Below, piece by piece: positions 1 through 64,000 of a stretch of 64,000 bases of DNA. The translations under genes and the position numbers were made by a program. How positions within the stretch are numbered: the stretch's first letter is position 1; every line of letters starts with the position of its first letter. The DNA is from Halothiobacillus neapolitanus c2. GTDB lineage: Bacteria > Pseudomonadota > Gammaproteobacteria > Halothiobacillales > Halothiobacillaceae. The notes under the pieces were generated by a model. That model saw only the letters and a list, made by a program, of their open reading frames with translations, was not told the origin of the DNA and did not search any database. The stretch is taken from assembly GCF_000024765.1 (NCBI RefSeq), contig NC_013422.1, forward strand, positions 2,003,501 through 2,067,500, written 5' to 3'.

Positions 1-144
1 CATGAAGTTGATGTCTTCTGGCCGGGCTTTTTCTGCCAGCATCAGCAAATCGCCTTCATTTTCGCGATCTTCATCATCCACAATAATGACCATGCGCCCT
101 GCGGCGAGGTCATCGAGAATTTCATCGATTGAACTGAAGCTCAT
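1..144 (-). CDS. ribB: 3,4-dihydroxy-2-butanone 4-phosphate synthase (RibB or RibBA), N-terminal part
   Basis: The first 48 codons are present and the rest lies beyond the window edge. The protein starts [17 protein letters not shown] and continues with the signature [12 protein letters not shown], the acidic metal- and substrate-binding loop of DHBP synthase, which converts ribulose 5-phosphate to the four-carbon riboflavin precursor. It follows ribE on the same strand after about 93 bases, the usual ribD-ribE-ribBA order. Whether a GTP cyclohydrolase II domain (RibA) is fused behind it cannot be seen here. No FMN riboswitch fits in the short upstream gap. Confidence 0.9.
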
Positions 145-237
145 TTATATCGGGCTCGTTTAGGTCAAAGGATGAATTCTAGCATTTGCAGAGGCCTGAT
201 CGCGTGAAAACCCGTTACGCTCGGCAAAAATCACGGC

Positions 238-888
238 TCAACCAGCCGAATAAGGTGAACCCAGCAGGTCGGCATAGGGATGTTTGGCAGAATGCGCTTG
301 CCCTGCCAGCAATCGTTCGAGATAACGTGCCACCACGTCGATTTCGAGATTAACCGAGCCTCCCGCCTGATACCGCCCCATGATGGTTTGCTCCAATGTA
401 TGCGGGATGATGGTCAGTCGGAATCGAGCGCCATCGACATCATTGACAGTCAGGCTGACGCCATCGATGGTCACCGATCCTTTTTTCGCGATGTACTTCG
501 ATAAATCATCGGGCGCCCGCAGCCAGAAACTGGTCGCCCGCGCGTCCTCGCTGCGTGATTCCACCTCGGCCAGACCATCGACATGACCACTCACCAAATG
601 CCCACCCAACGGCGTGGACAAGGTCAGTGCCGTTTCAAGATTCACCGGCGAACCCGGTTTCAGATGACCAAGCGTGGTGAACTTTAGCGTCTCGCGCGAA
701 CAATCCACGGTAAAACTATGCGCGTCAAAAGCTGTGACGGTCAAACATACGCCATTAACCGCGATGCTGTCACCCAAGGCGATCTTGTTCATATCCAGCT
801 TGCCCGCATCGATCGTCAATTGGATATCACCGCCCTTGGGCGCCAAGGTTTGCATTGACCCTACAGACTGAATAATGCCGGTAAACAT
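238..888 (-). CDS. ribE: Riboflavin synthase alpha subunit
   Basis: This 216-residue protein has the length and two-fold lumazine-binding repeat of riboflavin synthase, which dismutates two 6,7-dimethyl-8-ribityllumazine molecules to riboflavin. The start MFTGIIQSVG is the family N-terminus. The first repeat carries IAVNGVCLTV and the second VTIDGVSLTVND, the paired substrate-binding loops. The gene lies between ribD and ribB/BA on the minus strand and is probably transcribed with them. The 89 bases between ribD and ribE show no terminator. The C-terminal tail after the second repeat is short and not conserved. The name ribC is used for the same enzyme in some genomes. Confidence 0.95.
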   Translation of the reverse strand: MFTGIIQSVGSMQTLAPKGGDIQLTIDAGKLDMNKIALGDSIAVNGVCLTVTAFDAHSFTVDCSRETLKFTTLGHLKPGSPVNLETALTLSTPLGGHLVSGHVDGLAEVESRSEDARATSFWLRAPDDLSKYIAKKGSVTIDGVSLTVNDVDGARFRLTIIPHTLEQTIMGRYQAGGSVNLEIDVVARYLERLLAGQAHSAKHPYADLLGSPYSAG

Positions 889-977
889 GGCTTTTCTCCC
901 GAAAACGATTTATCCAAAAAGATGATCAAGGAACATTACTGGTTTGCTGCACACCTTATGCAGAGGCCTCTAGCGCA

Positions 978-2138
978 TCATCCAGCAACACCGGATGAAT
1001 CGACGAGTGGCACCAGCGTGATGCGAATATCCTGCCCCACTGGCGTGGTGTCCCGAATCTGCCAGCGGGGTGCGTCATCGAGCCGAATTGGCGATGCCAA
1101 ATCAAGGCAGGGTTGGGCTTTATGCCCCAACAACACCGGCGCTTGATAGATGATCAATTCATCCACCCAACCCTGATCGACAAAGGCACCCGCCAGTTTT
1201 GGCCCTGATTCAACCAGAACCTCACTGATGCCCTGCAGGGCCAGATCACGCAGGATGAACCCAAGATCCAGACCAAATTCAGCCTGTGGCGCTGCGACCA
1301 ATTGAACGCCCCGCGCGGTCAAACCATCATGATGAATACCCGCATCCACATCACGTGTGTAGATACGCACCTCGCCTTGCACATCAAATATTGGTGCGAA
1401 CGGTGGCAAGCGCAAGCCGCTATCGAGCACGACCCGCAACGGTTGGCGCACAGCGCCGTCAATCGCAAGCGCCTCGGGCGATAACCGCACATTGAGACGC
1501 GCATCATCGGTTAGCACAGTGTCCACGCCGGTCAAAACTGCCGCGTGGCGCGCACGCAGAAACTGCACATCGTGCCGGGCCGCTTCACCCGTAATCCAGC
1601 GGCTTTCGCCATTGGCAAGCGCCGTGCGGCCATCAAGCGATTGGGCAATCTTGACCGTGACCCAAGGACGCCCGCGCTCGATACGGGATAAAAACCCGCG
1701 ATTAAGCCAACGCGCCTCGGCTTCCAGCAAGCCAGACTCAACCTGCACGCCCGCTGTGCGCAGAATGGCATGCCCTTCCCCCGCTACGCGCGGATCGGGA
1801 TCAGTCATGGCGGTGACCACACGGCGAACCCCGGCGTCAGCCAATTGCGGTGCGCAAGCGGGCGTTCTTCCCACATGCGCGCAGGGTTCGAGTGTGACGT
1901 AGGCGGTCGCCCCCTTGGCGCGCTCGCCCGCCTCTTGCAAGGCGAACACTTCGGCATGGGGGCCACCTGCGAGCGCATGAAACCCCCGACCAACGACTTC
2001 TCCCGCGTTAACGATAACGCAACCCACCCTTGGGTTAGGCTGCGTCGTCGTCAGGCCACGCTCGGCCAAGGCCAAGGCTTCGCGCATCCAGCGTGTGTCA
2101 TCCGGCGAAAAACCTGACTGCACAAACTCAGCCGACAT
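978..2138 (-). CDS. ribD: Bifunctional riboflavin deaminase/reductase RibD
   Basis: RibD carries out two cytoplasmic steps of riboflavin synthesis: deamination of the pyrimidine and reduction of the ribosyl side chain. The N-terminal half is a zinc cytidine-deaminase fold with the HAEVFAL motif and a later PCAHVGRTPAC, which supply the His, Glu and two Cys of the zinc site. The C-terminal half is a reductase domain (VTVKIAQSLDGRTAL onward) ending in VESGPKLAGAF. The reading frame is open 45 bases further upstream, but the ATG at 2138 (MSAEFVQSGF) has an AAGG ribosome site nine bases before it and overlaps the nrdR stop by only 11 bases, so that start is preferred (386 residues). Confidence 0.93.
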   Translation of the reverse strand: MSAEFVQSGFSPDDTRWMREALALAERGLTTTQPNPRVGCVIVNAGEVVGRGFHALAGGPHAEVFALQEAGERAKGATAYVTLEPCAHVGRTPACAPQLADAGVRRVVTAMTDPDPRVAGEGHAILRTAGVQVESGLLEAEARWLNRGFLSRIERGRPWVTVKIAQSLDGRTALANGESRWITGEAARHDVQFLRARHAAVLTGVDTVLTDDARLNVRLSPEALAIDGAVRQPLRVVLDSGLRLPPFAPIFDVQGEVRIYTRDVDAGIHHDGLTARGVQLVAAPQAEFGLDLGFILRDLALQGISEVLVESGPKLAGAFVDQGWVDELIIYQAPVLLGHKAQPCLDLASPIRLDDAPRWQIRDTTPVGQDIRITLVPLVDSSGVAG

Positions 2139-2655
2139 CGGGATCAACCTTGGTCGCGTCATCCATTTTTTCTGATTTGGCACTCGGACTTTCTTGGCCG
2201 AGAGAATCCTGATTAAGGCCCTCGATCGCCGCGCGGAAGGCCTCCACGTTGTCGAAACTCAGGTATACCGACGCGAAGCGGATATAGGCCACCTGATCGA
2301 GTCGGCGCAATGCCTGCATGACCAAATCACCAATTTTTCGCGCTGTTACTTCCTTGGCGCCTGTGGCTTGCAGGCTTTTCTTGATCTGATCGATTTCATC
2401 ATCGATCCGGCTGGTGGCAACCGGCCGCTTCTCGAGCGCGCGCATCATGCCCGAACGAAGCTTTTCTTCGTTGAACGATTGCCGGGCACCGTTGCTTTTC
2501 ACGATGCGCGGCAAGCGTATATCGGCGGTTTCGTAGGTGGTAAAGCGCTGCTTGCAGGCAAGACACTCTCGACGGCGGCGAATAGAAACACCGCCCTCGA
2601 CCATACGCGAATCAATCACATGAGTATTGGGATGCCCGCACGCAATGCACTGCAC
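2128..2655 (-). CDS. nrdR: Transcriptional repressor NrdR
   Basis: NrdR is the ATP/dATP-sensing repressor of ribonucleotide reductase genes. The N-terminal zinc ribbon uses Cys3, Cys6, Cys31 and Cys34 (MQCIACGH and RECLACKQRF). It is followed by an ATP-cone domain with IVKSNGARQSF and the helical region ending LSFDNVEAF. At 175 residues it is slightly longer than usual because of a low-complexity acidic tail after the ATP cone; the ribD start lies inside the codons of that tail. It sits between glyA and ribD on the same strand, the common gammaproteobacterial order glyA-nrdR-ribD. No NrdR box was recognised nearby. Confidence 0.95.
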   Translation of the reverse strand: MQCIACGHPNTHVIDSRMVEGGVSIRRRRECLACKQRFTTYETADIRLPRIVKSNGARQSFNEEKLRSGMMRALEKRPVATSRIDDEIDQIKKSLQATGAKEVTARKIGDLVMQALRRLDQVAYIRFASVYLSFDNVEAFRAAIEGLNQDSLGQESPSAKSEKMDDATKVDPDVG

Positions 2656-2676
2656 AGATCAGTACCGCCGAAAGGT

Positions 2677-3930
2677 TTACTTACCGTAGACCGGGAAGCG
2701 ACGGCACAATGCAGTGACCTTGCCACGCACTTCGGCGATGACGGCCGCATCGTCAACGGCGTCGATCACATCGCACATCCAGCCTGCCAATTCGGTGGCT
2801 TCCTGAATACCAAATCCGCGCGTCGTGATGGCAGCGGTGCCGACACGAATACCAGAGGTCACGAAAGGTGACTGCGGATCATTGGGCACGGCGTTTTTGT
2901 TTACAGTGATATGCGCTTGGCCCAGGGCCGCGTCGACCGCTTTACCGGTCAGACCCTTTTTCACCAGGCTAACGAGGAACAAATGATTGTCCGTACCGCC
3001 GGAAACCACATCCAGGCCACGCTCGACAAACACCTTGGCCATCGCGCGCGCGTTGTCAACAACCTGTTGCTGGTACGTTTTGAACGAAGGCTCAAGGGCT
3101 TCCTTGAACGCGACGGCCTTGGCGGCAATCACATGCATCAATGGGCCGCCCTGTGTGCCGGGGAAAACCAAGGAATTGAGTTTCTTTTCCACTTCGGGGT
3201 TGGCTTTGGCGAGGATGATGCCACCGCGTGGGCCGCGCAGGGTTTTGTGCGTGGTCGAGGTCGTGACATCGGCGATCTGGACAGGGCTGGGATAAACACC
3301 CGCCGCGACCAGACCAGCCACGTGTGCCATATCAACGAGCAGGTAAGCACCTACCTCATCGGCAATCGCACGGAAACGAGACCAATCAATCACGCGGGAG
3401 TACGCGGAAAAACCGGCAACAATCAATTTTGGCTTGTGCTCACGCGCCAGAGACTCGACTTCGCTGTAATCGATATAGCCTTGCTCATCGATGCCATATT
3501 GAACGGCGTTGTAGATCTTGCCGGAAAAATTCACCTTAGCCCCGTGCGTCAGATGACCGCCATGCGCAAGGCTCATACCGAGAATCGTGTCACCGGGGTT
3601 GATCAAAGCCATGAACACCGCGGCGTTCGCCTGTGAGCCGGAGTGCGGCTGAACGTTGGCATAATCGGCGCCGAACAACTCCTTTGCACGATCGATTGCC
3701 AATTGCTCGGCCACATCGACATACTCACAGCCGCCGTAGTAACGTTTGCCCGGATAACCTTCGGCATACTTGTTGGTCAGCACCGAACCTTGGGCTTCCA
3801 TGACACGCGGGCTGGCATAGTTTTCGGATGCGATCAGTTCGACGTGATCTTCCTGGCGCACCACTTCGTCCGCCATGGCTTGAGCCAGTACGGGATCGAA
3901 ATCTGCAATCGACATCGTCTTTGAGAACAT
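2677..3930 (-). CDS. glyA: Serine hydroxymethyltransferase
   Basis: GlyA is a PLP enzyme that converts serine and tetrahydrofolate to glycine and 5,10-methylene-THF. It has the fold-type I features [13 protein letters not shown] near the N-terminus, the substrate loop [13 protein letters not shown], and the PLP-lysine motif [15 protein letters not shown]. The ATG at 3930 ([11 protein letters not shown]) has a GGAG site eight bases upstream and gives 417 residues, the family's usual length. The frame stays open to 3954, but that longer start has no ribosome site. It heads the glyA-nrdR-rib run on the minus strand. Confidence 0.95.
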
Positions 3931-4243
3931 TAATGAAATCTCCATAAAAAGCAAAAAGTTAGCACGACGATGCTCAAAAACACCGACTATAAAGTAAAGG
4001 ATTTAATTGGCGATAAGTCTATCACAATCCACCTAAAACACAGATCAGATGCAGTATCCATCATCATCAAGTTGAACATGTGGATACTTATTCACCAACA
4101 GGTTGCACCAAATTCATTCGTTGTCCGCGAGAAACAATCTCAGGCCCCAATCATCGACAAAACCTACAAAGTTCTGGACAATCCAGAGCATCGAGAAATA
4201 CTGATATAGCGATAGCAATTCAAGAACACTCAGGACAGCACAC
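3931..4243. other. Divergent intergenic region glyA / cNMP-domain gene
   Basis: These 313 A+T-rich bases separate the divergent glyA and the cyclic-nucleotide-binding-domain gene, so promoters for both should lie here. A TATAGT sequence on the minus strand, about 60 bases before the glyA start, could be a -10 box, but no convincing -35 sits at the right distance. An open frame at 3970-4209 on the plus strand lacks a ribosome site and any recognisable motif, so it is not called as a gene. No glycine riboswitch pattern was recognised. Confidence 0.4.
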
Positions 4244-4732
4244 ATGATTACCGACAACGACCGCAATCAACTCACCGAATTTCTTGGAAAATTGACCGAT
4301 ACCGACATATTTACGCAACGGGAGATCAATGCGTTTCTGGATTTTTGCGATTTGATGTGTGTCAAAAAAGGTGAAATTATTGCCGACATTGGCGAGGTTG
4401 GAGAGTCACTTTATTTCTTGCTTGAAGGCGAAGCGGTGTTGATCGTCGGATCAACAGTGAACGAAATGGTCGTCGGCCAGATCCCCGCCGGCGAAATGCT
4501 CGGCGAAATGAGCTTTTTCGATCGCAAGCCGCGCAATGTTCGCTTGCGGGCCAGCAAACCTACTCGGCTACTCCGCCTGCCACGGGGCATGTACAACCGC
4601 ATGCGGCTGGAATACCCCGTCATTACCGTCCTGCTACTGGAATACGCCATCATCAGTCTGGACAATCTATACCGACGTACCAGCACCGACATGGCACTGC
4701 TCAATCAATACGTTTACAGCATCGGAAAGTAA
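4244..4732 (+). CDS. Cyclic-nucleotide-binding domain protein without DNA-binding domain
   Basis: This 162-residue protein is a single Crp/Fnr-type cNMP-binding beta-roll. Visible elements are VKKGEIIADIGEVGESLYFLLEGEA (split here: KKGEIIADIGE then SLYFLLEGEA), followed by IPAGEMLGEMSFFDRKPRN, which is the phosphate-binding cassette with its GE(M/L)SFFD core and an Arg nearby. After the roll only a helical C-terminal segment follows (about residues 125-162). There is no helix-turn-helix, so it is unlikely to be a transcription factor by itself; a protein-protein sensor role is possible. It converges on ccoI with 31 bases between the stops. Ligand and partner are unknown. Confidence 0.8.
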   Translation: MITDNDRNQLTEFLGKLTDTDIFTQREINAFLDFCDLMCVKKGEIIADIGEVGESLYFLLEGEAVLIVGSTVNEMVVGQIPAGEMLGEMSFFDRKPRNVRLRASKPTRLLRLPRGMYNRMRLEYPVITVLLLEYAIISLDNLYRRTSTDMALLNQYVYSIGK

Positions 4733-4763
4733 ACTCAGCAGAACGCGGTGAGCTTGCCGCGCA

Positions 4764-7223
4764 TCAGTCCCAGCGCAATCGAAGAGCGTTCCCGACCACG
4801 AGTATTGAGCTTAGGGACATACCAATAGCAGCAGCCCACGGCTGAACGAATCCTGCCGCAGCCAAAGGAATGGCGATGGCGTTATACACCACCGACCAAC
4901 CCAGATTTTCTTTGATATTCGCCATCACACGACGCGAATACCGCAGACTGAACGGGATTTGCTTGAGTTGATCGTTGATCAGCACGATATCCGAGCTGTG
5001 ACGGGCAATCACCGTACCACCACCCATAGCCATAGAAACCTGCGCTTGCGCCAATACGGGTGCATCATTGATCCCATCGCCCACCATAAGCACGACGGCG
5101 CCTTGCGACTGCAACTGCTCGACTCGAGCCAGCTTCTCTGCGGGCAACAAACCACCTTCTGCAAGCTCAACCCCAAGGCTTTTGGCCATTTGCGCCACGC
5201 GCGCCTCATGATCCCCCGAGAGAATCATCGGCTTCAGCCCGAGCGAAACAATTTCATCCAGAGCCGCCTTGGCATCAGCGCGAATGGTATCGCTTAAATG
5301 CACAACGCCAGCCAGGTTTCCGTCGATGGCAATCAGAACCTGCAGGTCCGCCGATGCGCTGAAATCGATGTGCGCAGCGATACCCAGTTCATCGAATAAG
5401 CGTTGGTTGCCAACAGTAATACCATGACCGAACACCATCCCGGTCATTCCCCGGCCCGGGTGGTTTTTCACATCAGTAACCGGCAGTAGAGCTCCGTTAC
5501 GCTTTGCAGCGACGACGATCGCCCGCCCCACGGAATGCTCGGTTTGCTGTTCAAGTGAACCCGACCAGAGCAAAAGTTCATCGGCAGAAAATGACGACAT
5601 CGATTCGACACGCTGAACGGCCAGCTGACCATCCGTCAAAGTACCGGTCTTATCAAATACAACATGGGTCGCATGGGCCAGACCTTCGAGCGCATAACCA
5701 CGCGTGACCAGCACACCTGAACGGGTCATCCGCCCCACGGCCACGGCAATGGCAGACGGTGTCGCAAGAGAAATAGAACAAGGGCAGGTAATTGCCAGAA
5801 TGGCAACAGCGACCCAAAACGCCTTGCTTGGATCGATCCACAACCAGATAGCAGTGATCACGACAGTGATGCCGAGCAAGGCAAACACAAACTTGCGCGC
5901 AAAGCGATCGGCCAATTCCGAAATTTTAGGCTTTTGTGACTGGGCGCGGTCGATCAACCGGACAATAGACGATACCAAGGTATCCTGTCCGACTTTCCGT
6001 ACCGTCATCACCAACGGGCTTTCCGTATTGATTGTTCCGGCCACCAATTCGGCACCGGGATATTTGCTTTCCGGGACACTTTCGCCCGTCAGCATCGCGG
6101 CATTCACGCTGCTTTCGCCCTCATGAACAACGCCATCGGCCGGCACGGCATCTCCAGGGCGAATCAGCACCCGGTCATCCTCGACCAAGTCAAAAGCAGG
6201 AATCGCCAGCACCGATCCATCAGGTTCGATACGGTGAGCGACGGCGGGCACCAGACGCGTGAGCGACTCACTCATTTCGCCCGCTTTGTGACGCGCGGAC
6301 AGCTCCAGAAGCCGACCGCCCAGCAGGAGCGCAATGAACATCGTGACCGAGTCGAAATAGATATGACCTGAGTTTGTAACAACTGCCCAGGCACTCCCCG
6401 CATAGGCAAGAATAATGCTCAAAGACACAGGCAGATCCATGCCCACCTGCTTTTGCTTTAAATCCCGCCATGCCGGTTTGAAGAAAGCCTGCCCCGAGTA
6501 CAACACGATGGGCGTCGACAGGATCAGACTCATCCACCAGAAGAAGTACCGCAGTTGATCGTTGATACCCAAATAATCCCCGAAATACAGGGACAACGAA
6601 ATCATCATGACCTGCAAATAAACCAGGCCAGCCACGGCCAATCGCTGCATCAACAAATGTCGTTCACGCTTGAACACACGATCCTGTCGGTTTGGATCAT
6701 ACGGATGAGCGCGGTAACCGATCGCTGCAATGGCATGCAGGATTTCGCTTAGCTTGATCTGCCGGTTATCCCAGGAAACCTGCGCGCGATGCGTTGAGAA
6801 ATTGACTGAAAAGGAAATGACGCCGGGCAGCTGACGCACATGGCGCTCTGTCAGCCACACGCAGGCAGAACAGACGATACCCTCAAGAATGAGTGAAGCT
6901 TCGCGCGTGTCGCCCGCACGATTCGCCACAAACGACTTTTGCATTTCAGGGCGATCAAATACCGAAAGTTCTTCCAACATCCGGGACATATTGTCGGCCG
7001 GACGCACACCCGGCTCGGTTCGATGCCGATAATAATCCTCCATCCCGTTTTCGACGATGGCGTCGGCCACTGCCTGGCACCCCGGACAGCACATCGGCCG
7101 ATCTTCACCGAGAACATGGGAATGAAAAGTGGAACCGGGCGGCACGGGCAGCCCGCAATGAAAACAGACTTCCTCTTCAGTAGCCGAGGTATATTTTTCT
7201 TCAGAAACGGCTACGGTAGACAT
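4764..7223 (-). CDS. ccoI: Copper-exporting P1B-type ATPase of cbb3 oxidase assembly (CcoI/FixI)
   Basis: CcoI moves copper across the inner membrane for insertion in the CcoN subunit. The 819-residue protein starts with a Cys-rich segment (Cys20, Cys23, then MCCPGCQ at 44-50), followed by a heavy-metal-associated domain with CSAC at 118-121. Membrane helices flank the transport motif TCPCS, a CPC heavy-metal site. The phosphorylation motif DKTGTLTDG and the hinge GDGINDAPVL are intact. The first Cys-rich segment is typical of the FixI/CcoI branch rather than CopA exporters. It lies 40 bases downstream of ccoH on the same strand. No ccoS follows it, although one is common in other genomes. 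Confidence 0.93.
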   Translation of the reverse strand: MSTVAVSEEKYTSATEEEVCFHCGLPVPPGSTFHSHVLGEDRPMCCPGCQAVADAIVENGMEDYYRHRTEPGVRPADNMSRMLEELSVFDRPEMQKSFVANRAGDTREASLILEGIVCSACVWLTERHVRQLPGVISFSVNFSTHRAQVSWDNRQIKLSEILHAIAAIGYRAHPYDPNRQDRVFKRERHLLMQRLAVAGLVYLQVMMISLSLYFGDYLGINDQLRYFFWWMSLILSTPIVLYSGQAFFKPAWRDLKQKQVGMDLPVSLSIILAYAGSAWAVVTNSGHIYFDSVTMFIALLLGGRLLELSARHKAGEMSESLTRLVPAVAHRIEPDGSVLAIPAFDLVEDDRVLIRPGDAVPADGVVHEGESSVNAAMLTGESVPESKYPGAELVAGTINTESPLVMTVRKVGQDTLVSSIVRLIDRAQSQKPKISELADRFARKFVFALLGITVVITAIWLWIDPSKAFWVAVAILAITCPCSISLATPSAIAVAVGRMTRSGVLVTRGYALEGLAHATHVVFDKTGTLTDGQLAVQRVESMSSFSADELLLWSGSLEQQTEHSVGRAIVVAAKRNGALLPVTDVKNHPGRGMTGMVFGHGITVGNQRLFDELGIAAHIDFSASADLQVLIAIDGNLAGVVHLSDTIRADAKAALDEIVSLGLKPMILSGDHEARVAQMAKSLGVELAEGGLLPAEKLARVEQLQSQGAVVLMVGDGINDAPVLAQAQVSMAMGGGTVIARHSSDIVLINDQLKQIPFSLRYSRRVMANIKENLGWSVVYNAIAIPLAAAGFVQPWAAAIGMSLSSILVVGNALRLRWD

Positions 7224-7263
7224 GCGCCAGAACTCCGAGAGGTATAGATCACTGCCGAGTGGA

Positions 7264-8067
7264 TTAATTGCTCAGATTGACATTGGTTTGTCCATCCAGT
7301 TCAAAATTAGCGTCACCTTTTTTGATATGGATGACCACTTCCCAAAGCCCCGGATTAGTCATCTTTAAGGGTTCCTGATACACACCGGGTTTCGACTCAG
7401 GTAGAACGGTCAGGAAATCCTTCCGCTTGTCCGCAGGGCGCATGAAATGCACCTGAACGGTAGCACCGGTGATGGGGGACCCATCCTTATCTACGACAGA
7501 GACACGGAACAAGGTCGGTTTGTTGACCACCGGCGATTCAACCCAACCTTTATGAACTTTCCATCCGCGCTGAATCTGCTCATCCAGCGCGTCGTTGTAC
7601 TGGTTGAATTCCTCAAGCTTTTTCTGATAATCCCGAGAGACGGTCCCCGGGAAGAATGAAGTCACCTGCGTGCCTTCATCCGGCTTGGGCAACAGCTCCT
7701 TCGCTGCATTCTGGGAGAGGCCGCTGCTGGCCAAAGTAACGAAAATGGAGTCAAGCAGCACCACAACAGAAAGGAAAATGATGACGTAGGTAGGGCCCCA
7801 ATGGAAGGTCATCTTGCCGTCCTTCGCCTTGCGCGGAGGGAAAATCAAGCCGAGGATAAAAGCGGTCGCCACATAGAGCACGATGACCATCGTGACGATA
7901 TCCGAGCCCGGCCAATGGGTGATCGCGTAAGGTGCATAGGCCGCGATGGAGAGAATCCCGAGAATCATGGCGATCGGTCGGCCAGCTTGTGGCCAGCGCC
8001 ACTTCAGCAGGAAAAAAAGCACCATGATGCTTAAAACGCCAATACTCCCAGGAAAAACCAAACTCAT
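7264..8067 (-). CDS. ccoH: FixH/CcoH-family cbb3 oxidase assembly protein with extended membrane N-terminus
   Basis: The C-terminal two thirds match the FixH pattern: a membrane helix (IIFLSVVVLLDSIFVTLA), a periplasmic stretch, then a beta-rich domain with TLFRVSVVDKDGSPITGA, VHFMRP, GVYQEPL and GLWEVVIHI. FixH/CcoH helps assemble cbb3 oxidase. The protein has 267 residues from the ATG at 8067, which has GGAG six bases upstream; family members are usually nearer 150-180. The extra length is an N-terminal region with three predicted membrane helices (about residues 8-75). It stands between ccoG and ccoI on the minus strand. The role of the extension is not known. Confidence 0.82.
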   Translation of the reverse strand: MSLVFPGSIGVLSIMVLFFLLKWRWPQAGRPIAMILGILSIAAYAPYAITHWPGSDIVTMVIVLYVATAFILGLIFPPRKAKDGKMTFHWGPTYVIIFLSVVVLLDSIFVTLASSGLSQNAAKELLPKPDEGTQVTSFFPGTVSRDYQKKLEEFNQYNDALDEQIQRGWKVHKGWVESPVVNKPTLFRVSVVDKDGSPITGATVQVHFMRPADKRKDFLTVLPESKPGVYQEPLKMTNPGLWEVVIHIKKGDANFELDGQTNVNLSN

Positions 8068-8315
8068 CGAAATCTCCAAAAAACGCTTTCAATAAATAAA
8101 AATACGTTGGCAAAAAGCAGTCCAACGGTGTCTTACCGCATTCGGCTTGGACATTAAAAAAATGCAAAGCTTATACGGCGCAAAGTAAGTACGCCACTTG
8201 CCAATCATCATCGGCGAGGATTAGAAAACAGACCTCAACGACGTCATCGCATTCGATGAGCTTAATCTAAACCATCCAAATTGGATCTTTAGACCCAACT
8301 CAAGATAAAAATCAA
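8068..8315. other. Intergenic region between ccoG and ccoH
   Basis: About 250 A+T-rich bases separate the ccoG stop from the ccoH start. A short palindrome (ATCCAA-A-TTGGAT, about 8272-8284) lies close behind ccoG but has no T-run typical of a terminator. The sequence TTGCCAAT with GGCGA twelve bases later (8198-8217) resembles a dyad found upstream of ccoG at 9818-9835. No small gene was recognised. Confidence 0.35.
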
Positions 8316-9737
8316 TTATCTAAAATTAAAGCTGGATTCTTGCTGGATAACCGGTAATTTTCCAGACTTATCCTTAAGCTCAAAACGAATAATCTGGCGA
8401 GAAACCCCAGCCTCTCGCGGCGCACGCACGTGCAACAAATAATTCCTTGTTCCGTCCGCAGGGATGCTCAACGTAGTGTAGTTGCCACCAATGGAGACAT
8501 GAGCATTATTAAGACCCTGCAACTTAAGCTCAAGTTCCAGCGGAACCTGCTGTTTATTGTTAATTTTCAACTGATAGTTGTTTTGAACCGTGCCATCGGA
8601 CATCACCACAAACAGCGGTTGGCGGATTTGCTCTACGGAGAAATCAACCGGTTTCATGTTGAAAATACCATACAACAACAATCCCGTAGCCAATAGCGTC
8701 GCAATGCCATAACCGATGGTCCTGAACTTGAACAGGCTTGGTTTTACGCCCGTCTCCAGTTCTTTCTCAGAGGCATAACGAATCAATCCTTCAGGCCATC
8801 CCCGCTTATGCATGATCTCATTACAGGCATCGATACAGAGCCCACAAGAAATACAGGCCAGTTGAAGACCATCACGAATATCGATACCGGTTGGACAAAC
8901 CTGAACACACAGTTTGCAATCGATGCAGTCTCCCGTTCCCGCCGCATGGCGCTCATCCAGTGTCATCAAGCCCTTTTGCAAAGGTTTGCGACCAATCGAC
9001 CCTTCACCTCGATTGACGTCATAACTGACCAGCAAAGATTCCTTATCAAACATCACCGCCTGGAAACGGGCGTACGGACACATGTAGATGCACACCTGCT
9101 CACGGGCGAATCCAGCCGCCACAAGCGTTGTAGCCGTAAGAATACCCGTGGTGATGTAGGCAGCAGAAACAGCGCTACCGGTGAAAAATGCAACAAAAAG
9201 CTGCGGCGCATCGGCCCAATAGGATGTAAAAGTGAACCCCGTCCAGAAAGCGATGACAGTCCAAAGGAGAACGGTAAGCCCCTTCTTCCAGATCTTCTCA
9301 GCGTTCCAAGCCTGCTTCTCAAGCTTCATCCGCTTGTTGCGATCACCCTGTACCCAATATTCAATTTTCATGAATACATCGGTCCAAAGCGTCTGGAAGC
9401 AGAAATATCCGCAAAATGCACGACCGACCAAACCCGTAACAAAAAAGAGCAACCAGGCTGCAAGGATCAGGAATCCAGCCAGTAAAAACATATCTTGAGG
9501 ATGAATCACAAGATCAAAGAGATAGTAGCGCCGACTGGGGATATCAAACATCACCGCCTGCTCAGGTCCGACCGCACGCTCCCAACGAACCCAGGGCAGC
9601 AAGAAAAAAACGGCATAAGCCAACACAAGCATCGACGTCTTGAACGTTCGGAAGCGCCCTTTGATCGACTTCGGGTGGATTGGCTCACGAGCCTGATACA
9701 GCTCCGATTCTTTTTCAGTCAGATCGACAGAAGACAT
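8316..9737 (-). CDS. ccoG: Cytochrome c oxidase accessory protein CcoG
   Basis: CcoG (RdxA/FixG) is a membrane-bound ferredoxin-like protein linked to copper reduction during cbb3 oxidase maturation. The sequence has several membrane helices, the motif GRAFCGYFCFQTLW, and two 4Fe-4S clusters (CIDCKLCVQVCPTGIDIR and ACISCGLCIDACNE). The C-terminal 120 residues form a periplasmic Ig-like domain after a last membrane helix. The start is set at the third Met (9737), which has GGGGTG at a good distance; ATG 9743 and GTG 9746 lie too close to it. The gene has its own upstream region after the ccoNOQP terminator. Confidence 0.94.
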   Translation of the reverse strand: MSSVDLTEKESELYQAREPIHPKSIKGRFRTFKTSMLVLAYAVFFLLPWVRWERAVGPEQAVMFDIPSRRYYLFDLVIHPQDMFLLAGFLILAAWLLFFVTGLVGRAFCGYFCFQTLWTDVFMKIEYWVQGDRNKRMKLEKQAWNAEKIWKKGLTVLLWTVIAFWTGFTFTSYWADAPQLFVAFFTGSAVSAAYITTGILTATTLVAAGFAREQVCIYMCPYARFQAVMFDKESLLVSYDVNRGEGSIGRKPLQKGLMTLDERHAAGTGDCIDCKLCVQVCPTGIDIRDGLQLACISCGLCIDACNEIMHKRGWPEGLIRYASEKELETGVKPSLFKFRTIGYGIATLLATGLLLYGIFNMKPVDFSVEQIRQPLFVVMSDGTVQNNYQLKINNKQQVPLELELKLQGLNNAHVSIGGNYTTLSIPADGTRNYLLHVRAPREAGVSRQIIRFELKDKSGKLPVIQQESSFNFR

Positions 9738-9817
9738 TGGCATCACACCCCACGCTAATGACAGCAGAGAAATCTATCAATGGATTATAAAATATTTTTC
9801 ACGATAAGTAAGACTAA

Positions 9818-9835
9818 TTGCCAATTACTTGGCGA
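9818..9835. promoter_or_regulatory. Inverted repeat upstream of ccoG, possible operator
   Basis: The 18-base element TTGCCAATTACTTGGCGA has two 7-base arms with one mismatch and a 4-base centre. It lies about 80 bases before the ccoG start. A related but differently spaced sequence occurs before ccoH (8198-8217). The binding protein is unknown, and chance cannot be excluded for an element this short. Confidence 0.25.
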
Positions 9836-10012
9836 CAATTAATCCCAAGCAATAACCAACCGCTTTACTCAGTTAAAATAATTAAAAATCCAGTTCTTAA
9901 TGGTTACCCATACCCAAACTATTAATAAAGGGTTGCCATACGCATTAATTCAATTAGCAAAAGCTCAGATCAGAGTAATGCTGCAAATCCAATGGCGAAC
10001 AGGCTTGAGAAT

Positions 10013-10042
10013 AAAAAACGCCGACAGGGTCGGCGTTTTTTG
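10013..10042 (-). terminator. Rho-independent terminator of ccoNOQP
   Basis: A perfect hairpin, AAAAAACGCCGAC / GTCGGCGTTTTTT with an AGG loop, starts 16 bases after the ccoP stop. A-runs and T-runs on both sides would make it work in either direction. It separates ccoNOQP from ccoG. Confidence 0.9.
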
Positions 10043-10058
10043 GCGTTAAATTAGTTTA

Positions 10059-11036
10059 TCAGGTACCACCAAGCTGGCGCACATAAACCGCAAGCAAGCG
10101 AATCTGTTCAGGGGACAGACGATCACCAAACTTAGGCATCTGATGCTGCAGACCATTAGCAATTACACCTTCAACCAACTTCAGCTTTTCATCGTAATTC
10201 TTGGAACCGGGAACATCGACGAATGCCCAAGCCTGATCAGTTAAGTTTGGCGCACCAATGGCCTGATTACCCATGCCATTGGCACCATGACAACCGGCGC
10301 AGGTTGCAAACGATGCCTTGCCACGATTGGCAGCCTCTTCGTTTACACCAGACTGATGGGAAAGACTGAGAACATATTGAGCCAGATCGGTGAGCTTCTC
10401 GCCCTTATATAGCGCACCAAATGCCGGCATATTGCCTTGGATACCATTGGTAATTTCAGAGACGATCTTTTCGTAACTATCACCGTGGATCCACGCGTTG
10501 TCCGCAAGATTAGGATATGAACCTTCTGGATTCTTAGAAAGATGTCCCTGCCCGCCTGTACCGTGACAGGCCGCGCAATGATCACCAAATAAACCGTGAC
10601 CCATGGAACGAGCGAAGTTCAAGGTATCTGGATTTGCGGCAATTTGCTCGAAACTCATGTCTTTGACCTTTGCCAACCACTCCTTTTGAGCCAACGCAGA
10701 GGGACTGGTCTGCATTTCCTGATGGAATAAAGCACGGGCATTCCAATGCTCTGTTTTGGTCTCCATTTTGGCATTGCCGTCCGAATCTTTCTCAGGCTTG
10801 CCATCAGGGCCGATAACCGGCACTTGAAAGGAGACGGTCGAGATACCTTTGGTATAGGTATCCGCATAGGGCCATGCAGGATAAAGAATCCAGTAGACGA
10901 TGGCGAAGATGATGGTGCCGTAGAAACCCCACAACCACCAGCGAGGCAACGGATTGTTGTATTCACGCAGGTCGCCGTCCCACACGTGACCGGTGGTCTC
11001 AACCTGACCTTTTTTATTTTCTGGACTCTGACTCAT
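10059..11036 (-). CDS. ccoP: cbb3-type cytochrome c oxidase subunit III (CcoP)
   Basis: CcoP is the membrane-anchored dihaem cytochrome c that accepts electrons from soluble cytochromes and passes them to CcoO and CcoN. One membrane helix near residues 32-55 (WWLWGFYGTIIFAIVYWIL) is followed by two haem c domains with CAACH and CAGCH, each with a downstream Met region (GNMPAFG, HQMPKFG). The 325-residue length is normal. A linker of about 90 residues lies between helix and haem domains. It overlaps ccoQ by 23 bases, indicating translational coupling. A strong terminator follows. Confidence 0.96.
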   Translation of the reverse strand: MSQSPENKKGQVETTGHVWDGDLREYNNPLPRWWLWGFYGTIIFAIVYWILYPAWPYADTYTKGISTVSFQVPVIGPDGKPEKDSDGNAKMETKTEHWNARALFHQEMQTSPSALAQKEWLAKVKDMSFEQIAANPDTLNFARSMGHGLFGDHCAACHGTGGQGHLSKNPEGSYPNLADNAWIHGDSYEKIVSEITNGIQGNMPAFGALYKGEKLTDLAQYVLSLSHQSGVNEEAANRGKASFATCAGCHGANGMGNQAIGAPNLTDQAWAFVDVPGSKNYDEKLKLVEGVIANGLQHQMPKFGDRLSPEQIRLLAVYVRQLGGT

Positions 11037-11247
11037 TTTTACTCACCTGCTCTTTGTTCGCGTCAGTAGAAACATGATTATGATCATCGAGGAATGGAAT
11101 ATCACGGTAGGATTCCAGCCGCTTACCGCGCTTTTTGCCCGTATAGGCATAGATAAGCACGATAATGAACACCCCCAATAGCAAGAACAACTCGATGGTT
11201 TTTGCTATTTCCGGACGGCCGATCCAATTAAAAAATTCACTGATCAA
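11014..11247 (-). CDS. ccoQ: cbb3-type oxidase subunit CcoQ
   Basis: This 77-residue protein has one membrane helix (IELFLLLGVFIIVLIYAY, about residues 18-35) followed by a basic segment KKRGKRLESYRDIPF, the usual appearance of CcoQ/FixQ. CcoQ stabilises the oxidase complex. It lies between ccoO and ccoP and its end overlaps the ccoP start. Its acidic and polar C-terminal tail is longer than in the shortest homologues. Confidence 0.88.
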   Translation of the reverse strand: MISEFFNWIGRPEIAKTIELFLLLGVFIIVLIYAYTGKKRGKRLESYRDIPFLDDHNHVSTDANKEQVSKNESESRK

Positions 11248-11289
11248 AATATCGATTCCTCGAATGTCACATGCCGACTAACGTGCGGA

Positions 11290-12021
11290 TTACCTGAATG
11301 TTGAGAAGTAGCCTTGGTTGTATTTCGAAAAATCAACCATCGTACCCAATACTTGGAGATAGGCCACAAGCGCATCCATCTCGGTAATTTCCTTCGGATT
11401 TCCATCCCAGTTTTCAGCGGCAGCCTCAGCCTTTACTGATTTGAGACCGTCGGCGATCACGAACTGGTCGGCCAAATCCTTACCGAACTTCTTAACATTG
11501 GCTTCGTACTCGGCTTTGGTCAGAGAGTAAGGCACGCCTACATCACGCAAAGCCTTCATGCGCGCTTCAATATCTTGGTATTTCAGCGGCTGCATCAACC
11601 ACGGATAGGAAGGCATGATTGACTCAGGCACCAAGGATTGCGGGTGAATCAAATGTTGAGTCATCCACTCGTTTGAATACTTGCCACCTACTCGAGCCAA
11701 ATCCGGCCCTGTACGCTTGGAACCCCACTGGAATGGGTGGTCGTACTGCGACTCTGCCGCAAGTGAATAGTGACCATAGCGCAGTTGCTCGTCACGGAAC
11801 GGACGAATCATCTGCGAATGGCAGAGGTAGCAGCCCTCTCGCACATAGACATCGCGACCCAACTGCTCGAGCGGCGTGTAAGGGTGGACACCGTCAACCT
11901 TCTCAACCGTACCCTTGATATGGAACAAGGGAACAATTTCGACCAGACCACCAATACTGATCACAACAAGTGTCAGGATGATCAGCAGGGCCGAGTTGAT
12001 TTCAATACTTTCGTGTTTCAT
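11290..12021 (-). CDS. ccoO: cbb3-type cytochrome c oxidase subunit II (CcoO)
   Basis: CcoO is the monohaem cytochrome c subunit anchored by an N-terminal helix (residues about 12-32). The haem site CYLCH at 64-68 continues into SQMIRPFRDEQLRYGHYS, a hallmark of FixO. A later Met-containing region (PESIMPSYPWL) can supply the sixth ligand. The 243-residue length is typical. The gene is second in ccoNOQP, 14 bases after ccoN. Confidence 0.97.
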   Translation of the reverse strand: MKHESIEINSALLIILTLVVISIGGLVEIVPLFHIKGTVEKVDGVHPYTPLEQLGRDVYVREGCYLCHSQMIRPFRDEQLRYGHYSLAAESQYDHPFQWGSKRTGPDLARVGGKYSNEWMTQHLIHPQSLVPESIMPSYPWLMQPLKYQDIEARMKALRDVGVPYSLTKAEYEANVKKFGKDLADQFVIADGLKSVKAEAAAENWDGNPKEITEMDALVAYLQVLGTMVDFSKYNQGYFSTFR

Positions 12022-12035
12022 TGATTATCTCCCGA

Positions 12036-13496
12036 TCAGACGCGAGTTGCCGCGACGGCAGCTTGACCCGCAACGGGCACCACTTCACGACGCGCGCCCC
12101 ATACAGTCATGTACAGGTTGTAAGCCATCAGCACCATACCCGAAAGGAACAGGGCACCACCCATGGCGCGAACGGCATAAGGGATATGCATGAAGGTTAC
12201 GGTTTCAACGAAAGTGTAAGCCAGGTTACCGTACTGATCGAATGCACGCAGCATCAGACCTTGACCGATCCCCGAAACCCACATGGACACGATATACAGA
12301 ACGATACCGACTGTCGCGATCCAGAAATGAGTGAATACCAGCTTAGTTGAGTACAGCTTGACGCCCCACAAACGCGGCACCATGTGGTAGAACGAACCGA
12401 TGGTAATCATGGCTACCCAGCCCAGCGCGCCTGAATGCACGTGACCGATGGTCCAGTCCGTGTAGTGCGACAGTGCATTGACTGACTTCAGGGACATCAT
12501 CGGGCCTTCGAAGGTCGACATGCCGTAAAACGCCATCGCAGTGATCAAGAACAGCATAATTGGATCGCTACGCAGCTTCTCCCATGCGCCAGACAGCGTC
12601 ATGATACCGTTGATCATACCGCCCCATGAAGGCAGCAGCAGCAGGATGGAGAAGGCGGAAGCCAGTGAGCCAACCCACGGGGGTAGCGCAGTCCACAACA
12701 AATGGTGACCACCAACCCACATATAAAGGAATGTCAGCGCCCAGAAGTGGACGATCGACAAACGATATGAGTAGATCGGGCGTTCCGCCTGCTTTGGCAG
12801 GAAGTAGTACATCATCCCCAGGAAGGCAGCGGTAAGGAAAAAACCAACCGCGTTGTGACCGTACCACCATTGCGTCATGGCATCCTGCACACCCGAGAAC
12901 AGGCTGTAGGAATCCAGGCTATTCCATGCGACCGGCACAGCCAGGTTATTGAAGATATGCAGCAATGCTGTGGCCAGAATAAACGCACCATAGAACCACA
13001 GCGCAACATAGATATGCGGCTGGCTACGATTTTTGATCGTCATATAGAACACGGTGGCATAAGCAACCCAGGTAACCAAAATACCCAGATCGATCGGCCA
13101 GACGAATTCGGCATATTCACGCGATTGGGTGTAACCAAGCATGTAAAGGATCACACCGATACCAATGCTCAGCTGCCAACCCCAGAACGTGAATTCAGGA
13201 AGCCACTTACCGCCCCACAACTTGGTTTGGCATGTGCGCTGAACGACATAGTAAGAAGTGGCGAACAATGCGCTACCGCCAAAGCCGAAGATAACCAAGC
13301 TGGTATGCACGGGACGTAGACGACCGAATGTGATCTCAGCAATGTCAAAATTCAGAAAAGGCCAAGCAAGTTCGCTGGCAATATACACGCCGGCTGACAT
13401 GCCGAGCAAACCCCACACCATCGCCATGATGGCGAATTTTTTGACAATGTCGTAATTGTACTGCTCTGCCGTTATGGCAACTGTGTTCGCAGACAT
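12036..13496 (-). CDS. ccoN: cbb3-type cytochrome c oxidase subunit I (CcoN)
   Basis: CcoN is the catalytic haem-copper subunit that reduces oxygen to water and pumps protons. The 486-residue protein has about twelve membrane helices. Haem- and copper-binding His residues are visible in [14 protein letters not shown], in [13 protein letters not shown], in [12 protein letters not shown] and in [12 protein letters not shown]. The strong GGAGGGG ribosome site precedes the ATG. It is the first gene of the operon. No FNR/ANR-type palindrome was found upstream, which is worth noting for a high-affinity oxidase. Confidence 0.97.
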
Positions 13497-13780
13497 CTTG
13501 ACCCCTCCGCATAATGATTAAATCGACCCTGGCCGCAAAGGCCATCGCCACCTTTTTTAGGCTCGCTATATTAAAGCATTCTAAAACACACAAAAACCTA
13601 CGGATTCCCTCGTGTACTCGATGCATAAAAAATCTAACCCAATGATAAATAACAGCGCATCCTGCTTTATAGCCGTCATCATTCACGAAAACACCGCCAT
13701 CATAAATAAATTCTATTGAGTAAAATGGTGTTTTGTTGTGTCATATGACGCCTAAAAACCGAGCCCTGCACTAGGGAAAC
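13497..13780. other. Intergenic region upstream of ccoN
   Basis: About 280 bases lie between bioC and ccoN, both on the minus strand, and must hold the ccoNOQP promoter. TAATAT (minus strand, about 13567-13572) is a possible -10, but no good -35 fits. A small hairpin (TGGCC-GCAAA-GGCCA, 13530-13544) lies in the presumed leader. No TTGAT-N4-ATCAA site and no gene were found. Confidence 0.35.
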
Positions 13781-14587
13781 CTACACTGGCGAAATCCCAG
13801 TCCCCCAAGCTAAACCATAGACCACCTCGTAAGTAAGTGGTACTCCTTGCTTAGCTCGCTGAGCTTCCAGGCCAGCTAAAAAACCGCTCCACTTTTCTCG
13901 CCCAGTGAGGCCGACTGAACGCTCAAGGTGCGTATTCCCTACGCCGACGCCACGCAACTCCTTGATCAACTCGACAGGTGTGGGGTAATACAGCGTCAAT
14001 CGCTCCTGATCCATTACCGGATCGGCGAAGCAACTGACCAGCAAGGCATCGCCCACATCGTGCATATCCAGGAACCCGTGCGTGTGAACGGCCTCATCAA
14101 GCTTCGACCAAGCGACCCGGCACTCCAACAGGGTATCCGGCCCCAGAGTAGTGAAGACAAAAACCCCGCCCGATACCAAAACCCGAGCGACCTCCTGCAT
14201 GACACGGCGAAGATCATAGCTCCACTGCAAGGAGAAATTTGAAATAACTACGTCAAAGCTACCGGCTTTAAACGGTAATTGATGCATGTCTGCGCAGACC
14301 ACACGCCGACGCTTGAAAATACGCCCTGTCTTTGGGATGACCGCCAGCATCTGTTCGGCCAGATCAAGGGCGACCACTTGCGCAGATGGGTAACGCTTCT
14401 GCATCGCCCGCGTCATCTGACCGGTGCCCGCGCCGAGGTCAAGAATGCGCCTAGGTTCGATTTTCAACAATTCGAAACGTTCATCGAGCCTTCGCCCCAC
14501 TTCTTGCTGCACCGCTGCGCACTGATCATAAGTTTCGTGCGCACGATTGAAGCGGGTACGAACCTGTGCGTAATCAAACATTTTCAA
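13781..14587 (-). CDS. bioC: Malonyl-[acyl-carrier protein] O-methyltransferase BioC
   Basis: BioC methylates malonyl-ACP so that fatty acid synthase can build the pimeloyl chain of biotin. The 268-residue protein is a class I SAM methyltransferase: ILDLGAGTGQMTRAM is motif I, VVALDLAEQML the acidic loop, and the region ADMHQLPFKAGSFDVVISN follows. The BioC N-terminus RTRFNRAHETYDQCAAVQ is clear. It overlaps bioH by 14 bases and is read after it, so the two are translationally coupled. bioD lies about 5 kb away, while bioA, bioF and bioB are not in the window. Confidence 0.93.
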   Translation of the reverse strand: MKMFDYAQVRTRFNRAHETYDQCAAVQQEVGRRLDERFELLKIEPRRILDLGAGTGQMTRAMQKRYPSAQVVALDLAEQMLAVIPKTGRIFKRRRVVCADMHQLPFKAGSFDVVISNFSLQWSYDLRRVMQEVARVLVSGGVFVFTTLGPDTLLECRVAWSKLDEAVHTHGFLDMHDVGDALLVSCFADPVMDQERLTLYYPTPVELIKELRGVGVGNTHLERSVGLTGREKWSGFLAGLEAQRAKQGVPLTYEVVYGLAWGTGISPV

Positions 14588-15326
14588 TCCCGCGTGCTGA
14601 AAAGGTCAGTAATAGGTTCATCAAATAATCTTCATGGCGCCAAGGCAATGCGTGACCGCCCTTCAGGGGCGTAAATAGCTGACGCTCCGTGTCACAGACG
14701 TCTGCCCATGGCTGCGTTGGCAGCAGGGGATCATCGGAACCGAACACCCAATGGATGGGGGTCGTCGCGCGCCCCAAAGAGGTGCGTTGATCGACAGCAG
14801 CCAACCAATCCAGCCCCTGTTGCAAAGCAATCACGTCCTGCTGGCGATTGCATCCAGCAGGCAAACCAAGCCAGGCATCAAACCCAGCCAATGCCGCTTC
14901 GGGTGAGCGACCTACCTGTCTGCGTAAGGCTTGCCAGTTTTTTTCAGGCATCCCTTGCCAACCTGTAGCCGTATCCTGCAAAAAACGGGGTGACGCGGAC
15001 AAAATAACCGATAGATGCGGCGACAATTTCTTTCTGCCCAAGGCTTCCAGAATCAAGGCACCCCCAAGCGACCAGCCAAGCCAGAGTACGTTCTTGCCAC
15101 TGTATTTTTTTGCCACGGGGCAATCTGTACCGTCGAAAATCCAATGGCCGAAGTCCAGCCAATCGAGACAGTGAATCACGGATGGATCGCCACCGCGCGC
15201 TACATAGCCTTCAACCAAATTCCGCCACATGGACGAATCGAACGACCAACCGGAAACCAGAACAATGGATGCGCGCCCCTTCAGGACCGAACCGTCGCCA
15301 CAACCCTCGACCAAGCCATCAATCAA
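14574..15326 (-). CDS. bioH: Pimeloyl-[acyl-carrier protein] methyl ester esterase BioH
   Basis: BioH hydrolyses pimeloyl-ACP methyl ester and so ends BioC-dependent chain synthesis. The protein has 250 residues and an alpha/beta-hydrolase fold: oxyanion region VLVSGWSFDSSMW, nucleophile elbow GWSLGG (Ser), acid in FGSDDPLLP, and His in KGGHALPW. The order bioH then bioC on the minus strand, with a 14-base overlap, supports the assignment. The divergent plsY start lies 115 bases away. The sequence is diverged from E. coli BioH, so context is part of the argument. Confidence 0.87.
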   Translation of the reverse strand: MIDGLVEGCGDGSVLKGRASIVLVSGWSFDSSMWRNLVEGYVARGGDPSVIHCLDWLDFGHWIFDGTDCPVAKKYSGKNVLWLGWSLGGALILEALGRKKLSPHLSVILSASPRFLQDTATGWQGMPEKNWQALRRQVGRSPEAALAGFDAWLGLPAGCNRQQDVIALQQGLDWLAAVDQRTSLGRATTPIHWVFGSDDPLLPTQPWADVCDTERQLFTPLKGGHALPWRHEDYLMNLLLTFSARGIENV

Positions 15327-15441
15327 CCTGAGCTCCTTTTTGGATTATTTATTATGCGTTGCCATTTCTTCATTTGCGCTTTGAACTTCAAAGTCGTGAT
15401 AATGCGCGACGTTTGATACACACCTCAATCAGGAATATACC

Positions 15442-16077
15442 GTGGATTTCTCATCTGGGCCGGCATTGGTCGGCATCGCCATCGTCAGCTATCTTATAGG
15501 CTCGATCGCCAGCGCCGTGCTTGTAGCGCGACTGTTCCATCTTCCCGATCCGCGCCAAGCGGGCTCCGGCAACCCCGGCGCGACGAACGTTCTGCGTCTG
15601 GGCGGAAAAAAAGCCGCGCTGCTGACGCTACTTGGTGATCTCGGCAAAGGCTTGCTGCCCGTACTGATATTACGCGCCTTGAATGCCCCCGAAGTCGCCT
15701 TGGCCGTAGCCGCCCTGGCCGCGTTCGTCGGCCATATTTTCCCCGTATTTTTTGGGTTCAAAGGCGGAAAAGGCGTTGCGACCGCAGCCGGTGCCTTGCT
15801 CGCACTCAATCCATTGATTGGCCTGATTACGGTTGGCACCTGGTTAGCCAGCGCCTTTATTACCCGCTATTCCTCGCTTTCCGCGATTCTTGCGGCGGTT
15901 GTAGCAGCCTCCAGCGCCCTGTATCTGGCACCACCTGCCACCATGGTAGCAGTGAGCTTAATGGCCATGATGCTGATTTACCGGCACCACCGAAACATTC
16001 GCCGCCTAATTAACGGCGAAGAACCTAAAATCGGCAAAAAGAGCGATTCGGGCAATCAACCTGAAACACCGACCTGA
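15442..16077 (+). CDS. plsY: Glycerol-3-phosphate acyltransferase PlsY
   Basis: PlsY transfers an acyl group from acyl phosphate to glycerol 3-phosphate in the inner membrane, the first step of phospholipid synthesis. The three family motifs are present: GSGNPGATNVLR, then GHIFPVFFGFKGGKGVAT, then the later membrane region. Five or so hydrophobic segments fit the known topology. The start codon is GTG. The 211-residue length is normal, with a short hydrophilic C-terminal tail. It is divergent from bioH and convergent with tsaD, whose stop lies 12 bases away. Confidence 0.95.
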   Translation: MDFSSGPALVGIAIVSYLIGSIASAVLVARLFHLPDPRQAGSGNPGATNVLRLGGKKAALLTLLGDLGKGLLPVLILRALNAPEVALAVAALAAFVGHIFPVFFGFKGGKGVATAAGALLALNPLIGLITVGTWLASAFITRYSSLSAILAAVVAASSALYLAPPATMVAVSLMAMMLIYRHHRNIRRLINGEEPKIGKKSDSGNQPETPT

Positions 16078-16089
16078 AGGTGCTGATCG

Positions 16090-17103
16090 TCACCGCGACG
16101 ACAAATGGCTCAAGGAAACCAATGGCCAGCGAGGACGAACCTCGAACCCCGCCGCTGCATCACGCTCGCCCCGCTCCAACCGAAGCGCGGCAACCAAAGC
16201 GATCATGGCCGCATTGTCGGTACACAGTATGGGCGGTGGGTAGAACACCTGCCCGCCACGCTCATCCATCATTTCTTTGAGTCGCAACCGCAAAGGACGA
16301 TTCGCCGCAACCCCGCCAGCCAGCACCACGTGGCGGTAACCGGTCTGCTCCAGTGCCCGCCCGATTTTGATTGCGAGTGTATCGATGACGGCCTGTTCGA
16401 ATGAAGCGGCGATATCGGCGTGATCTTTGCCCGCAGCGATGGCCAATGCCACCGCCGTCTTCAGACCACTGAAACTGAAATCCAATCCCGGTCGATCGAT
16501 CATCGGTCGGGGGAAGCGGATGGCATCACGACGTCCGCGCTGCGCCAACTGGGAAAGCGCCGCCCCTCCGGGATAACCCAAACCCATGAGTTTGGCAGAT
16601 TTATCGAAAGCCTCGCCCACGGCATCATCAATACTTTCCCCGAGCAGCGCGTAGTCTCCCAGCGCTTTGACTGCAATCAACTGTGTGTGCCCACCGGACA
16701 CCAACACAGCCAGAAACGGGAATTGCGGGCGTTCTTCCTCAAGCAGTGGCGCCAGCACGTGACCTTCCAGATGATGGACACCCAGCGCAGGGCATTGAAG
16801 CGCCCGAGCCAACCCCTTGGCGAAGGCGGCACCAGTCATCAGTGCGCCCTGCAAACCGGGACCGGCCGTGTATCCGATTGCATTGATCTGATCGCGGCGA
16901 AGATTCGCCTCAATCAGTGCCGCCCTGAACAATAACGGCAACTTGCGTACGTGATCGCGGGCAGCCAACTCAGGTACGACACCGCCATAGCATGCATGCA
17001 CATCGGTTTGCGAGTGAATCTGATTCGCGAGCAGACCGCGGGTCGTGTCATAAATGGCGATGGCCGTTTCATCGCACGATGTTTCGATGCCCAATACCCG
17101 CAT
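16090..17103 (-). CDS. tsaD: tRNA N6-adenosine threonylcarbamoyltransferase TsaD
   Basis: TsaD transfers the threonylcarbamoyl group to A37 of tRNAs reading ANN codons. The start [13 protein letters not shown] at 17103 gives 337 residues, the usual length; the frame is open 33 bases further upstream. Metal-binding His residues are in VHHLEGH, and ATP-binding stretches include [17 protein letters not shown] and the late [13 protein letters not shown]. The older name is gcp/ygjD. It is convergent with plsY, as in many gammaproteobacteria. rpsU, often its divergent neighbour, lies instead at 61.8 kb. Confidence 0.96.
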
Positions 17104-17205
17104 GACGCGCCCCATCTCCATCAAATCGTAGGCCAAAATCGTAAGCCCTTAAAATCAGGCCGGGGATGATAACGCATACCGCCTCGACACGCGGGGATTG
17201 TTGGG

Positions 17206-18549
17206 TTACCGAGCCAGTGCGGCCGAGCGTTTCTCCTCGCGGATGATCTGATCGATCAGGGCTTTGACCTTTGGCGTATCCCAATCGATCGATGCATTTA
17301 CCGAATAAAGAATTCGTCCCCGATCATCTACCAAAAATGAACTCGGAAAGGCAAACACGCCCCATTGCGCTGCCACATCACCCTGTCGATCGATCAGAAC
17401 CGGGAAATGCACCGAGAACTGTTTCATAAAATGGCGGACGTGCGCTGTGGATTCTTTAAAATTAATGGATAAAACCCGCAACTTTCCTTCGGGATAGCTT
17501 TCCGCCAATCGATTCATTGAAGGGATTTCTTGAATGCAGTGCGGACACCAACTCGCCCAAAAATTGACCAAGGTGACCGCCGGTCGCGATTCGAGGGCAC
17601 CATGGACGAGCCGATGCACGTTGCCATTCAAATCAGGCAAGGCAAAGTTTTTGGCCTGTTGATTTGTCACGGGAATCAGGCCAAACCGCTGTTGAATCGG
17701 CTTATCCAAGGCATGATCAAGGGGCAACACCTTTGCCGAATGCGGCGCCTGCGCTAGTAACGTACTTGATTCGAGTAATTCATTGGGCAAGGCCTGCATA
17801 GCCTTGGCCTCCTCCGGTTTCATGAAATCGGGCAGGTTCTTAAGCGACGCATTTTGGGCCGTCTTCAAATGCAAAGGGAAATAATCCCGCACGTCGGGGA
17901 TGATACGGGCAAACGTCGGGCTGCCCGCCCCTTGCAAAGCATCCAGCAAACTACCCAGACGATTGCGGTTTACGCCCCGCTCCGGCTCCAGAATCATGAC
18001 GGGCATATTGGTTGCCGCCACAATGCCCAAAAAGCTGGGTGGTTCGCCCGCGACCGGCGTTCCGCGATACAGGTTGGGAAACAGCAAAACAGCGCCCGTT
18101 ATGGCATCCGGGTTCGTTGCCGATGCCTGCCAATCACGCAAGCCGCGCAGAATCGGTACGGCCATGCGGTCAAGGCCGACGACCGTTACGGGACGCCCGG
18201 TTTTGACACCCGCCGTCATCAGCGCAGCGACACCCTTGCCATTGAGCCCGCGTACAACCTCATTCGAGCGTTGCAAGAGCAATGAATCAAGCAGATCGAC
18301 CATCCAGACCGTCGCGCCACGGCGAGCCAAGGCATGAGCGATTGCTTCGGCACCCGTGGTTCGCCCGTATTGATTGGTGAACCAAAGAAACAGAGGACCT
18401 CGCTGGTGCTCGCCACCGACCACTTTGACATCCAACTCATTACCTTGGTCGCCGTACGGCAGAGTGAAATCTGCCCAAGCGCGCCCAAAGGCCATGCTCA
18501 GCAAAAGCAGCAATACAACCTGCATCCCAATCCGACGTTTGCTCAGCAT
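17206..18549 (-). CDS. Secreted fusion: alpha/beta-hydrolase-like domain plus TlpA/ResA-type thioredoxin domain
   Basis: The 447-residue protein has an N-terminal signal sequence (VVLLLLLSMAFGRAWA), so it should work outside the inner membrane. Residues about 28-230 look like an alpha/beta-hydrolase fold (strand-helix pattern, GLDRM at 125-129 where the nucleophile elbow should be), but Asp replaces the expected Ser. Residues about 298-440 are a TlpA/ResA-type thioredoxin domain with WCPHC at 334-338, the TLVNFWASWCPHC context and a later VFAFPSSFLV cis-Pro region. A thiol-disulfide role in cytochrome or envelope maturation is plausible. I do not recognise this exact domain pair. Confidence 0.75.
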   Translation of the reverse strand: MLSKRRIGMQVVLLLLLSMAFGRAWADFTLPYGDQGNELDVKVVGGEHQRGPLFLWFTNQYGRTTGAEAIAHALARRGATVWMVDLLDSLLLQRSNEVVRGLNGKGVAALMTAGVKTGRPVTVVGLDRMAVPILRGLRDWQASATNPDAITGAVLLFPNLYRGTPVAGEPPSFLGIVAATNMPVMILEPERGVNRNRLGSLLDALQGAGSPTFARIIPDVRDYFPLHLKTAQNASLKNLPDFMKPEEAKAMQALPNELLESSTLLAQAPHSAKVLPLDHALDKPIQQRFGLIPVTNQQAKNFALPDLNGNVHRLVHGALESRPAVTLVNFWASWCPHCIQEIPSMNRLAESYPEGKLRVLSINFKESTAHVRHFMKQFSVHFPVLIDRQGDVAAQWGVFAFPSSFLVDDRGRILYSVNASIDWDTPKVKALIDQIIREEKRSAALAR

Positions 18550-18759
18550 GAATTCACCTTAAAAAATTTCTATTTCTTGTTCATCGCTTTGAGGCGTCAA
18601 CGCATTCCAGCGCACATGCCAAGAATTATGAATACTCGCCTGACGGCCCAGTCAAAACCCAAAAAAAATACAAGCCACAGATCAACTGCAGGTCGATTAC
18701 AATGCACCACTGATCGCTCAGACGGAATAAATCATAACCATCTAATGATTATATAGACT

Positions 18760-19680
18760 ATGCCTAAAATTACCGCGCCTTTGCTCGAATCGAAACTCAG
18801 CCACCTCCCCCTGCTCCACCGCGGCAAGGTTCGCGATCTGTATGCCGTAGATACTGACCGACTGTTGATTGTTACAACTGATCGCATTTCTGCCTTTGAT
18901 GTCATCCTGCCTACGGCCATTCCAGACAAGGGACGTGTTTTGACCGCGATTTCCCACTTCTGGTTCGATCGCACCCGCACAATCGTGCCGAATCACCTGA
19001 CGGACGACCAATCGCTGACCGATATCATCCCCGATCGTGATGAGCGCGCCCTGCTGGAAGGTCGCAGCCTGATCGTGAAGCGACTCAAAGCATTGCCGAT
19101 CGAAGCCGTCGTGCGTGGCTATTTGATCGGCACCGGCTACAAGGATTACCTGGCCACCGGCGCGGTGTGCGGCATTGCTCTCCCGAAGGACCTGCCCTTG
19201 GCGGCCCGCCTGCCCGAACCGATTTTCACACCGGCGACGAAGGCGGCAGTGGGTGATCACGATGAAAACATCGACTTCGATACCACCGTCTCGCTACTGG
19301 GTCGCCCGCTGGCCGAACAGGTGCGTGATACCGCAATCAGGCTTTATCAGGAAGCGGCGAAATACGCATTGGAACGCGGCATCATCATTGCCGATACCAA
19401 ATTCGAATTCGGTCTGGATGATCAGGGCACGCTGCATCTGATCGACGAGGCACTGACCCCCGACTCATCCCGGTTTTGGCCGGTCGATCAATACAAGACA
19501 GGCATCAGCCCGCCGTCCTTCGACAAGCAATTCGTCCGCGATTGGCTGGAAACACTGGACTGGGACAAAAAAGCACCCGGCCCGACAATTCCAGATGATA
19601 TTGTCCAACAAACCCGATCCCGCTATCTCGAAGCCTATCGCTTGCTGACAGGGCATCATGATTTGGACCAACCCAGTTGA
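18760..19680 (+). CDS. purC: Phosphoribosylaminoimidazole-succinocarboxamide synthase
   Basis: PurC joins aspartate to CAIR in purine synthesis, using ATP. The 306-residue length is that of the longer, yeast-like and proteobacterial PurC form rather than the ~237-residue E. coli form. Visible motifs are [12 protein letters not shown] at the N-terminus, [31 protein letters not shown], and the late [15 protein letters not shown] and KQFVRDWL. It stands alone on the plus strand, 35 bases before bioD. The 210 bases upstream contain no recognisable purine riboswitch. Confidence 0.95.
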
Positions 19681-19715
19681 ACGCACAAGCGCTTAAATTG
19701 GCGTTTTGAAAACAG

Positions 19716-20480
19716 ATGAGTAACGCAGCCACACGGCCCGGGTTTGACCATCGAGGCGTGGTGATTCTGGCCACGGATACGGAAGTAGGCAAAACCTTTA
19801 TCGGCTGCGCCTTGGCGCAAGCGCTTCGACATGCCGGAATAGTCGCCAAGGTACGTAAGCCGGTTGAAACCGGTTGTGCCTCGGAAGACGGCCAACTCGT
19901 ACCGGCCGATGGGCGCTTGCTCTGGGCGGCGGCAGGTAAAATCGAGCCGCTGGATACTGTTTGCCCTTTGCGTTTTTCATTGCCCGTCGCTGCCCCCCAA
20001 GCGGCCAAGCACGCGGGCAACTCACTCATGTTTGACCGGGATATCGAGCCTATTCTCCAGCCAGTAACACACCCGGCTAACGATAACGTGGCTTCGGCCA
20101 AAAGCTTTTGGATTATCGAAAGCGCCGGTGGCGCGCTCTCGCCCTTAACCGATGATCATCTGAATGTGCAACTTGCTCTATTTACCAAGCTTCCTGTGAT
20201 TCTCGTTGCACCCGATCGGCTGGGCACCTTGAGCACCTTGTTCGCACATATTGAATCATTGGCGCAACGAGGAATCACCATTGCGGCGATTGCGCTCAAT
20301 CAACGGCCCAAACAACAGCACGCGGACAACATCGGCGCGTTAAACATCTGGCTGCCACGTCTTTTGAGCGCGTATCCACATAGCCCCCTCCCGGCCGTCC
20401 TTTCGATTGCCCAAGGTGCGGATCAACACGCGGTGGGTGTGCAACTGCTTAACGCAATAAACATTCAAATCAAGCCGTAA
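19716..20480 (+). CDS. bioD: Dethiobiotin synthetase BioD
   Basis: BioD closes the ureido ring of biotin with CO2 and ATP. The N-terminal P-loop VILATDTEVGKTF (Lys26, Thr27) and the substrate motif KPVETGC are intact, followed by VAAPQAAK and IESAGGALSPL, which match the family. The 254-residue length is somewhat above the common 220-230. It is on the plus strand behind purC and 31 bases from the convergent NTF2-like gene. bioC and bioH lie upstream within 6 kb on the other strand, so the pathway genes are close but not in one operon. Confidence 0.88.
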   Translation: MSNAATRPGFDHRGVVILATDTEVGKTFIGCALAQALRHAGIVAKVRKPVETGCASEDGQLVPADGRLLWAAAGKIEPLDTVCPLRFSLPVAAPQAAKHAGNSLMFDRDIEPILQPVTHPANDNVASAKSFWIIESAGGALSPLTDDHLNVQLALFTKLPVILVAPDRLGTLSTLFAHIESLAQRGITIAAIALNQRPKQQHADNIGALNIWLPRLLSAYPHSPLPAVLSIAQGADQHAVGVQLLNAINIQIKP

Positions 20481-20511
20481 CGCGCGTCCAAGCAGCCAAG
20501 AAAAGATAGGT

Positions 20512-20946
20512 TCACGCGGATAACCGACCACGCACCCAGCGCAGCAAGGCACCAAGCACGGGTACTTGGCTGTATAACTGCTCCGCCGGATCCCAATAAT
20601 CGACATGGTCCACCACCAAGCCCTCATCATCGAACATCACGCGGCTCACGCCGACCAGCCTCAAATCACTCGGCGCACCGCATAAAAAGCGCCAATAAAA
20701 AAACACCACGCGCGCATCCGGCACTAAGGCCATTTCATCGACGACAAACCGCAAATTCGGGCAGTTCTTGTAGCCATGCGCGAACACACGCACGATGGCC
20801 TCGCGCCCCGTCACATCGTTGAAAGGATCTTTGAAGTGGGCATCTGGCGTGAACGCTTCGGATAGGACTTCAAGCTGATCGGCTTGCAGGCTCTCTATTA
20901 CTTTACGAAAACGATTGGCGGCTTCGGCGATGGGTACGGGCGTCAT
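20512..20946 (-). CDS. NTF2-like (SnoaL-type) protein of the lipid-modification cluster
   Basis: The 144-residue protein has the NTF2-like cone fold pattern: an N-terminal helix (ANRFRKVIESLQ), DAHFKDPFNDVTGREAIVRVF, then beta strands LRFVVDEMALVPDARVVFFYWRF and a last strand ending HVDYWDP. Such small proteins often bind hydrophobic substrates. It overlaps the SDR gene by four bases and is read after it. In other proteobacteria this family travels with SDR, FAD oxidase, DUF1365 and Cfa genes, as here. No catalytic activity can be assigned. Confidence 0.8.
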   Translation of the reverse strand: MTPVPIAEAANRFRKVIESLQADQLEVLSEAFTPDAHFKDPFNDVTGREAIVRVFAHGYKNCPNLRFVVDEMALVPDARVVFFYWRFLCGAPSDLRLVGVSRVMFDDEGLVVDHVDYWDPAEQLYSQVPVLGALLRWVRGRLSA

Positions 20947-21713
20947 TTTTTCAACATCCTGCGTGTCAGCGCAAAAAAGAGGCGATAGGGCAAGATGCGG
21001 ATTAGTTTCATCACCAAACCAAAACCGGTGGGAACTAACAGCTCAAAACCCGAACGATTCAATTTGCGAATAATCAGGCGCGCGGCCTCTTCTGGCTCGA
21101 TGATACCGGGCATCTCGAAATCGTTTTTTTCGGTGAGCGGCGTGCGCACAAACCCGGGGTTAATCACGCGAAGGGCAACACCGCGCTGGGCAAATTCCGG
21201 CGCAAGCGACTCGGCCATATTGATCAAAGCAGCCTTAGTTGCGCCATAAGGCGCTGCATTGGGCAACCCGCGAAACCCGGCGACGCTCGCCGTAATGATG
21301 ATCTCGCCGGCACCTTGAGCCAAAAAATGGCCGCGCACCGCGTCGATACCGTGAATCACGCCCATGAAGTTGATGCGCATCAAGCGTTCAAACAAGGCCG
21401 GATCGAAATCATCAAGGCTCATGGGCGCGTAGTCGGCTGCGTTCAAGATGACGCGATCAAGCTGCCCCCAATGCGCCAAGATTGCTGATAAACCGTCTTT
21501 GAGTGTTGATGGCTCGGTCACATCAACCAGAACACACTGAATGGTTTCTGGGAAACGCTCCGCAAGTGTTTGGAGCGCTTCGATTCGTCGCGCCGACACC
21601 ACCACACAAAAGCCCTGTTGAAGTAACCCTTCCGCCAGGGCGAGGCCAATGCCGCTGCTTCCACCAACAATCCAGATAACTTGCTTTTGGCCTATATTAT
21701 TTGCAGCTTTCAT
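20943..21713 (-). CDS. Short-chain dehydrogenase/reductase of the lipid-modification cluster
   Basis: This 256-residue SDR has the classical cofactor motif GGSSGIGLALAE near the N-terminus, NAADYAPM (an NNAG variant), Ser in ITASVAGFRG, and the YGATK Tyr-Lys pair of the active site. The C-terminal 30 residues are basic and hydrophobic (KLIRILPYRLFFALTRRMLKK), suggesting membrane contact. It begins the minus-strand arm of the divergent cluster, 204 bases from the FAD oxidase gene. The substrate is unknown; a lipid-derived carbonyl compound is an inference from the neighbours. Confidence 0.85.
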   Translation of the reverse strand: MKAANNIGQKQVIWIVGGSSGIGLALAEGLLQQGFCVVVSARRIEALQTLAERFPETIQCVLVDVTEPSTLKDGLSAILAHWGQLDRVILNAADYAPMSLDDFDPALFERLMRINFMGVIHGIDAVRGHFLAQGAGEIIITASVAGFRGLPNAAPYGATKAALINMAESLAPEFAQRGVALRVINPGFVRTPLTEKNDFEMPGIIEPEEAARLIIRKLNRSGFELLVPTGFGLVMKLIRILPYRLFFALTRRMLKK

Positions 21714-21796
21714 GCACCCCCCAAGACAAAACGATTAAACACACCGGCATAGCAACCCGCAGCTTATTGAGCACAGAAATTAAAAATACTCTAAAA

Positions 21797-21837
21797 TTGG
21801 CTAAAAAGTTGTACACAATCTATACATTAATGGCACA
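21797..21837 (+). promoter_or_regulatory. Candidate promoter with 11-bp-phased LitR/CarH-like operator
   Basis: Three half-sites on the plus strand, TGTACA (21810), TATACA (21821) and GGCACA (21832), are spaced exactly 11 bases apart and share a central ACA. This is the layout known for MerR-family, B12-dependent photoreceptor operators (CarH/LitR). A -35 candidate TTGGCT (21797-21802) and -10 candidate TATACA (21821-21826) with 18 bases between them overlap the array. It sits between the two arms of the lipid cluster and could control both. The regulator gene is not in the window. Confidence 0.5.
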
Positions 21838-21917
21838 TGCATCCAAACACAATGATGCTGCGTATAAGTTTTACAGGCCGATTAACCCCCTTTTGAATCA
21901 CTCATCCAAAGAATCCA

Positions 21918-23219
21918 ATGAATCCAGAAGAAAAGAACACCGCTCAATCAGCCCTGAACATCGCCGTGATTGGTTCCGGCATTTCTGGAATCGCAGCGGC
22001 TTGGTTGTTGAGCGAGAAACATCGGGTTCATCTGTTTGAGAAAAACGATTACATCGGCGGCCATACCCATACACACGCGATGGACGATCACGGTCAAACG
22101 GTCAACGTCGATACCGGTTTTATCGTATTCAATCGGCCCAATTACCCGCATTTAACCGGCATGCTCAAGCACTTCAATTTGCCCACGCAACCAACCGAAA
22201 TGTCTTTTGGCGTGAGCTTGGATCAGGGGCGGCTTGAATATGGCGGGAACAATTTAGCCACGCTGTTCGCGCAGAAAACCAATTTACTGCGTCCACGATT
22301 CCTGCGCATGGTGCAAGACATCCTACGCTTTAATCGAGAAGGTAAGTCGGCTTTGCACGATGCCGGTTTTACCAATGCAGAATCTCTCAATGACTTTCTC
22401 GACCGACACCGTTTTGGCGAAGGGATGCGAGATGATTATTTACTGCCGATGGCGGCGGCCATTTGGTCCTGCCCAACGGAAATCATGCTCAAATTTCCTG
22501 CCCGCAGTTTCTTGCAGTTTTTTGAAAATCACGGCTTGATGAACGTGAACGAACGACCGCAATGGGAGACGATTTGTGGCGGATCGCGTCGATACATTGA
22601 AGCGATTGCGGCAGAAAATCGATTCACCATTCATGCCAATAAAGCCATTGATCACGTTCGTCGGACCGAAAATGGCGTTTATCTTGCCGATGTTGACGAG
22701 CATTTCGATGCCTGCGTGTTTGCAGGCCATGCAGACCAAACATTGGCATCACTGACGGACGCGGACCCTCAGGAACACAAGATTCTGAGCGCATTCAAAT
22801 TTCAGGAAAATCAAGCCTACCTGCATCACGACATTTCATTAATGCCCAAGCGTCGCGCGGTTTGGTCAAGCTGGAATTACTTGGGGCAAAAAAACGAATC
22901 CTCCGGTCGCGCTGTTGCCGTTACCTATTGGATGAACCATTTACAGCAGCTTCAAACGGATACCGACTGGCTGGTAACACTCAACCCGTTTGCGCCACCA
23001 AAACCTGAATTGACCCGCAAGAAAATCACCTACCACCATCCGGTATTCGATGACAAAACGGCCGTTGCCCAGCAAGAATTGAGCAGCATTCAAGGCCATA
23101 GGCATTGCTATTACGCCGGTGCTTGGACCGGTTATGGTTTTCATGAAGATGGTTTGCGATCCGCCGTGAATGTGGCGGCCGCATTTGGCATCACGCCTCC
23201 CTGGCAGACCGGCAAATGA
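21918..23219 (+). CDS. FAD-dependent amine-oxidase-family protein of the lipid-modification cluster
   Basis: The 433-residue protein begins with the dinucleotide-binding motif IAVIGSGISGIAAAWLL and the following Glu (VHLFEKN), then GGHTHTH and VDTGFIVFNRPNYP, as in the NAD(P)-binding flavoproteins annotated as amine oxidases or fatty-acid desaturases. The C-terminus has the second FAD motif YYAGAWTGYGFHEDGLRSA. Related proteins next to Cfa-type enzymes have been linked to furan or other unusual fatty acid synthesis. It begins the plus-strand operon; its stop overlaps the DUF1365 start by four bases. Confidence 0.85.
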   Translation: MNPEEKNTAQSALNIAVIGSGISGIAAAWLLSEKHRVHLFEKNDYIGGHTHTHAMDDHGQTVNVDTGFIVFNRPNYPHLTGMLKHFNLPTQPTEMSFGVSLDQGRLEYGGNNLATLFAQKTNLLRPRFLRMVQDILRFNREGKSALHDAGFTNAESLNDFLDRHRFGEGMRDDYLLPMAAAIWSCPTEIMLKFPARSFLQFFENHGLMNVNERPQWETICGGSRRYIEAIAAENRFTIHANKAIDHVRRTENGVYLADVDEHFDACVFAGHADQTLASLTDADPQEHKILSAFKFQENQAYLHHDISLMPKRRAVWSSWNYLGQKNESSGRAVAVTYWMNHLQQLQTDTDWLVTLNPFAPPKPELTRKKITYHHPVFDDKTAVAQQELSSIQGHRHCYYAGAWTGYGFHEDGLRSAVNVAAAFGITPPWQTGK

Positions 23220-24010
23220 GCGCCAGTACGCTCTTCATCGGCAAAGTCATGCACCAGCGGATGCGTGGCCCGGCCTATCGCTTTGAGTATCGCGTATTCA
23301 GCTTGCTGGTCGATTTGGACGACTATGAGCAAAATTTCCCCGCCCTGCGCTGGTTGTCGGCCAACCGATTCAATCTATTTTCAGTTCATGCGCGGGATTT
23401 AGGGCCACGTAAAAAAAACGCATCGCTGCGCGAATGGATCAACCAAGCCTGTGCCGATCAAGGTTTTGATATTTCACAAGGTCGCGTGCTCATCAATACC
23501 TACCCCCGCGTGCTTGGCTACCAGTTCAACCCGCTCAATGTTTGGTATTGCTTTGATCAAGCGCAGCAACTGGTGGCGATTGATTGCGAAGTGAGCAATA
23601 CCTTCGGCGAATTTCATCATTATTTGCTGCACGATCATGGCAACCCATTGGAACTGCCGTTCCAAGCCAGCGCAGACAAGGTTTTTCACGTATCGCCCTT
23701 TCTTGATATGGCAATGCGCTATCACTTTAAATTCAACCAACCCGCCGAACGGCTGAGTGTTTCAATTCGAGAAAATGCACTCACCGAAACCGGTGAAGAA
23801 CTGACGCTGGTCGCAACGCATCAAGCGCATCGTCAACCATTGAGCGACAGGCGGTTATGGCTTGAAGCATTAAGAATCCCCTTACTCACGTTCAAAGTCA
23901 TCGGCCTGATTCATTGGCACGCTTTGAAAATATGGCTCAAAGGCGGCGTGTTCCATAAATCGCCGCCCAAACCTTCTTCGGAGATCAGCTCATGCCCCAA
24001 ATCCAAATAA
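23216..24010 (+). CDS. DUF1365 family protein
   Basis: DUF1365 proteins regularly accompany FAD oxidase and cyclopropane-fatty-acid-synthase-type genes. The 264-residue sequence has the typical start VMHQRMRGPAYRFEYRVF, the conserved TYPRVLGYQFNPLNVWYC and EVSNTFGE, and then DKVFHVSPFL with YHFKF behind it. No enzyme activity has been firmly assigned to the family. The ATGA overlap upstream and the 19-base overlap with the next gene show tight coupling in the operon. The short C-terminal membrane-proximal part is basic. Confidence 0.88.
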   Translation: MSASTLFIGKVMHQRMRGPAYRFEYRVFSLLVDLDDYEQNFPALRWLSANRFNLFSVHARDLGPRKKNASLREWINQACADQGFDISQGRVLINTYPRVLGYQFNPLNVWYCFDQAQQLVAIDCEVSNTFGEFHHYLLHDHGNPLELPFQASADKVFHVSPFLDMAMRYHFKFNQPAERLSVSIRENALTETGEELTLVATHQAHRQPLSDRRLWLEALRIPLLTFKVIGLIHWHALKIWLKGGVFHKSPPKPSSEISSCPKSK

Positions 24011-25266
24011 AAGCGATGAAGAACAACGATCTTGATCTACCGCTCTCCGCTCGATGGGTACACTCTTTGCTGGGTGGGATACGCATCGGGCAGATCCGCG
24101 TACTCACCGATGAAGGCCATGAACACACGTTTGCAGGTCAATCGCATCCCGAACTTAAAGTCGAGTGGCGCTTGCACCATCCCGCCCGGCTGCTGTCGCG
24201 CTTGGCGCGGCTGGGCGACATTGGCATCGCCGAAGCATACATCCATGGCGATTTTTCCACCGACAACCTGACACGTTTGTTGGAAATCGGCGCACGCAAT
24301 ATGGATGTGATGGCGGATGACTTGCGTGCCGGGTTCTGGGCTCGGTTGATTCACCGCTTGCAACATGCGCTGAGAAGCAATCACAAGCGGGGCAGTCGGC
24401 GCAATATTTCCGCTCATTATGATTTGGGAAACGAGTTTTATCGTCTGTGGCTGGATCCCAGCATGACCTACTCATCCGCCCTGTTCAGCCGTCCCGATGA
24501 ACCGATGGCCGAAGCGCAAGCACGGAAATACCAACGTTTGATTGATGCGCTTGAAGCGAAACCCGATGATCACATCCTTGAAATAGGCTGTGGCTGGGGT
24601 GGTTTTGCCGAACAAGCGACACAACAAGGTATTCACGTATCCGGCATTACCCTGTCGACTGAGCAACAGGCGTTTTCCATTGAGCGAATGGCACGAGCGA
24701 AGGTGCCCGCTCAGGCCAAATTTTTCTTAACGGATTACCGTGATCAAACCGGCACGTTCGATCACATCGTATCCGTCGAGATGTTCGAGGCCGTCGGCGA
24801 ACGCTACTGGCCGACATATTTTCAGACCATCTACGATCGGCTTAAGCCGGGGGGACGCGCAGCTATCCAGGTCATCACAATTTCAGAGAAGGCCTTCGAA
24901 TCCTATCGGCGCGAGCCGGATTTCATCCAGTTGTACATATTTCCCGGCGGCATGTTGCCCACCATCGAGCTATTTACCCAAGGCGCCAAGCATGCAGGAC
25001 TGGAAGTAAAAGATACCTTCCTTTTCGGCAAAGATTACGCCCGCACCTTGAGTCTCTGGGCAGAATCGTTCAATCAACACACCGAAGCGCTGGACGCGCT
25101 GGGCTTCGATGAGCGTTTTCGCAAAACATGGCAGTACTACCTTGCCTATTGTGAAGCCGGTTTCTTGGCAGAACACATCAACGTGGCGCAAGTTCTGCTC
25201 GAAAAGCCGAAAAACGCCACAGTCAGATCACAAGCTGCGGCCACAGAATCTAAGGATATGGCGTGA
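23992..25266 (+). CDS. Cyclopropane-fatty-acyl-phospholipid synthase family methyltransferase
   Basis: The 424-residue protein is a Cfa-type SAM methyltransferase acting on unsaturated acyl chains in phospholipids. The SAM motif LEIGCGWGGFAEQA is preceded by HYDLGNEFYRLWLDPSMTYS and followed by VSVEMFEAVGERYW, all strongly Cfa-like. A late region with YIFPGGMLPT and a Tyr-rich helix matches the catalytic domain. The ATG at 23992 has GGAG eight bases before it. In this gene context the product may be a methylated furan-type precursor (UfaM-like) rather than a cyclopropane; sequence alone does not decide. Confidence 0.88.
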   Translation: MPQIQIKAMKNNDLDLPLSARWVHSLLGGIRIGQIRVLTDEGHEHTFAGQSHPELKVEWRLHHPARLLSRLARLGDIGIAEAYIHGDFSTDNLTRLLEIGARNMDVMADDLRAGFWARLIHRLQHALRSNHKRGSRRNISAHYDLGNEFYRLWLDPSMTYSSALFSRPDEPMAEAQARKYQRLIDALEAKPDDHILEIGCGWGGFAEQATQQGIHVSGITLSTEQQAFSIERMARAKVPAQAKFFLTDYRDQTGTFDHIVSVEMFEAVGERYWPTYFQTIYDRLKPGGRAAIQVITISEKAFESYRREPDFIQLYIFPGGMLPTIELFTQGAKHAGLEVKDTFLFGKDYARTLSLWAESFNQHTEALDALGFDERFRKTWQYYLAYCEAGFLAEHINVAQVLLEKPKNATVRSQAAATESKDMA

Positions 25267-26585
25267 ACCCAAACGCCAATTTATCCCTCGGGCAAGTGCT
25301 CGCTTACGGCGCAACCGGATTGCCATTAGCCATTATGGGTATCCCCTTATATGTGTACCTGCCCCCGTTCTACGCACAGCAATTAGGGCTGGGGCTGGGC
25401 GCCGTGGGCTTGGCCTTGATGATCAGCCGTTTGTGGGATGTGATCCTCGACCCGATTGTCGGTTTTTACGCCGATCTGATTCCAGGCCGCCATCGCAGAA
25501 AAACGTTGATGCTCATCGGGCTACCGCTGTTTCTACTCGCAACGTATTTCTTGCTCAATCCGCCGCCTCAAGTGGGCATCGCTTATCTTTACTTATGGGC
25601 GATGCTGGGGTTTCTGGCCTGGACGCTGATTACGATCCCGTACACCAGTTTTGGCGCCGAGGCCGACCCCACGCCCCAAGGCCGCACCCGTCTGTCCGCA
25701 TCACGCGAGGGCTTTGGTTTGATCGGCGTGATATTGGCCGCCAGCCTGCCGGTGTTCCTGACGTCACACACCTCAGGTGAGACTCAAGCGGCGAATGGTG
25801 ACCTGCTCAGTGTCGTATTTTGGTTGATGGCCATCTTGCTGCCCATCGGGTTGGTGCTGTTGTTTGTAGCCGTGCCCGAAAAACCCGCCACGCGCCGCCC
25901 CATCAAATTGAGCGCTGGCTGGCCCTTGCTGCGCGACAACCGTCAGCTTCGCGGCACCTTGGTCGGTTTTTTCCTTAACAATTTGGCCAATGGCATTCCG
26001 GCAGCGTTATTCATTCTGTTCATCAATGATCGACTGGCCGCGCCGCAGGCTTTAGGTCCATTACTGCTTTTGTATTTCGGCGCGGGTATCGTGGCTCTAC
26101 CCTTCTGGACCTGGGTTGCGCACCGATACGGCAAACGTTCGGCGTGGGGATTCTCGATCACGCTCGCGGGATTCAGTTTTCTAGCCGTGCCTTTTTTGCA
26201 TTCAGGCGATGTAACGGCTTTTGCAATGGTCTGCTTGATTTCCGGTTTTAGCTTGGGGGCGGATATGGCTTTACCCGCCTCTATCCAGGGCGATTTGGCC
26301 GGTGCTGATGCGGACGCCGGTGGCGGGGATCGCGCGGGCTTGTTTTTCGGTTTGTTTGGTCTCGTGACCAAGCTGGCACTGGCCATTGCCGTGGGTTTGG
26401 GTTACGGCTTGTTGAGCTTGGCGGGTTATCAATCGGGCGACAGCCATACCGATGCGCTCGCCTGGGTTTATGGCGGCCTGCCGGTTTTGTTCAAACTGGC
26501 CGCAGCACTGATTGTGTTTCGCTATCTTCACGACACGGAATCACTGGTTATTTCTTCCACTAAAATCAAAGAGGTTTCACCATGA
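25263..26585 (+). CDS. MFS transporter of the GPH (melibiose) type
   Basis: The 440-residue protein has about twelve membrane helices and the GPH-family features GLALMISRLWDVILDPIVGFYADL and PGRHRRKTLML after the second helix. GPH carriers are cation-coupled sugar symporters, but relatives in lipid clusters are unassigned. The start is GTG and overlaps the previous stop by four bases; its own stop overlaps the next start by four bases. Its place in the operon suggests transport or flipping of a lipid-linked or lipid-derived compound, which is inference only. Confidence 0.82.
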   Translation: MNPNANLSLGQVLAYGATGLPLAIMGIPLYVYLPPFYAQQLGLGLGAVGLALMISRLWDVILDPIVGFYADLIPGRHRRKTLMLIGLPLFLLATYFLLNPPPQVGIAYLYLWAMLGFLAWTLITIPYTSFGAEADPTPQGRTRLSASREGFGLIGVILAASLPVFLTSHTSGETQAANGDLLSVVFWLMAILLPIGLVLLFVAVPEKPATRRPIKLSAGWPLLRDNRQLRGTLVGFFLNNLANGIPAALFILFINDRLAAPQALGPLLLLYFGAGIVALPFWTWVAHRYGKRSAWGFSITLAGFSFLAVPFLHSGDVTAFAMVCLISGFSLGADMALPASIQGDLAGADADAGGGDRAGLFFGLFGLVTKLALAIAVGLGYGLLSLAGYQSGDSHTDALAWVYGGLPVLFKLAAALIVFRYLHDTESLVISSTKIKEVSP

Positions 26586-27118
26586 AACGATTTGCTTTGC
26601 TCGTTCTTCTTGCGTTTTCCATGACGGGGTGTGCCAGCTTGAATCTTGACCAATACACAAAAACCGAACCCAAATTCGATCTTGAGCAATATTTTGCGGG
26701 AGATACGTACGCCTGGGGGATCTTTCAATCACGCGGCGGGGAAATCAAACGCCAATTCAAAGTGCATATCGAAGGTAAAAAAGTCGGCGATGAATTTGTG
26801 TTAAGCGAACACTTTAAATACAACGATGGCGAAACGGGCGAGCGGGTATGGCACATCACGCGTGATGGGCAGGATCGCTATATCGGCAAGGCGGGGGATA
26901 TTGTCGGTGTGGCGCATGGGCACGAGGTGGGCCAAGCGCTCAACTGGCATTACACACTCAAACTACCGTACAACGGCAGCACGATTGATGTGAAATTCAA
27001 TGACTGGATGATTCGTGTTTCCAAAAACGTGATGATCAATCGTGCCTACGTGAGTAAGTTCGGTGTTCGTGTCGGTGAAGTAACCCTGTTTTTCACCAAA
27101 ACCGATCCGGATAAATAA
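26582..27118 (+). CDS. DUF3833 family lipoprotein
   Basis: The 178-residue protein begins with a lipoprotein signal peptide (MKRFALLVLLAFSMTGCAS, lipobox Cys17), so it should be anchored in a membrane facing the periplasm. The DUF3833 pattern is visible: FDLEQYFAGDTYAWGIFQSR, then basic and beta-rich stretches such as RQFKVHIEG, FKYNDGETGERVW and NRAYVSKFGVRVGEVTLFF. The family travels with Cfa/DUF1365 genes in many proteobacteria. It starts in an ATGA overlap and ends one base before the next ATG. Confidence 0.85.
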   Translation: MKRFALLVLLAFSMTGCASLNLDQYTKTEPKFDLEQYFAGDTYAWGIFQSRGGEIKRQFKVHIEGKKVGDEFVLSEHFKYNDGETGERVWHITRDGQDRYIGKAGDIVGVAHGHEVGQALNWHYTLKLPYNGSTIDVKFNDWMIRVSKNVMINRAYVSKFGVRVGEVTLFFTKTDPDK

Positions 27119-27119
27119 G

Positions 27120-27716
27120 ATGAGCAGCCACTCAATAGCCACGCTGGGCCGCTCGCGCCTACTCGCATCCACACTGCTCGTGTTGTCTTTGGGAGCAAGT
27201 AACCCTGTGCTTGCGAGCAATGAAACCATGCCAAAACAAATGCAATTGGGGCAAACGGACCTGACGTTGCTTGGGAAAGGCACGGCAACGTACCTCTGGT
27301 TTGATGTGTACGATGCCGCGCTCTATGCCCCTGAAAACATAAAGCCCGCGCAGATTCTTTCACAGGAAACACCCAGAGTGCTGGTGCTTCAGTATCACCA
27401 TGCCGTTACCGTGAAAGACATCGAAAAAGCGAGTTGGCAAACGCTGGATAAGCAACTCACGCCCAGCGAACTACAATCGATAAAACCTCAAGTCGATGCA
27501 CTTCAGTCCAGCATGAAAAACGTATCACCCGGTGATCAGTACACGTTGACGTGGCAACCGGCAAATGCACAAAAAAAGCCTGAACTGACGCTCAAGCTCA
27601 ATGACAAGATCGTATTCAAAAGCGATAACGCCCGCTTGGCCGCGACCTATTTCGGGATTTGGCTCGGCAAACCGCCGCTCTCCCAATCCCTGAAACGTTC
27701 GCTATTGGGTGGTTGA
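27120..27716 (+). CDS. Secreted chalcone isomerase-like protein
   Basis: The 198-residue protein has a signal sequence (STLLVLSLGASNPVLA) and a chalcone-isomerase-like fold: LGKGTATYLWFDVYDAALYAP, VLQYHHAVTVKDIEKASW, then GDQYTLTW and LGIW-type end FGIWLGKPPLSQSLKRSLLG. Bacterial members of this periplasmic group bind fatty-acid-like ligands in homologous folds but their function is unknown. It is the last gene of the plus-strand arm. Its stop codon directly abuts the stop of the convergent DUF2789 gene, with no base between them. Confidence 0.82.
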   Translation: MSSHSIATLGRSRLLASTLLVLSLGASNPVLASNETMPKQMQLGQTDLTLLGKGTATYLWFDVYDAALYAPENIKPAQILSQETPRVLVLQYHHAVTVKDIEKASWQTLDKQLTPSELQSIKPQVDALQSSMKNVSPGDQYTLTWQPANAQKKPELTLKLNDKIVFKSDNARLAATYFGIWLGKPPLSQSLKRSLLGG

Positions 27717-27956
27717 TTATCCAGCGCTACGCAAGCGCGCATCCAGATGATCGACCGCTTCGACCCAGTCCGCGTCCATTTCCAATGACTCACGAATAAA
27801 ACCGGCCTGCGCTTCTGACCAAAAAGGTGCATCCGCGAGCGCAATGTATGACGACAGTGGCGCGTGTTGCGAGATAAACGCATCAATTTCGTCCGCTGAA
27901 CTGGGCAACCCCAATTGGGCGAATAAATCGGAGAGGGGATGAAATACCGAATCCAT
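27717..27956 (-). CDS. DUF2789 family small acidic protein
   Basis: The 79-residue protein matches the DUF2789 pattern throughout: MDSVFHPLSDLFAQLGLPS, then IDAFISQHAPL, ALADAPFWSEAQAGFI and a helical end DADWVEAVDHLDARLR. The ATG at 27956 has AGG seven bases upstream, while the GTG at 27962 would be too close to it. The function of the family is unknown. It lies between the lipid operon (convergent) and sohB (same strand, 36 bases upstream). Confidence 0.85.
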   Translation of the reverse strand: MDSVFHPLSDLFAQLGLPSSADEIDAFISQHAPLSSYIALADAPFWSEAQAGFIRESLEMDADWVEAVDHLDARLRSAG

Positions 27957-27992
27957 AATCACACCTGCTTTGAGAAAAGTTGCGGTTTGATT

Positions 27993-29129
27993 CTATAACT
28001 GTTCGTGCGGATCGGTAGATTTTTGGCGCAATTGATCCCAGAACCGATGCAATACTCGCTGCGCGCTCTGCTCGGCGGAACCTTGCAGTTTCTTGAGCAT
28101 ATTGGTGGCGGGCATTTTACGCACCTCGATGACCGCGCGTTCGGCAAACTGGCGTTCAATCCACTCATCGCTTGTAGTCAATTCATCTACCAAACCAAGC
28201 GTCATGGCCTGGGTGCCGAACCAATACTCACCCGTTGCCACCTTGGATAAATCAAGCGAAGGGCGGTATTCAAGCAGGAACGATTTGAACAACTCATGCG
28301 TTTCATTGAGCTGCGATTGAAACTTTTCACGCCCTTCTGGCGTATTTTCACCCAACAAGGTCAAGGTTCGTTTGTATTGCCCCGCCGTGAGCAATTCGAT
28401 ATCGACATCGTGGTTTTTGAGCAGACGATGAATATTGGGAATCTGCGCCACCACGCCGATTGACCCGACAATAGCAAACGGCGCGGCGACGATTCTATGC
28501 GCCACTGCCGCCATCATGTAACCACCACTGGCTGCGACTTTATCAACAGCCACGGTCAAATGCAGACCCGCAGCGCGAAGTCGCGCAAGCTGCGCCGCGG
28601 CAAGACCGTAAGCCGTAACCAGACCACCGCCACTTTCAAGGCAGACCAGAACTTCATCCGTTTCAGGCCGTGCGACAGACAGAATCGAAGACACTTCTTC
28701 CCGCAATGCACCAACCTGGCTGGCGCGCAAGTCACCGGAGAATCTCAATACGAAGGTGCGCAACTCGTGCTCTGGCAACTCTTTCTTTAACCGCTTTTTT
28801 TCCTTTTCTCTTTTCTTTTGTTCAGACTTGAACTGCTTGGCAGGCAAGATGTGCTGCTCCAGTTGCAGGCGATTCGACTCGAAGCGCTCCCGGAGATCCG
28901 TGACTTTCAGCACGCCCTGACCGCCTTGTTTCTGACGCTGCCTGAGCGCCGTTAGACCAGCCAGCAGAAACAGTACGGCGAAAACGAAGGTCAATGTTTT
29001 AGCCAAAAATAGCCCGTAGTCACTCAGAAATTCCATCATTACCCCAATCAATATCAAAGAAACGTAGTAACCAACGGATCGCACGAAAGGACCACGAATA
29101 CCGTCATCATCTTGCGGGAAGAAAGCCAT
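27993..29129 (-). CDS. sohB: S49-family inner-membrane serine peptidase SohB
   Basis: SohB belongs to the signal-peptide-peptidase-like S49 family and uses a Ser-Lys dyad. The N-terminus has two membrane segments (YYVSLILIGVMMEFL, TLTFVFAVLFLLAGLTAL), then a charged Lys/Glu-rich linker (EKEKKRLKKELPEHEL) and the peptidase domain. The catalytic Ser is in VAASGGYMMAAVA and the Lys in LTAGQYKRTLTLLGE. FAIVGSIGVVAQ matches the family's third motif. The domain order and length (about 378 residues) fit SohB. It is read on the minus strand, divergent from the Tim44-domain gene. Confidence 0.93.
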   Translation of the reverse strand: MAFFPQDDDGIRGPFVRSVGYYVSLILIGVMMEFLSDYGLFLAKTLTFVFAVLFLLAGLTALRQRQKQGGQGVLKVTDLRERFESNRLQLEQHILPAKQFKSEQKKREKEKKRLKKELPEHELRTFVLRFSGDLRASQVGALREEVSSILSVARPETDEVLVCLESGGGLVTAYGLAAAQLARLRAAGLHLTVAVDKVAASGGYMMAAVAHRIVAAPFAIVGSIGVVAQIPNIHRLLKNHDVDIELLTAGQYKRTLTLLGENTPEGREKFQSQLNETHELFKSFLLEYRPSLDLSKVATGEYWFGTQAMTLGLVDELTTSDEWIERQFAERAVIEVRKMPATNMLKKLQGSAEQSAQRVLHRFWDQLRQKSTDPHEQL

Positions 29130-29378
29130 CAAAGAAAATCACTCGCCTTGGCGCAAACCAGTTTGTTCGATTCCCAACTGGAAAAAGCCAGTGACAACTG
29201 CCCACCATTACCCTATTCGAGTATAACGAGGCGGCGCATTTTCGTGCATTAAAGTACATCCGCAATGTGTTAAGCCCGCACTAAATATATAGGCTATTCG
29301 ATAATTCTGGGTTTATCGTGCAACCCCGGTCTGATCAAATTAGAATGAGGAAGTGATTTCATATTTAAGGGTTCTCTA

Positions 29379-30266
29379 ATGTTTGCCAAAAAACTGACTG
29401 TTCTTTTCACTGTCATGGTGGTGAGCCTCGGCGTACTGTTTGCTGCTGGTCTGCAAACAGCCGAAGCGAAGCGAATCGGGGGCGGCGCTAACTTTGGCTC
29501 GCAAAAGCAAAGTTTCAGCCGTGAAGCGACGACACCAACAAGTCCGGCGAGCACCCCGACTCGTTCTACCGCACCCGCCGCAGGTGGCGCCAGCCGATGG
29601 CTCGGGCCCTTGGCGGGTTTGGCGGCGGGCGGTCTGCTGGCGGCCATGTTTTTTGGCGGCGCATTTGATGGCCTCAAGCCGATGGATTTCATCATCATTG
29701 CCCTGTTTGCTCTCGGTGCGTTCATGCTGATCCGGGCACTGCGCAAATCCAGCCAGTCTGCGGCTTCGCCGTACGCGCGCTCAACAGCGGGCACAATGGC
29801 TGATCAGGCACCGCAACCGTCAAGCATCGGTTCGTTTTCAAATTCCAGCGCCGGCTCTGCACAAGCACCGCTCCCGAATGCGCCAGCCTGGTTCAACGAA
29901 GATTCCTTCCTGCAGGGCGCCAAGGCGCATTTCACCAATCTGCAACGTGCCTGGGATGCCAACGATCTCAAAACCATGCAGGAATACTTCACCCCTGAGT
30001 TGTTTCTTGAACTGGCGCGCGAGCGTGCCCGTATCGGTGACGAAAACAACGTGACCGAAGTACAAAGCCTGAACGCACAGCTACTGGACTTGAGCCGTGA
30101 AGGCGACTCGATTGTGGCATCGGTTCTCTTTCAGGGCATGGTGCGCGAGGATTACGGCCAGCCTGAGCCCATCGCTGAAATCTGGCATGTTCGCCATACA
30201 GCGGACTCAGCTCAGGGTGATTGGTTGATTGTCGGCATTCAGCAGTACAATCAATCCATCCACTGA
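29379..30266 (+). CDS. Tim44-like domain membrane protein
   Basis: The 295-residue protein has an N-terminal signal or anchor (TVMVVSLGVLFAAGLQTAEA), a Gly/Ser/Thr/Pro-rich linker, two hydrophobic stretches around residues 70-115 (LGPLAGLAAGGLLAAMFFGG, DFIIIALFALGAFMLI), and a C-terminal Tim44-type domain from about residue 170 (AHFTNLQRAWDANDLKTMQEYFTPELFLEL). The C-terminal half is shared with mitochondrial Tim44 and bacterial relatives; the bacterial role is not defined. A terminator follows directly. AAGGG eight bases before the ATG supports the start. Confidence 0.85.
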   Translation: MFAKKLTVLFTVMVVSLGVLFAAGLQTAEAKRIGGGANFGSQKQSFSREATTPTSPASTPTRSTAPAAGGASRWLGPLAGLAAGGLLAAMFFGGAFDGLKPMDFIIIALFALGAFMLIRALRKSSQSAASPYARSTAGTMADQAPQPSSIGSFSNSSAGSAQAPLPNAPAWFNEDSFLQGAKAHFTNLQRAWDANDLKTMQEYFTPELFLELARERARIGDENNVTEVQSLNAQLLDLSREGDSIVASVLFQGMVREDYGQPEPIAEIWHVRHTADSAQGDWLIVGIQQYNQSIH

Positions 30267-30280
30267 TCGCCTTGATAATC

Positions 30281-30308
30281 AAAAGCCCGGGTCGACCGGG
30301 CTTTTTTT
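30281..30308 (+). terminator. Rho-independent terminator after the Tim44-domain gene
   Basis: A perfect stem AAAAGCCCGG / CCGGGCTTTT with the five-base loop GTCGA is followed by more T, eight T in all. It starts 15 bases after the stop codon. Its flanks also allow termination of pssA read from the other side. Confidence 0.9.
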
Positions 30309-30334
30309 GTGATCATGCAAAAGAAATCAGGCAT

Positions 30335-31126
30335 TCACGACGATTTTCTTCGCAGTTTCTGCACTCGGCGTGCGATGAACCACAGTGGTGCCGACAGCGC
30401 ATAGGCAGAGGCAATCAGCCATAGGGTAAGAGGAAAGTCTTTCAGCGCGAGCACAAACACCAGAATCAACAAGGGTACGCTCAAGAACGAAACTCGAATC
30501 TGCGGACTCACGCTCTTGAAACTGTAGTACGGCATGCTCGATACCATCAATAGCCCGGTGACGACGGTAATAATCCAGACCCAACCGATATTTTCCTGAA
30601 AAGGGATGCCGTGCTCTTCGAAGAACCAGACCATCCCCATCAGCACAGCGGCGGCGGCGGGTGAGGCCAGACCAACAAAGTACTTCTTGTCGACGGTTTC
30701 CACCTGAACGTTGAAACGCGCCAAACGAACCGCAGCGGCCGCGACGAACACAAAAGCGCCCAGCATTCCCCAACGGTCATCTATGCCGTTCAAGCTCCAC
30801 TGAAAGATGATCACCGCCGGAGCCAGGCCAAAGGAAATGACATCGGACAGGGAGTCATACTGCACCCCGAAATCCGACTGGGTATTGGTCAGCCTCGCCA
30901 CGCGGCCGTCCAGGCCATCGAGGATCATGGCCACGAATACAGCCATGGCCGCCTGTTCGAAATCACCTTGAATGGCGCGCAAAATCGCAAAAAAACCGGC
31001 AAAAAGCGCGCCTGTTGTAAAGAGATTCGGCAACAGATAAATGGCCTTGCGGCGATGTTTTGGCGCCTCGTCATCCGTCATATGGCTATCCGGCTCCAAA
31101 TGCTTTTCCGATTCTTGATCCATCAT
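30335..31126 (-). CDS. pssA: CDP-diacylglycerol-serine O-phosphatidyltransferase
   Basis: PssA makes phosphatidylserine, the precursor of phosphatidylethanolamine, in the inner membrane. The CDP-alcohol phosphotransferase motif DG-x2-AR-x8-G-x3-D-x3-D is seen as DGRVARLTNTQSDFGVQYDS. About eight membrane helices follow the cytoplasmic N-terminus, as in the Bacillus-type integral-membrane PssA rather than the peripheral E. coli enzyme. AAGG seven bases before the ATG at 31126 supports the start. It lies behind ilvC but is separated from it by a terminator. pssA next to ilvC is a common order in beta- and gammaproteobacteria. Confidence 0.92.
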   Translation of the reverse strand: MMDQESEKHLEPDSHMTDDEAPKHRRKAIYLLPNLFTTGALFAGFFAILRAIQGDFEQAAMAVFVAMILDGLDGRVARLTNTQSDFGVQYDSLSDVISFGLAPAVIIFQWSLNGIDDRWGMLGAFVFVAAAAVRLARFNVQVETVDKKYFVGLASPAAAAVLMGMVWFFEEHGIPFQENIGWVWIITVVTGLLMVSSMPYYSFKSVSPQIRVSFLSVPLLILVFVLALKDFPLTLWLIASAYALSAPLWFIARRVQKLRRKSS

Positions 31127-31202
31127 GTGGTCACCTTATTCAGTTGGTTGGGGGCATTCTAAACAAAGAATGTGACGATCATGCAGCGAGCAGATCCCCC
31201 CT

Positions 31203-31257
31203 CAAATAAAAAACCCAAACGGCAGGCATCTCACAAGGGTAGGCCTTTGTTTGGGTT
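31203..31257 (-). terminator. Rho-independent terminator after ilvC
   Basis: On the minus strand, AACCCAAAC and GTTTGGGTT (31249-31257 and 31212-31220) form a nine-base stem around a 28-base loop, followed by a run of T. It begins about 50 bases after the ilvC stop and closes the ilvBHC unit. The loop contains a second short GCC/GGC stem. Confidence 0.8.
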
Positions 31258-31305
31258 GGACCGATCCCGCAAGGACCGGGGCTAGCTCAGCAAAAAACGA
31301 TCAGA

Positions 31306-32873
<1,568 letters not shown>

Positions 32874-32876
32874 GTC

Positions 32877-34577
32877 TTATACCAGAATCATTTCATTCAA
32901 ACCGGCACCGGCAGGCACCATCGGGTAAACGTTCTCGGTCGGGTCGGTCTGGAAATCCATAAACACCAGACGATCACGCATGGCGAACGCTTCGCGCAAC
33001 GCGCCTTCAACGTCGGATGCCTTTTCGATCCGCATACCTACATGACCATAAGACTCCGCCAGTTTGACGAAATCCGGCAGGGCTTCCATGTAACTCATGG
33101 CATAACGGCCGGAGTAGAAGAACTCCTGCCACTGACGGACCATGCCAAGATAGCGGTTGTTGAGGCTCACGACCTTGATGGGCAGATGGTACTGCAATGC
33201 GGTGGACAACTCCTGCGTACACATCTGGATACTGCCTTCGCCCGTCACACAAACGACTTCTTCGTCAGGGAATGCAAACTTGGCCCCCAGTGCCGCCGGC
33301 AAACCAAAACCCATCGTGCCCAAACCACCGGAGTTTATCCAACGGTTCGGCTTGTCGAAACCATAGTACTGGGCGGCCCACATCTGATGCTGCCCTACGT
33401 CGGAAGCCACGAACGCGTCTCCCTTGGTGATTTCCCAGACTTTCTGCACCACATACTGAGGCTTGATCACCTCACCGTTGGTCTTGTAGTCCAGGCAACG
33501 CATATCCCGCCACTGCTCGATTTGCGACCACCAGGCGGCAATCGCATCTTTCTGCTTGGCACCACCCGCGTCTTCGATCAAAGGCAGCATTTCTTCGAGA
33601 ACGGACTTGACCGAACCGACAATTGGCACGTCTACAACCACATTCTTGGAAATAGATGCCGGATCGATATCGATGTGCACGATCTTGGCGGTCGGACAAA
33701 ACTTGGCGAGATTGCCCGTCACCCGATCATCGAAGCGCGCGCCGATGGCGATGAGCACGTCGCAGTGATGCATTCCCATGTTCGCTTCATAGGTGCCGTG
33801 CATACCCAGCATGCCAAGGAACTGACGGTCACTTGCCGGGTACGCGCCCAATCCCATCAAGGTATTCGTGATCGGATAATTGAGCAGGCGAGCAAACCGG
33901 GTCAACTGCTCTGCCGCACGCCCGATTACGACGCCGCCACCGGAATAGATCATCGGCCGTTCGGCGTTGACAATCAGGTCGATCGCCTTGCGAATCTGAC
34001 CGGTATGGCCTTTCACCGTCGGGTGATAGGAACGCAAAGAAACAGATTGGGGATATTCGAACGGTATCAGCACTCTGGGGTCGGTCACATCCTTGGGAAT
34101 ATCCACTACAACCGGCCCTGGCCGTCCGGTCGTGGCAATATAAAAGGCCTTTTTCATCGTCTCGGCCAAATCGCGGACATCCTTGACCAAAAAGTTGTGT
34201 TTGACGCAAGGGCGTGTAATGCCGACGCTATCGACTTCCTGAAACGCATCATTGCCGATGAGGCTGGTTGGTACCTGCCCAGTGATGATCACCAGTGGAA
34301 TCGAATCCATGTGCGCTGTCGCAATACCGGTGACGGCATTGGTCGCACCGGGTCCGGACGTCACCAGTACGACACCGGGTTTGCCGGTGGCACGCGCATA
34401 GCCATCTGCCATATGCACGGCACCCTGCTCATGACGAACCAGAATATGTTGAACCTGCTCCTGCTGGAACAAAGCATCATAAATGTGTAGAACGGCGCCA
34501 CCGGGATAGCCGAACACGGCCTCTACCCCTTCAGCTTTCAAGCATTCCACCAGGATTTGACCACCGGACAATTCCAC
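32877..34577 (-). CDS. ilvB: Acetolactate synthase large (catalytic) subunit
   Basis: IlvB is the ThDP- and FAD-dependent catalytic subunit making acetolactate or acetohydroxybutyrate. Glu in [16 protein letters not shown] activates ThDP. The ThDP-binding motif appears as GEGSIQM...NN, and the central FAD domain has [12 protein letters not shown]. The start codon is GTG (34577). The 566-residue length is typical for the biosynthetic enzyme (also called ilvI). It heads ilvBHC; the leader upstream can form alternative hairpins. Confidence 0.96.
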
Positions 34578-34770
34578 GAGCGTTCTCTCTTATTTTTTTA
34601 TTGAAAGACAAGGCATTGTCCGACCATGTGCACCTAAGCGCAGCGATCAGCCCAATGCCTGATTTTATGGGGCGCCACACGAGCGCCTCAAGAAGCCTGT
34701 CAAACCAGCGGACACTCTGGCGTGTAAAGCCACCGTAGCCGACCAATTTATGGAAACAGGCATTTAATCT
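34578..34770 (-). promoter_or_regulatory. ilvB leader with mutually exclusive hairpins
   Basis: In the transcript, three matching segments occur: ATGCCTG (34763-34757), CAGGCATTG (34661-34653) and CAATGCCT (34618-34611). The middle one can pair with either neighbour, giving two exclusive structures. A further hairpin GGCGC/GCGCC lies between them. The last pair is followed by A-rich, not U-rich, sequence, so it is not a standard terminator. No leader peptide rich in Leu, Val and Ile codons was recognised. Regulatory meaning is inference. Confidence 0.35.
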
Positions 34771-34887
34771 GAGCCTTGTAATATAGCTGGATATGAACCA
34801 AATTGCATCGCTGACTTTATTTCTCTAAAAATTCACACGGACGGCCACAAGACCGTCGCTCAAATTGAAAGGGAAAAATCTGCGCGT
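34771..34887. other. Intergenic region between the unknown secreted-protein gene and the ilvB leader
   Basis: This A+T-rich stretch should hold the ilvB promoter. A weak hairpin GACGG/CCGTC (34840-34858) lies behind the 34888-35823 gene and is followed, on the minus strand, by T-rich sequence at some distance; it could be a poor terminator. No gene is apparent. Confidence 0.3.
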
Positions 34888-35823
34888 TTACATCCCGCCA
34901 AAGCCATTATCAGAATTTGTAACCAGGGCCCCGCCCATCGCTTTTTGCAACACTTTCTTGATCGCATCCGGCGAGCTGCGCAGCTTAAAGAAGGAGGCGT
35001 CACCGCCCATCATCGGCAAATCAGGGAAGAAAAGCGCCATGCGGAAGCGCAGGTTCAGTGCCTCTGCTTCCTTGTTGTTCAAAAGCACCTCGTAAGGCAG
35101 AAAAGCGTAGCGATGTGGCATGCCGCTATCAACCGAATCAACCAGCGCAACTCCGTTGGCATTCCTGTCCTTGACTCCAGACAGATCAATACCAAACACC
35201 TCCTGGTCCTTACCCGGAATCTTTATTTTATATACCAGGCCGACACCCTCTTTTTTGGCCGCAAGTCGACTGGAAATTTTCTGCTCCGCCGTGGTAAAGC
35301 CAGGATAACCACCCAAATCGACCGGATCATTAAAGGTTTCCATGCCGAATCCGTATTGGTAATCAGCCAACTGTTTTGCTGTCCGCGGTTTGGCACCAAA
35401 GGTTTTTTCCGCGCCCAGAATGCCCGCCAATGCCTTGGCAATTGATTCATTATCTGACGCCAAGCGATAACCGGCAGCCACATAAGGCGGATTCATGTAG
35501 GTTACAAAAGTTTTACCCTCATGCTCCTCAAGGGAAATACTTAGCGCAGCACCGTAGCCCCCGCGCGGGGTTTCCGAAGCCGTTTTCAACATGGCCGGAC
35601 TACTGATCGAGAGCACGATGACATTCTTCACGGGCGAGTAATGCCCGACCACGTCGAATCCACCCTTAACCAACTTGGACTGAACCGCTTTATCCGCGTC
35701 AGCCAACGGAGAGGAAATTGTCGAGCCCTCAACAAAAGGCTGCAAGCCAGCAGCTGTAGACACTGAAGGCATAATCATTCCAGACAGAATGACCCAAAAC
35801 AAAATACGCGCAGACTTCATCAT
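34888..35823 (-). CDS. Secreted protein of unknown function, linked to the rhd-tusA-dsrE cassette
   Basis: I do not recognise this family with confidence. The 311-residue protein has a signal peptide (ARILFWVILSGMIMPSVSTAAG). It falls into two halves: the first (about residues 35-125) has GGFDVVGHYSP, VIVLSISSP and a Gly-rich GGYGAALSISLEE, somewhat like DUF302 domains. The second half (150-290) has FNDPVDLGGYPGF, VYKIKIPGKDQEVFGIDLS and a C-terminal helical end SPDAIKKVLQKAMGG. There are no Cys residues or haem motifs. ATG 35823 has AGGGG upstream. It follows dsrE on the same strand after about 70 bases, so a role in sulfur metabolism is possible. Confidence 0.6.
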   Translation of the reverse strand: MMKSARILFWVILSGMIMPSVSTAAGLQPFVEGSTISSPLADADKAVQSKLVKGGFDVVGHYSPVKNVIVLSISSPAMLKTASETPRGGYGAALSISLEEHEGKTFVTYMNPPYVAAGYRLASDNESIAKALAGILGAEKTFGAKPRTAKQLADYQYGFGMETFNDPVDLGGYPGFTTAEQKISSRLAAKKEGVGLVYKIKIPGKDQEVFGIDLSGVKDRNANGVALVDSVDSGMPHRYAFLPYEVLLNNKEAEALNLRFRMALFFPDLPMMGGDASFFKLRSSPDAIKKVLQKAMGGALVTNSDNGFGGM

Positions 35824-35893
35824 CAAACCACCCCTGAAAAATCCTTAATATTTATCAAAAAACCGTCCCGACGGATCAGAAACACCCCAAACG

Positions 35894-36271
35894 TTATATG
35901 TACAGAGAGACGGCCACTTGGCGGGCAAGCTGATAGAAGCTCAAAGCTCCGGCCAACTCCACTCCGGGAATCAACATATCCGGCCGCAGCCCAAGCTCCA
36001 GCACGGAGTCAGAACATGCGACCAACCGAACACCCTCCTCCTGAGCCATCAATCGCATTTCGGCAAGTGTGGCATCCTGCACCTCTTGCTGTAAAAACCG
36101 GACACCGGTTTGTGTGAAGAAAATTACGGCGGCATCTTCTGCTGCAATTGCGGCGAGCGAGAGCGACAACGCCGCACGTACAGAACCCGGATCATCGCGA
36201 GAGAGAATAAGAGCCATGCCCGTTCTGTCGGAGCTTTGATCCCTATGGGAAGCGGGATTACTCACGAACAT
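35894..36271 (-). CDS. DsrE-family sulfur-relay protein
   Basis: The 125-residue protein has the DsrE/DsrF fold pattern: MALILSRDDPGSVRAALSLSLAAIAAEDA (in parts: ALILSRDD, ALSLSLAAIAAEDAA), VIFFTQTGVRFL, and VRLVACSDSVLELGL. The Cys in VACSD aligns with the position often used to bind sulfane sulfur. It overlaps the tusA stop by 10 bases. In sulfur oxidisers, Rhd-TusA-DsrE proteins form a cytoplasmic relay that delivers persulfide sulfur to oxidising systems. No strong ribosome site is seen, which fits coupling to tusA. An internal Met (36217) is an alternative start. Confidence 0.8.
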   Translation of the reverse strand: MFVSNPASHRDQSSDRTGMALILSRDDPGSVRAALSLSLAAIAAEDAAVIFFTQTGVRFLQQEVQDATLAEMRLMAQEEGVRLVACSDSVLELGLRPDMLIPGVELAGALSFYQLARQVAVSLYI

Positions 36272-36492
36272 TTAGCCAAGGTGATTTTGAAGAACTCCGG
36301 CGCAGCGGCTTCGCGCTCCACGCCAATCAGTTCATGGCCGGTCTGCGCGCAATAGGCTTCGAAATCAGCGGGCGCTCCCAAATCGGTTGCCCATATCTGG
36401 ACGACCTCGCCGGGCGCAATCGTTGACAGAAATCGGCGAGCACGCAGCAATGGCATGGGGCAGCGCAAACCTCGAGCGTCGATGACTTCCAC
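36262..36492 (-). CDS. tusA: TusA-family sulfurtransferase
   Basis: TusA proteins carry sulfur as a persulfide on one Cys. The 76-residue protein has the signature LRCPMPLLRAR with Cys11 as the carrier. The fold pattern continues with GEVVQIWATDLGAPADFEAYC and HELIGVERE. It stands between rhodanese (three bases upstream) and dsrE (overlapping). This linkage points to sulfur oxidation rather than tRNA thiolation, although the family serves both. Confidence 0.9.
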   Translation of the reverse strand: MEVIDARGLRCPMPLLRARRFLSTIAPGEVVQIWATDLGAPADFEAYCAQTGHELIGVEREAAAPEFFKITLAKCS

Positions 36493-36495
36493 TGA

Positions 36496-36813
36496 TTACT
36501 CGGGAGCAACCAAAGTAAGCCCCGAACCCGCCCAGTACATTACACCACCTTCAAGGTTATGCAATCCGGTCAGGCCCTGACCGGCCAGAAAATGACATGC
36601 CTGAGCGGAACGGGCGCCGCTGTGGCAGTAGATGACCACATCCTTTTCACTTTTGAATTGGTCGACATTCATGGGGACAAGATGCAGGGGGATCAGCTTG
36701 GCTCCCTGGATGATGCCCCGCGCCGTTTCCGAAGGTCCGCGAACATCAATCAGCAACACCTCGTTGAGGCGGCTCTGCAATTCTTCCGGTGCGATATTCT
36801 TAAAACTGGACAT
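36496..36813 (-). CDS. Single-domain rhodanese
   Basis: This rhodanese of about 105 residues has the active-site loop CHSGAR with Cys63, and LLIDVRGPSE and LEGGVMYW, which mark the fold. Rhodaneses move sulfane sulfur from thiosulfate or persulfides to acceptors such as TusA. The ATG at 36813 (MSSFKNIAP) is preferred; a GTG 12 bases upstream is possible. It is first in the rhd-tusA-dsrE order on the minus strand, three bases before tusA. Confidence 0.9.
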   Translation of the reverse strand: MSSFKNIAPEELQSRLNEVLLIDVRGPSETARGIIQGAKLIPLHLVPMNVDQFKSEKDVVIYCHSGARSAQACHFLAGQGLTGLHNLEGGVMYWAGSGLTLVAPE

Positions 36814-37100
36814 TCCGATACTCACTCAAAACAAATGTAAAAAATTCCAAGGCACTCGCCAAAAACCGGCACCCCTTCATATCTCGTTGAGATTTCGCGC
36901 CTCAAGCCAGCACGCACCCAATCATCGGGGTAATCTCTACCAAACTACTATTGATACCACAATCGATCACACACCCACATCCAAAATATTTTTCATCACA
37001 TACAAATTTCAAATCCCGAGCACAGCCGACATTTGAAAATGTGCGCGACAAGGGAATGCGACTTCAATACCTATCGATCAGCAGCAGGATTACACGAAAA
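36814..37100. other. Intergenic region upstream of the rhodanese gene
   Basis: This is the first part of the 800-base divergent gap between the rhodanese gene and soxX. It should hold the promoter of the rhd-tusA-dsrE unit. It is A+T-rich and contains no gene that I can support, and no clear terminator or operator. Confidence 0.35.
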
Positions 37101-37182
37101 ACCCGTCATTTCCGCGTAGGCGGGAATCCAGCGCCTTGATTTTTCTGGGTTCCCGCTTTCGCGGGAACGACGAATCACGGGT
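37101..37182. repeat. REP-type palindrome pair (REPIN-like element)
   Basis: Two inverted copies of a REP-type sequence face each other: CCGCGTAGGCGGGAATCCAG (ending 37131) and CTGGGTTCCCGCTTTCGCGG (from 37145), each able to form its own hairpin. An outer inverted repeat ACCCGT / ACGGGT (37101-37106 and 37177-37182) bounds the unit. Such CGTCATTCCCGCG-type repeats occur in many copies in some beta- and gammaproteobacteria. No second copy was noticed in this window, and no transposase of the RAYT type is present. Confidence 0.75.
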
Positions 37183-37612
37183 ATTTCGAGGTGCCCAGTA
37201 GCTAAATTCAGGAACAGCACCACCTGAATGAATCAAGATCAACGCACATCCAGCCAGAACATCCCCACGCACATGATTTATCATGAAACTTCAAGCAACC
37301 TGTTGACTCTGTAAATGCCCACGAGGCATTGATCAAAAGTTGTTCTGCTCGGGATAAACATTCAGAATATTGAAAAATATGATGCATTTCATGCAAAACT
37401 CGTGATGTTTGTTTGTTTTTACAAAAATAGCAGACGGAATATCGCCATATCCTAATATTGATCCCAGCTCAGAAACAGAAATAAACCATGTCTGTATAAA
37501 AATTTTTTTATTTGTCTCAAGCCGCATTACTACTAAAGTGATAGGGTCAAATGACAAGAAGACCACCAAAACCATCTTGGCACCAAGCGCGCCTTAAGAG
37601 GAGAGGATGATA
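37183..37612. other. Leader region upstream of soxX
   Basis: About 430 A+T-rich bases precede soxX. A TTGTCT / TAAAGT pair with 16 bases between (about 37515-37542) is a weak promoter candidate, and TATAAA (about 37493) another -10 candidate without a good -35. The open frame at 37333-37575 on the minus strand lacks support. The strong GGAGAGG site just before soxX is listed with that gene. Confidence 0.3.
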
Positions 37613-37993
37613 ATGACACCAAAGATTCAAGCACTAACAAAAGCTGGCTCAGTAATAGCTGTAGCGGCAAGCCTCCTCGTTGCAGGACAGGCCTTTGCAG
37701 CAGACTCGGCCCTCACCAAAAATCAGGAAGAGGGCAAGTCAATTGCCTTTACTAAAAGCGAGGGAAATTGCCTCGCCTGCCATAAAATAGCCGACGGCAC
37801 CCAGCCCGGTAACATCGGCCCAGCCCTGATTGCGATGAAAATTCGCTATCCCAAGAAGCAAGAGCTTTTTGATGTGATTTGGGATCCACGCAAAAAGTTT
37901 GGTCGCGGCGTGATCATGCCACCCTTTGGTGACCACAAGATCCTGACCAAGGAACAGATTGAGAAAGTCGTCGACTATCTGTACACCCTTTAA
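37613..37993 (+). CDS. soxX: Sulfur-oxidation c-type cytochrome SoxX
   Basis: SoxX is the monohaem partner of SoxA; the SoxXA complex links thiosulfate oxidatively to the SoxY carrier in the periplasm. The signal peptide (SVIAVAASLLVAGQAFA) is followed by a haem c motif CLACH (Cys53, Cys56, His57). A late GVIMPPFG supplies the Met ligand. The ATG at 37613 is preferred because GGAGAGG ends six bases before it; the ATG at 37607 is directly adjacent to that site. The stop is 43 bases before soxA. Confidence 0.93.
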   Translation: MTPKIQALTKAGSVIAVAASLLVAGQAFAADSALTKNQEEGKSIAFTKSEGNCLACHKIADGTQPGNIGPALIAMKIRYPKKQELFDVIWDPRKKFGRGVIMPPFGDHKILTKEQIEKVVDYLYTL

Positions 37994-38036
37994 GCGCAGC
38001 GAACGCAAATCAACATTTTACGAGGAGCTCGTTAGC

Positions 38037-38942
38037 ATGAAAAAGCTAGTTACAACATTACTTATTGCCGCCATCGGAACTGGTGTTGGCACTGCTATGG
38101 CCGCAGACAACAACGCCCCATCAGCCGCTAATAATTTCAATCCACTAAACAACCCCAGTGATCCTGCAAAGTTCGCTCAAGAATACCGCGACTATTTTTA
38201 TAAAAATTTTCCGCAGATCCCGCACGATAAGTACAACATGGGTGTGTATGCCTTTGATAAGGATGCGTTCAGCCAGTACCAAGACATGATGCAGTTCCCA
38301 CCTCAGGATGACTACATCGCCGCGGGTAAGAAATTTTGGGAAGACTACCGCCTGCCCAATGGCAAACCCCTCTCTTCATGTGTAGGGGATGCAAAAGGTT
38401 TGCGCGCCAAATACCCTTACTTTAATACCAAGGATGGCAAGGTTCATGATCTGGAATCGGATTTGATTAATTGCCAACTAAACGCCGGGGTGCCTAAGGA
38501 CAAGTCACTGGGTTCCAAAAAGGGGTACAAGGACCTCGCCAATGTTTCTGCTTACCTGTCCAGCATGTCCCAAGGGCTGAAAGTTGATGTGAAAGTCCCC
38601 AACGATCCTAAAGCGGTAGCGGCATTCAACAACGGCAAGCACATGTTTTTCCGCAAAACGGGCCAACTGAATTTCTCTTGCGCCGATTGCCATATGTACC
38701 ACGCCACACAAATGGCTCGATCAGAAACGCTGCATACGGGTATTGGCAACACAACAGGATTCCCTGTTTTCCGTTACAGCAAGCAGGGAATGTTCACTTT
38801 GAACAAGCGCCTGTTTGGTTGCATGCGCGACACGCGCACCATCCCGTTCAAGCAATACTCATCAAATATGCTTGATCTGGAATACTTCTTGGCTTACATC
38901 GATAATGGCCTTGAAATTAACGGACCTGCCCTGCGCAAGTAA
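38037..38942 (+). CDS. soxA: Sulfur-oxidation cytochrome SoxA, monohaem type
   Basis: SoxA carries the catalytic haem of SoxXA. From the ATG at 38037 (MKKLVTTLL, with GAGGAG upstream) it has 301 residues, beginning with a signal peptide ending about Ala23. The C-terminal haem motif is CADCH (215-219), and the Cys ligand that becomes a persulfide is Cys262 (LFGCMRDTRT). The N-terminal domain has Cys115 and Cys146 but no CxxCH, so only one haem is present and the two Cys probably form a disulfide. A terminator follows. Confidence 0.93.
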   Translation: MKKLVTTLLIAAIGTGVGTAMAADNNAPSAANNFNPLNNPSDPAKFAQEYRDYFYKNFPQIPHDKYNMGVYAFDKDAFSQYQDMMQFPPQDDYIAAGKKFWEDYRLPNGKPLSSCVGDAKGLRAKYPYFNTKDGKVHDLESDLINCQLNAGVPKDKSLGSKKGYKDLANVSAYLSSMSQGLKVDVKVPNDPKAVAAFNNGKHMFFRKTGQLNFSCADCHMYHATQMARSETLHTGIGNTTGFPVFRYSKQGMFTLNKRLFGCMRDTRTIPFKQYSSNMLDLEYFLAYIDNGLEINGPALRK

Positions 38943-38960
38943 GCGCACCGACTGAACGAG

Positions 38961-38987
38961 AAAAAGCCAGCGTACGCTGGCTTTTTT
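38961..38987 (+). terminator. Rho-independent terminator after soxXA
   Basis: A perfect stem AAAAAGCCAGCG / CGCTGGCTTTTT with a TA centre begins 18 bases after the soxA stop. Its A- and T-runs on both sides would also serve the convergent dedA gene. Confidence 0.92.
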
Positions 38988-38995
38988 ATTTGTCC

Positions 38996-39748
38996 TCAGA
39001 TCAGGATCATCACACCAATAAAGACGCACCCGCCGATCAACAGTGACAAACCGAAATGACGCAGGATGAACTGAATGATTTCTTCTCGCGTCCGTTCACT
39101 GCGCTGGCGCCAGGAAAAAAAACGGCGCAACAGAAAAAAAGCAGCGATCAGTCCGACAACAATCAGAGCAAGTGCCGGCCCGTACTGATGTGCCCAATTC
39201 AGTAAAGGGCGAATATAACTACCGAAGAAATAGCCCAGAATAATGAACTGGCTGATTCCGATAATCACAGCCGGGGTATTGAAGCGAACAAACGTGCCGT
39301 AGTTCAAGCGAAAAATTCCGGCCAGAGTCGGCGTTATCCAGGATAACGGCCCACTTAAACGCGCAATAAAAACGGCAGAAGCGCCTCGCTTTTCGAAAAA
39401 GGCCACCCCCTTTTCGTAGTTCTCCTGGTGAACCATTCGCCCGATCAATGGCCAATGCTGCAATCGTTCAATCAGGCCATTGCCATAACGATAGCCAAGC
39501 CAGTAGCTCAAGTTGTCGCCCAGAATCCCGCCACTGAACAGAACAAGCATGACCATCCAAACATCGAGAACGCCCAACCCGGCTAGTACGGCTCCCGACA
39601 GGAAGAAAACCTCACCCAGCACAATCAGGGAAAACGGGATCAGCGTTTCAAACAAAGCCCCGCAAAACAGAATGACGTAGGCTGTATGTTGATGTTGTTG
39701 AAGAAAAGGAATCGCCTGCTCGAATGATGCAAGATCAGCGAATGACAT
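38996..39748 (-). CDS. DedA-family membrane protein
   Basis: The 250-residue protein has five or six membrane helices and the DedA/SNARE-associated pattern: FETLIPFSLIVLGEVFFLSGAVL, SGGILGDNLSYWLGYRYG, and RLSGPLSWITPTLAGIFRLNYGTFVRFN (cited in pieces), with the conserved acidic and Arg residues. DedA proteins are proposed lipid carriers or flippases that support envelope integrity. Its start overlaps the glycosyltransferase-fusion stop by 14 bases, so the two genes are coupled, with the transferase read first. Confidence 0.85.
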   Translation of the reverse strand: MSFADLASFEQAIPFLQQHQHTAYVILFCGALFETLIPFSLIVLGEVFFLSGAVLAGLGVLDVWMVMLVLFSGGILGDNLSYWLGYRYGNGLIERLQHWPLIGRMVHQENYEKGVAFFEKRGASAVFIARLSGPLSWITPTLAGIFRLNYGTFVRFNTPAVIIGISQFIILGYFFGSYIRPLLNWAHQYGPALALIVVGLIAAFFLLRRFFSWRQRSERTREEIIQFILRHFGLSLLIGGCVFIGVMILI

Positions 39749-41603
39749 CGTATCCTCGTTTCCGCTTCATCCGCATGGGCATCAGCGCCTCGAACAACCA
39801 TTTCAGGCTTTGCTTCAGATAGCCTTGGGCTTCAAATCGCCGGGTCGATGTCGCCACCTGATCGCTGGGAATATAGAAAAACCGGCCATAGCGACGACAC
39901 TCACTGATGAATGTCAGATCTTCTGCAAAACTCAATTCCGGACGAAAACCGATCCCGCGCGCAATTGGCGAACGCGCCAACTGTATGGAGTAAGAGCTGC
40001 GCGTCAGTCGATGAATCAAGTCATAGGCCCTGAACCACAACCGCACATACACACGATTAACGCTCAGGGGTCGTACACGCGTTGTTCCCACTGCGAGACT
40101 CTCGGAGCCATGCTGATTGATCCAGCGGTTGAACTGACGCAAGGCTTTGGGTGCCAACTGCGTGTCGGCATCACAAAAGATTACCCAATCAGAATGCACA
40201 CTCATGGCCGCCAAGCCCACATTCTTGGCCTTGGAAACGCCCTTCTCGCTTTGCAGAGCACGAATCGACAGGTTGCCGTCAGATAGCGCCGCATACCGTT
40301 CAGCAATCGCCCAGGTTTCATCGGTTGAGCCATTTTCCACGATGATGATTTCCATTCGATTTGCTGGATAGCTTTGTGCAAGGAGACTGTCCAACGTTTC
40401 CGCCAGTACCGCCGCCTCGTTATGTGCGGGCACTATCACCGAGAAAAAGTTCTTGTGGAGCGCATCGCTCATTGATGACTGTATGCGGCGCACCGCTTCC
40501 TGCGTCCGCCAGGGTGCCTCAAAGAGCCGCGTGTCTTCTGTTTGCGCCAAAGCGGCGGCAAGATCGAATGCTTCGGACTGATTCCGGCTGACGAAATATT
40601 TAAGACTACCGAGGTAGTAGCCCAAGTATTCCTGCTCCGTTTGATTCGGCGTTGGAATAAGAAGCGCGCGCTTATCATGCTCGACCAGATCCATCACCGT
40701 GGTGTACCCGGCTCGAGAGATAATGCATTTGGCACGACCGAACAATTCCTGCCTTAGATCACCCGTCGCCAGCGGATGCACTTCGAGATCGTCAGAGAGT
40801 GCGTCCCGATACTGTGCCGGATCAGCGTTCGCATCCCCAAGGACAAAAACCTTCTTGCCGGGCAAAGCTTGCGCCTGCTCAAGCAGATCACGGACAAACG
40901 CCCCCTTGTGCTCGTGCAGATAGCCGCTGATCACGAACAGGTAGTCGATATCCTGCTCAAGCTCCTGATGCGGATAGGACGACAGAATCCCGACATATTC
41001 ACGGCGGGTGTTCTGCAAAACGGGCGTATGTGAAAGATTCCCGGCTAGATTCAGGCTCGGGCAGGGGAAATCCGGAATAAAAATCCGGTCGAACTGCTTG
41101 AGCGCGGCCACGTTGAGGTGATCGCTCATCCAGCTGACTTCCTGCAACCCCTTGGGCGGAATGAAGGCAATTTGATGAGACAGAATGAATGAGGGAACCC
41201 AGCGACTGTACATGCCGTAACGCCCGTCGCTGAATACAAAATCATAATCACAGGCAATGGATTCAAACCGATGGTGTTCTTCGCGGATTCGTCGCCAAGT
41301 GGTGAACAGATCAAGCGCAAGATAAGCGTAGAACCGCCAACCAGTCCCGCGTTCCAGCGGTGGATAATCAGGCCAATCCTGCCATTCGACAGCGGGGTGA
41401 TCGGCCAGCTCCAGGCGCATGAAGGCCAACGCATTGCCCGTTGAAATAACCGTAACCCGGTAGCCATCGGCCAGAAACGCATGGATTAAAACGAGGCTGC
41501 GGGTGGCATGTCCCAGCCCCAGCGAACTCACTGCAAACAGGGCTCTGGGGGAGGCATCCGAATAGTGCTCGGCCCGCGAACAACTCCCAGTATTTACATT
41601 CAT
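39735..41603 (-). CDS. Two-domain glycosyltransferase: MurG-like GT-B fused to a GT2 domain
   Basis: The 622-residue protein joins two enzymes. Residues about 18-375 have a GT-B fold like MurG and related family-28-type transferases: FAVSSLGLGHATRS at the N-terminus and CIISRAGYTTVMDLVEHDKRALLI in the nucleotide-sugar half. Residues about 388-600 are a GT2 domain with FSVIVPAHNEAAVLAETLDSL, IIVENGSTDETW and the metal-binding FCDADTQL. The C-terminus is basic. Such fusions could build a glycolipid on the inner membrane, which fits the coupled dedA gene. Substrates are unknown. Confidence 0.8.
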   Translation of the reverse strand: MNVNTGSCSRAEHYSDASPRALFAVSSLGLGHATRSLVLIHAFLADGYRVTVISTGNALAFMRLELADHPAVEWQDWPDYPPLERGTGWRFYAYLALDLFTTWRRIREEHHRFESIACDYDFVFSDGRYGMYSRWVPSFILSHQIAFIPPKGLQEVSWMSDHLNVAALKQFDRIFIPDFPCPSLNLAGNLSHTPVLQNTRREYVGILSSYPHQELEQDIDYLFVISGYLHEHKGAFVRDLLEQAQALPGKKVFVLGDANADPAQYRDALSDDLEVHPLATGDLRQELFGRAKCIISRAGYTTVMDLVEHDKRALLIPTPNQTEQEYLGYYLGSLKYFVSRNQSEAFDLAAALAQTEDTRLFEAPWRTQEAVRRIQSSMSDALHKNFFSVIVPAHNEAAVLAETLDSLLAQSYPANRMEIIIVENGSTDETWAIAERYAALSDGNLSIRALQSEKGVSKAKNVGLAAMSVHSDWVIFCDADTQLAPKALRQFNRWINQHGSESLAVGTTRVRPLSVNRVYVRLWFRAYDLIHRLTRSSYSIQLARSPIARGIGFRPELSFAEDLTFISECRRYGRFFYIPSDQVATSTRRFEAQGYLKQSLKWLFEALMPMRMKRKRGYDVIR

Positions 41604-41606
41604 TAA

Positions 41607-42125
41607 TTACTGCTCGTTCAATCGTGGCATCAACTCAACCATATTGCATGGCTGGGTACGGAAATCCAACTGAGCATGAATAATTTGATCCCAGGCATCT
41701 CGACAGGCGCTGGTCGATCCGGGTAGCACGAACAGGTAGGTACCGTTGGCAACACCCGAAGTGGCACGGGACTGCAGTGTTGACGTCCCGATCGACTGGA
41801 AGGATAACCACCGGAAGAGTTCACCGAAACCCTCGATTTCCTTGTCGAGCAGAGGTATCACAGCTTCTGGCGTGCCATCGCGACCGGTCAGCCCGGTACC
41901 GCCCGTCGTAATGATCGCCTGGCACTCCGGATCGTGAATCCAGGCCGAAACCACCGCACGAATCGCGTACTTGTCATCACGAACGATCTGCCGGTCAAAC
42001 AACCGGTGCCCACCATCAACCACCCGCCCCTGCAATAGATCACCCGATGGGTCATTCGCAAGAGAGCGGGTATCCGATACCGTCAACACAGCAATATTCA
42101 GAGGGACAAATGCGCGCGTGTTCAT
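41607..42125 (-). CDS. moaB: Molybdenum cofactor biosynthesis protein MoaB/MogA family
   Basis: The 172-residue protein binds molybdopterin through TVSDTRSLANDPSGDLL, ITTGGTGLTGRDGTPEAV and the late ATSGVANGTYLFVLPGSTSACRDAW (in parts). The length and the TGGTG loop match MoaB, and the family adenylylates molybdopterin or assembles its precursor. It lies three bases upstream of the glycosyltransferase-fusion start on the same strand, so transcription is probably shared, though no functional link is obvious. Confidence 0.9.
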   Translation of the reverse strand: MNTRAFVPLNIAVLTVSDTRSLANDPSGDLLQGRVVDGGHRLFDRQIVRDDKYAIRAVVSAWIHDPECQAIITTGGTGLTGRDGTPEAVIPLLDKEIEGFGELFRWLSFQSIGTSTLQSRATSGVANGTYLFVLPGSTSACRDAWDQIIHAQLDFRTQPCNMVELMPRLNEQ

Positions 42126-42150
42126 TCACAAGCCTTCATTCATGAGTGGT

Positions 42151-42390
42151 TTATTCGGGCGGGATGTCATCGGCCGGCAAGCCTTGAGCACATTTTTTAC
42201 AGACCAACGCCTTACCGACCATCGACCGCCTTCCGGCTTCGGTTTCAATCCACGGGCGATTGATCCAAGGTGGTTGATGACGGGTATGCTGATGGTGACC
42301 ACACGCCAATCGGGCGAACCAATCGCCCAACTCATCCCGGTGGAACGACACAATAGCAGAACTGAACGTCTGTTCTGTGACACCTGCCAT
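42151..42390 (-). CDS. DUF3565 family protein
   Basis: The core of this 79-residue protein matches DUF3565: SFHRDELGDWFARLACGHHQH, then TRHQPPWINRPWIETEAGR and a C-terminal VCKKC. The Cys and His residues (CGHHQH, CKKC) suggest a metal-binding zinc-ribbon-like fold. The frame is open further upstream but would overlap rimO heavily, so the Met at 42390, 28 bases after the rimO stop, is chosen. No clear ribosome site is visible. Function is unknown. Confidence 0.75.
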   Translation of the reverse strand: MAGVTEQTFSSAIVSFHRDELGDWFARLACGHHQHTRHQPPWINRPWIETEAGRRSMVGKALVCKKCAQGLPADDIPPE

Positions 42391-42418
42391 GAACGCCGTT
42401 TCGTACCCTAAAGCGCGA

Positions 42419-43783
42419 TCAGTCGCACGGTGAAGCCCAAAGGTCGTGCTCGTCAGCGGCCGTGATTTCAACCTCGACGAAGTCACCAGGACGCACATCG
42501 GTAACGTCCGGCAGAAAGACGACGCCATCGATTTCCGGTGCATCGCCGGGGCCGCGCCCCACAGCGCCGGATTCGTCCACTTCGTCGATCAGAATAGCCA
42601 TGCGCTGGCCTACCTTGACGGCCAACTTTGCCGCACTGATTTCGGCCTGTTTGGCCATAAATCGCTCAAGTCGCTCCTGCTTGAGCGACTCCGGCACCGG
42701 CTTGGCCAACTGATTTGCCGTAGCGCCCTCGACAGGCGAGTAGGTAAAGGCACCGACTCGATCAAGCTGCGCTTCATCAAGAAAATCGAGCAATTGCTGG
42801 AAGTCATCCTCGGTCTCGCCAGGGAAGCCGACGATAAAGGTCGAACGTAAGGTCAGGTCGGGGCAGACATCTCGCCATGTACGGATTCGCGCCAGCACGT
42901 TCTCACTGGAGGCCGGGCGCTTCATCGCCTTGAGAATCCGCGGGCTGGCATGCTGGAACGGGATATCAAGATAAGGCAGAACTAATCCCTCGGCCATCAG
43001 CGGAATGACCTCATCCACATGCGGGTAGGGATAGACATAATGCAGTCGAATCCAGGCATCCATCTGCCCCAATTCGGCCGCCAGCTCCTTGAAACGGGTC
43101 TTGACCGGTTTGCCGCCAAAGAAATCGAGCTTGTAGCGCGTATCCAGACCATACGCGCTGGTATCCTGCGAGACGACCAGCAATTCGCGCACCCCAGCAT
43201 TTACCAAGTTCTGGGCTTCGGTAAGTACCTCACCCACAGGGCGGCTCACGAGATCGCCCCGCATGCTCGGAATGATGCAGAAGCTGCAACGATGGTTGCA
43301 GCCTTCGGATATTTTCAGATAAGCGTAATGCCGAGGGGTGAGTTTGATTCCGACCTTGGATTCGAAATCCGAGACTTCCGTCTGAACGCGAGGCGCTGGC
43401 ATCAAATCGACGAAGGGATCATGCCGTGGCGGCAAATATTGATGCACCGCGCCCATCACTTCGCCGTAAGCCTGTGGACCGGTGATCGCGAGCACGCTCG
43501 GATGTGTCTGACGAATCAGCTCGCCCTCGTCCCGTGCGCCCAAACAACCTGTCACGATGACTTTACCGTTCTCGGTTAAAGCTTCGCCGATCGCATCCAG
43601 CGACTCTTGCGTGGCCGAGTCAATGAAACCGCAGGTATTCACGATAACGAGTTCAGCATCCTGATAATCACTCGATAATGCATAGCCTTCGGCGCGGAGT
43701 TGGGTCAGGATTCGCTCGGAATCAACCAGAGCCTTTGGACAGCCCAAGCTGACAAAACCCACGCGCGGCGAGGATGAACTCAT
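42419..43783 (-). CDS. rimO: Ribosomal protein S12 methylthiotransferase RimO
   Basis: RimO adds a methylthio group to Asp88 of ribosomal protein S12. The three-domain architecture is clear: an N-terminal UPF0004 domain ([32 protein letters not shown] with three cluster Cys), a radical SAM domain with CNHRCSFC, and a C-terminal TRAM domain ([21 protein letters not shown]). It starts [18 protein letters not shown], the RimO-specific N-terminus that distinguishes it from MiaB. The 454-residue length is normal. Confidence 0.96.
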
Positions 43784-43813
43784 AATCTCTGAAACCTAAA
43801 AGTATTATTTGGC

Positions 43814-44152
43814 CTAAATATCGGCTTGGGTATCGACCGATGCAGACGGGGGAACATAATCTTCCAAGCGCCCATCATCGTACTGGATATGAATTTTGAG
43901 ATTATTGCGCTCGACGAATTGCAGCACCGAGTCGAACATCGCAGGGTTCTGGGTTTGCAACTCAGGCTCGATAGCAAGCACTTTCTGCCCGTCCAAAGAA
44001 GCTGGATGCAAGCGGTCGGAAAACACCAGTCGGTGCAAATCAAACGTGGCATCCCAACTGGCCAAACGATCAATCCAGTCACTCGGACGAAAACGCGCAC
44101 CCGATTTTGTAACGGATTCGATGAGATAACGGAAATGCATGGGATCGCTCAT
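43814..44152 (-). CDS. DUF3579 family protein
   Basis: The 112-residue protein shows the DUF3579 pattern: FRYLIESVTKSGARFRPSDWIDRLAS, then the segment LHRLVFSDRLHPASLDGQKVLAIEP and a C-terminal FVERNNLKIHI. The family is small, cytoplasmic and of unknown function, common in beta- and gammaproteobacteria. It lies 30 bases upstream of rimO on the same strand. The region to the divergent asparaginase-like gene (220 bases) holds no further gene. Confidence 0.8.
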   Translation of the reverse strand: MSDPMHFRYLIESVTKSGARFRPSDWIDRLASWDATFDLHRLVFSDRLHPASLDGQKVLAIEPELQTQNPAMFDSVLQFVERNNLKIHIQYDDGRLEDYVPPSASVDTQADI

Positions 44153-44372
44153 AATGAATTCTTTTCTTGAGGTTCGAACCGATCAGCGAATACAGTGCTG
44201 ACAACACGCAACCACCGTAAAGCAAAATCGCTTTGCATTCTAAATTAATTAATAGACAAAAGCACTTGAACATGCACGACGCATTCACTCCAATCGGAGT
44301 TCATCCTCAATTGATTGTCTATATTTTCAATCAGATACCCAATTTCCGACTCAACTGATCGAGCAGAGAAGC

Positions 44373-44906
44373 ATGTCGACATCAAACAGCCCATCGTCAT
44401 TCCCTGTTGTCATCATCAATACCGGCGGTACTTTCAACAAACGATACCAGCCGTTGACCGGTCTACTGACTGTCGCAAACGACGAGCGAACGATCGAAGA
44501 ACTCCTGCATTCAGCTTCGCCAAATCTCGATATGCACCTGATCGGTTTAATCCACAAGGACAGCCTGGATATGACACAGTCTGACCGGGCATTAATTTGT
44601 GCATCCATCCGAAATTCACTCCCTGCATTCAATTCAGCACCCGTCATCATCATTCATGGCACCGACACGATGCATGAAACCGCCCTGTTCCTGGATGAAG
44701 AAAACCTGAACCGGGTCATTGTCATCACGGGAGCCATGCGACCAGCGGAGATTGATCCTGTCGAAGCCTCGCTTCATTTGGGCCTGACACTCGGATTCGC
44801 TGCCGCCAACCCGCCACCCGGTATTTACATAGCCATGCACGGCCGAGTACTGCCTTATGCCGAATATCGAAAAAACCGCACTCTCGGTGTTTTTCAGACG
44901 ACATAG
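44373..44906 (+). CDS. Asparaginase-like N-terminal domain protein (single domain)
   Basis: This 177-residue protein has the N-terminal half of bacterial L-asparaginases: VIINTGGTFNKRYQPLTG with the first catalytic Thr (TGGT, 17-20), HGTDTMHETA with the second catalytic Thr (GTDT, 96-99), and ITGAMRPAEIDP. The C-terminal domain of the usual ~330-residue enzyme is missing, and the stop is followed by a clean terminator, so it is not an obvious frameshift. Similar short forms may be stand-alone proteins. Activity cannot be inferred, because part of the active site in full-length enzymes comes from the partner subunit. Confidence 0.75.
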   Translation: MSTSNSPSSFPVVIINTGGTFNKRYQPLTGLLTVANDERTIEELLHSASPNLDMHLIGLIHKDSLDMTQSDRALICASIRNSLPAFNSAPVIIIHGTDTMHETALFLDEENLNRVIVITGAMRPAEIDPVEASLHLGLTLGFAAANPPPGIYIAMHGRVLPYAEYRKNRTLGVFQTT

Positions 44907-44910
44907 ACGA

Positions 44911-44940
44911 CAAAAGCCCCGCAAAAGCGGGGCTTATTAA
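44911..44940. terminator. Bidirectional terminator between the asparaginase-like gene and soxB
   Basis: The perfect stem AAGCCCCGC / GCGGGGCTT with an AAAA loop (44914-44935) lies eight bases after the asparaginase-like stop and about 50 bases after soxB read from the other side. On the minus strand it is followed by TTTTGT, on the plus strand by TATTAATTT, so it works better for soxB. Confidence 0.8.
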
Positions 44941-44988
44941 TTTCAAGAGCGCGGCTTCAACTTAGCGCTGAAGCCATCTGTCCTAGGC

Positions 44989-46791
44989 TCAGCAGTTAGT
45001 CAAACCTGGATTACCTTTAACACCGATCAAACGCGGCTCGTTGATCTTGACGGGCTTGATGTGCTTCTTGTCCCGCAACCAAGTTTCAACCTGATCCCAG
45101 ATCATCTTGCCGGTGTCGCCCGGAATTTCACCCGGTTTGGCAACGGAAGCCCAGCCAGCGACCTTGTACTTCTTGTTCGGATCCAGCGGTTTGCCGCCGA
45201 GCGCCATTTCGGAAATACGCTTGCCTTTGACTTCGTTCGGCGCGCAGGCATAGGTCATGCCACCAACGCGAACCATGTCGCCACCTTGCTGGTAGTACGG
45301 GTCTTTGTTGAAGATGTTATCGCAGACGTCTTCGAGAATACCCTTGATTTGCTCGCCGGTGAACTCATTCACGGTGACGTTTGGATAGGTCAAACCGACT
45401 TCGGTCATCAGATCGCCGTATTTGATCGGCTCGCCCGGAATAAGAGAAGTACCCCAACGAACCCCTGGAGAGAATGAGATTTCGCAGTCGTTCTGGTCAA
45501 TGATGGCCTGACAGATCAGTTGATCCCATGAACCGGTGAAGTTACCACGGCGGTACAACAGGCTGTCGTTGGTGGCCACCACTTCGTCGTAACGTTTCTT
45601 AACATTGAAGGTTTTACCTTGGAAGGTAACGTCTTGGTTAAGCAGCTTGTCGATAAGCGCCTGCATTTCTTTATCTGGCTCGATGAAGTCAGCAAAGACC
45701 GGCAACAGGTGATATTTGAAATCCTGTAATTTGCCGTTTTTGAAATCCATGTCCAACACGCCGAGGTACTTGGTATTCGAGCCTGCGTTGGTGACGATTG
45801 TTTTGCCACCGGCATTTTTGACGATGGTCGGATGCGGAATCGCATCGTGGGTATGGCCACCCATAATGGCGTCGATGCCCGTTACTTGTGCAGCCATCTT
45901 CAAGTCAACGTCCATGCCGTTGTGCGACAGGACAACAACGCACTCAGCGCCTTCTTTACGGGCTTTGTTGACAACGTCTTGCATGTCTTCCGGGTTGATG
46001 CCGAATGTCCAGCCTTCGGTCATCCAACGCGGGTTGGCGATAGGTGTGTACGGGAATGCCTGGCCCACAATGGCAACCTTGACGCCATTCTGTTCACGAA
46101 TGATGTACGGCTTGAATACGCGATCTTCAAAGTCTTCGTTGCGAATGTTCTGAGCAACGAATGTCATGTTGCCAGCGGCTTCAAGCTGCTTGATGCCGTC
46201 CATCATGCGATCTTTGCCGTAGGTCGCTTCCCAATGCGATGTAAACGCATCCAGACCAAACAGTTTTTGCGTATCGATCTGACTTTGGGCGTTTGTCCAC
46301 AACGCCATACCGGTACCTTGCCAGTTATCACCACCATCAAGGACCAAAGCGCCTGGACGCTGGGCCTTCATGTGCTTAACGAGGGTCAAAAGGTGCGCGT
46401 AACCGCCGACCTTACCGAATTTTTTAGCGGCCTCAACGTAGTTCAGGCAGGTGAAGGCATGCGCCTCTGGCGTATTTGGCTTCAACCCAAAATGCTTCAG
46501 GAAGGCCTCGCCGACGAGATGAGGTGCATTCCCCTCCATTGAGCCAACACCGAGATTGATGCTCGGCTCACGGAAATAGATCGGGTCGAGCTGCGCGTGC
46601 GTATCGGTGTAATGCAGAATGTGCACGTTACCGAATTTGGGCACTTCGTACATGTTGCCGGAGGCACGGTTCACCTTGACGGTATTGGCAACAGTTTGAT
46701 TGCCAGTGCCCGCTTGGGCGGTTTCAAGACTGATACCCGCTGCAGATGCTGCCGCGAGCATTTGCAGGAATTCCCGACGAGATAAATTCAT
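44989..46791 (-). CDS. soxB: Thiosulfohydrolase SoxB
   Basis: SoxB hydrolyses the sulfate group from SoxY-bound thiosulfonate in the periplasm. The N-terminus is a twin-arginine signal (SRREFLQMLAAASAAGIS), so it is exported folded with its metals. The metallophosphatase domain has LHYTDTHAQLDP, LVLDGGDNWQGTG, VLSHNGMDVD and MGGHTHDAIPHP, which supply the manganese ligands. The C-terminal 5'-nucleotidase domain follows. The 600-residue length is typical. It stands alone, 7 kb from soxXA; soxY and soxZ are not in the window. Confidence 0.95.
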   Translation of the reverse strand: MNLSRREFLQMLAAASAAGISLETAQAGTGNQTVANTVKVNRASGNMYEVPKFGNVHILHYTDTHAQLDPIYFREPSINLGVGSMEGNAPHLVGEAFLKHFGLKPNTPEAHAFTCLNYVEAAKKFGKVGGYAHLLTLVKHMKAQRPGALVLDGGDNWQGTGMALWTNAQSQIDTQKLFGLDAFTSHWEATYGKDRMMDGIKQLEAAGNMTFVAQNIRNEDFEDRVFKPYIIREQNGVKVAIVGQAFPYTPIANPRWMTEGWTFGINPEDMQDVVNKARKEGAECVVVLSHNGMDVDLKMAAQVTGIDAIMGGHTHDAIPHPTIVKNAGGKTIVTNAGSNTKYLGVLDMDFKNGKLQDFKYHLLPVFADFIEPDKEMQALIDKLLNQDVTFQGKTFNVKKRYDEVVATNDSLLYRRGNFTGSWDQLICQAIIDQNDCEISFSPGVRWGTSLIPGEPIKYGDLMTEVGLTYPNVTVNEFTGEQIKGILEDVCDNIFNKDPYYQQGGDMVRVGGMTYACAPNEVKGKRISEMALGGKPLDPNKKYKVAGWASVAKPGEIPGDTGKMIWDQVETWLRDKKHIKPVKINEPRLIGVKGNPGLTNC

Positions 46792-47058
46792 TCGATGATC
46801 TCCGTTATTGGATTTTTTTTAAGTACGCACGCGCAGTGCAGAACAGGTTTGTCTCAAGCGAACCATTATTAATATCGCCGGAGACCCAAAGAGTTCAAAA
46901 CCGCAGCCCAAGATTTAACCACACTGCCACTGTCGACGACAGCAAAAATACTTATGTGCATAGAAACAAAGCACACACCCTGACCACATTATGGTGAAAT
47001 CGGGCTGCGAGTTCGGACGTCGTTTCTTCGAAATAGTTCCCGAATTCAAGGTTCATCG
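46792..47058. other. Intergenic region upstream of soxB
   Basis: This stretch between soxB and the 13-bp tandem repeat contains the soxB promoter candidate (46869-46898) and the ribosome site GGAG eight bases before soxB. The remaining A+T-rich sequence shows no gene. Both flanking genes are on the minus strand. Confidence 0.45.
46869..46898 (-). promoter_or_regulatory. Candidate soxB promoter
   Basis: On the minus strand TTGAAC (46898-46893) and TATTAA (46874-46869) are separated by 18 bases, about 80 bases before the soxB start. Both boxes are near the sigma-70 consensus. No repressor site was identified. Confidence 0.45.
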
Positions 47059-47110
47059 ACTATCAGGCCAGACGATCAGGCCAAACTAACAGACCAAACT
47101 ATCAGACCAG
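47059..47110. repeat. Four tandem copies of a 13-bp repeat over the holB stop
   Basis: Four direct units, ACTATCAGGCCAG, ACGATCAGGCCAA, ACTAACAGACCAA and ACTATCAGACCAG, lie head to tail with no gap. The last two codons and the stop of holB fall in the fourth unit. Because 13 is not a multiple of three, the copies carry stop codons in different frames when read on the minus strand. Slippage at such repeats could change copy number between strains. Confidence 0.85.
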
Positions 47111-48187
47111 GCGAGCGGGCAAATCAGGATCGATCAAGTCGAGCGCAAGACGATCCAGTGCCAGCTCCTCGTTCAATGGATGCCTGGCCGATTGCAGGAA
47201 TTCGAGCAAGACGCGATGAACCTTAAGCCAATGCGACTTGGAGCGGGCACCGGCCAGCTTTTGAATGAGCGGTTGCAGCGGCGCCGGGGCCTCAGTCGGC
47301 AGGCCAGAATGCACCCGCATCACCTCGACCCATATCCGCATTAACCAGCGGGCGAGCACGTCCCGATCAATAGTTTGCCACTGCTTGACGACCGGCAGCA
47401 CTTGGTCGCGCTCCGTCATCAAGCGAACCCACGCCGTTGTCGGCGATTGCCAATCCCACGAAGGCGGTGAACCGTCCATCAGCCGGTCATCACCGATGAA
47501 CCAGAGCAATTCGGCTTCTTCGGTGGAAAGGCCATATCGCTGGGTCAGCCAATCGACAATAACCGCACGTCGAGGCACCGTCATCGTCAATCGCTGTATG
47601 CGTGATCGGATGGTGGACGGCAATAAATCGGCACGCTCGGATGTCATCAGGAACAAGCTGCCCGCTGGCGGCTCTTCAAGCAATTTGAGCAACCCGTTGG
47701 CGGCACTGCGATTCATGCGCTCGGCCTGTTCGATCAAGGCCACGCGCAGCGGACCGTAACGCGTCAGGCTAAAGCGCTCGATCAAGGTCCGAATGTCTTC
47801 AACGGAAATATCCTTGCTTGCGTTGTCACGTACCAGGAGCTGAATATCGGGATGTGTGCCCGCGAGGCGCAATCGACAGGCAGCACATTGACCGCAGGCA
47901 CGTTCAGCCCCCGGCGTTGTCACGGGGTCGGCGCATAATAAATACGCTGCCATTTCTCTTGCCAGCGTGAGCGAACCCAAGCCCGAGGCACCGGTAACCA
48001 GCAAGCCATGTGGCAGTCGATCCTGCCGGTGCATCAACAAAAATCGATCCCACGGTGCCCGAAGCCAGGGCATTTCGGCCACACCGACCGAGGAAATGGG
48101 CCAGGGCGATTCTGCCGCAAGACCGTCTACGGCGTTTGTGGTTATTGCCTTATTGGCGGCTACCTTGCTGGTTCTGGCCCTAGCCAC
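47102..48187 (-). CDS. holB: DNA polymerase III delta' subunit
   Basis: HolB is part of the clamp loader. The AAA+-like domain has PHGLLVTGASGLGSLTLAREMA as P-loop region and a four-Cys zinc module around CGQCAACRL. AANGLLKLLEEPPAG and SRIQRLTM match the family's sensor regions. The start is set to GTG 48187, with GGAGG five bases upstream and an 8-base overlap with the tmk stop; the longer open frame (to 48271) would overlap tmk by 92 bases. The C-terminus runs into a tandem repeat. Confidence 0.9.
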   Translation of the reverse strand: MARARTSKVAANKAITTNAVDGLAAESPWPISSVGVAEMPWLRAPWDRFLLMHRQDRLPHGLLVTGASGLGSLTLAREMAAYLLCADPVTTPGAERACGQCAACRLRLAGTHPDIQLLVRDNASKDISVEDIRTLIERFSLTRYGPLRVALIEQAERMNRSAANGLLKLLEEPPAGSLFLMTSERADLLPSTIRSRIQRLTMTVPRRAVIVDWLTQRYGLSTEEAELLWFIGDDRLMDGSPPSWDWQSPTTAWVRLMTERDQVLPVVKQWQTIDRDVLARWLMRIWVEVMRVHSGLPTEAPAPLQPLIQKLAGARSKSHWLKVHRVLLEFLQSARHPLNEELALDRLALDLIDPDLPARLV

Positions 48188-48833
48188 GGTCGCCTCCCCC
48201 CAGCAAAAAACGCGCAGAAAGCTCAGTCTGAATCTGCATGTGCACGTCCGCAATCGGAGCGGCCGCATCAATCAAGGCAAAGCGCGTCGACTGCCCGGCC
48301 AACTCAAGAAAGCCGGCGCGAACACGTTCAAAAAAATCATGGCGCTCACGTTCAAATCGGTCGTGGGCACCCGCTCCTCGCCGGGCTGCTGCTCGTTTCA
48401 TGCCGACATCCACGGGCAGATCGAGCAACAAGGTCAAATCGGGTGAAACGCCCTGCTCTGCCGTCTGCGCCAAGGTTTCGATCAATGATCGATCCATGCC
48501 GCGCCCCGCACCCTGATAGGCACGGGAAGAGTCAGTGAAGCGGTCGCTGATCACCACCTTGCCCGCCGCCAATCCGGGCTTGATCCGCCCTGCCACATGT
48601 TGCGCACGGGCTGCAAACATCAGCATAAGCTCAGTGGGTGGCACCAGATCTTCCTCTGCCGGATTGAGCAGGACTTCGCGAATTGCTTCTGCAATTGGTG
48701 TACCACCCGGCTCCCGTGTGCAATCCACTTCGCGACCGTGGGCACGAAACCACTCGGCCACACCCGCAATGGCGGTGGACTTACCGGCGCCTTCGATACC
48801 CTCGATGGTGATAAATATTCCGGGTGCGTTCAT
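48180..48833 (-). CDS. tmk: Thymidylate kinase
   Basis: Tmk phosphorylates dTMP. The P-loop is FITIEGIEGAGKSTAI, the dTMP-binding TREPGGTPIAE follows, and VISDRFTDSSRAYQGAGRG supplies the base-binding and DR(Y/F) region; the LID segment has RFERERHDFFERV. From the Met at 48833 (MNAPGIFITIEG) the length is 217 residues, as expected. The gene lies 22 bases after mltG and overlaps holB, the usual mltG-tmk-holB order. Confidence 0.95.
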   Translation of the reverse strand: MNAPGIFITIEGIEGAGKSTAIAGVAEWFRAHGREVDCTREPGGTPIAEAIREVLLNPAEEDLVPPTELMLMFAARAQHVAGRIKPGLAAGKVVISDRFTDSSRAYQGAGRGMDRSLIETLAQTAEQGVSPDLTLLLDLPVDVGMKRAAARRGAGAHDRFERERHDFFERVRAGFLELAGQSTRFALIDAAAPIADVHMQIQTELSARFLLGGGDRG

Positions 48834-48855
48834 GAATGCTCGGTCATTGCTGGGT

Positions 48856-49947
48856 TCATTGCTTTTTTTTCGGTTCGGATGCCCGCGTATCTTCAATTTT
48901 ACGCCAGGTCTGCACGGCTTGATTGTGTCCTTTCAGTGTGCGCGAAAAGGTGTGTCCGCCCGTGCCATTGGCAACAAAATACAGGGCATCCGTTTTATCG
49001 GGATGCGTCACAGCCTGCAATGCAGCTGCGGATGGCAGGGCAATCGGCGTCGGCGGCAAACCGGTGCGGGTGTAGGTATTGTACGGCGTATCGGCGCGCA
49101 GCTGGCTTAGCGTCAGACTTCGTGGCGAACTGTCCTCGTCAACCTGTCCCTGAGTTGCCTCCGCCACGCCGTAGATGACAGCCGGATCCGTCTGCAACCG
49201 CATTCCGATGTTCAATCGGTTGATGAATACACCCGCCACCATGGCGCGTTCATCGGGCAAGCCGGTTTCCTTTTCCACGATAGAAGCCAGAATCAGTGCA
49301 TCGTAGGGCGTTTTCAAGGGCAGCCCGGGTGCGCGATCCGCCCATGCCGCGTCCAGATGAGACCGCATCGAGCGGTAGGCTTCCTGCAGAATCTTTTTGT
49401 CCGTGGTGCCGCGTGTGAATACATACGTATCGGGGAACAACCAACCTTCGAGATGGGTGATCGGCCAATTCATCTCGGCGATGATCTGGGCCTGATCCAG
49501 CCCGTTCAGCGTGTGTTTTATTTCCTTTTGCGCCGCGAGCTTGTTCAGGAAATCCTGGGCGGTATCCCCTTCGGGGATGGTGATGCGGTAACGCACCACA
49601 TCGCCTTCGACCAGTCGATCGAGAAAACCGAGCAACCGATCCTGATCGGTAATCTGGTACGCACCCGCCTGAATTGAGCGCGCTTTACCACTCAATCGAG
49701 CCGCCCACACGAATACGGTCGGATTGACCCTCGCACCGGAGGCATCAGCGATTTTAGCGATTTGCCGCGCGTCCGCACCACTGGGGATTTCAATCGTGAT
49801 CGCCGCAGCGCCTGAGGGCAGTAAGGGCTGGGTGAGAAAAACACCAATCCGGCCGACCATCCATACGGTGGCGAATAAAAGCCCCATCGTGAGCAGCCAG
49901 ACCCACAAAAAACCGATCGCCCTATTCATAGTATTCAGCCATTTCAT
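48856..49947 (-). CDS. mltG: Endolytic murein transglycosylase MltG
   Basis: MltG (YceG) cleaves nascent peptidoglycan strands in the periplasm and is anchored by one N-terminal membrane helix (FLWVWLLTMGLLFATVWMV). A LysM-like region follows, then the catalytic domain with Glu in ILASIVEKETGLPDERAMVAGVF and conserved MRLQTDPAVIYG and NTYTRTGLPPTPI. Starts at 49947 (MKWLNTM, with GGAA upstream) or 49929 (MNRAIGF) are both possible; both overlap pabC. The length of about 360 residues is normal. Confidence 0.93.
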   Translation of the reverse strand: MKWLNTMNRAIGFLWVWLLTMGLLFATVWMVGRIGVFLTQPLLPSGAAAITIEIPSGADARQIAKIADASGARVNPTVFVWAARLSGKARSIQAGAYQITDQDRLLGFLDRLVEGDVVRYRITIPEGDTAQDFLNKLAAQKEIKHTLNGLDQAQIIAEMNWPITHLEGWLFPDTYVFTRGTTDKKILQEAYRSMRSHLDAAWADRAPGLPLKTPYDALILASIVEKETGLPDERAMVAGVFINRLNIGMRLQTDPAVIYGVAEATQGQVDEDSSPRSLTLSQLRADTPYNTYTRTGLPPTPIALPSAAALQAVTHPDKTDALYFVANGTGGHTFSRTLKGHNQAVQTWRKIEDTRASEPKKKQ

Positions 49948-50839
49948 CAAACATTTTCCGGCAACGCGCCCGGCCGCCGCCATCAAGAACCGCTATCTGG
50001 CGCTGCAAAGCGAACCAGGTCGAATCAACAGGCTTACCCCCGTCTTCAGCCCGAATATCACACAGGCGATGCCAACGCGCCTCCATATCCCTGGATTGAT
50101 CAAGAGACAACACACGCCCCGCCAGGCGACCGATCGGCAGCACACCCCGGACGGAATTGCTGAGCGCAGCGGCCTGAGCTAAAGCCAGGCGGCCGATGGA
50201 CACGGGTGCAATCGTCACATCCAGGTAACGACACAACAAGGCACGAACTATCCCGGCAATGGCGGAACCCTGAGTCGGCGGCGTAAACCAGCGACCATTT
50301 TCCAGCCAGAAGAAATTGCTTTGCGTTCCGCCCAAGATCAGACCGTTCTCGTCATGGATCAGGCACTCATCGACCCCCTCCGGCCAAGCCGCGCGCGCCA
50401 GCACTTGAGGCAGACGATTGAGATGCTTGAGTCCGCTGAGTGCAGGTATCGGGATACCGCCGGATTGCTTGAGCAGACCAACGCTTAATCCCTGAATCGA
50501 CCATTCCGGAGCCGCCGCAGGCACATCACCGATCAAAACAGCCAGTGTGGGCTCGACCGGTTCCGCCCGAAGATAGCCCCGCTGCCCCGATCCTGCCGTG
50601 TACATGAGTTTTATCACAGCCTGTGTCTTGCCGCTCTGCGCAACCGCCGAATCAATGGCAGTGCGCACGTCGATTTCATCAGGTAGCGGCAAGCCCAGCG
50701 CGCAACAGGTGTAACTCATTCGGGCAAAATGCTCGGGCCACCAAGCGACCCCGCCACCGGATAGCCGCATCGTTTCAAACAAGCCATCGCCGTAGGCCAG
50801 ACCGCGATCCTGCGGGGTGAAGGGCGCAAAGTGTGTCAC
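49922..50839 (-). CDS. pabC: Aminodeoxychorismate lyase
   Basis: PabC is a PLP fold-type IV enzyme that makes p-aminobenzoate for folate. RGLAYGDGLFETMR is the family N-terminus, the PLP Lys is in SGLKHLNRLPQVLA, and ECLIHDENGLILGGTQSNFFW follows. The start GTG at 50839 overlaps the pabB stop by four bases (GTGA) and gives 305 residues; the open frame extends further into pabB without support. The C-terminal tail is about 40 residues longer than in E. coli. Confidence 0.9.
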   Translation of the reverse strand: MTHFAPFTPQDRGLAYGDGLFETMRLSGGGVAWWPEHFARMSYTCCALGLPLPDEIDVRTAIDSAVAQSGKTQAVIKLMYTAGSGQRGYLRAEPVEPTLAVLIGDVPAAAPEWSIQGLSVGLLKQSGGIPIPALSGLKHLNRLPQVLARAAWPEGVDECLIHDENGLILGGTQSNFFWLENGRWFTPPTQGSAIAGIVRALLCRYLDVTIAPVSIGRLALAQAAALSNSVRGVLPIGRLAGRVLSLDQSRDMEARWHRLCDIRAEDGGKPVDSTWFALQRQIAVLDGGGRARCRKMFDEMAEYYE

Positions 50840-52299
50840 GGCATTTGATCTGCATTGTGGGCGCCGGTCAGCGCCATCAACAGGCCGCGCGCTTTCTCTT
50901 CGGTTTCCGTGCATTCACGCTCAGGGGCGCTATCGGCCACGATACCCGCGCCGGTTCGAAATTCACCTAAACCATCCTTCGCCAAAAACACGGTTCGAAT
51001 CAGAATATTGCTGTCCATCCGGCCATCCAGACTCAAATAGCCGACGCTGCCCGTGTAAGGGCCACGGCCGGTCTGCTCCAGCTCCGCCAGAATTTCCATG
51101 CAACGCACCTTGGGGCAACCTGTGATCGTGCCGCCCGGAAATGTAGCAGCCAGCAGATCGAATACCGACTGATCGGGACGCAATTGCCCACAGACATTCG
51201 ACACCAGATGATGCACATGCGCGAATGATTCGAGCACCATCAATTCATCTACGCAAACGCTGCCCGGCTGGCACACGCGGCCAAGATCATTGCGCTCCAG
51301 ATCGATCAGCATCACGTGCTCGGCGCGTTCTTTGGGGTGGGCGCGCAACTCAGCCATCAGCGCCGCATCACGAACGCTGTCGTCATCGCGCCGGCGCGTG
51401 CCGGCAATCGGTCGCGTCGAGACTTGGCCGCCGCGGTGATCAACCAAACGCTCGGGCGATGAGCTGATGATTTCACCCTCGGGCAGACGATACCAAGCTG
51501 CGAAGGGCGCGGGATTATGTCGTTCCAAACGGCGGAAGATACGCAGCCCCGCATCGGTTTGAGTGGCAGAAAATCGCCAGGCACGCGATAGATTGGCCTG
51601 AAAGACATCACCCGCACGCAAAAACGCTAACACCTGCTGCACACCCGACCGGTAACGCGCGGGGTCATCTGCCTGCAAGGCGTGAATATCCAGGGCTGCA
51701 TCGGCTTGCGGGGCGAGCGTAAACGCGCGCAGACAGGCACGCAATGATTCGGCCGCATCAGCGGATTGCCCGTCATGAACCAACCAGGTTTTGTGATGCA
51801 GATGATCGTATATCAGCGCGCTGGCGTGATATTGCGCCACGGCAACTGGAAAACCGACCCGATCGGCAGGCGCAAACCGAGGCAGATCAAGGCTCGGTTC
51901 GATTTGTCCCGCCAGTTCATAGGAAAGATAGAAACTCCAGCCGCCAACAAAGGGCAGCTCGGTCGCAAAACCCGCCGGTGGCCTTGCAAAAGCCGCCACC
52001 GCCTTGGCAAAAGCAGATAGAAAGTGAGATTCAGCCGTCAACGATTGCGGCAAGCTTGTGGCGTGCAGAATATCCTGCGCATCCAGACGCAATTCGGCGC
52101 GGGCTGCGCCAAACAGGATGGACCAGCGGGCATTGTTCTGCCCAAACTCACTCGTTGCACCCGACGCCAGACTGGCAAACAAATGCGAAAACTGATCGGG
52201 CATCTGTGCAAGCAGATCAGGAAAATCAGCCGCCGTAAGGCCTTCTATTGGTTCGATGACCGGTGAACACGTCCTTGCGGAAGGTGCTTTACTGGACAT
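50836..52299 (-). CDS. pabB: Aminodeoxychorismate synthase component I
   Basis: PabB converts chorismate and ammonia to aminodeoxychorismate. The chorismate-binding domain has GDVFQANLSR, SSSPERLV, then PIAGTRRR where E. coli PabB has PIKGT with a catalytic Lys, and LIDLERNDLGRVC plus FPGGTITGCPKVRCMEI, which bind chorismate and Mg2+. The PIAGT form resembles TrpE, but the coupled pabC argues for PabB. The 487-residue length includes an N-terminal domain without obvious Trp-pocket signature. pabA is not adjacent. It lies between fabF and pabC. Confidence 0.87.
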   Translation of the reverse strand: MSSKAPSARTCSPVIEPIEGLTAADFPDLLAQMPDQFSHLFASLASGATSEFGQNNARWSILFGAARAELRLDAQDILHATSLPQSLTAESHFLSAFAKAVAAFARPPAGFATELPFVGGWSFYLSYELAGQIEPSLDLPRFAPADRVGFPVAVAQYHASALIYDHLHHKTWLVHDGQSADAAESLRACLRAFTLAPQADAALDIHALQADDPARYRSGVQQVLAFLRAGDVFQANLSRAWRFSATQTDAGLRIFRRLERHNPAPFAAWYRLPEGEIISSSPERLVDHRGGQVSTRPIAGTRRRDDDSVRDAALMAELRAHPKERAEHVMLIDLERNDLGRVCQPGSVCVDELMVLESFAHVHHLVSNVCGQLRPDQSVFDLLAATFPGGTITGCPKVRCMEILAELEQTGRGPYTGSVGYLSLDGRMDSNILIRTVFLAKDGLGEFRTGAGIVADSAPERECTETEEKARGLLMALTGAHNADQMP

Positions 52300-52326
52300 G
52301 AAAAAGAAAGAACCGATTCACGCCGA

Positions 52327-53568
52327 TCATAAGCGCCGGAAAATCAGCGTGCCATTGGTGCCGCCAAAACCGAAGGAGTTCGACATAACCACATCAAGGC
52401 CGCTCACTTGGCGCGCGGTATGCGGCACGAAATCCAGATCACAGCCTTCGGATGGCTCAAACAGATTCACCGTCGGTGGCAGCACTTGGTCGCGCAGGGC
52501 CAGCAAGGAGAATACCGCTTCGATTCCACCCGCGGCTCCCAACAAGTGGCCTGTCATGGATTTGGTCGAACTGACCGGGCAGCGTTTGGCGTAGTCACCG
52601 AACGCGGCGTGCAATGCCGCCACTTCTGCCATATCACCGGCTTGCGTCGATGTGCCATGCGCGTTCACGTAACCGATGTCTTCGGGATTGAGCTTGGCAT
52701 CCTGCATCGCCGCCAGCATACAACGACGCGCGCCGTCGCCATCTGCGGAAGGCGCTGTCATGTGATAAGCATCGGCACTCATGCCAAAACCGATTAGCTC
52801 ACCGTAAATGTGGGCGTCGCGCGCTTTTGCATGGTCATACGATTCAAGCACAAGCACACCCGCCCCTTCGCCGAGCACAAACCCATCACGGTCTTTATCC
52901 CAAGGCCGCGAGGCGTGTTCGGGGTCATCGTTACGGGTCGATAACGCGCGCGCAGCGGAGAAACCGGCCACGCCCAGCGGAGAAACGGCGCCTTCGGAGC
53001 CGCCGGCAATCATCACATCCGCATCGCCATAGGCAATCAAGCGTGCCGCCTGACCAATGCTGTGTGTACCCGCCGCGCAGGCGGTAACGGTGGCCAGATT
53101 AGGCCCGCGAAAGCCATAGCGGATCGATAGCTGACCGGACACCATGTTGACGATCGCACCGGGCACGAAGAATGGCGACACACGCCGTGCGCCTTGATGC
53201 TCCAGTGTCATGGTGTTGCGTTCGATACCCTCAAGGCCACCAATACCGGAACCGATCAGCGTACCGACACGATCGTAATTCAACGAGTCACTGATCAGCC
53301 CGGCATCCTCGATCGCTTCGATCGCCGCAGCCATGCCGTAATGGATGAATGGCTCCATCTTCTTGATTTCTTTTGCGGGAATGAACTGGGCGACATCGAA
53401 ATCGTTCAACGTGGCAGCAATTTGCGAAGCCATCGCACTGACATCGAAACGATCGATCCGGCGAACCCCCGAGCGACCGTCAAGAATGCCAGCCCAGCTG
53501 GTTGCTACTGTATTACCCAGAGGAGTCAATGCCCCTAACCCAGTCACCACCACACGTTGCTTACTCAT
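52327..53568 (-). CDS. fabF: 3-oxoacyl-[acyl-carrier-protein] synthase II
   Basis: FabF elongates acyl-ACP. The catalytic triad is visible: Cys in [15 protein letters not shown], His in [12 protein letters not shown], and His in [18 protein letters not shown]. The N-terminus [18 protein letters not shown] and the C-terminal NSFGFGGTN are standard. The 413-residue length is normal. A terminator sits between acpP and fabF, so fabF is likely expressed at a lower level than acpP. Confidence 0.97.
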
Positions 53569-53600
53569 GCGTTCAAATCCATATTTTTTCTTTTTTCATA

Positions 53601-53634
53601 TAAAAAAACCGCGCCGGGATAACCCAAGGCGCGG
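53601..53634 (-). terminator. Internal terminator between acpP and fabF
   Basis: On the minus strand the stem CCGCGCC / GGCGCGG with a 12-base loop is followed by seven T. It starts about 50 bases after the acpP stop. Partial read-through would let fabF and the genes behind it be transcribed while allowing acpP to be far more abundant. Confidence 0.85.
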
Positions 53635-53685
53635 CCTTTTGTTCAATCAACCACCCAGACCCCGGGACAAACCCAGGGCCGCGAG

Positions 53686-53925
53686 TTATGCGTCTTTGTG
53701 GGCGTTGATGTAATCAATGGCCAACTGTACGGTTGTGATTTTTTCAGCTTCTTCGTCAGGAATTTCGCACTCGAATTCCTCTTCCAAAGCCATCACCAAC
53801 TCGACGGTGTCGAGAGAATCAGCGCCCAGATCATCAACGAATGAAGCCTCATTGGTGACTTCTTCTTCCTTAACGCCCAGCTGTTCTACAACAATCTTCT
53901 TCACGCGTTCGTCAACGGTGCTCAT
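53686..53925 (-). CDS. acpP: Acyl carrier protein
   Basis: The 79-residue acidic protein carries the phosphopantetheine Ser37 in [21 protein letters not shown] (in parts: [13 protein letters not shown]). The start [18 protein letters not shown] is typical of proteobacterial AcpP. It has its own promoter candidate in the 176-base gap behind fabG and a terminator behind it, consistent with high, separate expression of this abundant protein. Confidence 0.97.
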
Positions 53926-53985
53926 AACGATTCAACCTCGATTTAAGACAAATTGGTTCAAGGGCTCTTGCCCGAGATGGCAGGC

Positions 53986-54013
53986 ATTCTAGTTAAAACC
54001 GGCCAATCCGCAA
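53986..54013 (-). promoter_or_regulatory. Candidate acpP promoter
   Basis: On the minus strand TTGCGG (54013-54008) and TAGAAT (53991-53986) are 16 bases apart, about 60 bases before the acpP start. The region is flanked by two overlapping pairs of inverted repeats (see findings). Confidence 0.5.
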
Positions 54014-54101
54014 AATAAAAATAACTTCAGAGCCCTCGGGCAACCTGATCAAAAACTAAAAAACGGTCTCGGAAGCCACTGATTCTCATGGCCAATACCG
54101 A

Positions 54102-54854
54102 TCAGCTCATGTACATACCGCCATTGACGTGCAGGGTGTGACCAGTCACATAAGCGGCATCGTCGCTCGCCAAAAAGCGAACGCAACCGGCAATTTCTGC
54201 CGGATCGCCCAACCGCCCCAGAGGCACATTCGCCAATAATGCCGTTTTGTGCGCCTCGGGCAGGTCACGCGTCATGTCGGTATCGATGAATCCGGGCGCC
54301 ACCACGTTGACCGTGATGTTCCGCGCCCCAACTTCACGGGCCAATGATTTGGAAAAGCCCATCAGGCCCGCTTTGGCGGCCGCGTAATTGGTTTGACCCG
54401 CATTCCCCATGGAACCAACCACCGAGGCAATCGAGATAATCCGGCCCCAGCGGGCGCGGGTCATGCCGCGCAATACCTTTTGCGACAGACGGAATACCGA
54501 GGTGAGGTTAGTATCGATGATAGCGGACCAGTCATCGTCCTTCATGCGCAAAAGCAAGGTATCACGGGTGATGCCCGCGTTGTTGACCAGCACGGCCACG
54601 GCGCCGAAACGGGACTCGATCTCGGCAAGAACGGCATCGATTTGCGCACTATCGGTCACATCAAGACGCATCCCCGCGCCGCCCAACGGTGCCAGTCGCT
54701 CGTTGATAGCTGCCGCACCAGAATCCGAGGTCGCCGTACCGATCACCACCGCACCCGATTGCGCGAGCTGCTCGGCGATAGCCGCACCAATGCCGCGGGA
54801 TGCACCGGTCACTAACGCGACCTTGCCATTCAGACCTTTTGTTTCATTACTCAT
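54102..54854 (-). CDS. fabG: 3-oxoacyl-[acyl-carrier-protein] reductase
   Basis: FabG is the NADPH-dependent SDR of fatty acid synthesis. The cofactor motif VTGASRGIGAAIAEQLA, NNAGITRDTLLLRMKDDDW and the catalytic Ser/Tyr/Lys in ISIASVVGSMGNAGQTNYAAAK (cited in part as SVVGSMGNAGQTNYAAAK) are intact, with INVVAPGFIDTDMT-like VNVVAPGFIDTDMT following. GAGAGG precedes the ATG at 54854 (MSNETKGLNGKVAL); the frame is open to 54869. It lies between acpP and fabD. Confidence 0.97.
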   Translation of the reverse strand: MSNETKGLNGKVALVTGASRGIGAAIAEQLAQSGAVVIGTATSDSGAAAINERLAPLGGAGMRLDVTDSAQIDAVLAEIESRFGAVAVLVNNAGITRDTLLLRMKDDDWSAIIDTNLTSVFRLSQKVLRGMTRARWGRIISIASVVGSMGNAGQTNYAAAKAGLMGFSKSLAREVGARNITVNVVAPGFIDTDMTRDLPEAHKTALLANVPLGRLGDPAEIAGCVRFLASDDAAYVTGHTLHVNGGMYMS

Positions 54855-54905
54855 CTTTATTCCTCTCAAATGGCTCTCGAATATGTGTTCAGTGAACGGG
54901 GAGGC

Positions 54906-55826
54906 TCAGGAAATCACCGCGGCCAGACTGGCTTCATCGAAAACGGCGCTGCCGGTCACCCCTTTTTCGATACGCTTCGCCAGACCAGTCAGCACTTTAC
55001 CGGGGCCAAACTCGAACTGACGGTTGCAGCCACGACCATGCAGGGCCTGCACACAAGCCACCCACTGTACCGGGCGGTACAACTGCTCGACCAATGCATG
55101 ACGGATGGCAACCGCGTCGTCGTGGGTTTGCGCATCGACGTTATGCAGAACCGGAATCACGGGCGGTTTAATCATCACCTCGGCCAGATGGGCATCCAGT
55201 TCGCGCGCGGCGTTAATCATCAGACTCGAATGGGAAGGCACACTGACCGGCAACGGCACAAAGCGCTTGGCACCGGCCGCCTTGGCCAATTCCTCAGCTC
55301 GCGCTACGGCAGGCGCGTCACCGGCAATGACCACCTGCCCGGGCGAATTGAAGTTCACCGCTTCGCAAACCTGCCCTTGTGCAGCCTCGGCACAAACGCT
55401 CAGAACCGCTTCATCGGCCAGCCCCAACAGCGCTGCCATGGCGCCGGCGCCGGGTGCAACGGCGGCCTGCATTAGACGTCCCCGTTCGAACACAAGGGCC
55501 ACCGCATCGGCAAAGTCGATACTTTCTGCTGCCACGAGCGCGGCATACTCGCCCAGACTGTGCCCGGCCAATGCAATCGGCCTGTGCCCGCCTGCGGCCA
55601 GATAAATACGCCACGCCGCCACATCGGCAGCCAACATGGCGGGCTGGGTGATTTCTGTGCGGTTGAGTTCTTGCGCATCCCCATTTGCCACCAAGGCCCA
55701 CAAATCAAAATCCAGCACGTCGCCGGCCTCGCGATAGACGGCTTCGGCCAGAGCCTGATGCCCCCCCCAGCCACTACTCATACCAATGGACTGCGAGCCC
55801 TGTCCCGGAAAAACACCTGCAATCAT
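54906..55826 (-). CDS. fabD: Malonyl-CoA-[acyl-carrier-protein] transacylase
   Basis: FabD loads malonate onto ACP. The catalytic Ser is in LAGHSLGEYAALV, the oxyanion Gln in FPGQGSQSIGM, Arg in FERGRLMQAA and the catalytic His in SVPSHSSLM. The 306-residue length is normal. It is the first gene of the minus-strand fab run; plsX and fabH, the usual neighbours upstream, are absent, and a divergent glycosyltransferase gene takes that place. Confidence 0.96.
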   Translation of the reverse strand: MIAGVFPGQGSQSIGMSSGWGGHQALAEAVYREAGDVLDFDLWALVANGDAQELNRTEITQPAMLAADVAAWRIYLAAGGHRPIALAGHSLGEYAALVAAESIDFADAVALVFERGRLMQAAVAPGAGAMAALLGLADEAVLSVCAEAAQGQVCEAVNFNSPGQVVIAGDAPAVARAEELAKAAGAKRFVPLPVSVPSHSSLMINAARELDAHLAEVMIKPPVIPVLHNVDAQTHDDAVAIRHALVEQLYRPVQWVACVQALHGRGCNRQFEFGPGKVLTGLAKRIEKGVTGSAVFDEASLAAVIS

Positions 55827-55943
55827 GCTGATTCCCCACGATCATCATTTTTTACGAAAAAACTGCGCGCCATGCTATCACAGTCAAAATCATCGCCCGA
55901 TAGAGCGACCACCGGGCGATGTCTTGCGGGATAAATCACGAAG

Positions 55944-57191
55944 TTGTCACATAAAGTCGACACCCTGCGTATTTATTTCCCCAAAGTAATTGAGCAGCCG
56001 CCTGTGCATATTTTAATGATCTCCGATGTGTACTTTCCGCGCATCAACGGCGTATCGACTTCAATCCAGAGCTTTCGCAGCGAGTTAATCACCCTGGGAC
56101 ATCGGGTAACCCTGATCTGCCCGGATTATCCCGAATCGCTCACACTGGAACGCGCCAAAGATCAACACGACGATGAAGATATTTTGCGCCTACCGTCCCG
56201 CACCGTGCTGCTCGACCCCGAGGACCGGATGATGAGTTACGGCGCCATCATCAATCTGATACCGATTCTGCGGGGCAGAAGCATTGACCTCGTTCATATC
56301 CATACGCCTTTCGTGGCCCATTACGCCGGCGTAAAACTGGCCCGAAGGCTGGCCATTCCGGTCGTCGAGAGTTATCACACCTTCTTTGAGGAATACCTCT
56401 ACAACTACATTCGCTGGATACCCAGAAACTGGCTGAAGCGCGCAGCGCGTTTTTTCTCGAAAAGCCAGTGCAACGCTGTCGATGCGCTTGTTGTGCCCTC
56501 CTCACCCATGCGCAATGCCCTGCAAACCTATGGCGTGAGCACCGAGATGCACATCATACCGACCGGACTCAACCTCGATGCTTTCCGCACACCGCCAACA
56601 TCGAACTTCCGGGCCAAACTATCGATCAGAGACGACCAACCACTGCTGCTTTACGTGGGCCGGGTCGCACTGGAAAAGAACATCGATTTCCTGTTGAACA
56701 TGATGCCCTTCGTTCTGAATCAAACACCCGATGCCGTTCTGGTCATTGCCGGAGAAGGCCCAGCGGAATCACACCTCAAACGCAGGGTTGCGGATATGGG
56801 GTTACAGGCTTCTGTCAAATTCGTGGGCTACATGCGGCGGGATGGCGCATTGCAGGATGCCTATCGTGCCGCCGACCTGTTCGTGTTTGCCTCCCGAACC
56901 GAAACTCAGGGACTGGTTCTGCTGGAAGCACTGGCGCTCGGCACGCCGGTTGTCGCACTGGGCATCATGGGCACACTGGATGTACTGCATGCCGATGGCG
57001 GCTGCGTGATCGCGCCGGACGATCCATCCGGGTTCGCCGATGCTGTCAATCAAGCCCTAAACCAACCCGATCGCTACCAGCAATTGGTCGATCAGGCCCC
57101 GCGTTATGCAGAAACCTGGACCGCCGCCCAAAAGTCACAACAGCTACTGGAAATGTACCGGCAACAACTCGCCAGTCATACAACCTCTTGA
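55944..57191 (+). CDS. Glycosyltransferase family 4 protein
   Basis: The protein of up to 415 residues has a GT-B fold. The N-terminal domain has ILMISDVYFPRINGVSTSI and HRVTLICPDYP, and the C-terminal domain has LLYVGRVALEKNIDFLLN and the E-x7-E motif region SRTETQGLVLLEALALGTPVVA. Related enzymes add mannose or glucose to diacylglycerol or other lipids. The TTG start at 55944 is weakly supported; a GTG about 60 bases later (VHILMISD) is possible. It is divergent from fabD and has its own terminator. Confidence 0.85.
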   Translation: MSHKVDTLRIYFPKVIEQPPVHILMISDVYFPRINGVSTSIQSFRSELITLGHRVTLICPDYPESLTLERAKDQHDDEDILRLPSRTVLLDPEDRMMSYGAIINLIPILRGRSIDLVHIHTPFVAHYAGVKLARRLAIPVVESYHTFFEEYLYNYIRWIPRNWLKRAARFFSKSQCNAVDALVVPSSPMRNALQTYGVSTEMHIIPTGLNLDAFRTPPTSNFRAKLSIRDDQPLLLYVGRVALEKNIDFLLNMMPFVLNQTPDAVLVIAGEGPAESHLKRRVADMGLQASVKFVGYMRRDGALQDAYRAADLFVFASRTETQGLVLLEALALGTPVVALGIMGTLDVLHADGGCVIAPDDPSGFADAVNQALNQPDRYQQLVDQAPRYAETWTAAQKSQQLLEMYRQQLASHTTS

Positions 57192-57265
57192 TATAAGCAA
57201 AAGAAAATAAAGACAAACCGCTCGTTTTCAGATAGTATTCGCCGCAATCCATCATGGCTCGATAA

Positions 57266-57300
57266 GCGCGACATTCCAACGCGCACATGTCGCGCCTTTT
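57266..57300 (+). terminator. Rho-independent terminator between the GT4 gene and deaD
   Basis: The stem GCGCGACAT / ATGTCGCGC with a 12-base loop is followed by CTTTTC. It lies 75 bases after the glycosyltransferase stop and 50 bases before deaD. Confidence 0.75.
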
Positions 57301-57350
57301 CTGTTCGTCCAATTCGGACGACATTCCCCCTAGAAGAGCCTTGAATACTC

Positions 57351-59135
57351 ATGTCTGAAGAAAACACCATCCTATTTTCCGATTTTGCCCTTGCTGCACC
57401 CTTGCTGCGATCGGTCGAAGAACTGGGCTACGAAAGCCCATCACCCATCCAAGCCAAAAGCATTCCCGTCCTGCTGGAAGGCAAAGACGTGCTGGGCATG
57501 GCGCAAACCGGCACCGGCAAAACCGGTGCGTTCGCCCTGCCTTTGCTGAGCCGGATCGACATCAATCTGCGCGCACCCCAATTGTTGGTTCTGGCGCCAA
57601 CACGTGAACTGGCAATCCAGGTCGCCGAAGCCATGCAGGCCTACGCCCGCCACTTGCCTGATTTCCATGTTCTGCCCGTCTACGGCGGACAAGCGATGGA
57701 ACCTCAGCTGCGCGGCCTGAAACGCGGCGTACACGTCGTGGTCGGCACACCGGGTCGCATCCAGGATCACATCAAGCGCGGCACGCTCAAACTCAATCAA
57801 ATCCAGGCTGTTGTACTGGATGAAGCCGACGAAATGCTGCGCATGGGCTTTATCGATGACGTCGATGAAATCTTGAGCAAAACACCGGCCAACCGTCAGG
57901 TCGCACTGTTCTCCGCCACCATGCCGGATCAGATTCGCCGCATTGCCCAACGGCATCTGCGCAACCCGGTCGAAATTGCGATCAAATCCAGCACCTCGAC
58001 CGTCAAGGCCATCAACCAGCGGTATTGGGCCGTCAGCGGCATGCACAAATTGGATGCGCTGACCCGCATTCTGGAAGTCGAAGAATTTGACGCGGTGATC
58101 ATTTTCGTGCGCACCAAAGTGGCCACCACCGAACTGGCCGAAAAACTGGAAGCGCGCGGCTATGCTGCCTCTCCGTTGAATGGCGACATGAATCAGGCCA
58201 TGCGTGAAAAGGCAATCGATCGCCTCAAGCGCGGATCACTCGATATCATCATCGCGACCGACGTGGCCGCACGCGGTATTGATGTGGCGCGTGTCAGCCA
58301 TGTCGTGAACTACGACATCCCTCTGGATACCGAATCGTATGTGCACCGCATCGGCCGTACCGGTCGTGCCGGTCGTTCCGGCGAGGCCATCCTGTTCGTC
58401 GCCCCACGCGAAAAGCGCATGCTGGGCGCCATCGAACGCGCTACCGGGCAATTGATCACCCCCATGCGCCTGCCGAGCCAGAGCGATATCGCGGACAAAC
58501 GCTCTGCCGCGTTCAAGAACCAGATCAGCGAAGCGATGGAATCTCAGGATCTGGCCTTCTTCGAGACCCTGATCGAGGAATACCAGTCCGAACACGACGT
58601 CGGCCTGTCGGAAATCGCAGCCGCGTTGGCCTATTTGGCACAAAAGGACCGTCCTCTGCTGCCGGCCGAAATCAAGGAAACGGCGCAAGTCGGCTTTGGC
58701 GACCGCCAGGATCGCGGCCAAGGTCGTGATCAGGATCGTCGCGACGAGCCCCGCCGTCCCCGTCAGAACGATGACATGGCCCGTGTGAAATACCGGATCG
58801 AAATCGGCCACGAGCATGGCGTCCAACCGAAGAACATCGTCGGCGCACTTGCCAACGAAGCCGGCATCGACAGCAAATATATCGGCGCGATTCGCATTTT
58901 CGACAGCCACAGCACCGTTGACTTGCCCGAAGGCATGCCGAACGAAGTCTTTACCCAGCTCAAACGTCTGCATGTATTGGGCATACCGCTCGAGATCAGC
59001 GAAGCTGCCCCGGGAGACAGTGAAGGCGAGCGCAGCGGCAACCGCCGCCCACCGGCCGGCCCGCGCAAATTCGGCCCTCGTGGTGGTGGTGATTCCTTCG
59101 GCGGCAAACCCCGTCGCTCGAAACCACGCAGCTAA
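57351..59135 (+). CDS. deaD: DEAD-box ATP-dependent RNA helicase (DeaD/CsdA type)
   Basis: The 594-residue protein has all helicase motifs: AQTGTGKTGAF, PTRELAIQ, VLDEADEM, FSATMP, then VRTKVATTELAEKL, ATDVAARGIDV and HRIGRTGRAGR. A dimerisation region follows, and from about residue 480 a DbpA-like RNA-binding domain (KYRIEIGHEHGVQPKNIVGA), with a basic Arg/Gly-rich linker (RQDRGQGRDQDRRDEPRRPR) and tail. DeaD helps ribosome assembly and mRNA unfolding in the cold. No cold-shock leader is obvious upstream. Confidence 0.94.
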   Translation: MSEENTILFSDFALAAPLLRSVEELGYESPSPIQAKSIPVLLEGKDVLGMAQTGTGKTGAFALPLLSRIDINLRAPQLLVLAPTRELAIQVAEAMQAYARHLPDFHVLPVYGGQAMEPQLRGLKRGVHVVVGTPGRIQDHIKRGTLKLNQIQAVVLDEADEMLRMGFIDDVDEILSKTPANRQVALFSATMPDQIRRIAQRHLRNPVEIAIKSSTSTVKAINQRYWAVSGMHKLDALTRILEVEEFDAVIIFVRTKVATTELAEKLEARGYAASPLNGDMNQAMREKAIDRLKRGSLDIIIATDVAARGIDVARVSHVVNYDIPLDTESYVHRIGRTGRAGRSGEAILFVAPREKRMLGAIERATGQLITPMRLPSQSDIADKRSAAFKNQISEAMESQDLAFFETLIEEYQSEHDVGLSEIAAALAYLAQKDRPLLPAEIKETAQVGFGDRQDRGQGRDQDRRDEPRRPRQNDDMARVKYRIEIGHEHGVQPKNIVGALANEAGIDSKYIGAIRIFDSHSTVDLPEGMPNEVFTQLKRLHVLGIPLEISEAAPGDSEGERSGNRRPPAGPRKFGPRGGGDSFGGKPRRSKPRS

Positions 59136-59194
59136 GCACGCCCCCCAATGAGTTACTTAAATAGGTAAAAATCGGTAACTCTTGAGCTATGCAC

Positions 59195-59237
59195 AAAAAC
59201 GGCACCCGCGAAGAAATTCGCCGGTGCCGTTTTTTTG
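59195..59237 (+). terminator. Rho-independent terminator after deaD
   Basis: The stem AAAAACGGCACC / GGTGCCGTTTTT is extended in the loop by GCGAA/TTCGC and ends in seven T. It starts about 60 bases after the deaD stop. Confidence 0.92.
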
Positions 59238-59302
59238 TCCCAAATTCACCAATATCATGCAAAATGGCAAGCTCACGGTGGCTGGTGAAGTGAGGGAATA
59301 AA

Positions 59303-59878
59303 TTGTTGCAGCAAAAGCAAAACGCGACCATTACCTACACCGGCGTCGAGACCCCCATCGGACTCGTATTCGCCGCTTTTTCACGCGGCGCCCTGTATCG
59401 GATTTCTTCTGGAACCGAAACCGAATTCTTGCAAAACATTTCACCCACAGCGGGCGAAGTACCCATCAGAGCCGATTCGATTCTGAATGACTATGCTCGA
59501 CAGATCTTGGCTGTTTTTACCGGTGACACGCCGGCACACCTCCCGTTATACCTCGAAACACTAACGCCGTTTCAACAGAAGGTGCTAAACATGACAGCCA
59601 AGATCCCCCGCGGTCAGGTACGAAGTTATGGCTGGATCGCCCAGGCGATTGGTAGCCCCAATGCCCACCGAGCGGTCGGCACGGCTCTGGCACAAAATCC
59701 GTTGCCATTCGTGATTCCCTGCCATCGGGTCGTTCGTGCCGATGGACAGCTCGGCTCCTATTCTGGGGGTGGCACGGCGGTAAAGGCGCGCCTTCTGACT
59801 TTAGAAGAAGTCCCGGTCGCTCAGGCCGCGGGTAAATTCATTGTACCCAAGCCGTTTGAACCGATATATCAGCCATAA
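59303..59878 (+). CDS. ogt: Methylated-DNA-[protein]-cysteine S-methyltransferase
   Basis: This 191-residue protein removes alkyl groups from O6-guanine in DNA by transferring them to its own Cys. The active-site motif IPCHRVV is intact, preceded by IPRGQVRSYGWIAQAIG (helix-turn-helix with the Arg finger) and followed by LGSYSGGGTAVKARLL. There is no Ada-type N-terminal zinc domain, so it is the Ogt/AGT form. The start is TTG at 59303, with GAGGG upstream. The N-terminal domain is diverged, as is usual. Confidence 0.92.
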   Translation: MLQQKQNATITYTGVETPIGLVFAAFSRGALYRISSGTETEFLQNISPTAGEVPIRADSILNDYARQILAVFTGDTPAHLPLYLETLTPFQQKVLNMTAKIPRGQVRSYGWIAQAIGSPNAHRAVGTALAQNPLPFVIPCHRVVRADGQLGSYSGGGTAVKARLLTLEEVPVAQAAGKFIVPKPFEPIYQP

Positions 59879-59989
59879 CCCGATCGCTCCGCCGTTTGGA
59901 TGGTCAAGCGCCAAAGCAGGCAGAACATTCGCCTGACCACTGCGGTACATTAATTGTTAGGCGGCGCGGTCACTCTCGACGTTGCAATG

Positions 59990-61201
59990 TCAGATCAAAC
60001 GGACATGTGCCGCTGCCCGGCGGGCTTTTTCGCGAGCGGCATCCGTCGTTTCATCCAATGCCAACATCACGCCCATCCGACGCTTGCCTGCAATTTGTGG
60101 CTTACCGAACCAGCGCAACTGCGTATCCGGCGCTTCGAGCGCTTCTACCAACCCGGTCACTTCAGGGGATGTGCTGTTGCCTTCGAGCAGCAACGCCACT
60201 GAACCCGCCGGTCCACGGGTGCGGATATTGGGGATCGGCAACCCGAGGAAGGCGCGCACGTGCAGGGCAAATTCGGATAGGTCCTGCGAGATAAGCGTCA
60301 CCATGCCGGTATCGTGTGGACGGGGCGATACTTCACTAAACCAGACCTCATCACCCCGCACGAACAGCTCCACACCGAAGAGTCCATAACCTCCCAAGGC
60401 GTTGACAACCTTTGCGGCGATCTGTTCCGACTGCGCCAAGGCGGCCGCCGACATCGCCATTGGCTGCCAGCTTTCGCGATAATCGCCATCGACCTGTACA
60501 TGGCCGATGGGCGGGCAGAACGCAATACCGCCGCGATGGCGCACCGTCAGCAAGGTGATTTCGTATTCAAAATCGATCATGGATTCCACGATCACCCGTC
60601 CGCCACCGGCACGACCCCCAGCTTGGGCATAATCCCATGCGGCCTGGATTTGCGCCGACGAGCGCACGACCGACTGCCCCTTGCCCGAAGAACTCATGAC
60701 AGGCTTCACGACACAGGGCAAACCGATTTGCGCGATCGCCTGCGTAAAATCCGCCAGCGAATCGGCAAAGACATACCGGCTGGTCGGCACGCCCAATTCT
60801 TCTGCCGCCAGGCAGCGGATCCCTTCACGATTCATCGTCAAGCGGGCCGCACGAGCATTAGGCACCACCTGCCAGCCCTCGGCTTCGAGTTCCACCAGCG
60901 TCTGGGTCGCGATCGCCTCAATTTCCGGCACGATCAGTGTAGGTTTTTCCCGTTCGACCAGGGCACGCAATGCGCTGCCATCGAGCATGTCGATAACGAA
61001 CGAGCGGTGGGCCACTTGCATGGCGGGCGCATTCGCATAACGATCCACGGCGATAACTTCCAACCCAAGCCGTTGCGCCTCAATAGCCACTTCCTTGCCC
61101 AACTCACCGCTGCCCAGCAGCATAATGCGCAAGGCAGAAGACGACATCGGCGCACCCAGTTGGGTCACTTGTTGCGTTACGGGATTAGATGGTAAAACCA
61201 T
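59990..61201 (-). CDS. purT: Formate-dependent phosphoribosylglycinamide formyltransferase
   Basis: PurT uses ATP and formate to formylate GAR, an alternative to the folate-dependent PurN. The N-terminal [32 protein letters not shown] (cited in parts: [27 protein letters not shown]) is diagnostic. ATP-grasp motifs include [24 protein letters not shown] and [13 protein letters not shown]. The length (403) is slightly above E. coli's because of an N-terminal extension; an internal Met ([12 protein letters not shown]) could also be the start. Confidence 0.95.
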
Positions 61202-61279
61202 ATTGTCGGCACCAAAATCAAGTGTGTAATCAATCTGGACAACAACGACCAGACCCGGATGAAAAACGAATCAATGCAC

Positions 61280-61627
61280 TCAGTCTGCCAGCGTGCGGGA
61301 TAAATCCAAATCAACAGAATGTACGGCGGTGCCATGGAAAATAATCAGACCGGGGTATCGTGCCGCACCGGAGGGCGAAAACTCGAACCCGAAATGACGT
61401 TCAATAATGAAGTGACCATTTAATCGGCGCAAGCGCAAGCGCAAGCGCCGCAATCCGACCGAGTCGTCCAGCAGTTGCACGTCCGCACGGTCACAGGCGG
61501 TTTTGGCCAACGCCAACGCACGTCGATGAAGCTTATCCTGTTGCCACCAGAAGAAAACGATGCCAACGACAATGAACAAAATCAGCAGATCACCAAAACT
61601 CAAAATAGAAGCTCCCAAAGGAATCAT
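61280..61627 (-). CDS. DUF3301 family membrane-anchored protein
   Basis: The 115-residue protein has one N-terminal membrane helix (LLILFIVVGIVFFWW) followed by the DUF3301 pattern: HRRALALAKTACDRADVQLLDDSVGLRRLRLRLRRL (in parts: ALALAKTACDRADVQLLDD) and FEFSPSGAARYPGLIIFHG. The run GCGCAA repeated in the DNA (about 61426-61446) encodes Arg-Leu repeats. The function of the family is unknown. A TTG start a few codons in, with GGGAG upstream, is an alternative. Confidence 0.82.
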   Translation of the reverse strand: MIPLGASILSFGDLLILFIVVGIVFFWWQQDKLHRRALALAKTACDRADVQLLDDSVGLRRLRLRLRRLNGHFIIERHFGFEFSPSGAARYPGLIIFHGTAVHSVDLDLSRTLAD

Positions 61628-61704
61628 GCGGCCAGCGCCGCATCATAGACCAGACAGGCAAAACCGTTTAGGGCTCATAAAAATCTCTTGAAGCAACAAC
61701 CTAC

Positions 61705-61732
61705 TTGCGTCCTGAGCCCGGCGCTTTATAAT
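61705..61732 (+). promoter_or_regulatory. Candidate rpsU promoter
   Basis: TTGCGT (61705-61710) and a perfect TATAAT (61727-61732) are 16 bases apart, about 110 bases upstream of rpsU. This is the strongest sigma-70-type promoter seen by eye in the window. Confidence 0.65.
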
Positions 61733-61841
61733 ACAAGGCCTTTTTATTGCCCGGATGCAAATTTTCACTTGGCTCACCCCATGAACCAAGCCATGCTTCC
61801 GACAATATTTATCCAATCAATTCAACAGGATAGACATTTTC

Positions 61842-62057
61842 ATGCCATCAGTACGTGTTCGGGACAACGAGCCCTTTGAAGTTGCAGTTCGTCGGTTTAA
61901 GCGCTCATGCGAAAAAGCGGGCATCATCAGTGAACTGCGTGAGCGCGAGTTCTACGAGAAGCCGACGACCGAGCGCAAGCGCAAAAACGCTGCCGCCGTA
62001 AAACGCAACCAAAAGCGTCTGTCCAAAGAACAATCACGTCGCGTTCGCCTGTTCTAA
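61842..62057 (+). CDS. rpsU: 30S ribosomal protein S21
   Basis: The 71-residue basic protein [20 protein letters not shown] followed by [20 protein letters not shown] is ribosomal protein S21, which helps the 30S subunit bind mRNA. Length and composition (Arg/Lys-rich C-terminus) are typical. It is followed after 35 bases by yqeY, a common order rpsU-yqeY-dnaG, but dnaG does not follow here; gltD does. Confidence 0.97.
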
Positions 62058-62092
62058 GAGGCTGTTACCGCGCGCTATAGAGGAATATCGGC

Positions 62093-62542
62093 ATGAGCGC
62101 CCTTAAAGCCCGGCTGACCGACGACATGAAACTTGCAATGAAGTCCGGCGACAAGGCGCGCCTGGGTGTCATTCGTCTATTGCTAGCGGCTATCAAGCAA
62201 AAGGAAGTCGATGAGCGAGTCACACTGAGTGATGACGATGTGCTCGCCATTCTGGTCAAGCAGTCCAAACAGCGGCGCGAATCGATCGACCAGTTCCAAA
62301 CGGCTGGCCGTCATGATCTGGTAGAAACAGAGCAGTTTGAGCTACAGGTCATCGAAACCTACCTCCCGGCAAAGCTCAGCGAGGCGGAAATACGGCAAAT
62401 CATTGCCGATACCATTGCCGCCACCGGTGCGCAGGGTGTGGCGCAGATGGGCGCTGTCATGAACGCCGTTCGCGCCAAAGTAGCCGGTCGCGCGGACCTT
62501 GCCGCAGTCAGCCAATGGGTCAAGGCGGCGCTTGGCGGCTAA
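62093..62542 (+). CDS. yqeY: GatB/YqeY domain protein
   Basis: The 149-residue protein has the YqeY pattern: KARLTDDMKLAMKSGDKARLGVIRLL, IKQKEVDERVTLSDDDVLAIL, KQSKQRRESIDQF and the C-terminal GAQGVAQMGAVMNAVRAKVAGRADL (the last cited as GVAQMGAVMNAVR, then GRADLAAVS). The domain is shared with the tRNA-binding tail of GatB. Its own role is not clear. It is probably co-transcribed with rpsU. Confidence 0.92.
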   Translation: MSALKARLTDDMKLAMKSGDKARLGVIRLLLAAIKQKEVDERVTLSDDDVLAILVKQSKQRRESIDQFQTAGRHDLVETEQFELQVIETYLPAKLSEAEIRQIIADTIAATGAQGVAQMGAVMNAVRAKVAGRADLAAVSQWVKAALGG

Positions 62543-62657
62543 ACATTCGACGCTCGGCATCAAGTTGGCCTAAACTGACGCATCAACCACAGGCAAGCTG
62601 CTTCCGACATCCGCGGATTAGCATCCCCTTCTTATAAAATTTGAATCAAATGGGTAA

Positions 62658-64000
<1,343 letters not shown>

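Follow-up and report, generated by a model that had tools for sequence, protein, structure and literature searches.

An eight-gene divergent cluster of Halothiobacillus neapolitanus c2 is probably a ufa operon that makes furan fatty acids and is derepressed by light under the control of a LitR repressor and a LOV photoreceptor. Positions below refer to the window, that is, the whole 64,000-nt stretch that we analysed, unless stated otherwise. The ORF list and a Pfam profile search confirmed all eight ORFs, each above the Pfam cut-off of its named family, as well as the overlaps given in the preliminary description. The minus arm starts with a short-chain dehydrogenase (SDR; 256 aa, 20943..21713; adh_short 1.8e-44), which overlaps by 4 bases the gene for an NTF2/SnoaL_2-like protein (144 aa, 20512..20946; SnoaL_2 E 4.9e-14). 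The plus arm encodes a UfaD-type FAD-dependent fatty acyl desaturase (433 aa, 21918..23219; Amino_oxidase and NAD_binding_8), a UfaO-type DUF1365 fatty acyl oxygenase (264 aa, 23216..24010; DUF1365 E 8.9e-77), a UfaM-type SAM methyltransferase of the CMAS fold (424 aa, 23992..25266; CMAS 2.4e-82), an MFS_2 carrier with a GTG start (440 aa, 25263..26585; MFS_2 1.2e-66), a DUF3833 lipoprotein (178 aa, 26582..27118; DUF3833 8.1e-66) and a Chalcone_3 protein (198 aa, 27120..27716; Chalcone_3 6e-26). By their coordinates, the plus-arm genes overlap by 4 (UfaD/UfaO), 19 (UfaO/CMAS), 4 (CMAS/MFS) and 4 bases (MFS/DUF3833), and a 1-base gap separates DUF3833 from Chalcone_3.

The preliminary description held that these families also occur together in other genomes and proposed a neighbourhood search; our survey bore this out. 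Among 61 gammaproteobacterial DUF1365 loci, a UfaD homologue adjoins DUF1365 in 60, and CMAS (58), SDR (31), NTF2 (23), DUF3833 (21), Chalcone_3 (21) and MFS_2 (18) genes lie nearby; all eight families are found together at five of the loci. This co-occurrence is far from chance. MFS_2 and DUF2878 were never present at the same locus (0 shared between 18 and 22 loci, 6.5 expected), an exclusion that largely tracks two UfaM subclades and is thus not independent evidence of equal function. In one contig-level scan of named Rhodobacteraceae loci, a set from which Cereibacter sphaeroides itself is absent, 61 of 80 had the order ChrR-ECF sigma-UfaD-UfaO-MFS-DUF3833-SDR, and the SDR of the Halothiobacillus minus arm is the counterpart of the SDR that closes this operon.

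Judged by family and gene order rather than by alignment to the R. sphaeroides or R. palustris proteins, the three central genes match the three steps proven for furan fatty acid synthesis in bacteria, and the predicted gene set for furan membrane fatty acids is complete in this non-photosynthetic sulfur bacterium. The UfaD-type and UfaO-type genes are encoded together, and the order UfaD-UfaO-UfaM is that of R. palustris RPA2571-2570-2569; the roles of the UfaD and UfaO families in furan fatty acid synthesis are established (PMC7380195). The earlier placement of the cluster among gene sets linked to light or singlet oxygen and to furan fatty acids holds. The earlier UfaM/UfaO-type labels need refining, the FAD protein being of the UfaD type and the DUF1365 protein of the UfaO type. 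In NCBIfam, the UfaD-type protein comes closest to protoporphyrinogen oxidase and carotenoid desaturases, with scores far below cut-off in every case. The predicted UfaO structure (AlphaFold pLDDT 84) resembled known barrels no more than weakly (Z about 7 with nitrobindin; Foldseek E 4e-3, TM 0.3), and we do not claim a haem role for UfaO from these nitrobindin-type matches. By analogy with the homologues, UfaM would add a methyl group to the cis-vaccenoyl chains of phospholipid, giving 11-methyl-12-trans-18:1; UfaD would desaturate this product to a methylated diene, and UfaO would insert O2 into the diene to give a methyl-furan chain, believed to protect against singlet oxygen and damage of that kind.

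The preliminary description also considered a cyclopropane product, made by a Cfa-type enzyme. The cluster methyltransferase is a CMAS family member whose closest solved structures are Cfa enzymes, which would suit an ordinary cyclopropane synthase in a cluster that alters membrane fluidity under stress. It scores, however, below every Cfa equivalog cut-off in NCBIfam. In E. coli Cfa, bicarbonate is bound by Glu239, His266 and Tyr317 (PMC11387697); the cluster enzyme has Glu, Gln and Tyr at these positions. Of 55 CMAS proteins linked to such clusters, 52 have Gln at the His266 position, and all 55 retain Glu239 and Tyr317. The genome carries its own Cfa at another locus (L005), with Glu, His and Tyr intact and a score of 598 against the Cfa equivalog cut-off of 400. 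In a quick tree, a 70-row UfaM clade with 99% support, linked to UfaD and UfaO, included the cluster methyltransferase and left out this Cfa. Because the bicarbonate His is replaced, the clade is separate and a true Cfa lies elsewhere, a cyclopropane is an unlikely product, and we regard the cyclopropane synthase explanation as very improbable. From these sequence features, the cluster protein is classed as UfaM-type and distinct from Cfa. In E. coli, a UfaM from Halomonas made the furan intermediate (PMC12089945).

The remaining plus-arm proteins may have a part in lipid handling outside the inner membrane. The carrier had been described as GPH-type; it reaches 103 bits with the GPH sugar symporter model (cut-off 231), and among solved structures its nearest relative is the lysophosphatidylcholine symporter MFSD2A (E 3.8e-18), ahead of MelB (6e-07). 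In the alignment it retains the WDxxxDP motif, of interest for the cation-site Asp pair of MFSD2A-like symporters, and lacks Asp at the positions aligned to the sugar-binding MelB residues Asp19 and Asp124. By sequence, the carrier lies nearer the lysophospholipid symporters than the sugar carriers. Export of some cluster members, as proposed earlier, agrees with the lipobox MTGC of the DUF3833 protein and with a probable signal peptide ending VLA-S, read by eye, in the Chalcone_3 protein, for which no sequence relative was found among solved structures in the PDB. The DUF3833 model (pLDDT 90) is a ten-stranded, closed antiparallel calycin-like barrel that matches nitrobindin, CPES lyase and the spirocyclase OssO at Z 13-15, together with FABP-like barrels and the spirocyclase OlmO; at the level of the fold, DUF3833 is therefore modelled as a calycin/lipocalin-like barrel. 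Three products of the arm most likely act on the modified chain or (lyso)lipid on the outer side of the inner membrane: the MFSD2A-like carrier, the lipocalin-like DUF3833 protein and the exported Chalcone_3 protein.

Alternatively, the cluster could stop at a methyl-branched or methyl-diene lipid, or process the chain past the furan, with the accessory proteins acting as modifying enzymes and not in transport. The enzyme folds of the SDR and NTF2-like proteins, which travel together (19 of 23 loci), would fit such a role, as would the isomerase-like Chalcone_3 family and the spirocyclases among the DUF3833 matches. UfaO is nevertheless intact and conserved next to UfaD, the MFS and DUF3833 relatives are of transport or binding type, and single deletions of the R. 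sphaeroides counterparts left the fatty acid profile unaltered (PMC7380195), so that we consider this explanation unlikely. In R. sphaeroides, furan fatty acid synthesis does not depend on the MFS, DUF3833 and SDR genes (PMC7380195), so any role of these three proteins is putative.

The inducing signal, left open in the preliminary description, now has a candidate. A class II LitR repressor is encoded at C1:1,714,671-1,715,702, about 0.3 Mb from the cluster, and is followed by a short LOV protein. This LitR has a MerR_1 domain (7e-17) and a weak, degenerate B12-binding_2 part below cut-off, and shares only 25-28% identity with the LitR proteins it was aligned to. The LOV protein carries the photoactive Cys motif CRFLQ, with the YtvA family as its best NCBIfam match, below cut-off. 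The LitR-LOV pair adjoins SDR and NTF2 genes in two sister-genus genomes (G269 and G158) and the whole cluster at loci L099/L100. Several operator-bearing genomes outside Halothiobacillaceae have no LOV gene within about 3 kb of LitR, so LOV is not a universal LitR partner. In P. putida, UfaM is under LitR/LOV light regulation (PMC9758184). Induction by singlet oxygen through an ECF sigma factor and ChrR, as in Rhodobacter and Vibrio, could also be envisaged for a furan fatty acid cluster, since ECF-ChrR genes adjoin UfaD in 8 of 61 gammaproteobacterial loci and in most named Rhodobacteraceae loci. The H. neapolitanus genome, however, gave no ChrR match over the TIGR02451 cut-off, and its Cupin_7 matches trace to one two-cupin protein without an anti-sigma part. 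The operator described below is present at the Halothiobacillus cluster; ufaD upstreams were scored at seven ChrR loci, and it occurs at none of them. We consider ChrR control quite unlikely. With LitR and a short LOV present, ChrR absent and a LitR/CarH-type operator in the promoter, the signal need not stay open.

The candidate operator, TGTACA-N5-TATACA (21810..21826), lies between the two arms and consists of two 11-bp direct repeats with the spacing of CarH/LitR operators, followed by a degenerate third repeat, GGCACA (21832-21837). The pattern TRTAYA-N5-TRTAYA has one match in the 2.58-Mb genome, in this divergent promoter. Its second repeat would serve as the -10 element of a possible sigma-70-type promoter, TTGGCT-N18-TATACA (21797..21826, plus strand). 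We infer this promoter from the sequence and aligned relatives, because it falls below the threshold of a mechanical scan, in which the intergenic region gave no sigma-70 site. The 11-bp repeat is conserved: with the window as the source of the seed pattern and with relatives that are not independent, perfect repeats occur in 6 of 59 ufaD upstreams (0 in shuffles) and repeats with at most one mismatch in 9 of 59 (0.45 in shuffles), and the enrichment peaks sharply at 5-base spacing. LitR is present in 9/9 operator-bearing genomes versus 17/50 others (p=2.5e-4), and in 8/8 when the window genome is left out (p=6e-4). In the dark, class II LitR would sit on the two repeats and block the operon; in blue light the short LOV protein would form its flavin-cysteine adduct, bind LitR and remove it, as shown for Pseudomonas mendocina PmlR2/PmSB-LOV. 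We infer that light thereby induces the cluster in H. neapolitanus.

The site of this blue-light-controlled repressor seems, from sequence, also to mark rpoS, the general stress switch. Across 27 Halothiobacillaceae genomes, operator-type sites precede ufaD (14), rpoS (14) and a chemoreceptor gene (6), and the H. neapolitanus rpoS, 12 kb past the window, has degenerate operator copies upstream. The genome has three photolyase-family matches, none coinciding with the operator pattern. The LOV-LitR switch may drive rpoS, and we put at about even the chance that a single LOV photoreceptor of Halothiobacillaceae acts through LitR on rpoS as well as on the furan-lipid cluster, with blue light switching on the general stress sigma factor. 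LOV proteins are known to be wired to general stress sigma factors in YtvA-SigB and in LOV kinases-EcfG. The LOV-LitR-rpoS link looks new and, if true, would be a third, independent wiring.

Furan fatty acid gene sets are already known, and this cluster is a further example. Here a likely product, sensor and operator are named for an otherwise unexplained lipid cluster of a chemolithoautotroph, which bears on why a non-phototroph readies its membrane for light. The ufa accessory genes may form a lysolipid- or fatty-acid-handling arm, and they occur well beyond Rhodobacteraceae, where homologues had been placed (PMC3818230).

Compared with known systems, the cluster shares its three enzyme families with R. 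sphaeroides RSP1091-1087 plus RSP2144, and both families and gene order with R. palustris RPA2571-2568 (ufaD-ufaO-ufaM) (PMC7380195). An MFS-DUF3833 pair lies downstream, as it does in Rhodobacteraceae operons, and the UfaD-UfaO-(UfaM)-MFS-DUF3833 arm is collinear with these. Unlike in R. palustris and R. sphaeroides, the Halothiobacillus UfaM gene lies inside the operon with MFS, DUF3833 and Chalcone_3, the SDR and NTF2 genes form a divergent arm, and the operator is of the LitR type instead of RpoE/ChrR control. Loci L153 and L154, which are related to the Pseudomonas light regulon, have DUF2878 where Halothiobacillus has MFS_2. Vibrio cholerae, also a non-phototroph, has blue-light-induced genes including VC1118 and the Cfa-like VC1122, and responds through SigE/ChrR and a MerR regulator (PMC5241685), whereas the Halothiobacillus genome lacks ChrR. 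In Thermus, Bacillus and myxobacteria, CarH likewise has promoter operators built of tandem 11-bp direct repeats, nnnnTnnACAn (PMC9304148, PMC8156234); CarH senses light with B12, whereas the Halothiobacillus LitR has a weak B12-binding_2 stretch and a LOV partner. Class II LitR sites in Pseudomonas are reported to have 12-base spacing, in contrast to 5 bases here. The Pseudomonas regulon (P. putida PplR1-3; P. mendocina PmlR1/PmlR2 and PmSB-LOV) likewise pairs class II LitR with short LOV, and its light-regulated genes include SDR, FAD protein and UfaM genes, as in the cluster (PMC9758184).

The genome is a single contig of 2,582,886 bp of which the window is a part, and ORF calling reproduced all eight ORFs of the cluster with their coordinates and overlaps, just as Pfam matching upheld the family claimed for each protein. 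The plus arm, UfaD-UfaO-CMAS-MFS_2-DUF3833-Chalcone_3 (21918-27716, + strand), is separated by a divergent promoter region of 204 bases from the minus arm, SDR-NTF2 (21713-20512, - strand). In R. sphaeroides, the Cfa-like methyltransferase UfaM produces 11-methyl-12-trans-18:1, the FAD/NAD protein UfaD, a relative of phytoene desaturases, yields a methyl-diene, and the DUF1365 protein UfaO forms the methyl-furan by inserting O2 (Lemke et al. 2020, PMC7380195). Because of these assignments and the ufaD-ufaO-ufaM order that the window shares with R. palustris (PMC7380195), the enzyme list of the preliminary description stands with one correction: the FAD protein corresponds to UfaD, and the DUF1365 protein is UfaO. 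A gammaproteobacterial UfaM, from Halomonas, gave a furan intermediate when expressed in E. coli (PMC12089945).

We rejected the alternative that the CMAS protein is a Cfa, since it scores far under the NCBIfam Cfa cut-offs, has lost the bicarbonate histidine and belongs to a separate clade. E. coli Cfa binds its catalytic bicarbonate through Glu239, His266 and Tyr317 (PMC11387697); alignment to these ligands revealed both Glu and Tyr in the window protein, with the His replaced by Gln. This substitution recurred in 52 of the 55 UfaO-neighbouring CMAS proteins of a first survey and in 13/14 of a second set that included Rhodobacteraceae. The genome's second CMAS gene (L005) exceeds one NCBIfam Cfa cut-off (598 bits versus 400) and retains all three ligands. 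In the tree, UfaM-type proteins formed a single clade (70 rows, support 99) with this Cfa outside, and the window UfaM and its two relatives from the same family grouped together (support 100). Another CMAS clade, with His266 kept and Phe two residues further, accompanies some ufa clusters (L046-L068, L092, L105 and L158), often near a fatty acid desaturase, DUF1295 or a Blc-type lipocalin, and probably represents another lipid-modifying set.

DUF1365 was present in 78 of 274 sampled Gammaproteobacteria, and the neighbourhood search proposed earlier, run on 60 of their loci plus the window (n=61), showed that the families do co-occur. UfaD adjoins UfaO in 60/61 loci, and CMAS is present in 58/61; accessory families were less frequent (SDR 31, NTF2 23, DUF3833 21, Chalcone_3 21, MFS_2 18), and the full eight-gene set occurs in the window, L076, L077, L093 and L099. 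The order ChrR-ECF-UfaD-UfaO-MFS-DUF3833-SDR was found in 61/80 named Rhodobacteraceae loci. The MFS, DUF3833 and SDR genes, described as Rhodobacteraceae-restricted (Nuss et al. 2013, PMC3818230), are, however, also widespread in Gammaproteobacteria. MFS_2 and DUF2878 were mutually absent in the neighbourhoods L046-L105 (0/18 versus 22, expected 6.5) and mark two cluster subtypes.

Among solved structures, the MFS_2 carrier is closest to MFSD2A lysophosphatidylcholine symporters (3.8e-18), with the sugar carrier MelB further away (6e-07). The carrier retains the WDxxxDP motif and lacks Asp at positions aligned to MelB Asp19 and Asp124, which we take to be sugar-binding residues. The DUF3833 protein carries a lipobox, and its fold is predicted with confidence to be a ten-stranded barrel, matching nitrobindin and CPES lyase and, less strongly, fatty acid-binding proteins; the Chalcone_3 protein has a probable signal peptide. 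We infer that the accessory genes form a lipid-handling arm, active outside the inner membrane, that moves modified chains or lysolipids. Since the MFS, DUF3833 and SDR counterparts are dispensable for furan fatty acid synthesis in R. sphaeroides (PMC7380195), transport or placement seems a better fit than a synthetic role.

Regulators at other surveyed loci were ChrR with an ECF sigma gene (8 loci) or a LitR-like MerR gene (15 loci). In the own genome, a profile search found no ChrR above the family cut-off. The genome does encode a single CarH/LitR-like MerR protein, whose B12-binding_2 stretch is weak, and the next gene specifies a short LOV protein with the photoactive-cysteine motif CRFLQ; by sequence, the pair is a class II LitR/short LOV arrangement. 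Such pairs adjoin SDR and NTF2 counterparts of the minus arm in the sister genus, and the main ufa cluster at L099 and L100. Elsewhere in the genome, L009:1417-2178 (contig ~1.483 Mb) encodes a protein that consists of two Cupin_7 (ChrR-like) domains and lacks an anti-sigma domain, beside a nitroreductase-like gene. Three photolyase/cryptochrome-family matches (L136, L137, L138) were also present, one with an in-match TGA; no LitR-type operator pattern coincides with them.

Operators of the CarH/LitR type consist of 11-bp direct repeats in tandem, nnnnTnnACAn (PMC9304148, PMC8156234), and the divergent promoter contains a candidate, TGTACA-CAATC-TATACA (21810-21826). Genome-wide, this is the single occurrence of TRTAYA-N5-TRTAYA, and the reversed control gave 0. 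In the 59 ufaD upstream regions examined, a perfect repeat occurred in 6 and one with no more than a single mismatch in 9 (0 and 0.45 in shuffles); the gap length peaked clearly at 5 bases. LitR was encoded in 9/9 genomes with this ufaD operator (at most one mismatch) versus 17/50 others (p=2.5e-4), and in 8/8 with the window left out (p=6e-4). The pattern occurred 0-3 times per genome in 27 Halothiobacillaceae, with few reversed-control matches; the 36 fetched sites preceded ufaD (14), a sigma factor gene (14), a PAS chemoreceptor gene (6), SDR/litR (1) and an integrase-like gene (1). Upstream of ufaD it is strongly conserved in relatives, often as a triple, TGTGCA-N5-TGTACA-N5-TATACA. None of these counts is phylogenetically independent, and the seed pattern was taken from the window itself; arguing against an artefact are the sharpness of the spacing peak, the association with LitR that persists once the window is left out, and the clean list of targets. 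The six chemoreceptor sites precede PAS-PAS methyl-accepting chemotaxis protein genes (L293, L295, L303, L308, L313, L324) and suggest that light may also tune taxis in Halothiobacillaceae.

The own sigma factor gene passes both RpoS cut-offs and lies 12 kb beyond the window (L328:11780-12808, - strand, contig ~2.0793-2.0803 Mb; L328:11780-12949, ~2.0793-2.0804 Mb, with its degenerate upstream sites). Perfect LitR-type sites precede rpoS in 14 related genomes, and the own upstream region, orthologous to theirs because of a common divergent neighbour gene, retains a degenerate TGTGCATAACTTGTGCA (TGTGCA-N5-TGTGCA) aligned with TGTACATAACTTGTACA of same-genus genomes. A second putative site has one mismatch, and just two one-mismatch sites occur in 400 kb of own DNA. 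RpoS is the second conserved, predicted target of the operator pattern. A literature search of incomplete coverage found no paper connecting LitR and RpoS with blue-light photoreception. Immediately downstream of rpoS is a transposase-like ORF (L328:10347-11405).

Together, these results indicate a real, well-conserved ufa furan fatty acid cluster that is probably blue-light-controlled. Its kind is already known; the proposed regulatory link to rpoS is the most novel part. The LitR and short LOV genes are arranged as in P. mendocina, where the mechanism was shown: LitR represses in the dark, and lit LOV binds LitR, releasing it (PMC9758184).
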